From contig JASBSN010000069.1 in NCBI GenBank assembly GCA_030148915.1, positions 1 through 55,290 of the forward strand: a stretch of DNA of 55,290 nt, given 5' to 3'. The stretch comes from Thiogranum sp. (GTDB lineage Bacteria; Pseudomonadota; Gammaproteobacteria; DSM-19610). Positions 1 through 55,290 of this stretch are shown piece by piece (positions within the stretch are counted from its first letter, which is position 1; every line of letters begins with the position of its first letter). Both the position numbers and the translations under genes were made by a program. The notes under the pieces are model-generated. The model did no database searches. It worked only from the letters and a program-made list of their open reading frames with translations, and was not told the origin of the DNA.

Positions 1-393
1 CGCTGGCTGGACAACCCGCTGTTTGGCGAAGGGCCGGCTGCGTCAAAGATTATTCTGCGTAATAGTGAGGCATCGATTGCATGGCTCAACGACTTGCATA
101 ACGGGCCAATCGATATCCTGGTTCGCTATGGATTGGTTGGCCTGGTTTTGTCGACACTCTGCCTTTTGGTGACCCTGTCTTACGGCTGGCGAGCGTGGCG
201 GCGCAAGCAGCTGGATTCTGATGTGGCGTTGTTTCTGGCCTGTGGAGTAACGCTGATTCTGTTTAGTATGCTCACCAATTTTCGCATGCTGAACTATGAT
301 TGGCGTTATTGGATGTTCTTGTTCAGCGGGGCGTGTGCGAGTTTTGGTCTTCGGCATCCAGAGCTGGCACGGAAGACGGACGACCGTGACTGA
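1..393 (+). CDS. O-antigen ligase-like membrane protein, C-terminal fragment
   Basis: The frame is open from the first base to a TGA stop, so only the last 130 residues are visible. They contain a motif typical of the Wzy/WaaL (O-antigen ligase/polymerase) superfamily, LHNGPIDILVRYGLVGL, in which the His-Asn pair sits in the large periplasmic loop before the last transmembrane helices. Two or three hydrophobic helices follow (about residues 44-60, 76-90 and 100-112), then a short charged tail. The family joins O-antigen or other glycans to the lipid A core, or polymerises repeat units, at the periplasmic face of the inner membrane. Which of these it does cannot be told from the fragment. The downstream methyltransferase and ELM1-domain genes fit an LPS-core neighbourhood. 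Confidence 0.75.
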   Translation, partial: RWLDNPLFGEGPAASKIILRNSEASIAWLNDLHNGPIDILVRYGLVGLVLSTLCLLVTLSYGWRAWRRKQLDSDVALFLACGVTLILFSMLTNFRMLNYDWRYWMFLFSGACASFGLRHPELARKTDDRD

Positions 394-580
394 GGCGGAA
401 GTCGATTAGCGAATTTGACTTTGCTGTTATGCAATGATCTTCTGGCGGCCCTGTCGCCCGATTACGGGCAGCGGTGGGCTGGAGTATGCCGGGGGAGGCC
501 GGTATGCTAGTGAAGGTTGAACAGAGAGTATGAGCTCAATCATACGGCTTATCTGTATGAAGCGGCTATAAGAGGATCGC

Positions 581-1252
581 ATGTACAAGCGAAGCAACCC
601 GAGTCCCGAGTACATCGACATGGTGCAGATGTACGAAACCCTGCATGTCGAGGGTGAACAGTCTGCGGGGAGGTCCGCCGATGAGACGTTTCCCGGTAAG
701 ATGTTGATCCAGCACGCGCCTGGCATCAAGGATATGATAGAGCGCAAGGGCGCGGCGTCCATTCTCGATTATGGGGCGGGCAAGGGTCGGGGCTACTTGC
801 AGAAAGATCTTCAGCTGACCGATTCGCTCAAGGTGGAGAGCATTCAGGCTTATTGGGGGGTGGCGGAGGTGCGCTGTTATGACCCCGGCTACGAGCCGTT
901 CAGTGAGCTGCCGGTCGGACAGTTCGACGGCGTCATCTGCACCGATGTGCTTGAGCATATTACGGAACCGGATGTGCCCTGGGTAATAGAGGAAATGTTC
1001 GCTTATGCGCGCAAATTCGTCTACGCCAACGTGGCCTGTTTCCCGGCCGTGAAGTTGTTGCCCGACGGTCGCAACGCCCATTGTACCCTGCATCCGCCGG
1101 ATTGGTGGGCGGGGGTGGTGCATGCGGTGGCCATGCGCTACCCGCAGATCTCCTATCGCTTGGTAATGACGACCAAGACCGGACGGCGGAAAAAGTTCGG
1201 TTTCGCGAAGAACCGCAAGTCAGTCCATCATACTGTCGAGCGGCTGGTCTGA
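581..1252 (+). CDS. class I SAM-dependent methyltransferase
   Basis: A 223-residue protein starting at an ATG preceded by AGAGGA at good spacing. The Rossmann methyltransferase signature is clear: motif I ILDYGAGKG (about residues 61-69) would bind S-adenosylmethionine, and FDGVICTDVLEHI (about 112-124) is the usual motif between strands 4 and 5. The N-terminal 50 residues and the basic C-terminal tail (GRRKKFGFAKNRK) are not diagnostic. The acceptor is unknown; placement after an O-antigen ligase-like gene suggests a polysaccharide or lipid-linked substrate, but that is inference. The 187-bp gap upstream shows a short hairpin (GCCCG-ATTA-CGGGC near 455-470) but no convincing promoter. Confidence 0.8.
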   Translation: MYKRSNPSPEYIDMVQMYETLHVEGEQSAGRSADETFPGKMLIQHAPGIKDMIERKGAASILDYGAGKGRGYLQKDLQLTDSLKVESIQAYWGVAEVRCYDPGYEPFSELPVGQFDGVICTDVLEHITEPDVPWVIEEMFAYARKFVYANVACFPAVKLLPDGRNAHCTLHPPDWWAGVVHAVAMRYPQISYRLVMTTKTGRRKKFGFAKNRKSVHHTVERLV

Positions 1253-1331
1253 CGCTACCGCTGTGATCCGGCGTGGATGCCTCTGCAGGTAACCCGCCAG
1301 TGATACGCTTTAGCCGGCCCTGGGCGTTGGC

Positions 1332-2450
1332 CTAGCGCTCCAGCAGGGCCAGAATACGATCCCGGACCTGTTGGCGTTCATCGGGCAGTCCTGTCTTGGG
1401 CGGCGTGTTGAAGTCTTCCCCGCAGCGTACGGCAAAACCGCCGCGTATCAGCGCGTCGTGAATTCGCGTCAGATCGCGGGAAAAACCGACTATTCCGGTG
1501 CGATACAGAAAGCGCCCCAACGCGCGAAACAGGCGGTTGCCGAGAGCACCATCGGGTGGCGCGTGCAGGCGGCGGGTGACGGCCTGCCAGAGCCGACTAT
1601 AGCTGCTGGCGGGCAGGGGAAAAATGGCCAGTGGCTTACCGACATCGGCGACCTCGATCATCATGGATACGCTGTCGCCGCTGACGACGAAATAATCTGC
1701 CAGCTGCAGCAGCGTCAGGTAGGGGTTATCGTGGCTGCCCGCCCGCCATTCGAACAGGCTGGCGCCCGTTGGCAAGCGCTGTTTTAGCGTCTCCAGCACT
1801 GTCGCCGAGGTGCGCCGACTGGTAGAAAAAAATAGACTGCCGCCGAGGCGCTTTTGCAGGGTAGTGCAGTGCTGCAGCAGGTCTCGGGTGGTGCGGCTAT
1901 CGAAGTGAAAAGGGCGTGTTGCGCCGCCGATCAGCACCGCTATCAGCGGGCGTGGTAACGCGTTCAGGCGCGCTTCCCAGTGCTCTGCCGCCGCCTTCGC
2001 GGCGAGTGAATCGGCCCGCATCAGCGGCAGCGACAGCCGCTGAATATTGGGCATATCCGGCAGGCTGTATTGGGGCAGGGTGATGATCAGATCGAAGCGG
2101 TCCAGCCAGCGACGTGGCCGGCCTATCAGTACCACCCGCGTGGTAGCGGATTGCTGTTTAATCCACAGCGCCGCCATCGAGTGTCGGCGGCCGATAGTGA
2201 TAACTAAATCTGGCCAAGGGGGCTCCAGGCGGTCAGAACGCCGTGGGTCGAAATGATCCAGCGACGCGGCGAAGCGCGGCTTGCCGGTCTCGAATGACGC
2301 CAGCGGGCGCAGCCGCTTAATGTGATAAGGCAGTGAGAGGGCCTCGGCAATGCGGCTCGCCTGCGCGTTGTCACCGAGTTTGTCGCCTATGACTACCCAT
2401 ATCAGCGGCTGGTTGTCCGGTGGGCAAGGACGGGTTGTATTGCATTGCAT
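1332..2450 (-). CDS. ELM1/DUF1022-family protein (mitochondrial fission ELM1-like)
   Basis: This 372-residue protein shows the hallmarks of the Mito_fiss_Elm1 family: an N-terminal WVVIGDKLGDNAQA segment, PDLVITIGRRH, a central VLIGGATRPFHF, the STSRRT motif and the C-terminal VSGDSVSMMIEVADVGKPLAIFPL. The fold resembles a GT-B glycosyltransferase, and the SGDSxSM/E region looks like the nucleotide-sugar site of GT-B enzymes. Bacterial members have no settled function but are often found among LPS or lipid genes. It lies 21 bp downstream of the Tam41-like gene on the same strand, so the two are probably co-transcribed. A glycosyltransferase role in envelope lipid or LPS synthesis is inference. 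Confidence 0.75.
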   Translation of the reverse strand: MQCNTTRPCPPDNQPLIWVVIGDKLGDNAQASRIAEALSLPYHIKRLRPLASFETGKPRFAASLDHFDPRRSDRLEPPWPDLVITIGRRHSMAALWIKQQSATTRVVLIGRPRRWLDRFDLIITLPQYSLPDMPNIQRLSLPLMRADSLAAKAAAEHWEARLNALPRPLIAVLIGGATRPFHFDSRTTRDLLQHCTTLQKRLGGSLFFSTSRRTSATVLETLKQRLPTGASLFEWRAGSHDNPYLTLLQLADYFVVSGDSVSMMIEVADVGKPLAIFPLPASSYSRLWQAVTRRLHAPPDGALGNRLFRALGRFLYRTGIVGFSRDLTRIHDALIRGGFAVRCGEDFNTPPKTGLPDERQQVRDRILALLER

Positions 2451-2471
2451 AGATGTCTACGGCTCAGTCGG

Positions 2472-3419
2472 TCAGCGAAAGATTCCGCGTCGGTAGAGAT
2501 CCCAGAACAACCCCCAGACAAATATCAGCGGGTAGCGGCGCACCCGCTCGGGGACTTCGACGCGCTGTCCGGAGTGTCGCTCGAGCTTCCAGGCGGCATA
2601 GTCGAGAGCGCCGTCAAACGTGAACAGGGCTTTCAACAGACGCGCCACCGATAACAGTTTGCCCAGCACGGTGCGTAGTTTCCAGGCGAGGCGACACCGC
2701 CGCTGTTGCCGAGCCCTGTGGTTCAGTCGATAATTTCCGTGTGCGTCGAGCTGCGTGGCGCCGCTGAGCAACGGCGCCACGGCGGTGGTGACCTGCAAGT
2801 ACCAGTCGCGGTTTGCCCGCGCCAGCTGGCCCGCCCGGTCTCCCGACTCGGGCCGCAACTCCGCGCCATAGCTCAGGCGCAGCGCGCCGCTCCAGAGGGA
2901 TTCGATGTCGCCGCGCCTGGCCGCGCACGGCACGGTGCGCTCCAAAAAGGTGTAAATCGCCTCGGCAAGACTACCCGTGACTTCCTCGTGCAGCGCGTCG
3001 TTGCGCGCCCAGGCTATGGCCGTCGGTTGGCTGAAACGACCCCAGAGATAGGAATGAAACCAGCGCCTCGAGCAGCCGTTACTCAGATCGGCGCGACTGA
3101 GCACGGCATATTTGCAGCGCAATACCCGGCCCTCATAGGGGAATTGCGCATAAAACACGTTGGGTGGGAGTAACCGGTTCCAGAGGGCCTTGAGCCAAGT
3201 GCGATTGGCGCAGCGATAGTGGTCCACCACCAGATACAGATCGACCAGCCCGTCGAAGGGGTCGCCGCCGCGCAAACAGGAACCATAGAACAACACCGCC
3301 GCCACGCAATCACCGTGACGTTCGCGCAGGGCCGTGACCAGAAACCTCAGTGCCGGATGTTGCGGCGCCGGCGTCAGCGAACTCAGCGCGCCGGCCAATG
3401 GTTCGAGTTTTGCGCGCAT
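2472..3419 (-). CDS. Tam41/MMP37-like cytidylyltransferase family protein
   Basis: A nucleotidyltransferase fold is seen in FYGSCLRGG...GLVDLYLVVD (about residues 44-66): Gly-Ser followed by a catalytic-type Asp. Further along come NVFY (87-90), CKYAVLSRADL (102-112) and HSYLWGRFSQP (122-132). This series of blocks resembles mitochondrial Tam41 (GVYFNP, VKYGV, DL, YLAGRxQKP), the CTP:phosphatidate cytidylyltransferase that makes CDP-diacylglycerol. The match is by eye and partial, so the substrate is uncertain. The C-terminus is basic with a hydrophobic final stretch. I took the ATG at 3419; a TTG six bases earlier is possible. It lies upstream of the ELM1-like gene and beside a lipid kinase, consistent with activation of a phosphorylated lipid. 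Confidence 0.55.
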   Translation of the reverse strand: MRAKLEPLAGALSSLTPAPQHPALRFLVTALRERHGDCVAAVLFYGSCLRGGDPFDGLVDLYLVVDHYRCANRTWLKALWNRLLPPNVFYAQFPYEGRVLRCKYAVLSRADLSNGCSRRWFHSYLWGRFSQPTAIAWARNDALHEEVTGSLAEAIYTFLERTVPCAARRGDIESLWSGALRLSYGAELRPESGDRAGQLARANRDWYLQVTTAVAPLLSGATQLDAHGNYRLNHRARQQRRCRLAWKLRTVLGKLLSVARLLKALFTFDGALDYAAWKLERHSGQRVEVPERVRRYPLIFVWGLFWDLYRRGIFR

Positions 3420-3488
3420 CTCCAAGCTGTCCCCAGGTGGCCCCCGTAAAAATTAAGCGAACAAGATAGTACCACCTGCTCTGTCAAA

Positions 3489-3573
3489 GCGGGTGTGGAG
3501 CGGTAGGGGGTTTTTGGTGCATGTGCCGCTCGCGGCGCCCTAAGCCATCGAGGGACTACCCGACGCAACCTCT
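3489..3573. repeat. hairpin repeat element, copy 1 (degenerate right arm)
   Basis: First of four related intergenic elements. It has the fixed core in order: TTTTTGG (3511-3517), TGCATG (3518-3523), apical stem TGCCGC/GCGGCG around TC (3524-3537) and CCCTAAG (3538-3544). The closing CCAAAAA is broken to CCATCGA, and the right arm matches the left arm (which starts GCGGGTG at 3489) only in traces. It lies between two minus-strand genes, upstream of the Tam41-like gene, unlike the other three copies, which sit between convergent genes. It is probably a decayed member of the family. Confidence 0.7.
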
Positions 3574-3624
3574 GGGTATCGGCGGATACGAACCTCGGAG
3601 TTTTAGCGTGCCTGGCATCATCCG

Positions 3625-4650
3625 TTAGCGTTTGATGCGGACAAACTCTAGGGTGCCGCCGTTGCTGACAATCAGCGGCCCTTGGGCGCGGCTGGCGCCA
3701 TGCATTTCTCCGTCCAGGGTGAACATGCCGTCGAGCTGCAGGCGGATATCCTCGGCGTTATGACTGTAATAGCCGTTCTGTTCGCACACGTGGCGATTGG
3801 GTTTGCCGCGCAACAAGGCCGGGAAGGCGCGCAGCACGCGGCGCGAGGGGTGCTCCATCCATGTACAGCGTAGTTGACCCGGTTCGCGCCCCCAAAAAGG
3901 CCGCAGGCCCAGGAACAGGCGTTGCAGGGAGGTTATCAGCAATTGCACTACCGGCCGGTTTGCGCCGACGTCGCGGCCATCCACCTCGATGCCGATGGCG
4001 CTCGGTTGGGAGAAGCGCGCGTCGTTGCGCAGGATACCCCAGAGCGTGCGCAACACCACCAGCCCCGGGGCCAACTCGTCGCCAATACCGAGGGTGTGGA
4101 TGTTACTGTGGCAGTATTCGATGCCGCTGATAATGGCGCCGGTGCCGAAAAACATCCCGTATAGCGCTCGCCCTTCATTGGCGCCGCACACTTTCAGGAG
4201 CGAGCGTTGCAGTCGCTCGGTGTGGCCGTCTTCGCCGTGGGTCCAGGCTGTCATGCGCCGTACACTGTCGGGCAACGACCCGCGCAGACCGGCGTCGGCG
4301 GCGTTCATATTGGTGGTGCCGCCCGGCAAGAGGATGATGGTCGGGGGCCGGGCGAAAACGGTACTTTGCTGTAACGCGGTGAACACCTGCGCAGTGGTAC
4401 CGTCGCCGCCGTTGATGGCCAGGGTGTTCACTCCCTGATGGGCGAAGTCCTCGAGAATCGCGGTGATGGCCTCACTGTCGGCGCTGACGCGATGGTGGAT
4501 GTTGGGCTGATTTGCGACAATGGTCTCCACCTCGTGCAGATTGGCGCGGTTGCGTCGACTGTTGGGGTTGCTGATCAGGCCGACGATGCGAGATCGCTGA
4601 TCGGCGTTATCGGTGGTCGAATTCAAAGGCGCGGACAAGTCGGTTATCAA
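3625..4650 (-). CDS. diacylglycerol/sphingoid-base kinase family protein (LCB5-like)
   Basis: A 341-residue member of the DAGK catalytic family. Visible motifs are ISNPNSRRNR (26-35), the nucleotide-binding NGGDGTT (80-86), LLPGGTTNMNA (108-118) and LDGMFTLDGEMHGA near the C-terminus, which would supply the metal/substrate acidic residues. The family transfers phosphate from ATP to the hydroxyl of a lipid such as diacylglycerol, a sphingoid base or ceramide. Given the ceramide-type genes beside it, a sphingolipid kinase is a reasonable guess, but the sequence does not prove which lipid is used. The frame begins at a TTG only 22 bp from the divergent phosphoesterase start; no better ATG precedes the conserved region. 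Confidence 0.75.
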   Translation of the reverse strand: MITDLSAPLNSTTDNADQRSRIVGLISNPNSRRNRANLHEVETIVANQPNIHHRVSADSEAITAILEDFAHQGVNTLAINGGDGTTAQVFTALQQSTVFARPPTIILLPGGTTNMNAADAGLRGSLPDSVRRMTAWTHGEDGHTERLQRSLLKVCGANEGRALYGMFFGTGAIISGIEYCHSNIHTLGIGDELAPGLVVLRTLWGILRNDARFSQPSAIGIEVDGRDVGANRPVVQLLITSLQRLFLGLRPFWGREPGQLRCTWMEHPSRRVLRAFPALLRGKPNRHVCEQNGYYSHNAEDIRLQLDGMFTLDGEMHGASRAQGPLIVSNGGTLEFVRIKR

Positions 4651-4672
4651 CGGGTGAGGGCATCCTAAAGCA

Positions 4673-5674
4673 ATGGGCGCTAATCAACAAATACACGCGG
4701 GCAGAGGGACGGAGCCTGCGGATCAGTCTGCGGCAGAGGGTTTTTGTTTTGCTCACCTGTCCGATCCACATCTGACCTCCCTGCACGAGGTGCGCTGGTG
4801 GCAGTTGCTGAACAAGCGCTTGCTCGGCTATCTCTCCTGGCGGCGCAAACGCCGCGACCAGCACAGCGGCGACGTGTTGGAGGCCTTGTTGACCGATCTG
4901 CGCAGCATCTGCCCCGCACACGTGGTGATTACAGGCGATCTGACGCATGTCGGCCTGCCCGATGAGTTCCGTCAGGCTCGTTTGTGGTTGGAGCGTCTGG
5001 GCGAGGGGCACGCGGTGACGGTGATACCCGGCAATCACGATGCTTATGTGCGCACTGACTGGGAGCAGAGCTGGGCGCATTGGCAACCCTATATGCAATC
5101 AGACGGGGCCGGGGGCCAGGCGGCGCGCGCGGCAAAGGATATGTTTCCCAGCCTGCGGGTGCGCGACGGCGTAGCCCTGATCGGTCTATGTAGCGGCGTA
5201 CCGACTGCGCCGTTCGTCGCCAACGGGCGCCTTGGCGGCGCACAGCGCCGGCGCTTTGCACAGATTCTGCGCGAGACCCGTGAACGCGGCTTGTTTCGCC
5301 TCGTCTTGCTGCACCACTCGCCGCGTGCCGAAGACGAAAACTGGCGCCGGCGGCTTACCGATGGGCGCGCGCTGTGTGACATCCTCAGCCGCGAAGGCGC
5401 CGAACTGATACTGCATGGCCACGGCCACATCAGCGCGCAGGCGAGCATCCAGGGTGCCGCGGGTGACATCCCCGTGTTCGGTATACCTTCGGCCTCTGCG
5501 GTCGGTCAACGGGTCGGACGTGGCGCTCAGTATGCGCTCTACCGCGTTGCCCGTGCTGACGGTCGCTGGCAGGTGCAGGTCAACGTGCGCGCCTGGCAAC
5601 CCGCAGCGGATAGTTTTGTCGCCCATAGCGAGCGTCAGTTGTCGTTGCCGGCGATGCCTTCCACCAGGCGCTGA
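4673..5674 (+). CDS. calcineurin-like metallophosphoesterase
   Basis: A 333-residue metallophosphoesterase with all five signature blocks: HLSDPHL (28-34), GDLTH (88-92), GNHD (120-123), LLHHSPR (about 220) and HGHGH (about 246-250). These coordinate a two-metal centre that cleaves phosphomonoesters or phosphodiesters; LpxH- and CpdA-type enzymes share the architecture. There is no signal peptide, so it should be cytoplasmic. It diverges from the lipid kinase with only 22 bp between starts, and its last 40 bp overlap the end of the nucleotidyltransferase gene on the opposite strand. In this context a phospholipid or nucleotide-lipid substrate is plausible, but not shown. Confidence 0.75.
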   Translation: MGANQQIHAGRGTEPADQSAAEGFCFAHLSDPHLTSLHEVRWWQLLNKRLLGYLSWRRKRRDQHSGDVLEALLTDLRSICPAHVVITGDLTHVGLPDEFRQARLWLERLGEGHAVTVIPGNHDAYVRTDWEQSWAHWQPYMQSDGAGGQAARAAKDMFPSLRVRDGVALIGLCSGVPTAPFVANGRLGGAQRRRFAQILRETRERGLFRLVLLHHSPRAEDENWRRRLTDGRALCDILSREGAELILHGHGHISAQASIQGAAGDIPVFGIPSASAVGQRVGRGAQYALYRVARADGRWQVQVNVRAWQPAADSFVAHSERQLSLPAMPSTRR

Positions 5675-6429
5675 TCGGCGATGGAATCCACATCGATAGC
5701 CGCTTCGGGGTAGGGGAGGTGGATCGCGGTGATGCTGACATCCAGGCGCAGGGACAGCTTATCCAGAGCCTGCTGCAATGTGATCCAGCCCAGCAGGTAG
5801 CGCAGTACCGACCACCAGCCGAGTTGACCGATGACGCGCAGCGGGTTCTTGCGCTGCTGCTCAACCCGCCGCCAGGCGGCCGCCACGCGGTGCGAGGCCG
5901 GGGTCATGAAGGTGAACAGATTGCACCCGCAGAAACCGCCGTCGCGAAAGCGGGTGACGGTTTTCTTCGCTGCCGGGAAACGGGCGCGAATCGATGCATA
6001 GTCGGTCAAGCCTACGCCAACGTCCGCGCCGCTGGCCAGCGAGCGCTGCAGGAAGTCGTTGACAATTTCGGCGCGCAACAGCGGATGATCGGCGGTGGTG
6101 ACCAGCACCGGAGTGTTGCTGGCCAGTGACTGCATGGCGCGGTAGGCGCTGGTGCTGGGGCTGTCCTGCGGCTCGGTCCAGCGGATCAGGCCCCGGGCCA
6201 ACGCGCCGCGCAGGAACTCGCTGCCAGGCAGCTGCTGGTCACGCCGCCCGGAGATGATGATCGCCTCGATAGCCCGGCTCTCCATCAGCGCTCTGACGAC
6301 GTGTTCCAGCATCGGCGTGCCGTCGATCTTCACCATTGCTTTGCAGCAGGCGCCGGAAGCGGCCACCAGCGGATCGCCAGCGTCGCGGTCCGCGGCCAGA
6401 ATGATGGCGGTAAACGTTTCAGGTTTCAT
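5635..6429 (-). CDS. MobA-like NTP transferase family protein
   Basis: About 264 residues with the N-terminal nucleotide-binding region AIILAADRDAGDPL (8-21), a downstream K-A-M-V-x-I-D-G-T-P-M-L block (30-41) typical of sugar/alcohol-phosphate nucleotidyltransferases, and TTADHPLL (111-118), whose Asp would bind the catalytic metal. Such enzymes couple NTP to a phosphorylated sugar or alcohol. It follows the ceramide-synthase-like gene with 12 bp or less between them, so they form one minus-strand operon. A role in making an activated head group (for example a CDP-alcohol) for the lipid built by its neighbours is inference. A GTG nine bases upstream of the chosen ATG is an alternative start. 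Confidence 0.7.
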   Translation of the reverse strand: MKPETFTAIILAADRDAGDPLVAASGACCKAMVKIDGTPMLEHVVRALMESRAIEAIIISGRRDQQLPGSEFLRGALARGLIRWTEPQDSPSTSAYRAMQSLASNTPVLVTTADHPLLRAEIVNDFLQRSLASGADVGVGLTDYASIRARFPAAKKTVTRFRDGGFCGCNLFTFMTPASHRVAAAWRRVEQQRKNPLRVIGQLGWWSVLRYLLGWITLQQALDKLSLRLDVSITAIHLPYPEAAIDVDSIADQRLVEGIAGNDN

Positions 6430-6441
6430 GAACGGCACGCT

Positions 6442-7581
6442 TTAGAGCGTTTTTTCATAGAGGCGGTAGGTTTTATAGGCGACGCCGCCGAGTGATTCGA
6501 TAATATTGCGCATGCCGCTATTGTGTTCCAGGATCCAGGACATTTCCATTTCGCGGATGCCGCGCGCCATCACCGCGTGGCGCAGCGTATCGGTGATCAT
6601 GAACGAAAGCGCCGGCCCGAACGGAGTGTGATGGTATCGCTTGCGCACGCCCATCAAGGGAATGCGCGCAGATTTCGGGTAGCGGACTTTGAGACGCCAC
6701 AGCAGCTTGAGCCAGCCCAGCGGCAGCAGCCTGCCGTCGAGGTCGCGGATCGCTTCATTGATGTTCGGCAGACAGACAATCATCGCCGCCGGCTGACCGT
6801 CCACTTCGGCGATCTGTACGAAGTCGTCGTCAATGAGCAGCGTCATGGTCTTGCCGACTTCCAGGAATTCGGCCTGGGTCAGGGGCACCATGCCCCAGTT
6901 TTCCGACCAGGCATCGTTGAAGATATCGCGCATCAGCTCCAGCTCGGCGCGCAGGTGCTTGCGGTTCAGCGGGCGGATCGTGACCCGGTGTGCCACGCGG
7001 CGCACCAGTCGCTGCATGACTTTAGGGCTTTCGAAGTCCGGGTGCTGATGGTAGGCCATCAGATCCACGGCTTTTCTGAATCCTTGCGCTTCCACTGCCG
7101 GTGCGTAATAAGGGTGACCGTGCACCATCATGATGCGTGGGGGCGTATTGAAGCCGGCGATCTGCAGACCACATTCTTCGTTAATCGATAGATTGAAAGG
7201 GCCGGTAACCCGTTTCATGCCCTGCGCCTTGAGCCACTGCTCGGCATGGCTAAACAGGGCGTCAAACAACTCCGGGTCGTTTTCAGCCTCCAGGCAGCCA
7301 AAATGCCCGGTATCATCGGCAAACTTTTGTTGGTGCAGAGCGTCGATCTGAGCGCTGATGCGCCCGACCGGGCGACCCTGGCGAAAGGCCACCCAGGCTT
7401 GCCATCGAGCGTGTTGAAAAAAAGGGTTTTTATCGGTAAAACGTTCTTTTTGTTCTAAATATAGCGGGCATACCCAATTTGGGTCGTCCCTGTAGAGGCG
7501 TTGCGGGAGCCTGATAAATTGGTCCAGCAGTTTGCGATCGGTGACTTCGCAAACCGACAGGTCCGCGGCGTGGTCGGACAT
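6442..7581 (-). CDS. GNAT-fold acyltransferase, bacterial ceramide synthase-like (bCerS)
   Basis: The 379-residue protein has a conserved N-terminal pattern in which FIRLPQRLYRDDPNWVCPL is followed by a charged stretch, FFQHARWQAWVAFRQGRPVGRISAQID, then GFNTPPRIMMVHG and a C-terminal GNAT-like region ending EMSWILEHNSGMRNIIESLG. Proteins of this type include the Caulobacter ceramide synthase bCerS, which N-acylates the sphingoid base from acyl-CoA; older annotations call them dATP pyrophosphohydrolase-like. The frame stays open to a start at 7752, but the 57 extra residues are low-complexity and unlike the family, so I chose the ATG at 7581. Linkage to a fatty acyl ligase and an epimerase supports the call. 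Confidence 0.65.
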   Translation of the reverse strand: MSDHAADLSVCEVTDRKLLDQFIRLPQRLYRDDPNWVCPLYLEQKERFTDKNPFFQHARWQAWVAFRQGRPVGRISAQIDALHQQKFADDTGHFGCLEAENDPELFDALFSHAEQWLKAQGMKRVTGPFNLSINEECGLQIAGFNTPPRIMMVHGHPYYAPAVEAQGFRKAVDLMAYHQHPDFESPKVMQRLVRRVAHRVTIRPLNRKHLRAELELMRDIFNDAWSENWGMVPLTQAEFLEVGKTMTLLIDDDFVQIAEVDGQPAAMIVCLPNINEAIRDLDGRLLPLGWLKLLWRLKVRYPKSARIPLMGVRKRYHHTPFGPALSFMITDTLRHAVMARGIREMEMSWILEHNSGMRNIIESLGGVAYKTYRLYEKTL

Positions 7582-7782
7582 CGAGTCTGGTTTCTGGCGT
7601 TGAAGCCGGTCATCATACCCGTGCCGTCGGCCACCCGCCACACCGGGCCCGGGAGACGCAGCTCGCAGAGCGCCGGATTTTCGTCCTGCTTGGTCTGTAT
7701 TTTGCTTGATTGACGATCTGACAGGCCTATTGAATTCAGGTTTTCCGCGCACCGGCCGACGCTTAAAACTGTCGGCAATAAT

Positions 7783-7800
7783 TGTCGTAAAAATACGACA
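7783..7800. promoter_or_regulatory. operator-like inverted repeat TGTCGTA-AAAA-TACGACA
   Basis: A perfect 7-bp inverted repeat with a 4-bp centre lies in the divergent gap between the ceramide-synthase-like operon and the acyl ligase gene. The size and spacing fit a dimeric regulator site. A related half (CTGTCGGC) occurs just upstream at about 7769. The regulator is unknown. Confidence 0.35.
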
Positions 7801-7857
7801 GGAATGCGAACGACGTCACAAAAAGCGCGGCGTTCGATAAAAGCTTGGGAAAAAGTA

Positions 7858-7886
7858 TTGTGTTTTTATCCTATTGAAGGAATAAT
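7858..7886 (+). promoter_or_regulatory. candidate sigma-70 promoter for the fatty acyl ligase
   Basis: TTGTGT (7858-7863) and AATAAT (7881-7886) are 17 bp apart, giving four of six and five of six consensus matches. Transcription would start near 7893, leaving a leader of about 170 nt before the ATG at 8064. Confidence 0.35.
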
Positions 7887-7972
7887 GCTGAGGGTATTAG
7901 CGGGGCCATAGGGTATAGATTGTTTCGTTGGGAAAATACAACGATCTCTAAGGACCGAGGGAGTTTGGTGTA

Positions 7973-7988
7973 GTACTGGGTGCAGTAC
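7973..7988. promoter_or_regulatory. inverted repeat GTACTG-GGTG-CAGTAC in the acyl ligase leader
   Basis: A 6-4-6 perfect inverted repeat located downstream of the promoter candidate and about 75 bp before the ATG at 8064. It could be an operator in the transcribed leader or a small RNA hairpin. Confidence 0.3.
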
Positions 7989-8063
7989 AGGACTGTTTTT
8001 CCCGCTAGCAGTAACTGAACTTTTTTTGGGGTGTTTCTGTCTCTAAACACGGAAACCTGGGAA

Positions 8064-9857
8064 ATGAACCTCAAAGGGAAAAGTCATTTGGGCGCAGAAT
8101 CGACACCAACAGTTCACAACTTGCCGTTTCGTGCCGCTGATTTTGCCACTCTAGCTGAAGCTCTGGACTATGCAGCCCAGGGCGACACCGGTGCCAACTT
8201 TTATACCGGCAGGGGCGCGTTGTATGCTTCGCTCTCCTATGCAGAGTTGCGTAAACAAGCGCGCGTGCTGGCTCGCAAGTTGCTCGGCATGGGTCTGGAG
8301 AAAGGCAACCGGGTCGCCCTGGTGGCCGAAACCAACCCCGACTTCCTGCGCTTCTTTTTTGCCTGTCAGTATGCCGGTCTGGTACCCGTTTCGTTGCCCG
8401 CTTCGGTCAACCTGGGTGGGCACTCGGTGTACGTCACCCAGTTGCGTGGGTTGCTGGAGAGTAGTCGCGCCTCTGTGGCTATGGCGCCGGACGGTTATGC
8501 CTCGTTTCTGGCCGAAGCCGGACAAGGCCTGGGCCTGAAACTGATTGGCGATCCGTCCGTCTTCGACGCCCTGGCGGAAGCCGAGGTGAGCTTCGAGCCG
8601 GTGACGCCGGAAGATATTGCCTATATTCAGTACACCTCCGGTAGCACCAAGTTTCCCCGTGGCGTGGTGATTGAACAGCGCGCGGTAATGAGCAACCTGG
8701 CGGGGATTATCCGCCATGGCGTCAAGATCGGCCCCGGGGATCGGTGTTTTTCCTGGCTGCCGTTCTATCACGACATGGGTTTGGTGGGTCTGGTGCTGGT
8801 GCCGGTGGCCGCGCAGATATCGGTGGACTACCTGGATACCCGCGAGTTCGCCATGCGTCCGCGTCAGTGGCTTAACCTGATGACCGAGACCAAGGCGACG
8901 ATTTCTTTCAGTCCGCCGTTCGGCTATGAACTGTGCACACGCCGCTTGCGCCCGGGCGAGGCCAGCAAATATGACCTGAGCCACTGGCGGGTTGCCGGCG
9001 TCGGCGCGGAAATGATCCGCTCAGAAACGCTGACACGCTTTGCCAAGGCACTGAAAGCCTCCGGTTTTAACGAAAAGGCATTCCTGGCCTGCTACGGTAT
9101 GGCTGAATGTTCACTGGCGATCAGTTTCTCGCCCTTGTTCGAGGGGCACTCCACCGATTGTGTCGATGGCGATCACCACTCCGATCACCAGGAAGCCCTG
9201 CCGATTCACTTGTCGGAAAATCCCGGTCGCGCGCGCTGCTTCGTGGAGTGCGGTAAGCCATTGCCTGAGTACGAGGTTGAAATCCGCGACGACGACGGCG
9301 ACGTGCTGTCCGACCGGCGCAGTGGCGGTATTTACGTGCGTGGCGACAGCGTCATGTCCGGGTATTTCAACGCCCCCGAGGAAACCGCCGCGACGCTCTC
9401 AGATGATGGTTGGTTGAATACCGGCGACATCGGTTACCGCGTCGATGGCAGCCTGATTATTACCGGGCGTAAAAAAGACCTGATTATCATTAACGGCCGT
9501 AACATCTGGCCGCAGGACCTGGAATATCTGGCCGAGCACCAGCCGGAAGTGCGCATCGGCGATGCCCTGGCATTTTCCATACCGGGTGCCGACGATAACG
9601 AAGTCTGCGTTCTGGTGGTCCAGTGCCGCGAGTCCGACGCCAACAAGCGTGCCAGCCTGATAGACCGGCTGAACCGCCTGGTGCACCTGGAACTGGGGAT
9701 CGATGTCTTCGTCGAACTGGTGCCGCTGCACACCCTGCCGCGCACCTCCTCGGGCAAGCTGTCGCGGTCCAAGGCGCGCCAGAATTTCATCGAATCACAC
9801 GACCTCGAACGGCTGTTCGATGAACGCGAAGATGAGCTGGAGCTTAAGCAGGGCTAG
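8064..9857 (+). CDS. fatty acyl-AMP ligase / acyl-ACP synthetase (AMP-binding)
   Basis: A 597-residue adenylate-forming enzyme. The ATP phosphate loop YTSGSTKFPRGV starts near residue 190, motif YGMAE precedes the adenine-binding region, GWLNTGDIGY carries the ribose-binding Asp, and LPRTSSGKLSR holds the catalytic Lys at about 565. It activates a fatty acid as acyl-AMP and, as in fatty acyl-AMP ligases, hands it to an acyl carrier protein rather than CoA. In Caulobacter an equivalent gene sits with serine palmitoyltransferase, ACP and ceramide reductase. Here neither transferase nor ACP is adjacent. The frame extends to a GTG at 8031, but the ATG at 8064 looks better. A rho-independent terminator follows. 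Confidence 0.85.
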   Translation: MNLKGKSHLGAESTPTVHNLPFRAADFATLAEALDYAAQGDTGANFYTGRGALYASLSYAELRKQARVLARKLLGMGLEKGNRVALVAETNPDFLRFFFACQYAGLVPVSLPASVNLGGHSVYVTQLRGLLESSRASVAMAPDGYASFLAEAGQGLGLKLIGDPSVFDALAEAEVSFEPVTPEDIAYIQYTSGSTKFPRGVVIEQRAVMSNLAGIIRHGVKIGPGDRCFSWLPFYHDMGLVGLVLVPVAAQISVDYLDTREFAMRPRQWLNLMTETKATISFSPPFGYELCTRRLRPGEASKYDLSHWRVAGVGAEMIRSETLTRFAKALKASGFNEKAFLACYGMAECSLAISFSPLFEGHSTDCVDGDHHSDHQEALPIHLSENPGRARCFVECGKPLPEYEVEIRDDDGDVLSDRRSGGIYVRGDSVMSGYFNAPEETAATLSDDGWLNTGDIGYRVDGSLIITGRKKDLIIINGRNIWPQDLEYLAEHQPEVRIGDALAFSIPGADDNEVCVLVVQCRESDANKRASLIDRLNRLVHLELGIDVFVELVPLHTLPRTSSGKLSRSKARQNFIESHDLERLFDEREDELELKQG

Positions 9858-9881
9858 CGTCTAATGAGCACACGCGATCGC

Positions 9882-9909
9882 AATAACCGGCTCCGGCCGG
9901 TTATTTTTT
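9882..9909 (+). terminator. rho-independent terminator after the acyl ligase
   Basis: AATAACCGG and CCGGTTATT form a 9-bp stem around a 6-nt loop, followed by a run of T. It sits 25 bp after the acyl ligase stop and before the epimerase start, so the epimerase gene is likely read through partially or has its own promoter. Confidence 0.8.
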
Positions 9910-9934
9910 GCCTGCTTGGCGGCGCCGCTGCTGA

Positions 9935-10897
9935 ATGGGCTGGCGCAACATGAGCCCAACCGGTGCGAGCGCATGGGTGGCGGTGACCGGCGCCACCGGT
10001 TTTATCGGCGCTGCCATCTGCCAGCGGTTACGACAGAGCGATTACCGGGTGCGCATTCTGGCGCGTTCGCCGCGGCGGGTCGAGGCCGTGGCCCCCTGGG
10101 TCGATGAAGTTATTTCCGGCGATCTGCACGACCCTGCGGCGTTGACCCGGCTGGTCGAGGGGGTGGACGCAGTGGTGCACTGCGCCGGCGTCGTGCGTGG
10201 CGCCAGCCAGGCGGCATTCGACCGGGTAAATGTCCAGGGCCTGGCCAATCTGGTGACGGCCATGGCCGGCAGTTCGGCACGGTTGTTGAGTTTCTCTTCG
10301 CTGGCGGCACGTGAACCGTCTCTGTCATTTTACGCACGGAGTAAATACCGCGGCGAACAAGTGCTGCGCCAGCAGGCCGGTGAGCTGCGCTGGACGGTGT
10401 TGCGTCCGCCGGGCGTATACGGGCCCGGGGACACCGAATTGCTGCCGTTGTTGCGCCTCATGGCGAGAGGCGTCGCGCCGGTTCCGGGCAGTCCAGAGGC
10501 GCGTTTTTCACTGATTTTCGTCCACGATTTGGCCGCGTTGACCGTGGCCTGGTTACAGCACAGGGAACCGGTCACCGGCGTCTTTACCCCGGATGACGGC
10601 GAGCCCGGTGGTTACAACTGGCATGATGTCAGCGCCACCGTAGCACGGCTGTGCCGGCGCCGGGTGCGCGTGCTGCGCGTGCCTGACGTTCTACTGACGC
10701 CGCCCGCCTGGGTCAATCGCAGCCTCGCCCGAGTGTTCGGTTATGCGCCGATGCTGACACCGGAAAAATTGCGCGAGCTGCGCCATCCGGATTGGGTCTG
10801 CGACAGCGCATCGCTGCGCCAGGCGCTCGACTGGCAACCGCGCGTGCGCCTCGAAGCCGGTCTGCGCAGTACACCGGGTTGGTGCGGCAAACTCTGA
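9935..10897 (+). CDS. NAD-dependent epimerase/dehydratase, ceramide reductase-like (CerR)
   Basis: An extended short-chain dehydrogenase of 320 residues. The dinucleotide-binding motif VTGATGFIG lies at 17-25, the active-site pair is Tyr133 and Lys137 in YARSK, and the central LRPPGVYGPGD block is typical of NDP-sugar epimerase-like enzymes. In the Caulobacter pathway a protein of this type (CerR) reduces the 3-keto group of the sphingolipid precursor. Position next to the acyl ligase and ceramide-synthase-like gene supports that reading; a nucleotide-sugar epimerase is the alternative. The start could be the ATG at 9935 or 9950. A terminator lies in the 77-bp gap upstream. The gene converges with the FAD oxidase, and I see nothing notable in the 152 bp between them. 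Confidence 0.65.
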   Translation: MGWRNMSPTGASAWVAVTGATGFIGAAICQRLRQSDYRVRILARSPRRVEAVAPWVDEVISGDLHDPAALTRLVEGVDAVVHCAGVVRGASQAAFDRVNVQGLANLVTAMAGSSARLLSFSSLAAREPSLSFYARSKYRGEQVLRQQAGELRWTVLRPPGVYGPGDTELLPLLRLMARGVAPVPGSPEARFSLIFVHDLAALTVAWLQHREPVTGVFTPDDGEPGGYNWHDVSATVARLCRRRVRVLRVPDVLLTPPAWVNRSLARVFGYAPMLTPEKLRELRHPDWVCDSASLRQALDWQPRVRLEAGLRSTPGWCGKL

Positions 10898-11049
10898 GGC
10901 TAGGCGAAACGCGGCCCAACGCTACGCTTCGTGTTGCGCGCCGGGCAATCAACAGCGCCGGCACGGCGAAAACCCCCAGGGCCGGCGAAGCGCTTCATGG
11001 TCGCTCACCCACGAACCGGATGCCGGCGCCAAGCGCGAAGAGGAACGGC

Positions 11050-12468
11050 TCAGGAATTGCCGGGTGGTGCCTCCGTGCTCACTGACGGTAGCGCCGGGAT
11101 CGCCTTGCCCGGATTCAATATTCCGCCGGGATCGAACTGCGCTTTGATGGCGTGCATCAGCTGCACGCTGGTGCGATCCAGCTCTTTGCCGACCCAATCG
11201 CGTTTGACCAGGCCGATGCCGTGCTCGCCGGAGAGTGTACCTTGCAGACTCAGCACCGTGGCAAATACGTCTTCCAGGCAGGCGTCGGCACGTTGTTGCT
11301 GGTCGCCCTCGGCGGGGTCGAACATCAGATTAACGTGCAGGTTCCCGTTACCGGCGTGACCGAAATTGACGATGCGAATGCGGTGCCTGGCCGAAAGTTG
11401 CTCCAGGGCGGTGACCAGCTCCGGCATGCGCGACACCGGCACCGCCACGTCTTCGTTGATTTTTTTTGGCGCCACGCGGCGCAACGCCGGCGACAACGCT
11501 TTGCGCAACGCCCACAAGGCCGCTACCTGTCCGGGATCACGGGCGATTTCCACGCTCAGCGCGCCGGGCACCCGCGCGGCGGCCACCACGCACTCGACCA
11601 GTTCGTCGAGTTGCGAGTCGATACCGTCAACCTCAATCATCAATAACGCGGCGGCGCCTTCGGGCACACTGGCGCCCATATCCGGGCGCACCATGTCCAG
11701 CGCGTTGCCGTCCATGAATTCCAGCGCACAGGGCAACACCGGTTGCGCCATAATGGCCGACACCGCGCGCGCGGCGCTGTGTATGTCGCGGTAAAACGCG
11801 CGCAGCGTACGCTTGGCCGGTTGCAGGGGGGTGAGTTTCAAGGTGGCTTCGGTGATCACCGCCAGGGTGCCCTCCGAGCCGATGAGCAGCCGGGTGAGGT
11901 CGTAACCCACCACCCCCTTGGTGGTCCGCACGCCGGTGCGTAACGTTTCGCCGGCGCCGGTGACGACTTTCAGCGCCAGCGTGTTTTCACGTGGCGTGCC
12001 GTATTTTACCGCCCGCGGACCGGCTGAATTGTAGGCGAGGTTGCCGCCCACCGTACAGACCGCTGCACTGGTCGGGTCCGGCGGCCAGAAAAAGCCGTGT
12101 TCGGCGGCGGCGCTCTGCACCGCTTGGTTGGTCACGCCGGGTTGGACCACCATCAGGCGGTCCTCGGGCCGGACCTCGATAATGCGCTCCATGCGTTGCA
12201 GTGACAGCACCAGAGTGTGCGAGTCACACGGGACGGTGGCGCCGGTAGTGCCGGTGCCCTGGCCGCGCGCGATCAGGCTGACACCGTGTTCGCGGCAGGC
12301 GCGAACGATACCCACCACCTGTTCGTGTGAGCTCGGCAGCGCCACGGCGAGCGGCATGCCCTGCAGCGAGCTGTTGTCGTAACCATAGGCCTGGCGGTCC
12401 GCCGGATCGCTCAGCAGGCACTTTTCGCCGAGCAGCGCGGAAAGTTGCTGAAAAAATGCCGCGGTCAC
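11050..12468 (-). CDS. FAD-linked oxidase, GlcD / D-lactate dehydrogenase family
   Basis: A 472-residue flavoprotein. The N-terminal PCMH-type FAD domain includes ARGQGTGTTGATVP (about 67-80) and LIGSEGTLAVITEATLKL (about 196-213); the C-terminal cap has FGHAGNGNLHVNLMF and the closing SGEHGIGLVKRDW...NPGK motif shared by glycolate oxidase subunit GlcD and bacterial D-lactate dehydrogenases. It would oxidise a 2-hydroxyacid and pass electrons to the respiratory chain. No GlcE or GlcF genes are adjacent, so a single-subunit D-lactate-type enzyme is more likely than glycolate oxidase. The start is GTG with GGAG at good spacing, 22 bp after dolP, on the same strand. Confidence 0.85.
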   Translation of the reverse strand: MTAAFFQQLSALLGEKCLLSDPADRQAYGYDNSSLQGMPLAVALPSSHEQVVGIVRACREHGVSLIARGQGTGTTGATVPCDSHTLVLSLQRMERIIEVRPEDRLMVVQPGVTNQAVQSAAAEHGFFWPPDPTSAAVCTVGGNLAYNSAGPRAVKYGTPRENTLALKVVTGAGETLRTGVRTTKGVVGYDLTRLLIGSEGTLAVITEATLKLTPLQPAKRTLRAFYRDIHSAARAVSAIMAQPVLPCALEFMDGNALDMVRPDMGASVPEGAAALLMIEVDGIDSQLDELVECVVAAARVPGALSVEIARDPGQVAALWALRKALSPALRRVAPKKINEDVAVPVSRMPELVTALEQLSARHRIRIVNFGHAGNGNLHVNLMFDPAEGDQQQRADACLEDVFATVLSLQGTLSGEHGIGLVKRDWVGKELDRTSVQLMHAIKAQFDPGGILNPGKAIPALPSVSTEAPPGNS

Positions 12469-12490
12469 AGTGGCTCCGTAACCGCCCGGC

Positions 12491-13078
12491 TCAGTCGAGG
12501 TATTCGAAAAGTTTCACCACCCGCTGCACGCCGGTGACCTGCTGGGTCTTGCGGACCGCAGCTTCTCCCTCGTTGTGATGGACCAGCCCGAGCAGGAACA
12601 CGGTGCCGTTCTCGGTCACCACCTTGATGCGGGTCGGATCGAAACCCTTGATATCGATGCCGAGCAACGACGATTTGACCTTAGTGGTGATCCAGGTATC
12701 ACTGGAGCGGGTCATCATCGAACTCGGCGCGGCGATCGTCAGCTCGTTGAACACGCGACGAACCTTGTCCTGAGCGCGGGCGATTTCGCCGGCGCGCGCT
12801 CTGAACGCTTCGGTGGGCGTTTCGCCGCTGAGCAATACCCAGCCGTTGAACACCGAGATATTGATATGCGAATTTTCGTACAGTTGCTTGTCGTCGTTTA
12901 AGGCCCTCAGCACGCGCCCGAAGATGGCTCTATCCTCGACCACTGCCCCGGTGGTACGCCTGTCGTGGGAGACCGAAGCGGTAGTGGCCACCGCGCCGCC
13001 GACGATCACGGGCGCACAGGCGCTGTTGAGCAGGGCGCCGAGCGCCACTGCGCTGAGGGTTAGTAAACGTATAGTCAT
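12491..13078 (-). CDS. dolP: DolP (YraP) BON-domain outer-membrane lipoprotein
   Basis: The 195-residue protein aligns by eye over its full length with E. coli DolP: an N-terminal lipoprotein-type signal, two BON domains and the conserved SSDTWITTKVKSSLL and VTENGTVFLLGLV segments. DolP sits in the inner leaflet of the outer membrane, is recruited to division sites and supports envelope integrity. The likely lipidated residue is Cys21 in LLNSAC; the Asn three residues before it is unusual for a lipobox. It is downstream of yraN in the same operon, but diaA, which lies between them in enterics, is absent. Confidence 0.88.
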   Translation of the reverse strand: MTIRLLTLSAVALGALLNSACAPVIVGGAVATTASVSHDRRTTGAVVEDRAIFGRVLRALNDDKQLYENSHINISVFNGWVLLSGETPTEAFRARAGEIARAQDKVRRVFNELTIAAPSSMMTRSSDTWITTKVKSSLLGIDIKGFDPTRIKVVTENGTVFLLGLVHHNEGEAAVRKTQQVTGVQRVVKLFEYLD

Positions 13079-13106
13079 AAAACTTCTCCGCTATCAAACT
13101 TTCTGC

Positions 13107-13469
13107 TCAGGCGTCGGCCCGGAACGCATCGCAGATCCATTCTACGCGGATCTGTCCGGGCTCGCCCTCGAGGCCTACGACATCGAAACGTACCGGGCTG
13201 TTCCAGCGCCGGTGTCGGGTCAGGTAATATTGTGCGCAACGAAGGATACGGCGTTGCTTGTGTGCCGAAACAGTTTCTGTCGCGCGACCATAGGCCGTGT
13301 ACCGGCGGTATCGTACCTCAACGAACACCAGGCTGTCGCCGTGCTGCATAACCAGATCGATTTCGCCGCCGCGGCAGTGAAAATTACGCCCCAGCAGTTG
13401 CAGCCCGTGGGTTCTCAGATAGTCGCAGGCAAGTTGTTCGGCCTCACTGCCGATGGCTCTCCGGTGCAT
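13107..13469 (-). CDS. yraN: YraN family (UPF0102) nuclease-like protein
   Basis: A 120-residue protein with the UPF0102 signature: AEQLACDYLRTHGLQLLGRNFHCRGGEIDL and LVFVEVRYRR. The spacing of Glu, Asp and the E-V-R segment resembles the PD-(D/E)XK nuclease fold of Holliday-junction resolvases, in which these residues bind the metal. The biological role is not established. Its start overlaps the end of lpoA by 26 bp, indicating translational coupling, and dolP follows 28 bp downstream. Confidence 0.9.
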   Translation of the reverse strand: MHRRAIGSEAEQLACDYLRTHGLQLLGRNFHCRGGEIDLVMQHGDSLVFVEVRYRRYTAYGRATETVSAHKQRRILRCAQYYLTRHRRWNSPVRFDVVGLEGEPGQIRVEWICDAFRADA

Positions 13470-15405
13470 GTTGTCCCTCCATGGACGTCAGGGGCGTTTC
13501 CTCGATCAGCTCCGGAGTACCGCGATTGAAGCGCGCCCATTCCAGGGCGCGGTGTAGATGCCTGTCCTCGTCCAGAGTGAGGATGCCGGTCGCCCCGGGG
13601 AACTGCGCGAAGCCAGGTAGATGCAGCATAGTCAGCCACGGAACCACCTGAAACGCATCGAAGCCCAGCGCGAACAGGCGCTCATCGCGTTGAGCGCGGT
13701 CCGGCCACAGTTTCTGCGTCTGTTGGCGCTGCGCCGCCCAGGGCCCCTGAGTATCGAGTACCCACGGAATGTCACAGAACATCAGTCCGTCCATGTCGCG
13801 ATCGATGGCTGGATCGTCGCTGGCCTGGTAGACATGCGAAGTGCTGTAGACGGGCAGATCGCCGGCCCGGTGAAAGCGCAGCTGCGGTTTGATCTGGCGC
13901 GCTTGGCGGGCAAATGCCAGCACGAAGACACCCTGCGCATCCTGGCGCCGCCGTGTTTCGAATTCCAGTCGCTCGCCGAGCAATCGCTGCAGTGCCTGGT
14001 AGCGGTCGCGGCTGTCATCGAGATTGAACAGGCGGCGTATCGGTTGCGTGAAATCCGCGCTGTCGCTGTCGTAGTGTTCCACCGCAACCAGGTCACCACC
14101 CAGGCTGATGTAGTGCTCGCGAAAAGCCTGATAAACACGGGTGCCCCAGGCATTATCGGGGATCAGCGCCACCAGCCGCCGGCGGCGATCGGCAATCGCC
14201 CGTTCCGCCGCCTGGCGTGCTTCGTCCTCGGGTGCCAGCCCAAACTGGTAAAGTGCCAGGTCGGGGGCGCCGAGAGGGGCGTCGATCTGGTTAAGGGCCA
14301 GTACCGGAACGGCTAATGAACCGGAGCGCGACAACGCCTGGACGCTGTCTTTGAGCAGCGGCCCGATGACGAAATCAGCGCCGTCGTTGAGGGCACCCTG
14401 GTAAATCGACCAAATCCGGCTGGCATCGCCGGCGGTGTCATAGAACTGCACCGCCGTCGCCGACTGAGCGTTCTGGTAGAAGGCTGCCAGCAGGCCGTCG
14501 CGCACTGCATTCGCGGCCTCGCCGGCGGGCCCGCTGAACGGCAATAGAACCGCAATCTGGCCGGCCTGCGAGGCGAGTTGTCCGGTTTGCTGGAGCAGAT
14601 CGGGGAGCAGCGCCTGGTCGGCCGTGTGCTGAGGGTAGCGCGTGCGCCAGCGCTGCAGCGCCTCGGACCAGTGTTGGCGATCATGACGCGATTCGCGGGT
14701 GATCAGTAGCAACTCCATCCAGCCGCTGAGAACATCCGGCGGCGGCGCAGTCTTGAGCGCTTTCAGCGCCTCGCTGGAGAGGCTGGAGAGGAGTTCCCAG
14801 ATCCGGTACTGATTGTCCAGTTGCAGTTCGGGTTCGATCAGCAGTCCGTCGAGCCAGATCAACTGGCGGGCGGCCTCCAGCGGATTGCCGCTGCGCGCGT
14901 AGGCACTGGCGCGCACCTGGTAATACTCCCGACCGTGGTCGGCGAACGCCTCCGGCGAGGGCACCTTGGCGAGCAGCTCCAGCGCTCTAACCGGCTGCTG
15001 CTGAACCATCGCCCGGCGCGCGGCCAGCAGGTAATACTGCCCCGCCAGGGCTGGCTCCAAGGCGGCGGGTCGCAGCCCGGCCAACAGTTGTTCGAGCCGG
15101 GTCCACTGCTGAGCGTCCGCGAGCAGTCCGCCGGCTTTCAGCCGCAGCGCGTCGCGGGTATTTTCAGGTGCCGTTTCGGCCGCACTGAGATACAGTTGGG
15201 CGGCGGCCAGATAGTCGCCCTGCGCCACCAGTGGTCGCGCGGCTTCATCCAGGCCGCCGCCGGGGCGTTCCGGCGCGCCGCTACAGGCGATCAGACCCAG
15301 CGTGATGATAAACAACAGTGGCAGAACAAGAAATCGGTGCACGGATTGTACTGGCTGGGTGGCTTGAAGACGCCATATTGTAATGAGGTCTGCCGGTGGT
15401 TGCAT
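13444..15405 (-). CDS. lpoA: LpoA, outer-membrane lipoprotein activator of PBP1A
   Basis: The protein has a lipoprotein signal ending LGLIAC, an all-helical N-terminal half with TPR-like repeats, and a C-terminal half that resembles a periplasmic binding protein (LLPFSGPAGEAANAVRDGLLAA, then DFVIGPLLKDSVQAL). This is the two-part structure of LpoA, which reaches through the peptidoglycan to stimulate transpeptidation by PBP1A. Gene order lpoA-yraN-dolP divergent from rsmI is the conserved arrangement. The open frame begins at 15405, but a GTG at 15342 would place the lipobox Cys at residue 20 and is probably the real start; the longer form has an odd 21-residue extension before the signal. 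Confidence 0.9.
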   Translation of the reverse strand: MQPPADLITIWRLQATQPVQSVHRFLVLPLLFIITLGLIACSGAPERPGGGLDEAARPLVAQGDYLAAAQLYLSAAETAPENTRDALRLKAGGLLADAQQWTRLEQLLAGLRPAALEPALAGQYYLLAARRAMVQQQPVRALELLAKVPSPEAFADHGREYYQVRASAYARSGNPLEAARQLIWLDGLLIEPELQLDNQYRIWELLSSLSSEALKALKTAPPPDVLSGWMELLLITRESRHDRQHWSEALQRWRTRYPQHTADQALLPDLLQQTGQLASQAGQIAVLLPFSGPAGEAANAVRDGLLAAFYQNAQSATAVQFYDTAGDASRIWSIYQGALNDGADFVIGPLLKDSVQALSRSGSLAVPVLALNQIDAPLGAPDLALYQFGLAPEDEARQAAERAIADRRRRLVALIPDNAWGTRVYQAFREHYISLGGDLVAVEHYDSDSADFTQPIRRLFNLDDSRDRYQALQRLLGERLEFETRRRQDAQGVFVLAFARQARQIKPQLRFHRAGDLPVYSTSHVYQASDDPAIDRDMDGLMFCDIPWVLDTQGPWAAQRQQTQKLWPDRAQRDERLFALGFDAFQVVPWLTMLHLPGFAQFPGATGILTLDEDRHLHRALEWARFNRGTPELIEETPLTSMEGQHAPESHRQ

Positions 15406-15433
15406 GTCATTTTACCGGCCGAAACGAGTGATC

Positions 15434-16303
15434 ATGAACGACTCAGCTGCTGAAACGTCCGTCGGTGCCCTTTACGTCGTCGCCACGCCCATCGGTAACC
15501 TCGGCGATATGAGTCGCCGGGCCGTGGAAATCCTGACCGGTGTTGACCGCATCGCCGCCGAGGACACCCGGCGTACCGGTCGCCTGCTACAGCACTACGC
15601 CATCCAGACACCCATGTTTTCCCTCCACGAGCACAACGAGCGTGAACTGGCGGCGCGGCTGGTCGAACAAATGGCGCAGGGACAGACACTGGCGCTGGTC
15701 TCCGATGCCGGCACCCCCCTGATCAGCGATCCCGGCTACAACCTGGTGCGCGCGGCACGCGCGGCAGGCGTGGAGATCGTACCGGTGCCGGGCCCGAGCG
15801 CCCTGGTGGCGGCCCTGTCGGTATCCGGCCTGCCCACCGATCACTTTGTCTTCGAGGGTTTTTTGCCCAGTAAACAGGCGGCGCGCAAGGCGCGGCTGGA
15901 ACTGCTGCGCCCGGAGTCGCGCACCCTGATATTCTACGAAGCCAGCCACCGCGTACTCGACTGCCTGAAGGATATGCAGGTGGTATTCGGCGTGGAGCGA
16001 CAGGCAGTGCTGGCGCGTGAACTCACCAAACAGTTTGAAACCGTACACGCGGGCAGCCTGCAGACACTACTGCGCTGGGTCAGCGACGACCCCAACCAGC
16101 AAAAGGGCGAGTTCGTCATCTTGGTCGAGGGCGAACAGAACGCCGCTGCGCACGACGTGAACGCCGAGGCCGAGCGCGTGCTGAGCGTATTGCTCGAGGA
16201 ACTGCCGATCAAGACGGCCGCCAAACTGGCGGCGCGGATAACCGGGGTGAACAAGCGCGCCCTCTATGACCGCGCCCTGCAGCTCAAGGAAACGCAGTCG
16301 TAG
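15434..16303 (+). CDS. rsmI: 16S rRNA (cytidine(1402)-2'-O)-methyltransferase
   Basis: RsmI adds the 2'-O-methyl group to C1402 of 16S rRNA in the decoding centre. The 289-residue protein has the tetrapyrrole-methylase fold with the family sequences LYVVATPIGNLGDMS, RIAAEDTRRT, LVSDAGTPLISDPG (AdoMet-binding loop) and PVPGPSALVAALSVSGLPTD. The frame is open further upstream, but the ATG at 15434, followed by NDSAAETS, gives the normal family length. It diverges from lpoA, as in enteric genomes, with little space for promoters. Confidence 0.95.
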   Translation: MNDSAAETSVGALYVVATPIGNLGDMSRRAVEILTGVDRIAAEDTRRTGRLLQHYAIQTPMFSLHEHNERELAARLVEQMAQGQTLALVSDAGTPLISDPGYNLVRAARAAGVEIVPVPGPSALVAALSVSGLPTDHFVFEGFLPSKQAARKARLELLRPESRTLIFYEASHRVLDCLKDMQVVFGVERQAVLARELTKQFETVHAGSLQTLLRWVSDDPNQQKGEFVILVEGEQNAAAHDVNAEAERVLSVLLEELPIKTAAKLAARITGVNKRALYDRALQLKETQS

Positions 16304-16607
16304 TCGGCCCTGCAGCAGCGAAAGTCCCGAACCGTCCCACCGGAACACAAACCGCGCCATTCGCCCAGCCCGGCCGAATCCCGACCAGATCATGCTGGAA
16401 GGTCGCAACTCCCGACAGCCCCGATTCGAAGCCCAGCCGCTCCAACCCCGGCCCCCCAATCACTCGCCGCCCCCAAAGTCGTCTGCGCGCCGGTAAGAGG
16501 TTTTTGGTGCATGTGCGTTTTTCGCACCCTAAGCCAAAAACCTCTTACCCTGGTGCAGCGGTAACGGGATCCGTGATCCTTTCGCCAGGCTGGCGGCGAA
16601 TCACCTG
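16304..16607. other. 304-bp convergent intergenic region with repeat copy 2
   Basis: The space between rsmI and queG, which converge, is non-coding in all frames by appearance. Its left two thirds (16304-16478) are C-rich with no motif I recognise; its right part is repeat element copy 2 (16479-16562). The last 45 bp show an imperfect GGGATCCGTGATCC repeat. Confidence 0.7.
16479..16562. repeat. hairpin repeat element, copy 2 (variant apical stem)
   Basis: The core runs TTTTTGG (16501-16507), TGCATG (16508-16513), apical stem TGCG-TTTTT-CGCA (16514-16526), CCCTAAG (16527-16533) and CCAAAAA (16534-16540). The arms adjoining the core pair perfectly for nine bases (GGTAAGAGG with CCTCTTACC) and partially beyond. 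Compared with the other copies, the apical stem has changed on both sides while the unpaired TGCATG and CCCTAAG are unchanged. Confidence 0.85.
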
Positions 16608-17732
16608 CTAGCCTGCCGGTAAAGCCTTTCGCCGGGCTTGTTCGCGTAGTCCCCAGGTGACATGTTCGCGCACCAGCGCTGAAGGGTCATCACACCGTGC
16701 CTCCAGCGCGGCGCGGACACTGTCATGGTGCGGTGCATTACCCAAAGCCACGGCGATATTACGCAGCCAGCGCTGGTAGCCAATACGGCGAATGGCCGTG
16801 CCCTCGGTGTTGGCGAGAAACGCCGACTCATCCCAGGCGAACAGTTTCACCAGCGTGGCGCTGTCGAGACCCTGGCGCGGTGTGAAGTCGTTCTCCACGC
16901 CGGGCCGGGCGAAGCGATTCCAGGGGCACACCAACTGACAATCGTCACAGCCGTAAATGCGGTTGCCCAGCAGCGGCCGCAGCTCCTCTGGTATCGACCC
17001 GTGCAGTTCAATAGTCAGATAGGAAATACAGCGTCGCGCGTCGAGTCGGTAGGGGGCGACTATCGCCTGCGTGGGGCAGATATCGATGCACGCCTGGCAG
17101 TTACCGCAATGCGCGCTGGCGGGCGCGTCGATGGGCAGGGGCAGGTCGGTGAACAGCTCGCCGAGAAAAAACCAGGAGCCGCCTTTGTCGTCTATCAGAT
17201 TGGTGTGCTTGCCGATCCAGCCGAGACCCGCGTTGCGTGCAATAGCTTTCTCCAACACCGGTGCGCTGTCGGTAAAGGCGCGGTAACCGAACGGCCCGAT
17301 CCGCTGTTGAATGCGCGTGGCGAGTTTCTGCAAACGCCGGCGCAGCACCTTGTGATAGTCGCGCCCGAGTGCGTAGCGCGACAGATAGGCGCGCAGCGGG
17401 TCGTCGAGCAACTGCTCGGCGGCTTCGGCCTGCGCCGGCCAGTAGTCCATGCGCACCGAAATGATGCGGGTGGTCCCGGGCACCAGCTGTTGCGGACGAC
17501 TGCGCTTGGCGCCGTGGCGTTGCATGTAGTCCATCTCACCGTGGCAGCCCTGGTCCAGCCAGTCGAGCAGCCAGGTTTCGTCGGCCGACAGGTCGGTATC
17601 GGTAATCCCCACCTTGGCAAATCCCAGCGCCATGCCCCATTGTTTGATGGTGTGCGCCAGCGCCTGGAAGTCAATTTCCGTGCGTGACGGTGTTTCCGGG
17701 CGCACGTCACTGGATTTGGGGGAAAGCTTCAC
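16608..17732 (-). CDS. queG: epoxyqueuosine reductase QueG
   Basis: QueG reduces epoxyqueuosine to queuosine in the wobble position of tRNAs, using cobalamin and two [4Fe-4S] clusters. The second half carries both cluster motifs, CGNCQACIDICPTQAI and GCDDCQLVCPWNRF, and upstream lies RAFTDSAPVLEKAIARNAGLGWIGK, a family hallmark. The C-terminal HEAT-like tail (RNIAVALGNAPHH) is also present. The open frame reaches 17810, but homologues begin near here and a GTG at 17732 gives 374 residues and leaves 38 bp to the divergent nnrD/E start, as in many Gammaproteobacteria where the two genes are back to back. Confidence 0.93.
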   Translation of the reverse strand: MKLSPKSSDVRPETPSRTEIDFQALAHTIKQWGMALGFAKVGITDTDLSADETWLLDWLDQGCHGEMDYMQRHGAKRSRPQQLVPGTTRIISVRMDYWPAQAEAAEQLLDDPLRAYLSRYALGRDYHKVLRRRLQKLATRIQQRIGPFGYRAFTDSAPVLEKAIARNAGLGWIGKHTNLIDDKGGSWFFLGELFTDLPLPIDAPASAHCGNCQACIDICPTQAIVAPYRLDARRCISYLTIELHGSIPEELRPLLGNRIYGCDDCQLVCPWNRFARPGVENDFTPRQGLDSATLVKLFAWDESAFLANTEGTAIRRIGYQRWLRNIAVALGNAPHHDSVRAALEARCDDPSALVREHVTWGLREQARRKALPAG

Positions 17733-17770
17733 GGTATGGTTCCGAGCCAGAAACTGAGGTGCTCCACAGT

Positions 17771-19261
17771 ATGCCTGAAACAGAGGATATTCCGCTTTAT
17801 ACCGTCGCACAGGTGCGGGAACTCGAGCGCCTCGCCATCGACGTGCACGGTCTCGCCGGCTATGAGCTGATGGGCCGCGCAGCGGGGGCGCTGGCGCGTC
17901 AGATCGCCGCCCAGTGGCCCGGCCAGACGCCGGTATGCGTCCTCTGTGGGCCCGGCAACAACGCCGGCGACGGCTATCTGCTGGCGCACCTGTTGCGGCA
18001 GGCGGGGCGTCCGGTCAGCGTGCTGGCGCTGGCCGATCGGCAGCGCCTCGGTGGCGACGCGCGACGCGCCGCCGACGAGTATAGCGCTGCCGGTGGACAG
18101 ATCGGACAGTTCAACGGTGAGCTGCCGGCCGCCGTCGGCCTGCTGGTCGACGCCCTGCTGGGAGTCGGGCTCGACCGCGACCTCGAGGGGGCCTACCGCA
18201 GCGCCGTTGAGGCCGTGAACCGGCACCCGGCCCCGGTGCTGGCGGTTGATATTCCCAGCGGCCTGCACGCCGACAGCGGCCGGGTGCTGGGGGTCGCAGT
18301 GGAGGCCCTCACCACAGTAACTTTCCTCGGTCATAAGCGCGGGCTGTATACGGGCGCCGGTGTGCGCTGTGCCGGGCGGGTGGTGTGCGACGACCTGGGT
18401 GTGCCGGCCGAGTACCACACTGGCGTCGAGGCCGCCGTGCGGCTCATGCAACAGCCACCGCTCGGTGCGCTGAGCGCCCGGCGTCCGGCCGATGCGCACA
18501 AAGGCGATTTCGGTCATGTACTGGTGGTCGGCGGGGCGCCCGGTATGGCCGGCGCCGCGCGCCTGGCGGGTGAAGCCGCGGCGCGCAGCGGCGCCGGCCT
18601 GGTGTCGGTCGCGACCCACCCGACACACGCCGCCGTCCTCAACGCGGGACGTCCCGAGCTGATGGTGCGGGGGGTAGCGTCGCGCCTCCAGCTCGCCGCT
18701 ATGCTGGCGCGCGCCACGCGGGTGGTGGTGGGCCCCGGCCTGGGGCGCGAGCCTTGGTCGCGCCGATTGTTCGATCAGGTGCTGGACAGCGCTCTGCCGC
18801 TGGTCGTCGATGCCGACGCACTGAACCTGTTGGCAGCCGATCCTCTGCTGCGCCCTGACTGGGTACTGACGCCCCACCCGGGGGAAGCGGCGCGCTTGCT
18901 GGGGACCAGTGCTGCGGCGATACAGGACGACCGCTTTGCGGCTTTGCGGGCGCTGCAATCGCGCTTCGGCGCAACCGTAGTGCTGAAAGGTTCGGGCACT
19001 CTGGTGGCTGCCGCTGAACGGCCCTGGCGCCTGTGCGCGGCGGGCAACCCGGGTATGGCCAGCGGCGGCATGGGCGATGTGCTTGGCGGTCTGATCGGCG
19101 CGCTGTGGGCGCAGGGGTTGCCGCCCTTCGAGGCCGCTTGCAGCGCGGTTTGTCTGCATGCTCAGGCCGCCGACCGCTTGGCCGCCGTGGACGGCGAACG
19201 GGGTTTACTGGCGGGCGATTTGATGGCCATGGTGCGGCGTTTGCTCAATGAACCGGTTTGA
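17771..19261 (+). CDS. nnrD: bifunctional NAD(P)HX epimerase / ADP-dependent NAD(P)HX dehydratase
   Basis: This 496-residue protein (YjeF, NnrE+NnrD) repairs hydrated NAD(P)H. The N-terminal epimerase domain has VLCGPGNNAGDGYLLAHLL and LVDALLGVGLDR; the C-terminal ribokinase-like dehydratase has HVLVVGGAPGMAGAARLA, VVDADALNLL, KGSGTLVAA and GNPGMASGGMGDVLGGLIGAL. The ATG at 17771 is preceded by GAGGT ten bases upstream. It overlaps the start of tsaE by 14 bp and opens the conserved nnrD/E-tsaE-amiB-mutL-miaA-hfq cluster. Confidence 0.95.
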   Translation: MPETEDIPLYTVAQVRELERLAIDVHGLAGYELMGRAAGALARQIAAQWPGQTPVCVLCGPGNNAGDGYLLAHLLRQAGRPVSVLALADRQRLGGDARRAADEYSAAGGQIGQFNGELPAAVGLLVDALLGVGLDRDLEGAYRSAVEAVNRHPAPVLAVDIPSGLHADSGRVLGVAVEALTTVTFLGHKRGLYTGAGVRCAGRVVCDDLGVPAEYHTGVEAAVRLMQQPPLGALSARRPADAHKGDFGHVLVVGGAPGMAGAARLAGEAAARSGAGLVSVATHPTHAAVLNAGRPELMVRGVASRLQLAAMLARATRVVVGPGLGREPWSRRLFDQVLDSALPLVVDADALNLLAADPLLRPDWVLTPHPGEAARLLGTSAAAIQDDRFAALRALQSRFGATVVLKGSGTLVAAAERPWRLCAAGNPGMASGGMGDVLGGLIGALWAQGLPPFEAACSAVCLHAQAADRLAAVDGERGLLAGDLMAMVRRLLNEPV

Positions 19262-19706
19262 AACGGTGCTCGCCGATACCGCGGCGACCGAAGCCTTCGG
19301 CGCGCGGCTGGCGGCCTGCTGCGGGGGCGGCCTGGTGGTGTTTCTCAGTGGCGAACTGGGCGCCGGCAAAACCACGCTGGTGCGCGGTCTGCTGCGCGCG
19401 CTCGGACATGTCGGGCCGGTGAAAAGTCCGACCTACACCCTGGTGGAGTCCTACCAGCCGGGCGAGTTTCCGCTGCATCACTTCGACCTGTATCGTCTCG
19501 CTGACGCCGAAGAGCTGGAGTGGCTGGGTATCCGTGATCTGATGAGCCCGGAGGCCGTGTGTCTGTTCGAGTGGCCGCAGCGCGGGCGGGGTCTGCTGCC
19601 CTCGGCCGACCTGCTGCTGACGCTGGCATACCACTCGCCGGGTCGTCGTGTAACGGTCGAAGCGCACACCGCGCGCGGGGAGGCGTTGTTGGGTTGCCTC
19701 AGCTAA
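19248..19706 (+). CDS. tsaE: tRNA threonylcarbamoyladenosine synthesis ATPase TsaE
   Basis: TsaE works with TsaB, TsaC and TsaD to make t6A at position 37 of ANN-decoding tRNAs. The 152-residue protein has the Walker A GELGAGKTTLVRGLL (about 36-50), the VKSPTYTLVESY segment and HFDLYRL with its metal-binding Asp. Start overlaps nnrD/E, suggesting coupled translation. An AT-rich 121-bp gap with a promoter candidate follows. Confidence 0.95.
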   Translation: MNRFETVLADTAATEAFGARLAACCGGGLVVFLSGELGAGKTTLVRGLLRALGHVGPVKSPTYTLVESYQPGEFPLHHFDLYRLADAEELEWLGIRDLMSPEAVCLFEWPQRGRGLLPSADLLLTLAYHSPGRRVTVEAHTARGEALLGCLS

Positions 19707-19716
19707 ATCTATTAAT

Positions 19717-19744
19717 TTGATTTGCTAAATAAGACTGCTATCTT
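19717..19744 (+). promoter_or_regulatory. candidate sigma-70 promoter for amiB
   Basis: TTGATT (19717-19722) and TATCTT (19739-19744) are separated by 16 bp in an AT-rich island between tsaE and amiB, about 85 bp before the amiB start. Four of six bases match at each element. Confidence 0.4.
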
Positions 19745-19827
19745 ATCGAGAATTAAGTCAATTTGTTGAAATATCCGAAGGGATGCGGTATATATCGCCA
19801 TGGGATGGACGATTTGGGGGGGTTCGC

Positions 19828-21129
19828 GTGAGACGGTTCGCCTGGCTAATCCTGTTACTGCTGTCCTGGCAGGTGAAGGGTGCGCCACCGCTAAAGGTGG
19901 AGGGCGTGCGCCTGTGGGCGGCCCCCGACAGTACCCGCGTCGTGTTCGATGTCTCCGGCCCGATCAAACACCGCCTGTTCCGCCTGAAAAACCCCAACCG
20001 GCTGGTTATCGACTTGTCCGATGCCGCGATTGCCCCGGGGGTGCAGAAAAGTTTCGCCAGCGGAGGCATCGTCACGTCGTTGCGCAGCGGGCCGCGTAAC
20101 GGCCACGACCTGCGCCTGGTGCTGGATCTTTCCGGCCCGACAAATCCGAAAAGCTTTGTGCTCAAACCCAACAAGCAGTACGGCCATCGCTTGGTCATCG
20201 ATCTTTTTGATGCCGGTAAACGCTCCGGCGCCAGGGCCAAAACCGCGGTAAAAAGTCAGCCCGCCAAACTGCGCGATCTGGTGATTGCCATCGACGCGGG
20301 TCACGGTGGAGAAGATCCGGGTGCGCGGGGCAGGAAAGGCACGCGCGAAAAAGACGTGGTGCTGGCGATCTCCCGTCGTTTGGCCAGATTGGTTGACCGC
20401 GAACCCGGTATGCGCGCGGTGCTGGTGCGCAAGGGCGATTACTATATCGGCCTGCGCAAGCGCATGGAGATCGCGCGCAAACACCGCGCCGACCTGTTTA
20501 TTTCCATTCACGCCGATGCCTTTAAGGACCGACGGGTGAAAGGCGCATCGGTGTATGCCGTGTCACGGCGTGGCGCCTCTTCGGAAATGGCCCGCTGGCT
20601 GGCGGCGCGGGAAAACGCTGCCGATCTGGTGGGCGGTGTCAGCCTGGACGATAAAGACGATCTGCTGGCCGAAGTGCTGCTCGATCTGGCCCAGACCGCG
20701 ACCCTCGAAGCCAGCAACGAAGTGGCGGCCAATGTGTTGCGGGAAATGACGCGCGTGGGCTCGGTGCACAAACGCAGTGTGCAGCACGCCGGTTTTATGG
20801 TGCTCAAATCCCCCGATATTCCCTCGCTGTTGGTGGAGACAGCGTTTATTTCCAACCCCAGCGAAGAGACCCGGCTGCGCAGCGGCAAGCACCAGCAACA
20901 GGTCGCCACGGCGATCATGGTCGGAGTGCGCAAGTATTTCAACGATAACCCGCCGCCCGGCACGCTGGTGGCGCGGGACGGTCCGCGCCGCCATGTGATT
21001 CGTCGTGGCGACACGCTCAGCCAGCTGGCGCAGCGCTACGGTGTCAGTATGGCCTCCTTGCGCCGTTACAATCAGTTGCGTGACGATAGGTTGCTGGTGG
21101 GCGCGGTGTTGAGTATCCCCGGCGGGTAG
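19828..21129 (+). CDS. amiB: N-acetylmuramoyl-L-alanine amidase, AmiB-like
   Basis: The protein cleaves the amide between MurNAc and the stem peptide during cell separation. After a Sec signal ([19 protein letters not shown]) it has an AMIN domain (about 20-120), which targets septal peptidoglycan, an Amidase_3 catalytic domain with Zn ligands in [14 protein letters not shown] and SIHADAFKD and the catalytic Glu in [11 protein letters not shown], and one C-terminal LysM domain ([19 protein letters not shown]). The open frame begins at 19783, but the GTG at 19828 directly precedes the signal peptide and has a G-rich ribosome-binding site, so I used it. Order tsaE-amiB-mutL is conserved. Confidence 0.93.
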
Positions 21130-21175
21130 TCGCCGGCGTCTTTGCGCGGTGTGCCGTGCGCGGTACCATGGCGGC

Positions 21176-22966
21176 ATGCGCATTCACCCTCTGAACCCCC
21201 AGCTGATCAACCAGATTGCCGCCGGCGAAGTGGTCGAGCGACCGGCTTCGGTGCTCAAGGAGCTGCTGGAAAACAGCCTGGATGCCGGGGCCAGCCGGAT
21301 TGAAATCGATATCGAGGAAGGCGGCAAGCGGCTGGTCAGGGTGCGCGATAACGGTCAGGGTATTCACCGTGACGATCTGGGTCTGGCGCTGTCGCGCCAC
21401 GCCACCAGTAAAATTGCCTCGCTGGAAGACCTGGAAAAGGTCGTCAGCCTCGGCTTTCGCGGCGAAGCGCTGCCCAGTATTGCCTCGGTGTCGCGGCTGC
21501 GGGTGCAATCGCGTACCGCGCACGACAGCAGTGGCTGGGAGGTGCGCGGGGACGGTCGTGAACAGACCCCCGCCGCCGCACCGGTGGCGCACCCTCAAGG
21601 CACGACCATCGAGGTGCACGATCTGTTTTTCAACGTGCCGGCGCGGCGCAAGTTCCTGCGCAGCGAAACCACGGAGTACAAGCACCTCGAAGCGGTGTAT
21701 CAGCGCGTTGCGCTGAGCCGTCCGGAGATCGAACTGCTGGTGCGGCGCAAGCGCAAGGTATTGCATCACTTGCGCGGTGTGCCGACAGATGCCGGGCGTC
21801 TAGAACGACTCAGGGCGGTGCTCGGCGAAGCCTTTGCCGAGCAGGCCATCGGCCTGGAGTACAGCGCGGCCGGTTTGCGGCTGCACGGTTGGGTGGCGCA
21901 GCCGGCGTTCAACCGCAGTCAGCCCGATTTGCAGTATTTTTTTGTCAACGGGCGCGCGGTGCGTGACAAGCTGCTCGCTCACGCTGTACGCCAGGCTTAT
22001 CAGGATGTGTTGTACCACGGGCGTTTTCCGGCCTTTGTATTGTATCTGGAGCTCGACCCGGCCAGCGTCGACGTCAACGCGCACCCGGCCAAGCACGAGG
22101 TGCGTTTCCGCGAATCGCGCTTGATCCATGACATGGTGTTTCGCACCGTGCATCGGGTGCTGGCCGATGTGCGCCCGGGCGTGGAGGCGAGCGCCGCGCC
22201 GCTGGCGCCCGCCGCCCAGGGCGCCCGCGCAGAGTCTGTCTGGCCGCCCGCCCGCCAGCAGGGTATGCCGTTACAGGTGAGCGAGCAGCTCGGGCATTAC
22301 CAGCGCCTGCACGGCGGTGCACCGGCCCATTCGGGGGCGGCAACCGCCTGGCCGCCGCCCGCCAGCGGCGCGCAAACCGATACACCGCCGCTGGGATTTG
22401 CGCTGGCGCAACTCAAGGGGGTGTTCATTCTGGCCGAGAACGCCGACGGCCTGGTGTTGGTGGATATGCACGCGGCCCACGAGCGCATCAGTTACGAACA
22501 CCTCAAACACAGCTACGGCGAGCAAGGTATCCGTTCTCAGCCGCTGCTGGTGCCGTTGACTCTGGCGGTCAGTGAGACCGAAGCCGACGAGGCCGAGCAG
22601 CGCCGCGACTGGTTTGCGGCACTGGGCTTCGAGCTCGACCGGCAAGGGCCGGAGCAGCTACTGATCCGCCAGGTGCCGGCGCTGCTCGCCGATGTGGACA
22701 GCGCGGCCCTGGTGCGCGATGTGCTGGCCGACTGCCGCAACCATGGGCGCAGCCAGCGCATCGAAACGGCCGTCAATGAGTTGCTTTCAACCATGGCCTG
22801 CCACGGTTCAGTGCGCGCCAACCGGCTACTGACAGTGACGGAAATGAACGCCTTGTTGCGAGACATGGAGCGTACCGAGCGCTCCGGCCAGTGTAACCAC
22901 GGTCGGCCGACCTGGGTGCAGCTTGAGATGAAAGAATTGAATGGCCTGTTCATGCGCGGTCGCTGA
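21176..22966 (+). CDS. mutL: DNA mismatch repair protein MutL (endonuclease type)
   Basis: MutL couples mismatch recognition by MutS to strand incision. The GHKL ATPase motifs are clear in the N-terminus: [19 protein letters not shown] and [14 protein letters not shown]. The 596-residue protein also carries the C-terminal endonuclease set: [12 protein letters not shown] (430-441, the DQHAxxExxxxE metal motif with Met for Gln), [11 protein letters not shown] and CNHGRPT. This type nicks DNA itself, as in Pseudomonas, and usually goes with absence of MutH. A Pro/Ala-rich linker (about 340-410) joins the domains. The frame is open from 21149, but ATG 21176 ([19 protein letters not shown]) is the family start. 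Confidence 0.96.
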
Positions 22967-23005
22967 GCGCTCGCCCGGTCGGCGCGCGGCACGGGTCGGC
23001 GCGCT

Positions 23006-23947
23006 ATGAGTCAGCCGCTGGCGATTCTGCTGATGGGGCCGACGGCCTCGGGTAAAACCGGCCTCGCGGTGGAGCTGGTACAGCGCTTGGCGCTGGAGAT
23101 CGTCAGTGTCGATTCGGCACTGATTTACCGCGGCATGGATATCGGTACGGCCAAACCGGACGCGGCCACGCTGCAGCGGGCGCCGCATCATCTGATCGAT
23201 ATCCGCGAGCCCGCCGAAATTTATTCCGCGGCGGCCTTTCGCGACGATGCTCTGGCGGCGATGGCGCAGATCCGGCGGCGCGGCAACACGCCGCTGCTGG
23301 TGGGCGGCACCACGCTGTATTTCCGCGCCTTGGAACTGGGCTTGTCAGCGTTGCCGGGGGCTGACCCGCTGCTGCGGGCGCGTCTGGAAGCGCAAGCTCA
23401 AACAATTGGCTGGCCGGCCATGCACGCGCGGCTGCAGCGCCTCGACCCGCGGGCGGCCGCCCGTATCCATCCCAATGATCCGCAGCGCATTCAGCGCGCG
23501 CTCGAAGTGCAGGCGCTGTGCGGTGCGACACTGAGCGAGTTGCAGGCCGCGGGGCGGGTGCCCTCGCCGGGTTGGCGCTTTGTAAAAATTATCCTCGAGC
23601 CGTGTGACCGTCGCTGGTTGCACCAGCGCATCGAGACCCGTTTCCGCGCCATGGTGGACCAGGGGCTGCTGGAGGAGGTGCGGGGGCTGCGCGCACGCGG
23701 TGATCTGCATCCGGATCTGCCCTCGATGCGTGCCGTCGGCTACCGTCAGGCATGGGCCTGCCTGGAAGGGAACCTCTCGGGCGAGGAGTGGGTCGAACGG
23801 GGTGTTATCGCTACCCGCCAATACGCCAAGCGTCAGATGACGTGGTTACGCGCCGAGCCCGACGCCCACCGGGTGGACCCACAGGGCGCGGATCCGGTAG
23901 CAACTATAATGAATCTCATCCTCGGGGCTGGCGCAGCAGTCCCTTGA
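23006..23947 (+). CDS. miaA: tRNA dimethylallyltransferase MiaA
   Basis: MiaA transfers the dimethylallyl group to A37 of tRNAs reading UNN codons. Visible features are the P-loop GPTASGKT (11-18), VDSALIYRGMDIGTAKP, HHLIDI and PLLVGGTTLYFRAL, and the C-terminal SMRAVGYRQ and TRQYAKRQMTWLR segments that bind tRNA. Length (313) is normal. It follows mutL by 39 bp and precedes hfq, the standard order; in E. coli hfq promoters lie within miaA. Confidence 0.96.
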   Translation: MSQPLAILLMGPTASGKTGLAVELVQRLALEIVSVDSALIYRGMDIGTAKPDAATLQRAPHHLIDIREPAEIYSAAAFRDDALAAMAQIRRRGNTPLLVGGTTLYFRALELGLSALPGADPLLRARLEAQAQTIGWPAMHARLQRLDPRAAARIHPNDPQRIQRALEVQALCGATLSELQAAGRVPSPGWRFVKIILEPCDRRWLHQRIETRFRAMVDQGLLEEVRGLRARGDLHPDLPSMRAVGYRQAWACLEGNLSGEEWVERGVIATRQYAKRQMTWLRAEPDAHRVDPQGADPVATIMNLILGAGAAVP

Positions 23948-24090
23948 CTGTGTTATAGTTTTAGATCTATGGAAAATCTTAACCGCAAATGGATGCGGCT
24001 TGAATGACTTTGTTCTCACTCCCCACTCAGGCGCTTTACCGGGTAGGAGAACGAAATTTGGTGCACGTTACGAGAAGAAGGAGAAATGAC

Positions 24091-24345
24091 ATGGCCAGAG
24101 GTCAGTCACTGCAAGAACCTTTCCTGAATGCGCTGAGAAAAGAACGTATTCCGGTGGCGATTTATCTGGTTAACGGCATAAAGCTTCAGGGCCAGATTGA
24201 GTCGTTCGACCAATTTGTGGTTCTGCTGAAGAACAGTGTCAGCCAGATGGTTTACAAGCACGCGATCTCCACGGTGGTTCCGGCGCGCAACGTGCGCCTT
24301 GCGAGCGGTGATGACGGCAACGGCGCCGATAACGGTAACGCCTAA
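24091..24345 (+). CDS. hfq: RNA chaperone Hfq
   Basis: Hfq forms a hexamer that matches small RNAs to their mRNA targets. The 84-residue protein has Sm1 ([26 protein letters not shown]) and Sm2 ([11 protein letters not shown]) motifs, with a short acidic/Gly-Asn tail typical of non-enteric members. The ATG at 24091 has AAGGAG eight bases upstream; the open frame extends to 24004 but those residues are not Hfq-like. Upstream (23944-24000) TTGACT occurs without a well-spaced -10, so any local promoter is uncertain. Confidence 0.97.
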
Positions 24346-24360
24346 TCCCGTCATGTCGAT

Positions 24361-24387
24361 ACAGGGCCGGCCGCTGGCCGGCCCTGT
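24361..24387 (+). terminator. GC-rich hairpin between hfq and hflX
   Basis: A perfect 12-bp stem (ACAGGGCCGGCC paired with GGCCGGCCCTGT) with a 3-nt loop lies 15 bp after the hfq stop. No clean T-tract follows (GCAGTCTGTCT), so it is more likely a partial terminator or an mRNA-stabilising end for the hfq message than a full stop. Confidence 0.5.
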
Positions 24388-24398
24388 GCAGTCTGTCT

Positions 24399-25721
24399 AT
24401 GTTTGAACGTCCCCAGAGCAGCGAACGGGCGGTCCTCGTTCATGTCGATTTTCCCGGAAAATCTGAACCCGAAGACCTGTTGGAGTTTTCCGATTTGGTA
24501 CGCTCCGCGGGCGCGCTCCCGGTAGCCACCCTTACCGCCAGCCGCGCCGCGCCTGACCCGCGGTACTACATCGGCGGTGGCAAAGCCGAGGAGATCCGCG
24601 ATCAGGTGCTCGAGCAACACGCCGGCCTGGTTATTTTTAATCACGAACTCAGCCCCAGCCAGGAGCGCAACCTGGAAAAGCTGTTACAGGCGCGCGTGCT
24701 GGATCGCACCGGGCTGATTCTGGATATTTTCGCCCAGCGGGCGCGTTCCTTCGAGGGCAAGTTGCAGGTGGAACTGGCCCAGCTGCAGCATTTGTCCACG
24801 CGTCTGGTGCGCGGTTGGACCCACCTTGAGCGGCAGAAGGGCGGTATCGGTCTGCGCGGTCCGGGCGAAACCCAATTGGAGACCGACCGCCGGCTGCTCG
24901 GCCAGCGTATCAAGCAGATCCACAAACGCCTGGAGAAGGTGCGCGGCCAGCGCGAACAGGGGCGCCGGGCCCGGCAGCGCGCCGAGGTACCCACGGTGGC
25001 GCTGGTGGGTTACACCAATGCCGGCAAATCGACGCTTTTCAACCGGCTCTGCGCGGCCGAGGTGTACGCCGCCGATCAGCTGTTCGCCACCCTGGATCCG
25101 ACTCTGCGGCGCCTGGAGCTGGCCGGTTTCGGGCCGGTGGTGCTGGCCGACACGGTCGGTTTTGTGCGCAAGCTGCCGCATGAGCTGGTGGCCGCGTTTC
25201 GCGCCACCCTGGAGGAAACCCTGCAGGCTGATCTGCTACTACACGTGGTCGATGCCCATGACCCCGAGCGCCACACGCGTATCGAGCAGGTCAACGAGGT
25301 GCTGGGGGCCATCGGCGCCGGCGATGTGCCGCAGATTCTGGCCTACAACAAAATTGATCTCAGCGGCGAGCCGGCGCAGTTGCTGCGTGATGTCGAAGGC
25401 CGTGTCAGCCGCGTGTGGTGTGCCGCGGCCAGCGGTCTCGGACTGGAACTGATCGAGCAGGCGCTCGGCGAGTATTTTCTCTCCGATCAGGTAAGCGGCT
25501 GGTTATACCTGCCGCCGGAGTGTGGTCGACTGCGCGCAACGCTCTATCGGACCGGCCAGATCGTGCAGGATCAGGCGGCGCAGGAGGGCGGTTGGTGGCT
25601 GGATATTCGCATCAGCGAACGCGAACTGGCGGCGATTTTTCGCCGCGAAAAGCGCGCCTACCGGCTTTTGGCGGAGCGAGAGCTGCCACTGCGTGTTGCG
25701 GGCGGCGCCCAAGCTCCCTAG
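24399..25721 (+). CDS. hflX: ribosome-associated GTPase HflX
   Basis: HflX binds the large ribosomal subunit and splits or rescues stalled 70S ribosomes. The 440-residue protein has the HflX N-terminal domain (YYIGGGKAEEI, VIFNHELSPSQERNLE), the GxGE box KGGIGLRGPGETQLETDRRLL and the GTPase motifs G1 GYTNAGKST, G3 DTVGFV and G4 NKID. It follows the hfq hairpin directly and is closed by a strong terminator. Confidence 0.96.
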   Translation: MFERPQSSERAVLVHVDFPGKSEPEDLLEFSDLVRSAGALPVATLTASRAAPDPRYYIGGGKAEEIRDQVLEQHAGLVIFNHELSPSQERNLEKLLQARVLDRTGLILDIFAQRARSFEGKLQVELAQLQHLSTRLVRGWTHLERQKGGIGLRGPGETQLETDRRLLGQRIKQIHKRLEKVRGQREQGRRARQRAEVPTVALVGYTNAGKSTLFNRLCAAEVYAADQLFATLDPTLRRLELAGFGPVVLADTVGFVRKLPHELVAAFRATLEETLQADLLLHVVDAHDPERHTRIEQVNEVLGAIGAGDVPQILAYNKIDLSGEPAQLLRDVEGRVSRVWCAAASGLGLELIEQALGEYFLSDQVSGWLYLPPECGRLRATLYRTGQIVQDQAAQEGGWWLDIRISERELAAIFRREKRAYRLLAERELPLRVAGGAQAP

Positions 25722-25734
25722 AATTTGCCCTTTG

Positions 25735-25761
25735 CCCCCTCCCGCAAGGAGGGGGGTTTTA
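25735..25761 (+). terminator. rho-independent terminator after hflX
   Basis: CCCCCTCC and GGAGGGGG form an 8-bp stem around CGCAA, followed by TTTTATTTG. It sits 13 bp after the hflX stop and separates hflX from hflK. Confidence 0.85.
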
Positions 25762-25783
25762 TTTGTAAACTTCGGAGTCATAC

Positions 25784-26992
25784 ATGGCCTGGAACGAGCC
25801 GGGAAGCGGTGGTAACAAGGATCCTTGGGGCGGTCGCGGAGACCAGGGTCCGCCCGATCTTGACGAGGTCGTGAAAAAAATGCAGGACAAGCTCGGCGGG
25901 CTGTTCGGGGGGGGCCGCAAGAGCGGTGGCGAGGGGGGGCACCGGCGTGGTGGACCCGGATTAACCGGGTTCGGACTGATCGCCGGCATCGTCGCCCTGG
26001 TCTGGCTGTTTTCGGGCATCTACATTGTCGACGCCGGCAAGCAGGGCGTGGTGCTGCGATTCGGCGCCTATTCCGAAACCACGGCGCCGGGTCCGCACTG
26101 GCATATCCCTTATCCGGTCGAACAGGTCGAGGTGGTCGATGTCGAACAGCGGCGGTTTGTCGAAATCGGCTATCGTTCCGGAGCGGCCGGGCAGAGCACG
26201 GTCGCGGTACCGCGCGAGGCGCTGATGCTCACCCAGGATGAGAACATCGTCAATATTCAGCTCGCGGTGCAGTACCAGGTCAGCGACCCGCAGCGCTATC
26301 TGTTCGATGTACGCGATCCCAACGTGGTGCTCAAGCAGGTGGCGGAAAGCGTCATCCGCGAAGTCATTGGTAAGAACGACATGGACTTTGTCCTCAAAGA
26401 AGGCCGCGCCCAGGTGGTGGCCGATATCAAGACCGTGATGCAGAAAACGCTGACCTCCTACCAGGCGGGCCTGCTGGTCTCCGACGTCAATCTGCAGGAC
26501 GCGCAGCCTCCGGAGGAGGTCCAGGCGGCGTTCTCCGATGCCATCAAGGCGCGCGAAGACAAGGAGCGGTTGAAAAACGAGGCAGAAGCCTACGCCAACG
26601 ACGTGATACCCAAAGCCCGTGGCGCGGCCGCCCGACAGATACAGGAAGCCAACGGCTACCGGGAATCGTTGATCGCCAAGGCCGAGGGTGAAGCCAGTCG
26701 CTTCAGTCAGGTGTTGACGGAATTCAAAAAAGCGCCGGAAGTCACCCGCAAGCGCCTGTACCTCGAGACCATGGAGTCGGTCATGACGCAGAGCAACAAG
26801 GTGCTGATCGACAGTAAAAATGCCAACAATATGATGTACCTGCCACTCGATCAATTAATGAAACAGCAGCCCAACGTGCGCCAGTTTTCCAGCGATATGA
26901 GCAGCAGCCAGGACAGCGGCGCCGACAGCTCTGCGCCGAGTGGCACCGGTACCACGGTGCGTCCATCACGCAGCCAGAGGGAGTCGCGCTAA
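25784..26992 (+). CDS. hflK: HflK, subunit of the FtsH modulator complex
   Basis: HflK and HflC are SPFH/band-7 proteins that form a large cage around the FtsH protease and limit its action on membrane substrates. The 402-residue HflK has a Gly-rich hydrophilic N-terminus (GNKDPWGGRGDQGPPDLDEV), one transmembrane helix near 66-83, the SPFH domain from about 84 and a long helical region with DAIKAREDKERLKNEAEAYAN. The C-terminal Ser/Thr-rich tail is typical. It overlaps hflC by one base, so the two are co-translated. Confidence 0.96.
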   Translation: MAWNEPGSGGNKDPWGGRGDQGPPDLDEVVKKMQDKLGGLFGGGRKSGGEGGHRRGGPGLTGFGLIAGIVALVWLFSGIYIVDAGKQGVVLRFGAYSETTAPGPHWHIPYPVEQVEVVDVEQRRFVEIGYRSGAAGQSTVAVPREALMLTQDENIVNIQLAVQYQVSDPQRYLFDVRDPNVVLKQVAESVIREVIGKNDMDFVLKEGRAQVVADIKTVMQKTLTSYQAGLLVSDVNLQDAQPPEEVQAAFSDAIKAREDKERLKNEAEAYANDVIPKARGAAARQIQEANGYRESLIAKAEGEASRFSQVLTEFKKAPEVTRKRLYLETMESVMTQSNKVLIDSKNANNMMYLPLDQLMKQQPNVRQFSSDMSSSQDSGADSSAPSGTGTTVRPSRSQRESR

Positions 26993-27861
26993 TGGCCAGT
27001 AGCAGAAATCTCCTCGTTGGCTTGTTATTGGTGATCGTGGTGGTCGGGGCCTTCTCCATGTATCGCGTCGGTCAGTGGGAAAAGGCGCTGTTGTTCCGCC
27101 TGGGCGAGATCGTGCGTACCGATATCCCGCCGGGACTGCATTTCAAGGTGCCGTTTCTCAACAACGTGCGTAAATACGACGGGCGCATCATCACGCTGGA
27201 TGTCGATCCGGAGCGTTTCCTCACGGTCGAGAAGAAAAATGTGATTGTCGATTCCTTCGTCATGTGGCGCATTACCGATGTCGGGCGCTATTACACCACG
27301 GTGCTGGGAGACGAGCGTCACGCCGAGCAGCGTCTGGAGCAGATTATCAAGGACGGCATGCGCGGCCAGTTCAGCAAGCGCACCGTCAATGAGGTGGTCT
27401 CGGGGGTGCGCGATGAGATGATGGTGCAGCTTACGGCGGACGCCAATGTTCAGGCGCGGGCGATCGGCATCGAAATCATCGATGTACGCGTCAAGCGTGT
27501 CGACTTGCCGGCGGAGGTCAGCAATTCCGTGTTCCGCCGCATGCAGGCCGAGCGCGCCAGAGTCGCCAAGGAGTTCCGCTCGCAGGGTGCCGAAGAGGCG
27601 GAAAAGATTCGCGCCGAAGCCGACCGCAAACGCCAGGTGCTTATCGCCAATGCCTACCGCGATGCTCAACAGATACGCGGCAAGGGGGATGCCCGGGCCG
27701 CAGAGATCTACGCCGAGGCCTACAACAAGGACAAGGACTTCTACGCCTTCTATCGTAGCCTGCAGGCCTATCAGCAGAGTTTCCAGAAGGGCAACGATGT
27801 GATGCTACTGCAGCCTGAGGGCGAGTTCTTCGAGTTTTTCAACGGCGCCGGGGGCAAATAG
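26992..27861 (+). CDS. hflC: HflC, subunit of the FtsH modulator complex
   Basis: A 289-residue SPFH protein with an N-terminal membrane anchor (LLVGLLLVIVVVGAFSMY), the band-7 domain (GLHFKVPFLNNVRKYD, EKKNVIVDSFVMWRI) and the Ala/Glu-rich helical segment ERARVAKEFRSQGAEEAEKI followed by YNKDKDFYAFYRSL. It pairs with HflK in the periplasm-facing complex. Its ATG uses the last base of the hflK stop codon (TAATG). A strong terminator follows. Confidence 0.96.
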   Translation: MASSRNLLVGLLLVIVVVGAFSMYRVGQWEKALLFRLGEIVRTDIPPGLHFKVPFLNNVRKYDGRIITLDVDPERFLTVEKKNVIVDSFVMWRITDVGRYYTTVLGDERHAEQRLEQIIKDGMRGQFSKRTVNEVVSGVRDEMMVQLTADANVQARAIGIEIIDVRVKRVDLPAEVSNSVFRRMQAERARVAKEFRSQGAEEAEKIRAEADRKRQVLIANAYRDAQQIRGKGDARAAEIYAEAYNKDKDFYAFYRSLQAYQQSFQKGNDVMLLQPEGEFFEFFNGAGGK

Positions 27862-27891
27862 CCCCGCTCCGCTGAAGCGACTGAGCGGAGT

Positions 27892-27922
27892 CCGGGCGAT
27901 GCGCGTCGCCCGGCTTTTTTTT
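27892..27922 (+). terminator. rho-independent terminator after hflC
   Basis: CCGGGCGA pairs with TCGCCCGG across a 6-nt loop and is followed by a run of eight T. A second small stem (CTCCGCT with AGCGGAG, 27867-27890) precedes it. Confidence 0.88.
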
Positions 27923-27942
27923 GCGGCCTGAAGGGTGTCAGA

Positions 27943-28128
27943 ATGTGGAACGATTTATGGGCGGCGCTGGCCCTGATGCTGGTGCTGGAGGGCATTGTGC
28001 CGTTTCTGAGTCCGGACAGGGTACGTCGTCTGCTGGCGGCCATGGCCGCTGTGGATGACCGCAGTATGCGCCTATCCGGCCTGCTCAGTATGCTGGCGGG
28101 TGTTGGGCTGCTGTATCTGGTTCGATGA
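27943..28128 (+). CDS. yjeT: DUF2065 family small membrane protein (YjeT-like)
   Basis: This 61-residue protein has two hydrophobic helices (about 7-22 and 44-60) with the conserved ALALMLVLEGIVPFLSPDRVRRLL between and around them, the signature of DUF2065. In E. coli the homologue yjeT lies between hflC and purA, as here. Its function is unknown. It ends inside the hisZ start (ATGA overlap). Confidence 0.9.
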   Translation: MWNDLWAALALMLVLEGIVPFLSPDRVRRLLAAMAAVDDRSMRLSGLLSMLAGVGLLYLVR

Positions 28129-29327
28129 CGATTATGATCAAAAACGCAAATCGCTGGTTGTTGCCGGACGGCATCGAGGAACTGCTGCCGGCACAGGCCG
28201 TGCCGCTGGAGAAGCTGCGGCGCGAGATTCTCGATTTGTATCGTGGCTGGGGCTACGAGCTGATCGTACCGCCGTTTATCGAATACCTCGACTCGTTGTT
28301 GACCGGCACCGGTCATGATCTTGATCTGCAGACTTTCAAGTTGATCGATCAGCTCTCGGGACGGCTGCTGGGGCTGCGCGCCGATATGACGCCGCAGGCG
28401 GCGCGTATCGATGCCCACCGCCTGCAGCGCGAGGGGCCGACCCGTTTGTGTTACCTCGGCACGGTGCTGCACGCGCGACCCAACGGCTTTGCCGGATCGC
28501 GCAGTCCGCTGCAGGTTGGCGCAGAGTTGTTCGGCCACGCCGGCCCGGAAAGCGATGTCGAAATTCTCCAGCTGATGGTGGCCACTCTGGCGCTGACCGG
28601 GATCGAAGATGTGTATATCGATCTCGGTCACGTCGGCATCTTCCGCGGTCTGGCCGAAGACGCGAGTCTCGATCCCGACCAGGAGGCCTTCCTGTTCGAT
28701 GCTCTGCAGCGCAAGGCAATTCCGGAAATACAGACATTCCTGGCGGCGCTGGATTTGTCCACCGCGCAACGCGAGCGCCTGGCCGGCCTGGCCACCTTGA
28801 ACGGTGACGAGGAGGTGTTGTCGCACGCCGAGACGTTGCTGGAAGGCAGCGGGCGGACGGCCCGGGATGCGCTCGATAATCTGCAGCGTATCGCCGCGCT
28901 GGCGCGACGGCGTCTGCCCCCAGGCGCGGCGCTGCACTTTGACCTCGCTGAGCTACGCGGTTATCAGTATCAAACCGGCGTGGTGTTCGCCGCCTTCGTC
29001 GCCGATTGCGGCCAGGAGGTCGCCCGGGGCGGGCGCTACGATGAAATCGGCAAGGTCTTCGGGCGCGCCCGCCCGGCCACCGGTTTCAGCACCGATCTGC
29101 GCTGTTTGATGCAGCTCGGCAGCCGCGACTGGCCGGCGATGTGTGGGGCGATCCTGGCGCCCGGGGAGCACGACGAAGCGCTGGAGAAGGAGATCGAGCG
29201 GTTACGCGGGCAGGGCGAGGTGGTGATTCGACAGTTGCCGGGCCAACAGGGCAGCAGTAGCGAAATGCGCTGCGACCGTACACTGCGCTGGGACGGTGCC
29301 GCCTGGAAGGTGGAAAAAATTGAGTAA
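28125..29327 (+). CDS. hisZ: ATP phosphoribosyltransferase regulatory subunit HisZ
   Basis: HisZ is a catalytically inactive histidyl-tRNA synthetase paralogue that activates the short form of HisG and passes on histidine feedback. The 400-residue protein has the HisRS-like core (ELLPAQAVPLEKLRREILDLYRGWGYELIVPPFIEYLDSL, LLGLRADMTPQAARI) and RGGRYDEIG, but lacks a C-terminal anticodon domain. The hflC-yjeT-hisZ-purA order is common in Gammaproteobacteria that use short HisG; the hisG gene is elsewhere. ATG 28125 overlaps yjeT; ATG 28134 is an alternative. Confidence 0.95.
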   Translation: MTIMIKNANRWLLPDGIEELLPAQAVPLEKLRREILDLYRGWGYELIVPPFIEYLDSLLTGTGHDLDLQTFKLIDQLSGRLLGLRADMTPQAARIDAHRLQREGPTRLCYLGTVLHARPNGFAGSRSPLQVGAELFGHAGPESDVEILQLMVATLALTGIEDVYIDLGHVGIFRGLAEDASLDPDQEAFLFDALQRKAIPEIQTFLAALDLSTAQRERLAGLATLNGDEEVLSHAETLLEGSGRTARDALDNLQRIAALARRRLPPGAALHFDLAELRGYQYQTGVVFAAFVADCGQEVARGGRYDEIGKVFGRARPATGFSTDLRCLMQLGSRDWPAMCGAILAPGEHDEALEKEIERLRGQGEVVIRQLPGQQGSSSEMRCDRTLRWDGAAWKVEKIE

Positions 29328-29348
29328 ATAGCGGACTGACAGGATTGA

Positions 29349-30647
<1,299 letters not shown>

Positions 30648-30759
30648 AGCGGGTGCTCTTAGCTGTGTAAAACACTGCACAGGTAGAGTGTCCGCGGATC
30701 CGAGTTCTGGGAGGACTCTGGCGCGCTCGGCGTTTCGGTCGTGTCCGGCCTCGGCGCAG

Positions 30760-30844
30760 GCGGGTTTCAGCCGCTAGCGGGTTTTTGGCTTAGGGCGCCG
30801 CGGGCGGCGCATGCACCAAAAACCCGCTACCGGCCGAAACCCGC
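30760..30844. repeat. hairpin repeat element, copy 3 (reverse orientation)
   Basis: An 85-bp element in the opposite orientation to copies 1, 2 and 4. Read on the minus strand the 41-bp core is identical to that of copy 4: TTTTTGG, TGCATG, CGCCGC-CC-GCGGCG, CCCTAAG, CCAAAAA. Two 22-bp arms (30760-30781 and 30823-30844) flank it and match each other at 20 of 22 positions. The outer nine bases of the arms (GCGGGTTTC) are shared with copy 4, the inner thirteen are not. It lies between convergent purA and the transporter ATPase gene. Confidence 0.9.
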
Positions 30845-30902
30845 TTTATGAGGGGTGGTGTTATTGGGTTATCTTTAAAGCCCACAAAGCCTGGTGGACT
30901 GG

Positions 30903-31808
30903 TTAGTTGCTTACGACGCGGAGCGCTATATTCTCCTGGGTTTTGTCACCTTCAGCGATAGGTTGACTGTTACTGTCGGTGGCCGCCGTGGAATCGCTGT
31001 CGGGCGCGAGTTCCTCGCCGGGGCGCTTCTGGCGTTCGTAGAGAAATCTCAGTACATCCGAACGGTAGTGGTTGTACTGCGGATCATCGGCCAGCGCCAG
31101 GCGCTCGCGCGGGCGCTCCAGTTCGATTTCGAGCACTTCGCCGATGGTCGCTGCGGGTCCATTGGTCATCATCACGATGCGATCCGAGAGCAGCACTGCC
31201 TCGTCGACATCGTGGGTGATCATGATCACGGTGTTGCCGAGCGCGGCGTGAATTTCCATCAGCGAGTCCTGCAGGTGGGCGCGGGTCAGTGCGTCGAGGG
31301 CGCCGAACGGTTCGTCCATCAGCAGAACTTCCGGCTGCATGGCCAGCGCTCGGGCGATGCCGACGCGCTGTTTCATGCCCCCGGAAATTTCATCCGGACG
31401 CTTGTCGCGGGCGTGACTCATGTGTACCAGTTCCAGGTTGTGGTCGATCCACTGACGCATTTCGGCGCGGGATTTCTTGCCTTTGAACACTTGTTTTACG
31501 CCCAGTTCGACGTTTTCATAGGCGCTCAGCCAGGGCAGCAGCGAATGGTTCTGAAACACCACGGCGCGTTCCGGGCCGGGTTCGCTCACTTCGCGGCCGT
31601 TGAGTATCACTCCGCCGGCGGTGGCGCGGTGCAGTCCGGCAACAATATTAAGAACCGTAGACTTACCGCAACCGGAGTGGCCGATCAGGGTGATGAACTG
31701 GCCTTTGTCGATTTTCAGGCTGACGTCATCAAGGGCCCGGAACGGGCCGGTGTCGGTGGGGAAATCGATACTGACGTGGGTCAGTTCGAGGTGGTTTTTC
31801 GCCTTCAT
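30903..31808 (-). CDS. nrtD: nitrate-type ABC transporter, ATP-binding protein
   Basis: The ATPase that powers the transporter encoded upstream. Motifs: Walker A GHSGCGKST, Q-loop VVFQNHSLLPWL, signature ISGGMKQRVGIARAL, Walker B VLLMDEPFGALD and the switch His in MITHDVDEA. The 301-residue length with a roughly 60-residue hydrophilic tail fits the NrtD/CmpD/SsuB group; it lacks the extra NrtA-like domain found in cyanobacterial NrtC. It is the last gene of a minus-strand operon (nrtA-nrtB-nrtD). Nitrate or nitrite as substrate is inferred from the long NrtA-type binding protein and the NtrC/sigma-54 promoter; cyanate or bicarbonate would be alternatives. Confidence 0.85.
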   Translation of the reverse strand: MKAKNHLELTHVSIDFPTDTGPFRALDDVSLKIDKGQFITLIGHSGCGKSTVLNIVAGLHRATAGGVILNGREVSEPGPERAVVFQNHSLLPWLSAYENVELGVKQVFKGKKSRAEMRQWIDHNLELVHMSHARDKRPDEISGGMKQRVGIARALAMQPEVLLMDEPFGALDALTRAHLQDSLMEIHAALGNTVIMITHDVDEAVLLSDRIVMMTNGPAATIGEVLEIELERPRERLALADDPQYNHYRSDVLRFLYERQKRPGEELAPDSDSTAATDSNSQPIAEGDKTQENIALRVVSN

Positions 31809-31826
31809 GGTGCCTACCTCTCAGCC

Positions 31827-32852
31827 TCAGCGCGTAATAGCGCTCTTGTCCCAGGAGAACTTGCGTTGCAACAGCAGCATGCCGCGATCGAGGCCGAAAC
31901 CGATAAGACCGATCACCAGCACGGCCACCATGATGCGCGCCAGCGAGTTGGAGCTGCCGTTCTGGAACTCGTCCCAGACGAACTTGCCCAGTCCTGGATT
32001 CTGGGCGAGCATTTCGGCGGCGATCAACACCATCCAGCCGATGCCCAGCGATAAGCGCAGCCCGGTGAACATCATCGGAATGGAAGAGGGCAGCACGATC
32101 TTCATGGTCTTGGTCAGCCACGGCAGGCGTAGCACGCGCGACACGTTGAGCAGGTCCTTGTCGACCGATGAGACACCCACCGCGGTGTTGATAATGGTCG
32201 GCCACAGACAGCATAAGGTCACGGTGATAGCCGACGTGAGAAACGACTTGGCGAAAAATGGATTGTCGGTCACGTAGACGGCACTGACCACCATAGTGAC
32301 AATCGGCAGCCAGGCGAGCGGTGAAACCGGCTTGAATAACTGAATGAGCGGGTTCAGTGCGCTGTACAGCGTATGGCTCATGCCGGTCACGATGCCTATC
32401 GGGATCGCGATCAGTGAGGCGATCAGAAAACCGGTGGCGACGGTGGCAAGGCTGGTGACAATCTGGTCGAAGAATGTCGGTGCGCCGGTGTAGGCGCGGA
32501 TACGCACTTCGGCGTTGGCGTCGGCGGCGAGTTTTTGCGCATTGCGCTCCTCCTGGCGCGCATAGAAAGCCTCTTCTTTGGCGCGCGCCGCCTGATGTTC
32601 GTCCACCAACACCAGTGCCTGCTCCCACACCTTGGCCGGTCCGGGTAACTGGCCGAGGGACGTCTGCACTTTGGCTGCCAGTACGCTCCAGAGCAAGAGG
32701 AAAATCGCTATCGCCGCTAACGGTATGCCCAAGGCCACGATCAAGCGCGGGGCCGCTCCGGAGCGATTATCCCGCGAAAGAAAAGCCAGTAGGTGGTCCA
32801 AAAACCTGAAATTGTAGGCTTGATACTTGTTGATAGCAGTGGCCGTGGACAT
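31827..32852 (-). CDS. nrtB: nitrate-type ABC transporter, permease
   Basis: A 341-residue inner-membrane permease with a first helix near 39-60, then a roughly 70-residue hydrophilic stretch (including EEAFYARQEERNAQKLAADANAE), then the usual five-helix transport domain. The cytoplasmic coupling loop appears as LPWLTKTMKIVLPSSIPMMFTGLRLSLGIGWM, the EAA-type motif of the family. The inserted stretch is characteristic of proteobacterial nitrate permeases as far as I recall. It sits 18 bp upstream of the ATPase gene. A GC hairpin (32893-32914) follows the binding-protein stop region just upstream. Confidence 0.85.
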   Translation of the reverse strand: MSTATAINKYQAYNFRFLDHLLAFLSRDNRSGAAPRLIVALGIPLAAIAIFLLLWSVLAAKVQTSLGQLPGPAKVWEQALVLVDEHQAARAKEEAFYARQEERNAQKLAADANAEVRIRAYTGAPTFFDQIVTSLATVATGFLIASLIAIPIGIVTGMSHTLYSALNPLIQLFKPVSPLAWLPIVTMVVSAVYVTDNPFFAKSFLTSAITVTLCCLWPTIINTAVGVSSVDKDLLNVSRVLRLPWLTKTMKIVLPSSIPMMFTGLRLSLGIGWMVLIAAEMLAQNPGLGKFVWDEFQNGSSNSLARIMVAVLVIGLIGFGLDRGMLLLQRKFSWDKSAITR

Positions 32853-32892
32853 GCCTTATACCCCGTCGTTTACAGTGATGTTGTTGGTGATT

Positions 32893-32914
32893 GCCGGCGG
32901 TCCCGAGGGCCGGC
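32893..32914 (-). other. GC-rich hairpin between nrtA and nrtB
   Basis: GCCGGC at both ends encloses a 10-nt spacer in the 70-bp gap between the binding-protein and permease genes. Such hairpins often protect the upstream message and lower downstream expression, which would fit the excess of binding protein over permease. No T-tract follows. Confidence 0.35.
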
Positions 32915-32922
32915 GCAGAGAG

Positions 32923-34314
32923 TCACGGGCTTTCCTTGCCCTTAAGGCCGATGGGAAACTTTTGCAGATAGGCGTTGGGCTTGGTGCCATCGTAGGTGAT
33001 ACCGTCGATGAATTGCGTTTGAGGTTTGCGGAAGCCGTCTTCAGTCGAGAAGTCGGGGAAATCGGCAGCGCTCATTTTGCCTTCGGCGATCAGTTCTTTC
33101 GCTGCGGTTGTATAGATATCCGGGCGATAGACTTTTTTCGCCGTATCGATATACCAGCTGTCGGGCTTGTAGTCGGCGATCTGTCCCCAGCGGCGCATTT
33201 GGGTCAGGTACCAGACCGCGTCGGAGTAGTAGGGATAGGTGGCGAAGTAGCGGAAGAAGACGTTGAAGTCGGGTACTGCTCTCTGATCGCCCTTTTCGTA
33301 TTCGAAAGTGCCGGTCATGGAGTTGGCGATGACTTTGTAATCGGCCCCCACATAATTGGGCTGGGCCAGATACTTCACCGCTTCCGGCCGGTTTTTGTTG
33401 TTGTCCGCATCCAGCCACTTGGCGGCGCGCAGCAGCGCCTTGACCACGCGCACCGTGGTGTTGGGGTATTTGCGCGTGAATGCCTCGGTCATGCCGAAAA
33501 CTTTTTCCGGGTTATCTTTCCAGATTTCGTAGTCGGTAATGACCGGTACGCCGATGCCTTTGAAAACGGCCTGTTGATTCCAGGGCTCGCCGACGCAATA
33601 GCCGTTGATGGTGCCGGCTTCCAGGGTCGCGGGCATTTGTGGCGGCGGAGTGACCGAGAGTTGCACGTCGGCTTTCAGCGTGCCGGATATATCACCCTTT
33701 TTCGGTGCATAGAAGCCGGGGTTGAGGCCGCCCGCTGCGAGCCAGTAGCGCAACTCATAGTTGTGGGTGGAAACGGGGAATACCATACCCATCTTGAACG
33801 GCTTGCCTTGATTGCGGTACTTGCTCACTACCGGTTTAAGGTAGTCGGCTTTGATCGGGTGCACCGGGCGGCCGTCTTTGCCGGTCGGGAGGTTAGGTTT
33901 CATCAGCTCCCAAACCTCATTGGACACGGTGATGCCGTTACCGTTCAGATCCATGGAAAATGGGGTGACGATGTGTGCTTTGGTGCCGAAGCCGATAGTG
34001 GCCGCCAGGGGCTGCCCGGCAAGCATGTGTGCGCCGTCGAGCTGGCCGTCGATCACCCCGTCGAGCAGGACTTTCCAATTCGCTTGAGCTTCGAGTGTGA
34101 CGTACAGTCCCTCGTCTTCAAAATAGTGCTTCTCATAGGCAATCGCCAGCGGCGCCATGTCGGTGAGCTTGATGAACCCGAACTTGAGATCCTCTTTCTC
34201 CGCGGCTCCCACCGCGGCCTGAGCGCTGGCGACGGCGACCGTTGTCAGGCTACAGGCAAGCAGGACTCGCTTGAGAAAGGATCGTAGGGGCGTGCGCTGT
34301 AAAGTGTCTTGCAT
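32923..34314 (-). CDS. nrtA: nitrate-type ABC transporter, periplasmic substrate-binding protein
   Basis: A 463-residue NrtA/CmpA-type binding protein: a Sec signal ([21 protein letters not shown]), then [63 protein letters not shown] and [21 protein letters not shown]. These blocks make up the ligand site of the nitrate-binding protein. It is longer than sulfonate-binding SsuA, which favours nitrate or nitrite. The frame is open to 34572, but the ATG at 34314, with GGAG seven bases upstream, gives the signal peptide. It is soluble rather than a lipoprotein. Transcription is probably from the sigma-54 promoter at 34500-34514. Confidence 0.88.
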
Positions 34315-34499
34315 GTCAACTCCGTTGTTTGAAGGCTTGAAATGAGCCAAGGCATCGGCAGTCAAGGCCGCAGGGCCAGGCACACAGACACCCTGGTCTC
34401 TGTCAATCCGACCGGCTGCGCTCGGCAATGAGACAGATTGTCGGTAGTGCGTGTTACCTTCCGCGGCGCGATTCAACCGAAGGCGTTCAAGGCCTAACA

Positions 34500-34514
34500 G
34501 CAGATAATGTGCCA
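34500..34514 (-). promoter_or_regulatory. sigma-54 promoter of the nrtABD operon
   Basis: On the minus strand the sequence is TGGCAC-ATTAT-CTGC, with GG and GC separated by exactly ten bases as sigma-54 requires at -24/-12. The only departure from TGGCAC-N5-TTGC is C for the first T of the -12 block. Start of transcription would be near 34489. Confidence 0.7.
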
Positions 34515-34566
34515 GTCTATAAGCAACTGTAAAAACGCATAATAGTGATTTTGAGAAAGATAGGGG

Positions 34567-34602
34567 TGCCACCCTGTAGGGCAGCGGGCACCAGTCTGGT
34601 GC
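34567..34602 (-). promoter_or_regulatory. tandem NtrC-type enhancer sites
   Basis: The stronger site, GCACC-AGTCT-GGTGC (34588-34602), matches the NtrC consensus GCACC-N5-GGTGC fully and is close to the glnA enhancer. A weaker one (34567-34583, TGC...GGGCA) has its centre about 20 bp nearer the promoter. Relative to the predicted start the centres are near -106 and -86, a normal enhancer distance for sigma-54 promoters. Confidence 0.65.
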
Positions 34603-34614
34603 GCGTTACTGAGA

Positions 34615-34643
34615 TAAAAAACGGCGGCCCTTATCGGCCGCCG
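34615..34643 (-). terminator. rho-independent terminator after the porin gene
   Basis: On the minus strand CGGCGGCC and GGCCGCCG form an 8-bp stem around a 6-nt loop, followed by six T. It is 36 bp past the porin stop and insulates nrtA. Confidence 0.88.
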
Positions 34644-34678
34644 GACTCGTGCAACGGAGAAAAATTCGTCGTCGCGGG

Positions 34679-35893
34679 TTAAAAAGTCAGTTCTCCCCAA
34701 AGCCAGAATTTATCGGTGTCGACGGCGAAGGCGTCGGCGTTGTAGCTGGCGTATTTGATGCCAGCGGTGTAGTTCTTGGCGAATTTCCTGGCTGCCAGCA
34801 AGTCGACTTCGCTGCCGTAGTCAGCGCCGCCCTTGTCGGCTTGGAAATCGTGGTAGACACCGAGCAACTTCACTCCCTTGAGTGTGCCGCTGAGCGCCAG
34901 GTAACTGTCCTGCAGGCCATTAACGGGTGTGTTGAGGAACAGGTCTGCCCAGCCGTTGAAGGCGTGCTTGGTGGCCAGGGGGGTTTCAAAACCGCTGAAA
35001 CCGTCGGCACCGAGCAGCTCGTAGCCGAGCTTTGCGGTCACGCCGCTGATAGTGCCGCCAAGAATGAAGTGATAGTAATCGGCATCAATGCTGCTGTTGC
35101 CGTCTTCGTAGTCGCTCTGGTTGGCGTACTCCGCACGATACAGCAGTTTCAGGCCGCCGATCTCGTAGCCGCCGTCGAGATAGGCGCCCAGTGTTTGATT
35201 GGAGTTGGCACGCCGACCGCTGCTGGCGCTGTACTCCAGAAAATAGCCGTATACCGTCAGGTCGGCAAAGTCCAGACCGCTAAACGAGAGGTTGATTAAA
35301 TGGTCGCTCATATCGGTGTCAGTACCGAAAATGGTCTTCACGTTGTCGATATAGGCGTAGTTGAGGGTGATGTGGGGCAGCGAGGTGTTGACGAAACTCA
35401 CCGCATCGTAAGTCTGTTCGTTTTGTCGCCAACCAACATTGCCGAGAAAGCGGGCGTTGTCCCATATCAGGCGTTGCCGGCCGAGTTTCAACGTTGAATC
35501 GGGAATACCGCTGTAGGCCAAAAAGGCCTGGTTGACCTCGGTGTTGTCCGGATCGGCGATCACCGAGTACTGGCCTTTACCATTGCCGCCGGGGCCGCTG
35601 TTGTAGTCTTCGATCAGGGCTGAAGTGTTTTCCATTTCGGCGTAGGCTGTCAGGCCTTTGTAGTCGGCCGTGGCATAGCCGAGCCGCGTGCGAACGGTCA
35701 GGCCGTCGGCCTCTTTCAATGCGTTATCCTGATCTACGTGCTCGTAGCGCAGGCGGACATCGAGTTTGGGCTTTCCGCCACCGAGGGCCTCGGTAAAGGT
35801 ACCGGCGCGGGCGCTACCGGTGATTGCGAGCAGGGCGGTGACAGTGAGAGCCGGAAGGCTTATCCGGTAGTGACTTGGGGTTGTTGTTTTCAT
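34679..35893 (-). CDS. outer-membrane porin (alginate-export/OprD-like beta-barrel)
   Basis: After a signal peptide ending ITGSARAG, the 404-residue protein is a series of amphipathic beta strands with short turns, and it ends in an aromatic residue (WLWGELTF), the outer-membrane assembly signal. The pattern LDVRLRYEHVDQDNAL, LGRQRLIWDNARFLGNVGWRQNEQTYDA is typical of the alginate-export/porin-like family found beside nitrate and other small-anion transporters. Its likely role is to bring the transporter substrate across the outer membrane; this is inference from position and shared sigma-54 control. The frame extends to 35974, but ATG 35893 with GGAG upstream begins the signal peptide. Confidence 0.8.
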   Translation of the reverse strand: MKTTTPSHYRISLPALTVTALLAITGSARAGTFTEALGGGKPKLDVRLRYEHVDQDNALKEADGLTVRTRLGYATADYKGLTAYAEMENTSALIEDYNSGPGGNGKGQYSVIADPDNTEVNQAFLAYSGIPDSTLKLGRQRLIWDNARFLGNVGWRQNEQTYDAVSFVNTSLPHITLNYAYIDNVKTIFGTDTDMSDHLINLSFSGLDFADLTVYGYFLEYSASSGRRANSNQTLGAYLDGGYEIGGLKLLYRAEYANQSDYEDGNSSIDADYYHFILGGTISGVTAKLGYELLGADGFSGFETPLATKHAFNGWADLFLNTPVNGLQDSYLALSGTLKGVKLLGVYHDFQADKGGADYGSEVDLLAARKFAKNYTAGIKYASYNADAFAVDTDKFWLWGELTF

Positions 35894-36404
35894 TGCTTGG
35901 GTGCTCCAGTTACAGTTGATCTTCTGTGCCCGAGCATTCTCTTGCGGCTCAGGCGTTGGTATAGGCGCGGCCACTCCGGTCCGGTAACTGTGTCACCGAA
36001 AACAGTGGCGTCTAGGAGGATCTCGCGCCGCAGCGGCGATGGGACGCCCTCGCATGCGGCGTGAATCGGGCGGCTGATCAGCACCGCTTTCACCGGGTCT
36101 CAAACTCCGTATGAATACTTTAGGAAGCGCGGTAGCAAAGGCTGTGCCATAGAATGCAAACAATTGATCTGCGTGATATGGGCCGATAATTGCTCGACGC
36201 CAGGTCGGAACCGCTGCACGATATTGAACCATCGTGAGGCCGCGATTCCCGCTTTCGGTGCGCACTGCGTTGCGAGCGTGGAGCCGCGGCGGGGTCGACG
36301 CTTCGCTACTGCAGTCATTTTTGCGGCACCCATCGCCGGCGGCACAGGCATTGCTTGTAAGCCCGTCAAACACCTGAAGGCACAAGTAACACAAGGCGGA
36401 CGTT
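35894..36404. other. 511-bp divergent regulatory region between porin and glgC
   Basis: Non-coding. It contains the sigma-54 promoter for the porin (36135-36149, minus), an IHF-like site (36157-36169), an inverted repeat CACGAT...ATCGTG (36217-36236) and, on the plus strand, the glgC ribosome-binding site AAGGCGGA. The porin leader of about 230 nt has no motif I recognise. No clear sigma-70 promoter for glgC could be picked out. Confidence 0.6.
36135..36149 (-). promoter_or_regulatory. sigma-54 promoter of the porin gene
   Basis: On the minus strand TGGCAC-AGCCT-TTGC is a full match to the -24/-12 consensus with correct spacing. Transcription would start near 36123. Two helical turns upstream is GATCAATTGTTTG (36157-36169), a near match to the IHF consensus, common at sigma-54 promoters. 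The enhancer-binding regulator site is not certain; the inverted repeat at 36217-36236 is at a suitable distance. Confidence 0.75.
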
Positions 36405-37625
36405 ATGCTGAATAAGACACTGGCAGTGATTCTCGCCGGCGGAGTCGGGTCGCGATTGCATCCACTGACTGCAGATCGCGCCAAGCCAGCGGTGCCGTTC
36501 GGGGGGAAATACCGCATTATCGACTTCACCCTGGCTAATTGTCTGCACTCAGATATTCACCGGGTGCTGGTGCTGACACAGTACAAGTCGCATTCGCTGC
36601 AAAAACATTTGCGTGACGGATGGTCGATCTTTAACCCCGAACTGGGCGAATACATCACCCCGGTTCCACCGCAGATGCGTGTTGACGGCGGCTGGTATTC
36701 GGGCACCGCCAATGCTATTTATCAGAATCTGTACATGATCGAGCGCAGCGACGTCGACTGGATAGTGATTCTTGCCGGCGATCACATCTATCGCATGGAT
36801 TACGCCGAAATAATCAAGGCGCACATCGAGCGTCAGGCGAACATCAGCATCGCTTGCATGGAGGTGCAGATGGAGGAGGCGTCTGCGTTCGGTGTCATGC
36901 AGGTAGACGACGATGAGCGCGTCCTGGGTTTCGAGGAGAAACCGCAGCGCCCGAAACCGTCACCGCACAGTCAGGATCGCGCGCTGGCGTCGATGGGAAT
37001 ATATGTTTTCGGCAAGCAGTTGCTGCTGGACGTGTTGCGCGCTGATCACGACAACGCCGCATCCAGTCACGACTTCGGCTGTGACATCCTGCCCTCTATG
37101 ATCGAGCGCGGCGGCGCCTATGCCTATCGCTTTGGTGGCAGCAGTGGGCGCGTTTCTCCCGATCGGTATTGGCGTGATGTAGGCACGCTCGATGCCTATT
37201 ATGCTGCCAGTATGAGTCTGCTCGACCCCGTGCCGCCTCTGGACCTGTACCAGGCGGACTGGAATATTCGCACTTATCAGGAGCAGACACCCCCGGCGCG
37301 TACCGTCCCGGGCGAATCCGGCACCGAAGGGGTGTTTGTCAACTCCATTGTCTCCGGCGGCACGGTGATCACCGGCGGCGCTGTCAACCATTCGATTCTG
37401 TTCTCCAATGTTCGCGTCGGTGATGAGGCCATTGTCGAGGACGCTATTGTGTTCAACGGCGTGGTGGTGGGCGACGGTGCCCATGTCACGCGGTGTATTA
37501 TCGATAAAGGCGTGGTGATACCGCCCGGAGAAACGATTGGTGTTGATGCGGCGCGCGACGCCGAGCGCTTTCAGGTGTCAGAGGCCGGTATCGTCGTCAT
37601 CCCCAAGCAGTTCAGGTTCCGTTGA
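36405..37625 (+). CDS. glgC: glucose-1-phosphate adenylyltransferase GlgC
   Basis: GlgC makes ADP-glucose from ATP and glucose-1-phosphate, the regulated step of glycogen synthesis. The 406-residue protein has [57 protein letters not shown] and the C-terminal left-handed beta helix ([30 protein letters not shown]). No glgA, glgB or glgP is near. Its last 48 bp overlap the antisense end of the TIGR03790-type gene. Confidence 0.95.
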
Positions 37626-38930
37626 TACCGAGGGCAGGTGAGCGCCGCGCGCCGGCAAGTTCTCGGGGCCGACGAGCCGGTAATAGCCGTTACCGGGTCG
37701 CGGCAACACAAATTCGTTCTGGTGATAGTGCACCCTTAGCAGGCCGAGGGTGCGCCACGGACCGACGGGAAAGTCCGCGTAAGCCAGCCGGTAGATGCCC
37801 GCCAACAGGTCACCGGTGGAGACCCGCAGGTGCTCTTTTTCCGGGCGCAGCTGTACACGGTCGAACGGTGCGGCCAGGGGGTCACCGATAAAGATTCCTT
37901 CGCCGGGTTGTTGCACGCTCTGCCAGTACGCTTCCAACAGCGTTCTGCCGCTGCTGTACATATCCATGAGGATTTCTGGGTTGGGAAATTTCCCGGGCAG
38001 ATTGCAAGGCTCCACGACCGTGCCGTAGCTGCCGGTGGCGCCGGCCTGCAGCCAGCGCAGGGCGCTCATTTGTCTGCTGTCGGTCAGCTGCCCGCCGCTG
38101 GAGGTGAGGTGATCGGCGATAGCACCCGGCAGGAAGTGCAAGGTGTCAAGATGCAGCACTCGTGCGCGGCCGGTGAAATAAAACAGTATGTCGTCGCGCT
38201 CACGTAAGGCGTCGGTGACGACAATACGGGTTTCGATGCGGTCTCGCATGCGCGCTTGGGCACGTGGATAAAACCGTGCCCGTACATTGCGCGCCCGGTC
38301 ACTCGTGCTGACCAGATACGCGGTGCCCTCGGGCAGACTGCCGTCAGCGGCGAGGCCGCGATCGATCAGGGCGCGCGCGTCGGCGAGATTTTCCGCCGCA
38401 ATGCTGATGCTCGGCCGGACACCCAGATCGTGCCAGGGAGCGGCGCCGGTATAGCCGTAGTAGGGGCTATGGCGGGTGGCAGCGCATTGACGGCTGGAAC
38501 ACCAGGCGCGGTCGTAGCCGAAGCTCAGCGCCGCGGTGAAAGACATACAGCCGACCCGGTACGGCGCCGCCCAGGTGATTGCATAGGCCAGAATCCGCGC
38601 CACCGTGGCGCGCTCCACCGCTGCTTTGAGCCGAGTAAACTCCTCGACAGACATGCGCGACCGGCCCGGCTCGAAACGCACATGCAGCAGGTTCTCGGGT
38701 GGCAGTTTTCGTGCCTGCATGTAATAGGCGCCGATCTGCACGCTGAGTGGATCGGCGTCGTTGACGATCACCGCCAATTCGTCGGCCCGCAGTCGGTATT
38801 TGGGCAACTCCAGGTGGGGCGTCGTCCCCGCACCGCTGGTAAACGGTAGCCACAGTAGGCAGAGCATTACGCTGCGCCAGCGCGACAGGACCAGGAGCCT
38901 CTTTCCAGCCGTTGCGATCATGGTCGCCAT
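37578..38930 (-). CDS. TIGR03790 family secreted protein
   Basis: A roughly 450-residue protein of unknown role. The N-terminus has a hydrophobic segment (SVMLCLLWLPFTSGAG) that looks like a signal. The body contains ELAVIVNDADPLSVQIGAYYMQARKLPPENLLHV, the hallmark of TIGR03790 proteins, and later SYGTVVEPCNLPGKFPNPEILMDMYSSGRTLLEAYWQSVQQPGEGIFIGDPLAAPF, resembling the C-terminal block of the same family. The frame is open to a TTG at 38969; the ATG at 38930 or 38921 is more likely. It converges with glgC, overlapping it by 48 bp, and diverges from the DUF2970 gene. Confidence 0.65.
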   Translation of the reverse strand: MATMIATAGKRLLVLSRWRSVMLCLLWLPFTSGAGTTPHLELPKYRLRADELAVIVNDADPLSVQIGAYYMQARKLPPENLLHVRFEPGRSRMSVEEFTRLKAAVERATVARILAYAITWAAPYRVGCMSFTAALSFGYDRAWCSSRQCAATRHSPYYGYTGAAPWHDLGVRPSISIAAENLADARALIDRGLAADGSLPEGTAYLVSTSDRARNVRARFYPRAQARMRDRIETRIVVTDALRERDDILFYFTGRARVLHLDTLHFLPGAIADHLTSSGGQLTDSRQMSALRWLQAGATGSYGTVVEPCNLPGKFPNPEILMDMYSSGRTLLEAYWQSVQQPGEGIFIGDPLAAPFDRVQLRPEKEHLRVSTGDLLAGIYRLAYADFPVGPWRTLGLLRVHYHQNEFVLPRPGNGYYRLVGPENLPARGAHLPSVSTEPELLGDDDDTGL

Positions 38931-39182
38931 GCTACGCAGGAGCTCGGTCGATGAGAAGTCGGATGACAATGTGAGCGCTGCGCTGGGCCTCGCCGCGCGC
39001 GGATTGAATGCGCACGGCGGCGCCCGCTTCGGCGAATAACGCCTCCAGACAGCGCCGCTCCACGCCCGCCCCGCCTCAGGCGGTTAGTGGCCCGGGGCGG
39101 GGGAGCTGGAGTCTGTTGTTTCAACGCCGTGGGGTAGAATGTGGTCTAATTACGGGGTGGCAAAATCTATACAGGAGGCAGC

Positions 39183-39410
39183 GTGGAGCAAGACCCGGCT
39201 TCAGATCGGCGGCGGCAGTCGCTCGGCAGTGTGATTGGCAGCGTGTTCGCTTCCATGTTCGGCGTTCAGAGCAGCCGTAAACATCAGGAAGACTTCAAGC
39301 GCGGCAGCGCCAAGATTTACATCGCCGTCGGGCTGCTCGCCACCTTGGCATTCATTGTTACCGTTTGGGGCGTGGTGCAGCTGGTAGTGGCGGTCGCCGC
39401 CAAGCCCTGA
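39183..39410 (+). CDS. DUF2970 family small membrane protein
   Basis: A 75-residue protein with QSLGSVIGSVFASMFGVQSSRKHQEDFKRG followed by one transmembrane helix (AKIYIAVGLLATLAFIVTVW and onwards), the DUF2970 pattern. It starts with GTG preceded by a very strong AGGAGG. Function is unknown. It converges with the DUF3465 gene nine bases downstream. The 252 bp upstream, shared with the divergent TIGR03790-type gene, hold TAGAAT near 39135 as a possible -10 but no clear -35. Confidence 0.75.
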   Translation: MEQDPASDRRRQSLGSVIGSVFASMFGVQSSRKHQEDFKRGSAKIYIAVGLLATLAFIVTVWGVVQLVVAVAAKP

Positions 39411-39418
39411 GTCAGCGC

Positions 39419-39865
39419 CTACTGATAGATGCGGCCCTGATGGCGCAGCCAGCCGTCCGCGTGGCGCCCGTGTGGATCACGATGGGTCCAGTGCAGCACG
39501 CCGCCCTTGGCGTTCCATTCGTATTCGCCGTAAAACGACACTACGTCTCCCTCACGCAGCGCGTTGATGCGCGGCGCCAGATCGATATTGTGGGCGACAA
39601 GGATAGTCTGCGCGCCATCCAGACGCAGCACGAAACGCTGGTGTCGGCTGCCCTCCCGGTCGTCGGGGAGGATGCGTTTGACCGTTCCCTGGCCTTCGAC
39701 CTGAATATTGTTGCGATGGTCTCTGAAGGCCTCGCGAATGGCGTAGGCCGGCGCCGCGGCAGGCGCCACCGGTTCTGGGCCGGGTAGTCCCTGGCGGTCA
39801 AAATAGGAATATCCGGCCGCCGCCAACACCGCGGCCAGAGCAAGAGCTTTGCCGGAATTTTTCAT
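39419..39865 (-). CDS. DUF3465 family exported protein
   Basis: A 148-residue protein with an N-terminal hydrophobic signal or anchor (ALALAAVLAAAGYSYF), a Pro/Ala-rich linker and a compact domain: VEGQGTVKRILPDDREGSRHQRFVLRL, then TILVAHNIDLAPRI, LREGDVVSFYGEYEWNAKGGVLHWTHRDPHGRHADGWL. That conserved end, GGVLHWTHRDP, is the DUF3465 signature; the fold is probably an OB-like barrel. No function is known. It lies downstream of valS on the same strand. Confidence 0.75.
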   Translation of the reverse strand: MKNSGKALALAAVLAAAGYSYFDRQGLPGPEPVAPAAAPAYAIREAFRDHRNNIQVEGQGTVKRILPDDREGSRHQRFVLRLDGAQTILVAHNIDLAPRINALREGDVVSFYGEYEWNAKGGVLHWTHRDPHGRHADGWLRHQGRIYQ

Positions 39866-39964
39866 AGGCTCGGCAGTTTACAGCGGTGCGCCCGGCGGCG
39901 AAAGCCGCCAAGGCCGGGTGACGCTCGAGCGCAGGGTGGCAAAGTCCCGGCGCTGCGCTTGCGG

Positions 39965-42784
39965 CTACAGGGCGCTGATTTTCGCCAGCTGTTGTTCCAA
40001 CTGACCGATCGCCGCGCGCAGCTCATCGGCTTTGCTCTTTTCTTTGGCGACGACCGCCTCGGGGGCCTTGTCGACGAACCCGGCGTTGTTCAGCTTGCTT
40101 TCGCTGCGTTGCAGATCGGTGCGCCGTTTCTCCAGTTCCTTGTTGAGACGGGCGTGTTCGGCCTGCTTGTCGATTAAACCGGCCATCGGCACCAGCAGCT
40201 TCATTTCGCCGATCAGCGCAGTGGCCGACTCGGGCGCCTGTTGCTCGTCGAGCCATTCAATCGAAGCGACCCGGCCGAGAGCGGTAATGTAGTGACGGTT
40301 CTGTTCCAGCCGCTGTCGATCGATTTCGCCGCCGTTTTGCAACAGCACCGGCAGCGCCTTGCGTGGATCGATATTCATGCCGCTGCGGATCTGGCGCACC
40401 CCCAGCACGAATTGCTTGACCCAGTCAATTTCCGCCACCGCCGCGGTGTCGACCGGAGCGGGTGTTTGGCCGGGGTAGGGTCGGCGCATAATGGTCTCAG
40501 CCGATACGCCCGCCAGCGGCGCGACGCGTTGCCAGATCTCCTCGGTAATAAACGGCACGATAGGATGCGCCAGTCGCAGCACCGTTTCGAGTACGCGCAC
40601 CAGCGTATGACGGGTGCCGCGGCGCGCAGCCTCGCTCGTCTTGGTGTCGTTCAACACCGATTTGGACAGCTCCAGGTACCAGTCGCAGTATTCGTCCCAG
40701 ATAAAGGTATAGATAGCCTGCGCGGCGAGATCGAGGCGATAGGTGGCGAAGCTGTCGATCACCTGTTGTTCGGTCTGCTGCAGCGCTGAGACGATCCAGC
40801 GGTCGGCGCCAGACAGCTCGAGCTCGCCGCCCTCCTGTGCACAATCGTGCCCCTCGGTGTTCATCAGCACGTAGCGTGCGGCGTTCCAGAGCTTATTGCA
40901 GAAGTTACGGTAACCCTCGGTACGCTGCAGGTCGAAGTTGATATCGCGCCCGGTTGAGGCCATGGCAGCAAAGGTAAAACGCAGTGCGTCGGTGCCAAAC
41001 GAGGGGATCCCGTCGGGGAAATCACGCCGCGTCTGTTTGGCGATTTTTTCCGCCAGGTGCGGCTGCATGAGGCTGCCGGTGCGTTTTTCCACCAGTGCGT
41101 CGAGCTCAATGCCGTCGATCAGATCGATGGGATCGAGCACGTTGCCCTTTGATTTGGACATCTTGTGGCCGTGCGCGTCGCGTACCAGGCCGTGAATATA
41201 GACTTCACGGAAGGGCACCTGGTCCATAAACTTAAGACCCATCATGATCATGCGCGCCACCCAGAAAAAGATGATGTCAAAGCCGGTGACGAGCACACTG
41301 GTCGGGTAGAAGGTTTCCAGTCGCGCGCTCGGCCGCGGCCAGCCCAGGGTTGAGAAGGGCCACAGCGCGGAGCTGAACCAGGTATCCAGTACGTCTTCGT
41401 CCTGGCGCAGGCTCACACTGTCGTCCAGTTTGTGGCCTTTGCGTACCTCCGCCTCGGAGCGTCCGACATAGACGTTGCCCTGCTCGTCATACCAGGCCGG
41501 TATGCGGTGACCCCACCAGATCTGGCGTGATATGCACCAATCCTGAATGTTGCGCATCCAGTCGAAGTAGGTGTTTTTCCAGTTGTCCGGTACAAAACGG
41601 ATGTCGCCGTTCTCCACCGCCTTGATCGCCGGTTCGGCGAGCGGCTGAATTTTCACGTACCACTGGTCGGTCAGAAAGGGCTCAATTACCGCTCCGGAGC
41701 GGTCGCCCCGCGGGACCATCAGCTTGTGGGCGTCGATTTTTACCAGCAAATCACGCGCTTCCAAATCGGCGACGATCTGTTTGCGCGCCTGGAATCGCTC
41801 CATGCCGATATAGTCGGAGGGGATCAACGCGGCTTCGTTCTCCTCGTTATAGCGGATCGTGGCGTCGGCGGTCAGTATATTGATCAGCCCACCATGCGGC
41901 TGTGCGGCGATGGCCAATTCGTCGCGGTGGCGCAGCCACACCGCATAGTCGTTGAAATCGTGCGCGGGGGTGATTTTCACGCAGCCGGTGCCAAATTCCG
42001 GGTCGACGTAATCATCGGCGATAACCGGAATACGGCGGCCGGTGAGCGGCAGTTCGACAAATTCACCCAGCAGATGCTTATAGCGCTCGTCGCCCGGGTG
42101 CACCGCCACCGCGCAGTCACCCAGTAGCGTCTCGGGGCGGGTGGTGGCCACCACCAGGTCGCCGGTGCCGTTACTGAGGGGGTAGCGCATGTGCCAGAGG
42201 CTGCCATTCTCTTCCTGCGACAGCACTTCGAGGTCGGAGATGGCGGTGTGCAGCACCGGGTCCCAGTTGACCAGCCGTTTGCCGCGGTAGATCAAACCCT
42301 CTTCGTGCAGCCGCACGAACACTTCAGTGACCGCTTCGGAGAGCCCCTCGTCCATGGTGAACCGCTCGTGGCTCCAGTCCAGCGAGGCACCCATGCGGCG
42401 CAATTGCCGGGTGATGTGTCCACCGGAGGTTTTTTTCCACTGCCAGACGCGCTCAATGAACGCCTCCCGGCCCAGGTCGTGACGGCTTTTGCCCTCGGCC
42501 TCGAGTTGGCGCTCGACCAGCATCTGCGTGGCGATGCCGGCGTGATCGGTGCCGGGTTGCCACAAGGTGCTGTGCCCGCGCATACGGTGAAAGCGCGTCA
42601 GGGCATCCATGAGGGTGTCCTGGAAGGCGTGACCCATGTGCAGACTGCCGGTGACGTTGGGCGGCGGGATCATGATGCAGTAGGGTGGCTTATCGCTGTC
42701 GGTGGCGGGGGCGAAGTAGCCGCGCTCTTCCCAAGTCTGATACCAGCGTTGCTCGATGCTGCGGGGGTCGTAGGTTTTTTCCAT
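39965..42784 (-). CDS. valS: valyl-tRNA synthetase ValS
   Basis: ValS charges tRNA-Val and hydrolyses mischarged threonyl products. The 939-residue enzyme has the class I motifs HIGH as GSLHMGHA (about 45-52) and KMSKS as [10 protein letters not shown], the editing (CP1) domain with [20 protein letters not shown], the anticodon-binding domain with [10 protein letters not shown] and a C-terminal coiled coil ([47 protein letters not shown]). It ends the minus-strand pepA-holC-valS operon. Confidence 0.97.
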
Positions 42785-42868
42785 GCCAATCAGTCTGGGT
42801 TTGTCAGGGTGTGCGAAACGAGCGGCGATTATAGCGTAGAAATCCGCTGCTTCACGGCGCGCGCCGCG

Positions 42869-43243
42869 TCAGTCGCTCGTGCCCGGCTCGCGCGCACGTC
42901 CCATCACAGCGGCCAGCAGGCCCGGCAGGCTGAGTTGCAACTGCGTACAGATGTCTGCGGCGAGTTTCGGCGCCTGTTGCGCAACGCTCTGGTTGATCAG
43001 TCGCGCGAGCTCCTGTTGCAGTAATTCCTCCATTTGCCGGGACACCAGTTTCTGCAGATCGCCGGACATGTCCTCGAGCAGGTGTTGCACGGCGCTGTCT
43101 TGCAGTACTCGGGCGATCAGCGCCGGATCCTCCAGTGCCGCTGGCGGCGCGCCGCGCGGCTCAGCTGCCAGCGCTTGCGCCGACAAGGGGTTGTCCAGCA
43201 GCGGTATGCCCTCGGCGTCTGTCGGGTAATTGTCTGAAGTCAT
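42869..43243 (-). CDS. hypothetical protein between holC and valS
   Basis: A 124-residue hydrophilic protein rich in Leu, Gln and Ala. The N-terminal third is Pro/Ala-rich and disordered-looking (GIPLLDNPLSAQALAAEPRGAPPA); the rest is predicted helical, with LLEDMSGDLQKLVSRQMEELLQQELARLINQ as a likely coiled coil. I do not recognise a family. ATGA overlap with the holC stop shows it is translated with holC; the valS start follows 84 bp downstream. A DNA-replication or division link is not supported by anything in the sequence. Confidence 0.6.
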   Translation of the reverse strand: MTSDNYPTDAEGIPLLDNPLSAQALAAEPRGAPPAALEDPALIARVLQDSAVQHLLEDMSGDLQKLVSRQMEELLQQELARLINQSVAQQAPKLAADICTQLQLSLPGLLAAVMGRAREPGTSD

Positions 43244-43674
43244 CCCTTTTTAATCTCGTGAGTGCGCAGTGGATAACCGCGTTCTTTATAAAAGCTGTAG
43301 CGTTTACGGCTCTGGCGGCGCACCTTGTCCTCGCCGTTGACCAACTCGGCGACGCGCTCAAAACGCGAAAAGAACAGCGGGACGTCGGCGGCGAGATTGA
43401 TCAGCACCTGGTGGCTGGCGTCGGGCTCGCTGTCATGACCGAGCTGCACTGCCAGCCGCGGGTCGCCCGCGTCCCGGTGGATGGCGTGGGGGATAAAGCT
43501 GTTTTGCTGAAACGTCCACAACAAGTCGTCGAGCTGCTGGGTCTGTTGCGCCGACTCGGTGTGCAGGTAGACACGATGACCCAGCCGGTAGGCCTTGTCG
43601 GTGAGACGGCAGGCGAACTGCATGCGCTGTTGCAGCCCGTCGCCGGGTAGGAGGTAGAAATCAACCTGGGTCAT
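43240..43674 (-). CDS. holC: DNA polymerase III chi subunit HolC
   Basis: HolC links the clamp loader to single-strand-binding protein. The 144-residue protein starts MTQVDFYLLPGDGLQQRMQF and contains CRLTDKAYRLGHRVYLHTES, the DDLLWTFQQNSFIPH block and INLAADVPLFFSRFERVAELVNG near the end. The frame is open to 43815, but ATG 43674 matches the family start. It follows pepA by 17 bp, the standard order. Confidence 0.93.
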   Translation of the reverse strand: MTQVDFYLLPGDGLQQRMQFACRLTDKAYRLGHRVYLHTESAQQTQQLDDLLWTFQQNSFIPHAIHRDAGDPRLAVQLGHDSEPDASHQVLINLAADVPLFFSRFERVAELVNGEDKVRRQSRKRYSFYKERGYPLRTHEIKKG

Positions 43675-43691
43675 GATCGCCTGTATCGATG

Positions 43692-45197
43692 TTAGGTCTC
43701 GCCTTTGCCGCAGCGCGCAAACAGATACTGCATCAGCAACGGCACCGGTCGGCCGGTCGCGCCCTTGTCGCCACCGCTTTTCCAGGCGACGCCGGCGATA
43801 TCGAGGTGCGCCCAATGGTAGTCCCTGGTGAAACGGGCGAGAAAGCTCGCCGCGGTGATGGTGCCGGCGCCGCCATTGCCGATGTTGGCCATGTCGGCGA
43901 AGTTACTCGCCAGTTGCTCGTCGTACTCGGACCACAGGGGCAATTGCCAGGCGCGGTCGCAGGCGCTTTGTCCGGCCGCGAGCAAAGCATCGATCAGCGG
44001 CTGGTGATTGCCGAGCAGACCGCTGGTTTCGTGCCCCAGGGCGACGATACAGGCGCCGGTGAGCGTGGCCAGGTCGATGACCACATCGGGGTTGAATTTT
44101 TTCACATAGGTGAGGGCGTCGCAGAGAATCAGGCGGCCTTCGGCGTCGGTGTTGAGTATTTCGATGGTCTGACCGCTCATGCTGGTGACAATGTCGCCGG
44201 GCTTGCTGGCGTCACCGTCGGGCAGGTTTTCGGTCGCCGGCACCACCCCGATCAGATTGATGGGCAGGCCCAGCTCGGCCACCGCGCGCATGCAGCCGAA
44301 CACGCTCGCCGCACCGCACATGTCGAATTTCATTTCGTCCATCGCCTTGCCGGGCTTGATGGAAATGCCGCCGGAGTCGAAAGTGACGCCCTTGCCGACC
44401 AGTACCACCGGTTTGGCCGTCTTTTTGCCCCCCCGGTACTCCATGACGATCAGTTTCGGCGGCTGGCGGCTGCCGCGGGCCACCGACAACAGGGCGCCCA
44501 TGCCGTGTTTTTCCATCGCTTTGCGGTCGAGAACGTCGACTTTGAGGCTGGGGTAGGTCTTTTTCAGCAGCGTGGCCTGCCGGGCGAGGTCGCTCGGCGT
44601 GCACAGGTTGCCCGGGCGGTTGCCCAGGGTGCGCGCCAGGTCCATGCCGTTGGCGATGGCGCTGCCTTTGGCCACACCGGCTTTGGCTGCGCTCTGTTGG
44701 TCGCGCGCCTCGACCACCACCGTTATGCGGCGCAAGCGTTGCTTGGGCGTTTTTTTACCGCTTTTTAATTCATCGAAGCGATAAACCGCATCGCGCGCGG
44801 CGAGCACAATTTGGCGTGCTTTCCAGGCCTGAGTGCGTTCAGCAACCTCGAGTTCGCTGAGGTACGAGAGCGCGTCAGTGGCGCCGCTGCCCTGCAGCGC
44901 CCTGGCGCTGGCAGCGGCGACGGCGATAAAATCTTTCGGCGTCAGCTGTTTGTCTTTGCCACACCCGACCACCAGCAGGCGACTGACGGGAAGGGTGTCG
45001 GCGGCGCAGTGGACGAGGGTGGTTTTGCCAAGCTCGGGGTCGATGTCGGCGCTTTTCAACAGGGCGCTGAGACGTCCGCCGCTGGCTTTGTCGAGCCGTG
45101 CACCGGCCGCTGAGAGGCGCCGCGGCGCGCTGACGGCGACAATCGCACAGGCGCCGCGTAATTTATCCGCAGCACCGCTCTTGACGTTGAAATCCAT
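43692..45197 (-). CDS. pepA: leucyl aminopeptidase PepA
   Basis: PepA is a hexameric two-metal M17 aminopeptidase, in some species also a DNA-binding factor in site-specific recombination. The 501-residue protein has the metal motifs VLVGKGVTFDSGGISIKP, MKFDMCGAASVFG and the family signature NTDAEGRLILCDALTYV. The N-terminal macro-like domain is preserved. It is the first gene of the minus-strand operon and diverges from lptF with about 96 bp between starts. Confidence 0.96.
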   Translation of the reverse strand: MDFNVKSGAADKLRGACAIVAVSAPRRLSAAGARLDKASGGRLSALLKSADIDPELGKTTLVHCAADTLPVSRLLVVGCGKDKQLTPKDFIAVAAASARALQGSGATDALSYLSELEVAERTQAWKARQIVLAARDAVYRFDELKSGKKTPKQRLRRITVVVEARDQQSAAKAGVAKGSAIANGMDLARTLGNRPGNLCTPSDLARQATLLKKTYPSLKVDVLDRKAMEKHGMGALLSVARGSRQPPKLIVMEYRGGKKTAKPVVLVGKGVTFDSGGISIKPGKAMDEMKFDMCGAASVFGCMRAVAELGLPINLIGVVPATENLPDGDASKPGDIVTSMSGQTIEILNTDAEGRLILCDALTYVKKFNPDVVIDLATLTGACIVALGHETSGLLGNHQPLIDALLAAGQSACDRAWQLPLWSEYDEQLASNFADMANIGNGGAGTITAASFLARFTRDYHWAHLDIAGVAWKSGGDKGATGRPVPLLMQYLFARCGKGET

Positions 45198-45293
45198 GGT
45201 GTGTTCCTCGCTAGCTGGTATGCTTGGCCGATACTAATTGGCCCAGTGTACCGGATGCACCGGCGCCGTCTCAAAATTTTTTGCCGGGTGCGC

Positions 45294-46361
45294 ATGCCAT
45301 CGGTTATACGCCGCTATCTCAGTCAGGAATTGTTGCTCTACTGGCTGGTATTCACGTTGGTGCTGTGGCTGGTGCTGGTCACGGCGCGCTTTTCGCTGTA
45401 TCTGGGCCAGGCGGCTGAAGGTCACCTGCCGGCCGATACTGTGCTGACGTTGCTGGGTCTGAAGTCAGTCGGTTTTTTGGTGTTCCTGTTGCCACTGACG
45501 CTTTTTCTGGCGCTGCTGTGGTTGCTGGGCCGACTCAATCGCGATTACGAGGCGCTGGCGCTGGGTGCCAGTGGCATCGGCCTGTTCCAGCTGTATCGCG
45601 CCCTCAGCATGCCGGTGCTGCTGGTCAGCCTGCTGGTGGCGTTGTTGAGCTTCTATCTGGTGCCCTATACCGCGCAGCAGGGTTACCGCCTGCGCGCCGA
45701 GGCGCAACGCCAGATCGACGCCGGCGCCCTGACACCCGGGCGCTTCCATACGCTGCATAACGGTCGCTGGCTGCTTTATGCCCGGCGTGCCGGCACTGCC
45801 GCCGGTACGCTGGATGAGGTGTTCGTGCATATCCGACAGGATGGCGGATCTCAGGTGCTGGTGGCCAGGCAAGCCGGCTTTCGACAGTTCGGCGATGGCG
45901 AGCGTTTTATGCTGCTGCGCGATGGCTACCGTTACGATACCGATCCGGCTCAGCCCGGCTACCGGGTGCTGCACTATGACGAGTATGCGCTGCGATTGAA
46001 TGCGCCGTTGGCGGAGGACGAACATAAATGGGATGCCGTGAAGACCAGCGCGTTACTCGGTGATACGCGGCCCGAGGCCCAGGCGCAGTTGCAGCTGCGC
46101 GGGTCACGCGCGCTGAGCGTGCTGGTGCTGGGGCTGCTGGCCGTACCCCTGGGGCAGTTCCGCCCCGGCACCAGCCGCTTCTACCCGATGTGGCTGGGAG
46201 TGTTGGTCTTTACAGCGTATTTCAACCTGTTGGGGACCGCTGAAGTATGGCTGGCGCACGGTCAGGTGCCGGGTTGGCTGGGGTTGTGGTGGGTCCATCT
46301 GGGGTTCGTGGCGGCTCTGATCGTACTGGTGAAGCCGTGGCGTTGGCGGCGCGTGGCATGA
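45294..46361 (+). CDS. lptF: LPS export ABC transporter permease LptF
   Basis: LptF, with LptG and LptB2, extracts LPS from the inner membrane. The 355-residue protein starts MPSVIRRYLSQELLLYW and has six transmembrane helices, three before and three after a large periplasmic beta-jellyroll (about 130-260), with YLVPYTAQQGYRLRAEAQRQIDAG after helix 3. The C-terminal LLAVPLGQFRPGTSRFYPMWLGVLVF block is typical. Upstream ATG codons at 45201 and 45255 are open in frame but less likely. It overlaps lptG by four bases (ATGA). Confidence 0.94.
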   Translation: MPSVIRRYLSQELLLYWLVFTLVLWLVLVTARFSLYLGQAAEGHLPADTVLTLLGLKSVGFLVFLLPLTLFLALLWLLGRLNRDYEALALGASGIGLFQLYRALSMPVLLVSLLVALLSFYLVPYTAQQGYRLRAEAQRQIDAGALTPGRFHTLHNGRWLLYARRAGTAAGTLDEVFVHIRQDGGSQVLVARQAGFRQFGDGERFMLLRDGYRYDTDPAQPGYRVLHYDEYALRLNAPLAEDEHKWDAVKTSALLGDTRPEAQAQLQLRGSRALSVLVLGLLAVPLGQFRPGTSRFYPMWLGVLVFTAYFNLLGTAEVWLAHGQVPGWLGLWWVHLGFVAALIVLVKPWRWRRVA

Positions 46362-47425
46362 ATCGCCTGGACCGTTACCTTGGCCGCGCCGTGTTCAGCG
46401 CCACGCTGCTCGCCTGGGTGACCGTCGCCATGCTCGATGCGCTGTTTGTGTTGCTCGGACAGTTGGGTGATATCGGGCGGGGTGATTACGCCTTTGCCGA
46501 TGCACTGCTTTACGTACTGCTTACCTTACCGACACGTGCGTGGCAGATGTTCGCAATGGCAGTACTGATCGGCGTTGCGCTCGGACTGGGCAATCTCGCC
46601 GAACAGCGGGAGCTCGAAGCGTTCCGTCTGGCGGGTTGCTCACCACGACGACTGATGCTGGCGGTGATCAAGACCGGCCTTCTGTTGCTGGGTGTAGCGA
46701 TGGCGCTGGGCGAAGGTTTGGCGCCACATACCCAACAACTGGCGCTGCAGATCCGCAGCACGGCTATCTACGCCGATCTCGGCATACAACCTGATGCGGG
46801 TTTCTGGATGCGCGACGGGCAGCGCTTTATCCAGGTCACGCGCAGCGAGACTGACGGCAGCCTCAGCGGTGTGGTGGTCTATGAGCTGAGTGGCGAAGCG
46901 CGTCTCGCGCGGATCGTCACCGCCGCGCGCGCCTTGGCGCGCAACGGACGCTGGCAGCTTGAGACCGTTAAGGTGAGGCAATTCCACGAACGCAGGATCG
47001 ACATATCGCATCAGCCGAACGCGCAGTGGACAGCGCTGATAAATCCGCGTCTGGCGAGGCTGCTGACGCGCGACCCCGACACCCTGTCGCTAGCGCAACT
47101 GAGCGAATATATCGCTTACCTGCAGCGTAACGGCAGCGATGTCGGTGCCTGGCGGTTGAACTTCTGGCAGCGGCTGGCGGCGCCGCTGGGGGTGATGGCC
47201 ATGCTGGTGCTGGCCGCTGCACTGGTGCTCGGGGGACTCGGGCGGCGTCCGGTGGGCCAGCGGTTGCTGATCGCGGTACTGGCCGGACTGACCTTCAAAT
47301 TACTCAGTGGCGTGATCGCCCACGCCGGTCTGGTGTATGGATGGGGTGCTGCTCTGAGTGCGCTGACGCCTCCCCTGGCGGTATTGCTGGCCGCAGGCGG
47401 CGTCGTATTGCGGCAGCAGCGTTAA
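46358..47425 (+). CDS. lptG: LPS export ABC transporter permease LptG
   Basis: The partner of LptF: 355 residues, start MNRLDRYLGRAVFSATLLAW, six helices and a periplasmic jellyroll (about 140-260), including FWMRDGQRFIQV. The cytoplasmic coupling region LAEQRELEAFRLAGCSPRRLM between helices 2 and 3 carries the Glu-rich LptB contact. Ends 50 bp before repeat copy 4 and converges with the RDD gene. Confidence 0.95.
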   Translation: MNRLDRYLGRAVFSATLLAWVTVAMLDALFVLLGQLGDIGRGDYAFADALLYVLLTLPTRAWQMFAMAVLIGVALGLGNLAEQRELEAFRLAGCSPRRLMLAVIKTGLLLLGVAMALGEGLAPHTQQLALQIRSTAIYADLGIQPDAGFWMRDGQRFIQVTRSETDGSLSGVVVYELSGEARLARIVTAARALARNGRWQLETVKVRQFHERRIDISHQPNAQWTALINPRLARLLTRDPDTLSLAQLSEYIAYLQRNGSDVGAWRLNFWQRLAAPLGVMAMLVLAAALVLGGLGRRPVGQRLLIAVLAGLTFKLLSGVIAHAGLVYGWGAALSALTPPLAVLLAAGGVVLRQQR

Positions 47426-47475
47426 CAGGCTCCGGAGCAATAAAAGTAAGGAAAGATGATGGCGCGTCCGATAAA

Positions 47476-47560
47476 GCGGGTTTCACCCGATGCCAGGTTT
47501 TTGGTGCATGCGCCGCCCGCGGCGCCCTAAGCCAAAAACCTGGCATCGGGTGAAACCCGC
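47476..47560. repeat. hairpin repeat element, copy 4 (best-preserved)
   Basis: An 85-bp near-perfect hairpin. Two 22-bp arms (47476-47497 and 47539-47560), exactly complementary, enclose a 41-bp core: TTTTTGG (47498-47504), TGCATG (47505-47510), CGCCGC-CC-GCGGCG (47511-47524), CCCTAAG (47525-47531), CCAAAAA (47532-47538). TGCATG and CCCTAAG face each other and cannot pair. The arms start GCGGGTTTC as in copy 3, then differ from it. It lies between convergent lptG and the RDD gene. Confidence 0.92.
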
Positions 47561-47606
47561 CTGCACCGACCAAGCTACGAGCAAAGCTGGTGTTGCAGGC
47601 GCCGGT

Positions 47607-48068
47607 TTATGCGCCGCCGCGCCGGTAGCGCAGCGGATTTTCGTCGAGTTGTACGATAGTCGTTTCCGAGTAACGGTCGTGCCAGCTCAGATGCTTGCGG
47701 TCGACCAGGAGCCACAAATAGCCCAACCCGAACAGCAGGCCCGAAGGTACCGCCACCAGAAAACGTAACATGATCTGCCACCAGCTCAACGCCCCGGGGC
47801 GTAGATTGCGCAACTGCAGTTTCCAGGCGCGCATGCCGAGCGTCTGCCCGCCGTGCATCCAGAACCAGCCGTAAAAAAAGAACGCCACGAACATCAGATA
47901 GGTGGTCAACAGCGGATTGTGCGGCGCGATGGCCTGACCGTGGTTAAACGCCAGCACCAGGGCGACGGCGATAAACCACAGCGCCAACAGCAGCAGGCTG
48001 TCGTAAAACAGCGCGGCGAGGCGCTTGATCAGCCCTGCAGGTCTGGGTGTGTTATCGGGTGTCGACAT
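47607..48068 (-). CDS. RDD family membrane protein
   Basis: A 153-residue protein with PRPAGLIKRLAALFYDSLLLL at the start (the Arg and Asp that name the RDD family), three hydrophobic helices and the TLGMRAWKLQLRN segment after helix 2, ending HDRYSETTIVQL. RDD proteins are thought to act in transport or stress but none of this subtype is well characterised. The frame is open to 48134; ATG 48068 is preferred. It diverges from the DUF2173 operon. Confidence 0.85.
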   Translation of the reverse strand: MSTPDNTPRPAGLIKRLAALFYDSLLLLALWFIAVALVLAFNHGQAIAPHNPLLTTYLMFVAFFFYGWFWMHGGQTLGMRAWKLQLRNLRPGALSWWQIMLRFLVAVPSGLLFGLGYLWLLVDRKHLSWHDRYSETTIVQLDENPLRYRRGGA

Positions 48069-48127
48069 GGCTGCCATCCTGTTGACGCTGGCGCGACTGT
48101 AGCGCCGAAGCCCTCGCGCTGACAACG

Positions 48128-48156
48128 GTGACAAGCGCGCTGTCCTGTGCTATGAA
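48128..48156 (+). promoter_or_regulatory. candidate sigma-70 promoter of the DUF2173 operon
   Basis: GTGACA (48128-48133) and TATGAA (48151-48156) are 17 bp apart, matching five and four of six consensus bases. Transcription would begin near 48163, 34 nt before the first gene. Confidence 0.4.
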
Positions 48157-48196
48157 CTCAAGTGTACGACCAGAACAAGACCGAAGGAGCAATTGC

Positions 48197-48556
48197 ATGA
48201 GTGTCTATGCCGATTTGGCGCTGATAGATGGGGTGATCGCCGCCGGTGAGTACGCCTGGCGCGGTGACCGCTATCACTTCAAAGGCCAGTTGAGCGATGA
48301 AATGGCGCGCATGGCCTCGATTATGTGCCGCGCCACCACCCTCAGCACCCACATGCAGGCGGATATCCTGTGTACCAATATCGACAGCAAGGATTGTCCG
48401 TTCAGCGAATCGCACGGCTGGATGGTGCGCGGGCCACAGTTCAGCGTCTGTGTCATGGCCAATACTTTTTGTTTTGTCGCCAACCAGCCAGGCCTTCTGA
48501 ATACGGTGTTCGCACACATGCGCCGAACATTGATGAACGTGACGGAAATGGTCTGA
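48197..48556 (+). CDS. DUF2173 family protein (roadblock/LC7-like), first of three
   Basis: A 119-residue cytoplasmic protein starting at an ATG with a strong AAGGAG. It carries the DUF2173 pattern: LALIDGVIAAGEYAWRGD, QLSDEMARMASIMCRATTL, SESHGWMVRGPQFSVCVMANTFCFVANQP. It is clearly paralogous to the third gene of the cluster, with the same order of blocks (DGV, then a Met-rich helix, then GWxVxGxxxSVC). Roadblock/LC7-like proteins are small dimerising scaffolds, in bacteria often coupled to GTPases or motility. No GTPase gene is nearby. Cys residues (positions about 44, 60, 66 and 85) are unusually many for its size. Confidence 0.75.
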   Translation: MSVYADLALIDGVIAAGEYAWRGDRYHFKGQLSDEMARMASIMCRATTLSTHMQADILCTNIDSKDCPFSESHGWMVRGPQFSVCVMANTFCFVANQPGLLNTVFAHMRRTLMNVTEMV

Positions 48557-48585
48557 GTGAAGCGCCATAAGTAGTGAGGGTACTG

Positions 48586-48924
48586 ATGAGTAGTTTGGAT
48601 GATTTGATGAAACTCGAGGGCGCCGATGCGGCGTTTACTTTCAACCCGAGCGGTGAGCTCACCGCCCACCAACTGGCCGCAGACTCGAAGCTGCAGCCCG
48701 AATCGCTGGATCTGTTGGCGCACACCTTTGTCGCCAATATCGCCATCGCGACGCTGCAGGCGCGGGGCTGGGAAAGTGCTACCGGGCAGGGCGGTTTTTA
48801 CCCGGTAAAAGGTTTTACACTTATCGGATTGGAGTATTCGACAGTCGGCAACGGCAGTTGCGGCGTGGTGCTGCACAACGAATCGGCCGATTTCGAGGCC
48901 GCCTACGCGGCGTTGACACCGTGA
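48586..48924 (+). CDS. DUF2173 family protein (roadblock/LC7-like), second of three
   Basis: A 112-residue protein starting LDDLMKLEGADAAFTFNPSGEL and continuing with AADSKLQPESLDLLAHTFVANIAIATLQARGWE, then YPVKGFTLIGLEYSTVGNGSCGVVLHNESADFEAAYAAL. The block order matches DUF2173, though it is more divergent from the other two than they are from each other. It is 29 bp after the first gene and 9 bp before the third, in one operon. A heteromeric scaffold made of the three products is a reasonable hypothesis. Confidence 0.72.
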   Translation: MSSLDDLMKLEGADAAFTFNPSGELTAHQLAADSKLQPESLDLLAHTFVANIAIATLQARGWESATGQGGFYPVKGFTLIGLEYSTVGNGSCGVVLHNESADFEAAYAALTP

Positions 48925-48933
48925 GAACAGGCG

Positions 48934-49266
48934 ATGATTAAGCGAATACTCGCCCTCGATGGCGTATTGGGGGTGTGCCAGTTTCGCGACGACGGCGCAC
49001 TGGTGGAAGGCTATGGCGTGCTGGACGAGCCGCTGATGCGGCGCATGGCCAAGTTCGCCCACGATTACAAGCGCATGGTGCAGGGCAATACCGATCAGTT
49101 CTCGATGTTCACGCAACTGGTGGGCTGGGCGCCGCCCGGCGGCTGGATCGTGCACGGAGAGCGAACCAGCGTCTGCAGTGTCGGTAATCTGGTGTGCTTT
49201 ATCGACAACGCCGCGGCCTCACTGAACGAAGTGATGGGCGATATGAAGGAGGCGGCGCGCTATTGA
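48934..49266 (+). CDS. DUF2173 family protein (roadblock/LC7-like), third of three
   Basis: A 110-residue protein: MIKRILALDGVLGVCQFRDDGALVEGYGVLDE, then LMRRMAKFAHDYKRMVQGNTDQF, then GWIVHGERTSVCSVGNLVCFIDNAAASLNEVM. The GW-x-V-x-G...SVC...CF segment is shared almost residue for residue with the first gene. It ends the operon 78 bp before the opposite-strand tRNA-Glu. Function unknown. Confidence 0.77.
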   Translation: MIKRILALDGVLGVCQFRDDGALVEGYGVLDEPLMRRMAKFAHDYKRMVQGNTDQFSMFTQLVGWAPPGGWIVHGERTSVCSVGNLVCFIDNAAASLNEVMGDMKEAARY

Positions 49267-49343
49267 GCGTTGGCAGGTAGAAAACGCGATCCCCGTCTGG
49301 GCAAGGCCCAAGTTGGGGGTTGCCGCAACAGGGTGCCGAAAGA

Positions 49344-49419
49344 TGGCGCTCCGTAGGGGACTCGAACCCCTGTGGCCGCCGTGAGAGGGCGGAATCCTGG
49401 GCCACTAGATGAACGGAGC
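49344..49419 (-). tRNA. tRNA-Glu (anticodon CTC)
   Basis: On the minus strand the 76-nt gene has a 7-bp acceptor stem (GCTCCGT with ACGGAGC), discriminator G and encoded CCA, a D arm with CATCTAGTGG, the anticodon arm CCGCC-CTCTCAC-GGCGG and a T arm with GGGGTTCGAGTCCCC. The anticodon CTC reads GAG. It closely resembles the usual tRNA-Glu sequence. Confidence 0.97.
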
Positions 49420-49455
49420 GGGGTGGCGGACGCTGATTGCTGACCGACGGGGTGG

Positions 49456-49484
49456 TATTATACCCGTCTGTGAACCAGGAACAA
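49456..49484 (-). promoter_or_regulatory. tRNA-Glu promoter, with symmetric -10 shared with pcnB
   Basis: On the minus strand TTGTTC (49484-49479), a 16-bp spacer and a perfect TATAAT (49462-49457) precede a GC-rich discriminator region, as at stringently controlled stable-RNA promoters; start near 49450, giving a leader of about 31 nt. The -10 region GGTATTATACC is almost a palindrome, so the plus strand reads TG-G-TATTAT, an extended -10 pointing at pcnB. The same bases may serve both directions. Confidence 0.6.
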
Positions 49485-49495
49485 GTGAAAATAAT

Positions 49496-50830
49496 GTGAC
49501 CAATCAAGGCGATATCGATACCGGTAGCGTCCAGCCCGTCACCATCCCCCGGCCCGAGCACGCGATTTCGCGGGCCAGCATCAGCCCCGGCGCACTCAAA
49601 GTGCTGTACCGGCTGAAAGACGCCGGGTTCCACAGTTATCTTGTCGGGGGCGGCGTGCGGGACTTGCTGCTGGGGCGCGAACCGAAGGATTTTGACGTCG
49701 GTACCGACGCGACACCCGATGAAATCAAGGGCCTGTTTCGTAGTTGCCGGCTGATCGGGCGACGGTTCCGGCTCGCGCACGTCCGTTACGGCCATGAGGT
49801 GATCGAGGTTGCGACCTTCCGCGCGTGTCTCGACAGCGCTGCCGATGACGACGATGCCGTGCGTGCGCACAGCGAAGATGGCCGTATTCTGCGCGACAAT
49901 GTCTATGGCAGCCTGGAAGACGATGTCTGGCGGCGTGACTTCACCGTTAATGCGCTGTACTACGATATCAGGGATTTTTCCGTTATCGACTATGTCGGCG
50001 GCCTGGAGGATCTGAAAGCCGGAACGCTGCGTCTGATCGGCGATCCCGAGCAGCGCTACCGGGAAGACCCGGTGCGCATGCTGCGCGCCGTGCGCTTTGC
50101 CGCCAAGCTGGGATTTCGTATCCACGCGCACAGCGAGGCGGCTATTTACGAGTTGGGGCACCTGTTGCGGGATATCCCGCCGGCGCGCCTGTTCGAGGAA
50201 ATTCTCAAACTGTTTTTGGGCGGTTGTGCCGTCGCAACATTTGAACTGCTGCGCCACTACAATCTGTTTCAGTACCTGTTTGCAATGACCGAGGAAGCGT
50301 TGGGCTGGGAAGAGCAGGGGTTTCCCATTACCTTTGTCTTGCGGGCTCTGGAAAATACCGATCAGCGGCTGGCTGAAGGCAAGCCGGTGACCCCGGCATT
50401 TCTGTTTGCAGCCCTCTTATGGGAGCCGATGCGGCTGCGCGCCAGAGAGCTGCACGATCAGGGCGCCACACCGCTGGAGGCCTCGCAGCTCGCCGGTAAC
50501 CAAGTCACGGCCGAGCAGGTACAGGTGAGCTCCTTGCCGAAGCGTTTCAGCCTGCCGATGCGCGAAATCTGGAATCTGCAGGTGCGCTTTGAGCGCCGTC
50601 GTGGTAAAGCGCCCTACCGCCTGCTGGAGCACCCACGGTTTCGCGCCGCCTACGATTTTCTGTTGCTGCGTACCGAAACCGGCGAACAGACCGCGGAGCT
50701 GGCCGAATGGTGGACCGAGTTTCAGACGCTGAATGCCGAACAGCGCGACAAACTGGTGGCACCGGCGGCAACAAAAAAGCGTCGGCGCCGGCCCCGGCGG
50801 CGCAAGCCGGCCAACCAGGTCGATGGCTGA
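49496..50830 (+). CDS. pcnB: poly(A) polymerase I PcnB
   Basis: PcnB adds short poly(A) tails that mark RNA for decay. The 444-residue protein has the class II nucleotidyltransferase head AYLVGGGVRDLLLGREPKDFDVGTDATP (visible as SYLVGGGVRDLLLGREPKDFDV), RRFRLAHVRYG, DVWRRDFTVNALYYDI and YREDPVRMLRAVRFAAKLGF, and a basic C-terminal tail (KKRRRRPRRRKP) for RNA contact. The first in-frame codon with a plausible position is GTG 49496; the open frame runs back into the tRNA. It overlaps folK by eight bases. Confidence 0.95.
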   Translation: MTNQGDIDTGSVQPVTIPRPEHAISRASISPGALKVLYRLKDAGFHSYLVGGGVRDLLLGREPKDFDVGTDATPDEIKGLFRSCRLIGRRFRLAHVRYGHEVIEVATFRACLDSAADDDDAVRAHSEDGRILRDNVYGSLEDDVWRRDFTVNALYYDIRDFSVIDYVGGLEDLKAGTLRLIGDPEQRYREDPVRMLRAVRFAAKLGFRIHAHSEAAIYELGHLLRDIPPARLFEEILKLFLGGCAVATFELLRHYNLFQYLFAMTEEALGWEEQGFPITFVLRALENTDQRLAEGKPVTPAFLFAALLWEPMRLRARELHDQGATPLEASQLAGNQVTAEQVQVSSLPKRFSLPMREIWNLQVRFERRRGKAPYRLLEHPRFRAAYDFLLLRTETGEQTAELAEWWTEFQTLNAEQRDKLVAPAATKKRRRRPRRRKPANQVDG

Positions 50831-51311
50831 AGTCGATGCCTGGATCGGCCTCGGCAGCAATCTGGACGACCCCGTCAGTCAGCTACAGCGCGCGTTCGGT
50901 GAACTGGACAGCCTCGAGCACTGCTGCCTGCAAGCGTCCTCTTCGCTCTACGCCAGCCCGCCGATGGGCCCCGCCGACCAGCCGGATTACGTCAACGCCG
51001 TGGCGCGCCTCAAAACGTCGCTGCCGGCAACGGATCTACTCGACGCTCTGCAGGGGATAGAGCAGCGCCACGCGCGTCGGCGCAGCCGTCACTGGGGGCC
51101 GCGTACCCTGGATCTGGACTTACTGTTATACGCCCAGGCGGTGATTGACACGCCGCGCCTGAGGGTGCCGCACCCCGGCATCGCGACGCGCAATTTTGTC
51201 CTCTACCCGCTGGCGGAAGTGGACCGTACACTGGGGATTCCGGGGCTGGGTGTGGTCGCGCAACTGCTCGAGCATTGCCCGGCCACCGGCCTGAAAAAAC
51301 TTGAGGGATAG
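50823..51311 (+). CDS. folK: 6-hydroxymethyl-7,8-dihydropterin pyrophosphokinase FolK
   Basis: FolK transfers pyrophosphate from ATP to the pterin in folate synthesis. The 162-residue protein has WIGLGSNLDDP, LYASPPMGPADQPDYVNAVARL and the signature RHWGPRTLDLDLLLY with the Mg-binding Asp pair, plus VPHPGIATRNFVLYPLAEV. The ATG at 50823 lies within the pcnB stop region, the usual pcnB-folK coupling. Confidence 0.95.
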   Translation: MAEVDAWIGLGSNLDDPVSQLQRAFGELDSLEHCCLQASSSLYASPPMGPADQPDYVNAVARLKTSLPATDLLDALQGIEQRHARRRSRHWGPRTLDLDLLLYAQAVIDTPRLRVPHPGIATRNFVLYPLAEVDRTLGIPGLGVVAQLLEHCPATGLKKLEG

Positions 51312-51321
51312 TTGAGACGTT

Positions 51322-51993
51322 ATGCAGAACCCGGGATTTATTGTCGTCGAGGGGCCTATTGGTGTCGGCAAGACCAGTCTGGCGCAGCGCCTGGCCGCCT
51401 CCTTTGGCTGTGAGCTGCTGCTGGAAGGCGCGGCGGACAACCCATTCCTGGATCGGTTTTACCGCAACCCACGCGCCGCGGCGATGCAGACGCAGTTGTT
51501 TTTTCTGTTGCAGCGCGCGCAGCAGATGCAGGAGCTGCGCCAGGGCGATATGTTCGAACCGGTGCGGGTGGCGGATTTTCTCATGGACAAGGACCGTCTG
51601 TTCGCCAAGCTGACGCTCGATCATGAGGAATACAAACTCTACGAGCAGGTGTACTCGCACCTGACTATTGATGTGCCGCAACCGGACCTGGTGATCTACC
51701 TGCAGGCGCCGGTGGAAGTGCTGTTAAAGCGCATCGTCAAGCGCGGTATCCTCAGCGAGCGCGCCATGGAAGCGGCTTATCTGCGCTCGCTGTGCGAGGC
51801 CTATACCCGATTCTTCCATTATTACGACGATGCGCCGCTGCTGATTGTCAATGCCGCCGAGATCAATCTGGTGGACAGCGAGCCGGACTACCAGGCGCTG
51901 CTGGAGCAAATCGCGCGAGTCAACAGCGGTCGCTACTATTTCAATCCGATTGCCGAGGCGCTGGACGTGGCCCAGTCGGGAGGCAAATCGTGA
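51322..51993 (+). CDS. deoxynucleoside kinase family protein
   Basis: A 223-residue kinase of the dNK/dGK family: P-loop VEGPIGVGKTSLA (9-21), LLLEGAADNPFL and FYRNPRAAAMQTQLFFLLQRAQQM with the substrate-binding Glu and Arg, then VADFLMDKDRLFA (the DRS-like block) and the LID-like KRIVKRGILSER. Such enzymes phosphorylate deoxynucleosides for salvage. In enterics folK is followed directly by panB; here this gene is inserted and overlaps panB by four bases. Neighbouring genera often have the same insertion, so it is not clearly recent. Confidence 0.88.
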   Translation: MQNPGFIVVEGPIGVGKTSLAQRLAASFGCELLLEGAADNPFLDRFYRNPRAAAMQTQLFFLLQRAQQMQELRQGDMFEPVRVADFLMDKDRLFAKLTLDHEEYKLYEQVYSHLTIDVPQPDLVIYLQAPVEVLLKRIVKRGILSERAMEAAYLRSLCEAYTRFFHYYDDAPLLIVNAAEINLVDSEPDYQALLEQIARVNSGRYYFNPIAEALDVAQSGGKS

Positions 51994-52790
51994 GCGCCGC
52001 GGTGACACTGACCACCTTGCAGCGCTTCAAGCAGCAGGGCGAGAAAATTGCCTGCGTTACCAGCTATGACGCCAGCTTCACTTGCCTGCTGGAACAGGCC
52101 GGAGTGGATATCCTGCTGGTTGGCGATTCCCTGGGTATGGTGGTGCAGGGGCACGACAGCACGCTGCCGGTGACCATGGCCGACATGATTTATCATTCTG
52201 CCTGCGTGGCGCGCGCCGGCAACCGGGCGCTGCGCATCGTCGATATGCCCTTTATGAGCTATGCCGGTGTGGCGCAGGCTTTGAGCAACGCCGGTCGATT
52301 GATGCGTCGCGGTGGCGCGCATATGGTCAAGCTGGAAGGGGGCGAGACGGTGCTCGAGAGCGTGCGTGCCCTGGTCAGCCACGGTATACCGGTATGCGCA
52401 CACCTGGGCCTAACGCCGCAGTCGGTGCACCAACTGGGTGGCTACCGGGTGCAGGGTCGGGATCAGGCCGGTGCCAGCCGGCTGCTGGACGACGCCCGCC
52501 GTCTGGAAGATGCCGGCGCCGCCGCGCTGGTTCTCGAATGTGTGCCTGTGGCGCTGGCCGAGCAAATTAGTGCAGCGGTGTCCATGCCGACCATCGGCAT
52601 CGGTGCCGGGCCGCACTGTGACGGTCAGGTGCTGGTGCTCTACGATCTGCTGGGTATTACCCCCGGCAAGCGCCCGGCTTTCTCGCACAACTTTCTTGAC
52701 GACGCCGCCGACATTCCCGGCGCGCTGCGAGCCTATGTTAAAGCGGTGAAGGCGGGTAGCTTCCCCGATGCCGCACACAGTTTCGCTTGA
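51990..52790 (+). CDS. panB: 3-methyl-2-oxobutanoate hydroxymethyltransferase PanB
   Basis: PanB makes ketopantoate in pantothenate synthesis. The 266-residue protein has CVTSYDASFTCLLEQAGVDILLVGDSLGMVVQGHDSTLPVT, RGGAHMVKLEGG, AHLGLTPQSVHQLGGYRVQGR and TIGIGAGPHCDGQVLVLYDLLG, which together form the metal and ketoisovalerate site. It begins with GTG preceded by GGGAGG and overlapping the dNK stop (GTGA). Confidence 0.96.
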   Translation: MSAAVTLTTLQRFKQQGEKIACVTSYDASFTCLLEQAGVDILLVGDSLGMVVQGHDSTLPVTMADMIYHSACVARAGNRALRIVDMPFMSYAGVAQALSNAGRLMRRGGAHMVKLEGGETVLESVRALVSHGIPVCAHLGLTPQSVHQLGGYRVQGRDQAGASRLLDDARRLEDAGAAALVLECVPVALAEQISAAVSMPTIGIGAGPHCDGQVLVLYDLLGITPGKRPAFSHNFLDDAADIPGALRAYVKAVKAGSFPDAAHSFA

Positions 52791-53632
52791 TGTTGGCGAG
52801 CAATGCTGTTTCCGAGTTGCGCGCGCGCCTCGAAGCTTGGCGTCGACAGGGACGGCGCATCGTCTTCGTGCCGACCATGGGCAACCTGCACCTTGGCCAT
52901 ATGGCGCTGGTGCGCCGCGCGCGCGCGCTCGGCGAGCGGGTGGTCGTCAGTGTGTTCGTCAATCCCACCCAGTTCGCACCGGGCGAGGATTACGCCACCT
53001 ACCCGCGCACCCTCGAAGCCGACCGCAGACAGCTGGAGCAGGCAGGGGTGGATCTGTTGTTTGCGCCCGAAGTCAATAGCATCTATCCGCAGGCGGTCAG
53101 CGTCGACAGCAGCTACCCGGTGCCGGAGGTCGGCCGGGATCTCGAAGAGGCTTTTCGACCGGGTTTTTTTGCCGGGGTGGTCACGGTGGTGAGACGGCTG
53201 TTTGATCTGGTGCAGCCGGATGTCGCGGTGTTCGGTGAAAAAGACTATCAGCAACTGACGGTGATTCGCGCCATGGTGCGGGATCTGGCGCTGCCGATCG
53301 ATATCGCCAGCGTCGCTACCGTGCGCGAAGCCGACGGCCTGGCGTTGAGCTCGCGCAACCGCTATCTCAGCGCGCCGGAACGCCTGCGCGCGCCGTTGCT
53401 GTACCGCACGCTCAAACAAGTCGCCGCATCCGCGCAGGCCGGCGAGGCAGCGCCCGCAGAGCTCGAAGCCGCGGCCATGACCGAACTGCGCACCGGCACT
53501 TTTGTGCCCGATTATGTCAGTCTGCGCGATGCCGATACGCTGCAGCCGCTACGCGCCACGGCACGAAACGGCGTGGTGCTGGCGGCGGCCCGACTGGGCC
53601 GTGCGCGCCTGATCGACAACGTGATTTTCTAG
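52790..53632 (+). CDS. panC: pantothenate synthetase PanC
   Basis: PanC condenses pantoate with beta-alanine using ATP. The 280-residue protein has the HIGH-type VPTMGNLHLGHMALVRRA, VVVSVFVNPTQFAPGEDYATYPRT, FGEKDYQQLTVIRAMV and the KMSKS-like SSRNRYLS. ATG 52790 shares a base with the panB stop (TGATG). panD, next in E. coli, is not here; panC converges with mltF after ten bases. Confidence 0.96.
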   Translation: MLASNAVSELRARLEAWRRQGRRIVFVPTMGNLHLGHMALVRRARALGERVVVSVFVNPTQFAPGEDYATYPRTLEADRRQLEQAGVDLLFAPEVNSIYPQAVSVDSSYPVPEVGRDLEEAFRPGFFAGVVTVVRRLFDLVQPDVAVFGEKDYQQLTVIRAMVRDLALPIDIASVATVREADGLALSSRNRYLSAPERLRAPLLYRTLKQVAASAQAGEAAPAELEAAAMTELRTGTFVPDYVSLRDADTLQPLRATARNGVVLAAARLGRARLIDNVIF

Positions 53633-53641
53633 GCCCAATGA

Positions 53642-55033
53642 TTACAACGCCGGCGATTGGATGGAGAGCGCCGGGGAAGGGGCGCGCGGCGTCTGCTCGC
53701 GCTCGGTGACCCACACCAGGATATCGTAATAACTGCGCACGTTTTCCACATAGCGCACCGGCTCCTGTCCGCGCGCGTAGCCGTGACGGGTGTTTTTGTA
53801 CCATTTTTTCTGGCTTAGCCGCGGCAGGTATTTTTTTACGTCAATCCAGCGGTCGGGATCGGCACCGGCGGCCTGGGTCAGTACGCGCGCGTCCTCCAGG
53901 TGGCCGAAGCCGATATTGTAGGCGGCCAGCGCCATCCAGGAGCGCGACGGTTCCTTGATGCGTTTTGGCAAGCGGCGTTTCATCCGCGCGATATAGCGGG
54001 CGCCGCCCTTGATACTCGCCTGCGCGTCGTGGCGGCTTTTGTCGATACCCATTTGTTTCATGGCGTCCTGAGTGAGCATCATCAGGCCGCGGACCCCGGT
54101 TGGTGACACCGCTTTGGGGTTCCAGTGCGATTCCTGATAGCCGATGGCGGCCAACAGGCGCCAGTCGATGCCGGTTTCTTTACCGGCCTGTTCGAACCAG
54201 CGGCGATATTTCGGCAGGCGGCGCTCAATGTGATGCATATACCGGCGCGTGCCCACATAGTCGAAGTCGGAAACATACACATAGTATTTATCGAGGATAC
54301 GTTGCAGCTGACCACTGTCGCGTATTGCCTGCAGATAATCGTTGGCCTTGTCGAGCAGACTGTGGTCATCACCGGGTGGAAAAGCCCAGGCCAGCGACTC
54401 CGAAGCACTGATATCGAACGCCACCCGCAGCTCGGGGTAGAAGCGCCGGCTTACCGCCACCTCGTTGGAATCGGCTACGGTGTAGTCAATGACCTGTTCC
54501 CAGACCAGACTGAGCAATTGCTCGCTTTCCAGTTCGCTGTTTTCGACGAACGACAGGTCGGGGTATTGTTCCTTGAGCGCGCGCAGGTGTTCGGCGTGGC
54601 TGCTGTGGGCCACCACCTCCAAACTGCCCCGCAGTTCGCCCAGATCCCGCGGTGCCGGGGTGCCGTTGCGGTAGACCAGCTGCGAGGTGATTTGCTGGTA
54701 GCCGGTGCTGAAATTGAGTCGCTGGCGGCGATCGTCAGTCACGGTAAGACCGGCGGCGGCCATGTCTGCGCGGCCCGTGCGGGTATCATGGAGAATTTGC
54801 GAGAGGCTGTCCGGCATGCGTAAATCGAGCTTCACGCCGAGATAGCGGGCAAAACCCGCCGCCAGTTCGTATTCCACGCCGGCGGGGCCGTACGGGCCTT
54901 CATAATAGGTGGTGGCGCTGTTGCGCGTAAGCACCCGCAGCACGCCTTCGTCCTCGACCCGCTGCAGTTGTGTCGTGGGAGTCAGGTCACAACCGGCGGC
55001 CAGCAGGCAGACTAGGGCAAGCAGAAATTTCAT
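53642..55033 (-). CDS. mltF: membrane-bound lytic transglycosylase MltF
   Basis: MltF cuts peptidoglycan glycan strands to 1,6-anhydro ends. The 463-residue protein starts with a lipoprotein signal (LALVCLLAAGC, Cys15), has an N-terminal amino-acid-binding-protein-like domain (SBP_bac_3) that senses muropeptides (DEGVLRVLTRNSATTYYEGPYGPAGVEYELAAGFARYLGV) and a C-terminal lysozyme-like catalytic domain: AIGYQESHWNPKAVSPTGVRGLMMLT contains the catalytic Glu, followed by ALAAYNIGFGHLEDAR. In many Gammaproteobacteria mltF is near purL; here it is beside tRNA-Ser. The gap upstream is 166 bp. Confidence 0.93.
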   Translation of the reverse strand: MKFLLALVCLLAAGCDLTPTTQLQRVEDEGVLRVLTRNSATTYYEGPYGPAGVEYELAAGFARYLGVKLDLRMPDSLSQILHDTRTGRADMAAAGLTVTDDRRQRLNFSTGYQQITSQLVYRNGTPAPRDLGELRGSLEVVAHSSHAEHLRALKEQYPDLSFVENSELESEQLLSLVWEQVIDYTVADSNEVAVSRRFYPELRVAFDISASESLAWAFPPGDDHSLLDKANDYLQAIRDSGQLQRILDKYYVYVSDFDYVGTRRYMHHIERRLPKYRRWFEQAGKETGIDWRLLAAIGYQESHWNPKAVSPTGVRGLMMLTQDAMKQMGIDKSRHDAQASIKGGARYIARMKRRLPKRIKEPSRSWMALAAYNIGFGHLEDARVLTQAAGADPDRWIDVKKYLPRLSQKKWYKNTRHGYARGQEPVRYVENVRSYYDILVWVTEREQTPRAPSPALSIQSPAL

Positions 55034-55199
55034 AAAACCCGTTGAGCCAGATACCGTCCTGTGACCGATAGGATGTTTAGCGGCCGATCGGGCAAAATTT
55101 TAGCCTTCGGCCGGATGCCTGGGGTACAATAGCTGCGCACCGCCGCAAGCGTCTAGCTTGTGCGCCTGCCCCTTGATTATCAAGCAGGAATCTGTTTCA
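55034..55199. promoter_or_regulatory. divergent region between mltF and tRNA-Ser
   Basis: TACAAT at 55125-55130 is a good -10 for tRNA-Ser, but the -35 at normal spacing is poor. Between it and the tRNA lies a hairpin, CTTGAT-T-ATCAAG (55172-55184), extendable by CCTG/CAGG, in the leader. No clear promoter for mltF was found on the other strand. Confidence 0.4.
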
Positions 55200-55290
55200 G
55201 GAGAGGTGCCGGAGCTGGCCGAACGGGCTTGACTCGAAATCAAGTGAACGCGCGAGCGTTCCGAGGGTTCGAATCCCTCCCTCTCCGCCA
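55200..55290 (+). tRNA. tRNA-Ser (anticodon CGA)
   Basis: A 91-nt type II tRNA ending exactly at the window edge with encoded CCA. It has a 7-bp acceptor stem (GGAGAGG with CCTCTCC), discriminator G, the anticodon arm CTTGA-CTCGAAA-TCAAG reading UCG, a long variable arm (about CGCGCGAGCG) and the T arm GAGGGTTCGAATCCCTC. Confidence 0.97.

Follow-up and report, generated by a model that had tools for sequence, protein, structure and literature searches.

What kind of element is the hairpin at positions 47476 to 47560 of this Thiogranum contig, and what keeps a small unpaired patch constant within helices whose sequence varies? We followed the element from the window, meaning the whole analyzed stretch of 55,290 nucleotides, into the host genome and its relatives. 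A preliminary description of the window had named four intergenic copies sharing the order TTTTTGG, TGCATG, apical stem, CCCTAAG, CCAAAAA, and had taken conserved unpaired bases inside variable helices as the mark of a structure recognized by a protein or active as a folded single strand. The copies and their neighbors are given below, where T and C denote two arm classes and genes were predicted from codon usage by a gene caller trained on the window.

47476-47560, plus strand: T-class hairpin (sequence; fold; arm pairing 27/27; locus L004)
47476-47502 with 47534-47560, plus strand: arms of this hairpin, 27 bp outside the core (arm pairing)
47506-47509, plus strand: GCAT, conserved unpaired loop, 5' side (fold; invariant in the 32-copy alignment)
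47510-47525, plus strand: apical stem-loop GCGCCG-CCCG-CGGCGC (fold; stem co-varies between copies)
47526-47530, plus strand: CCTAA, conserved unpaired loop, 3' side (fold; invariant in the 32-copy alignment)
47561-47569, plus strand: conserved T-class outer flank CTGCACCGA (alignment)
46337-47425, plus strand: gene upstream of the 47476 hairpin and directed at it (gene caller)
47607-48077, minus strand: gene beyond the hairpin and directed at it, completing a convergent pair (gene caller)
30760-30844, minus strand: T-class hairpin with convergent genes on either side (core match, fold, gene caller)
16479-16562, plus strand: T-class hairpin with a short apical stem and a TTTTT loop, convergent genes on either side
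3489-3573, plus strand: chimera of a T-class left arm, an intact core (3516-3546) and a C-class right arm, with no fold

Three of the four copies, those at 47476, 16479 and 30760, have the common order and fold far better than their shuffled sequences (z -11.6, -7.4 and -8.3, respectively). The fourth does not: in the chimera at 3489-3573, CCCTAAGCC is followed by ATCGAGGGACTACCC instead of AAAAA, and because its right arm is CCATCGAGGGACTACCC no hairpin forms, the fold being no better than shuffles (z +0.8). The predicted fold also narrows the unpaired patch. TGCATG and CCCTAAG had been described as opposed and unpaired; only GCAT and CCTAA are so, for the T preceding GCAT forms a T.G pair and the G following it pairs with C. 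Similarly, the statement that the paired parts vary applies to the lower and apical stems but not to TTTTTGG and CCAAAAA, which are paired and practically invariant within the T class. On the other strand, the base of T hairpins (e.g., 47471-47478 with 47559-47569) reads GGTGCAGGCGG / CCGCTTTA and looks like the core motif GGTGCATGCG / CGCCCTAAG in diverged and inverted form. A tRNA gene lies at the window edge (55200-55287; Rfam RF00005, 54.6 bits).

The family extends well beyond the window. A search of the host genome (3.2 Mb in 135 contigs), which gives a lower bound, found about 70 cores at approximately 49 sites; the working totals, 49 sites and 72 cores, are estimates, since a few copies may appear twice or be cut in two at contig ends and one core (in L056) looks spurious. 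The exact pattern TTTTTGGTGCATG-N-CCCTAAGCCAAAAA occurs 32 times genome-wide and the looser TGCATG-N-CCTAAGCC 61 times, while neither reversed pattern occurs at all. The hairpins are thus real, with chance excluded by the reversed controls, and the preliminary description was right to see a large, dispersed family in its four copies. Elements are often located at contig ends (C2, C17, C25, C26, C31, C32, C36, C37, C53, C55, C56, C75, C87, C97, C113 and C135), where the assembly therefore seems to break, so that copies may be undercounted or some of them counted twice. The first 170 bases of contig C26 (L014 / L155) hold, at a contig end, a hairpin whose arms are perfect over at least 40 bp and appear to continue much further; this may be a long palindrome or else the product of an assembly folding back on itself. 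Palindromes resembling CGTCATTCCGGCGCAGGCCGGAATCC adjoin some elements (L267, at about 700-800, and near the elements of L022 and L024); they look like CGTC-tagged REPs, and the two repeat systems may share intergenic sites.

Covariance modeling and direct reading agree that one core is carried by two classes of hairpin. The arms run GGTTTTTGG..CCAAAAACC in the T class and CCTCGATGG..CCATCGAGG in the C class, with approximately AAAGCGGGTTTCGNCCGGTNCNGGGTTTTTGG and CCCAGAGGTTCAGCCGGGCAGGCCCTCGATGG, respectively, preceding the core, and the outer flanks are conserved too (CCTGCACCGA for T, CCTCGGACC for C). Elements are about 85 nt long, with a median of 27 bp of arm outside the core. At about 20 of the 49 sites a T and a C hairpin occur together, usually inverted and with cores 130-150 bp apart; we read such a pair as the full unit, a heterodimer in which two long hairpins flank a spacer in inverted order. 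Single hairpins and T/C chimeras account for many copies, and chimeras with an intact core are found at 3489 in the window, elsewhere in the host genome and at several loci of the relative G001. A few hairpins are inverted relative to their own outer flanks (3 of 31 classifiable T copies and 1 of 17 C copies). The preliminary description, which drew on one window only, had missed these flipped hairpins, as well as the existence of a C class, its pairing with T hairpins and the chimeric state of one window copy.

Within a copy the arms match closely, and between copies they differ widely. Arm identity between copies is 56-60%, with approximately 97% Watson-Crick pairing within a copy (1755 of 1805 arm cells in 68 distinct palindromic copies); the core is 95-98% identical, a figure inflated in part by ascertainment, since the core itself served to find most copies. 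Two-sided changes occur at 22 of 32 pairs in the T alignment, and the covariation score of 0.532 compares with 0.144 +/- 0.011 in shuffles (reached by none of 500) and no more than 0.090 in slid controls, so that covariation of the helices far exceeds both. The apical stem beyond the loop likewise co-varies, yet none of the copies examined had a loop that was paired throughout, which suggests that selection probably forbids repair of the loop.

Copies in related genomes indicate that these changes occurred in place. We recognized about eight copies in G001, two in G011 and one each in G004 and G014, and none in the other 12 genomes of the genus examined. Judged by flanking genes, several sites occupy the same place in different species. 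At one orthologous site, the T arms of the host genome (L017) and G001 (L240) have 11 of 27 bases in common while pairing at 26/27 and 27/27 positions, respectively; at a site beside a gene that reads in translation like hemE, seven arm positions distinguish G004 from G014, with five changes two-sided and two one-sided. Both comparisons show arms changing in place together with their partners, and orthologous sites with both arms changed imply an old family whose members have been passed down in place. The core stays across species while the arms change, although it is unpaired, which bears out its reported conservation and fits recognition of a folded strand. At the 47476 locus, where the 47607-48077 gene has orthologues in most of the genus, the aligned relatives lack the element, but their intergenic DNA is too diverged to define element ends or a target duplication. 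In G001 the spacer orthologous to 47426-47606 (L222, contig C136) has a GTAG-tagged palindrome, GTAGGTTGGGTTGAGCGCAGCGAAACCCAAC, in place of the hairpin, so that the same spacer holds a different repeat family. G001 also carries a T/C chimera beside an inverted repeat of more than 100 bases at two contig starts (L261 and L263; C106 and C190), which may be a larger mobile element that has captured half of a hairpin.

Scans with nearly exact cores turned up no palindrome carrying the core beyond the genus. In 369 genomes of the class, the core had a single match outside the host genome, which is non-palindromic, and nearly exact cores outside the genus came to nine matches in viral contigs and two in named genomes (Colwellia and Nodosilinea); as the viral, Colwellia and Nodosilinea matches lack complementary arms, we attribute them to chance. 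G019, from another genus of the same family, gave only a weak covariance-model match, the sequence of which is a different hairpin.

Template switching in replication produces two-sided stem changes and maintains stems (PMC8794818), and the flipped hairpins fit template switching as the force that keeps the arms matched; recombination between arms could yield flips equally well.

Most of the elements lie between convergent genes. Among 35 sites with both neighbors called, 21 lie between convergent, 12 between codirectional and two between divergent genes, and 33 are downstream of at least one gene. Their orientation differs from that of other adjacent gene pairs (p = 4e-7), and convergent sites are enriched relative to spacers of 100 bp or more that lack an element (p = 0.0025), with backgrounds for both comparisons obtained by subtraction and thus approximate. 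Preference for convergent gene pairs speaks for intrinsic bidirectional transcription terminators with no further role. However, a T-rich tail follows the stem in none of 62 copies in the core direction and in three of 62 in the other, 47476 has no terminator-like site, and a terminator has no need of a constant unpaired loop; we consider this explanation highly improbable.

Location downstream of genes would also suit a structured RNA in mRNA 3' ends, on which an RNA-binding protein or RNase III acts so that the transcript is protected or trimmed. The RNA fold is very stable, and at codirectional sites six of seven T cores are in the sense orientation; C cores, by contrast, are antisense in six of nine such cases. 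Stems maintained as RNA are expected to pass through G-U intermediates, but the arm mismatches in the 68 distinct palindromic copies (19 GT, 12 AC and 19 other) show no significant excess of GT over AC (p = 0.28), so that the arms neither favor RNA over DNA nor single out a strand. Nor does Rfam place the hairpin: no entry matches it in the window at the gathering score, and a permissive threshold returns only microRNA-like hairpins. The GAAA tetraloop receptor, CCUAAG/UAUGG, was considered for CCTAAG and rejected, as the opposite strand, UGCAU, does not fit. Overall, an RNA element is possible, if on balance doubtful.

Inverted hairpin pairs after genes are REPIN-like, and a RAYT-type transposase co-occurring with the elements had been suggested as a check. 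The host genome does encode one intact Y1 gene, and GTAG appears at the loop on the other strand in four C or T copies (CCCTACGCC), as might be expected of a REPIN population that is, or recently was, mobilized by a RAYT. Across the host genome and the genus we nevertheless found no association. The ends of the host Y1 gene, GGGGTCAG.., are unrelated to the element, and no core lies beside it. Three carriers, G004, G011 and G014, have no Y1 match in genomes that are incomplete (86-95%), many non-carriers have one, and the arms are too diverged for recent spread. RAYT mobilization, current or recent, is therefore improbable in our judgment. The Y1 gene itself (246 aa; L065, contig C100, 1110-1950) has inverted GGGGTCAGAGTAAAAA-like ends, read by eye, which fit the GGGGWSAS motif of TIR-associated tyrosine transposases (PMC3733652).

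Comparison with described systems places the family near REPs and BIMEs. Like the GTAG superfamily, it consists of many intergenic palindromes, mostly at convergent or codirectional positions, and REPs show a comparable distribution over gene orientations (PMC3733652; PMC8266576). REP families also form inverted heterodimers after genes (PMC3733652), and the E. coli REP has a conserved mismatch bulge in its stem that TnpA-REP requires (PMC8266576), matching the inverted heterodimers with spacers and the conserved unpaired stem feature seen here. The roughly 20 of 49 T/C sites, mostly inverted, have the alternating palindromes and regular spacing of BIMEs in the loose sense, elements for which binding of gyrase, IHF or Pol I is a further criterion. 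Unlike GTAG REPs, which measure 20-40 bp with a fairly constant stem of 6-13 bp and a terminal GTAG tag, the elements are about 85 nt long with stems of 26-27 bp that are nearly free in sequence, and they have no linked RAYT; on the loop strand TTAG is the usual reading, GTAG being found in only 4 of 68 copies, and the motif is internal, not terminal. Inverted palindrome pairs persisting by vertical inheritance recall REPINs (PMC3116915, PMC8049555), which go with a RAYT gene, whereas the three carriers just named have no Y1 match and we found no linked or co-occurring RAYT. TIR-associated tyrosine transposase elements and composite TIRs of P. putida and P. fluorescens similarly combine a REP-like unit with longer inverted repeats in many copies (PMC3733652); they differ in flanking tyrosine transposase genes. 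Since the family falls outside the GTAG REP superfamily and REPINs in these properties and works most like REP/BIME, we place it as REP/BIME-like, outside both.

Another parallel is the integron attC site, a folded single strand with free-sequence arms and conserved unpaired bases recognized by a protein, whose hallmarks are the R boxes RYYYAAC / GTTRRRY and the IntI integrase. The elements share with attC the free arms and conserved unpaired bases but are scattered after ordinary genes, not arranged in cassette arrays, and no R boxes were seen by eye in the aligned copies. No named family matched, but the layout is less novel than the preliminary description held, with the E. coli REP bulge and REP heterodimers as precedents; a mainly open-access literature search found no paper combining Thiogranum with repeats and palindromes, and novelty is accordingly provisional.

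Taken as a whole, we lean, with modest confidence, toward an old, genus-restricted, vertically inherited REP/BIME-like family whose loop is recognized in folded form by a protein. In each hairpin GCAT faces CCTAA in one and the same asymmetric internal loop, atop a 26-27-bp stem, and this loop may be read by a protein as TnpA-REP reads the REP bulge; the unpaired core patch is probably what the protein recognizes. Recognition would hold the loop constant and unpaired, and the stem would be needed only as a stem, leaving its sequence largely free. Template switching in replication could rewrite one arm with the other as template, which would give rise to double changes and, occasionally, to inversion of a hairpin. 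Copies may once have spread as non-autonomous elements and would now mostly be passed on at the sites they occupy, being tolerated chiefly in positions downstream of genes. We offer more tentatively, and consider unlikely in its full form, the specific proposal that the loop is the docking site of a non-Y1 protein on folded DNA, confined to one genus, on a palindrome continually mended by template switching.

If the docking-site and mending proposal is true, repair of the arms and selection on the loop can be read separately in a natural system. Dozens of long hairpins with drifting yet matched arms and an unmended asymmetric loop make an unusually clean natural experiment, in which selection for pairing and mutational re-copying inside a palindrome, forces that tend to be confounded, come apart. 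The family also carries a warning that strong covariation alone does not prove an RNA functional. If a partner for the loop is found, it could extend the known ways of folded-strand recognition in bacteria beyond the GTAG/RAYT systems.
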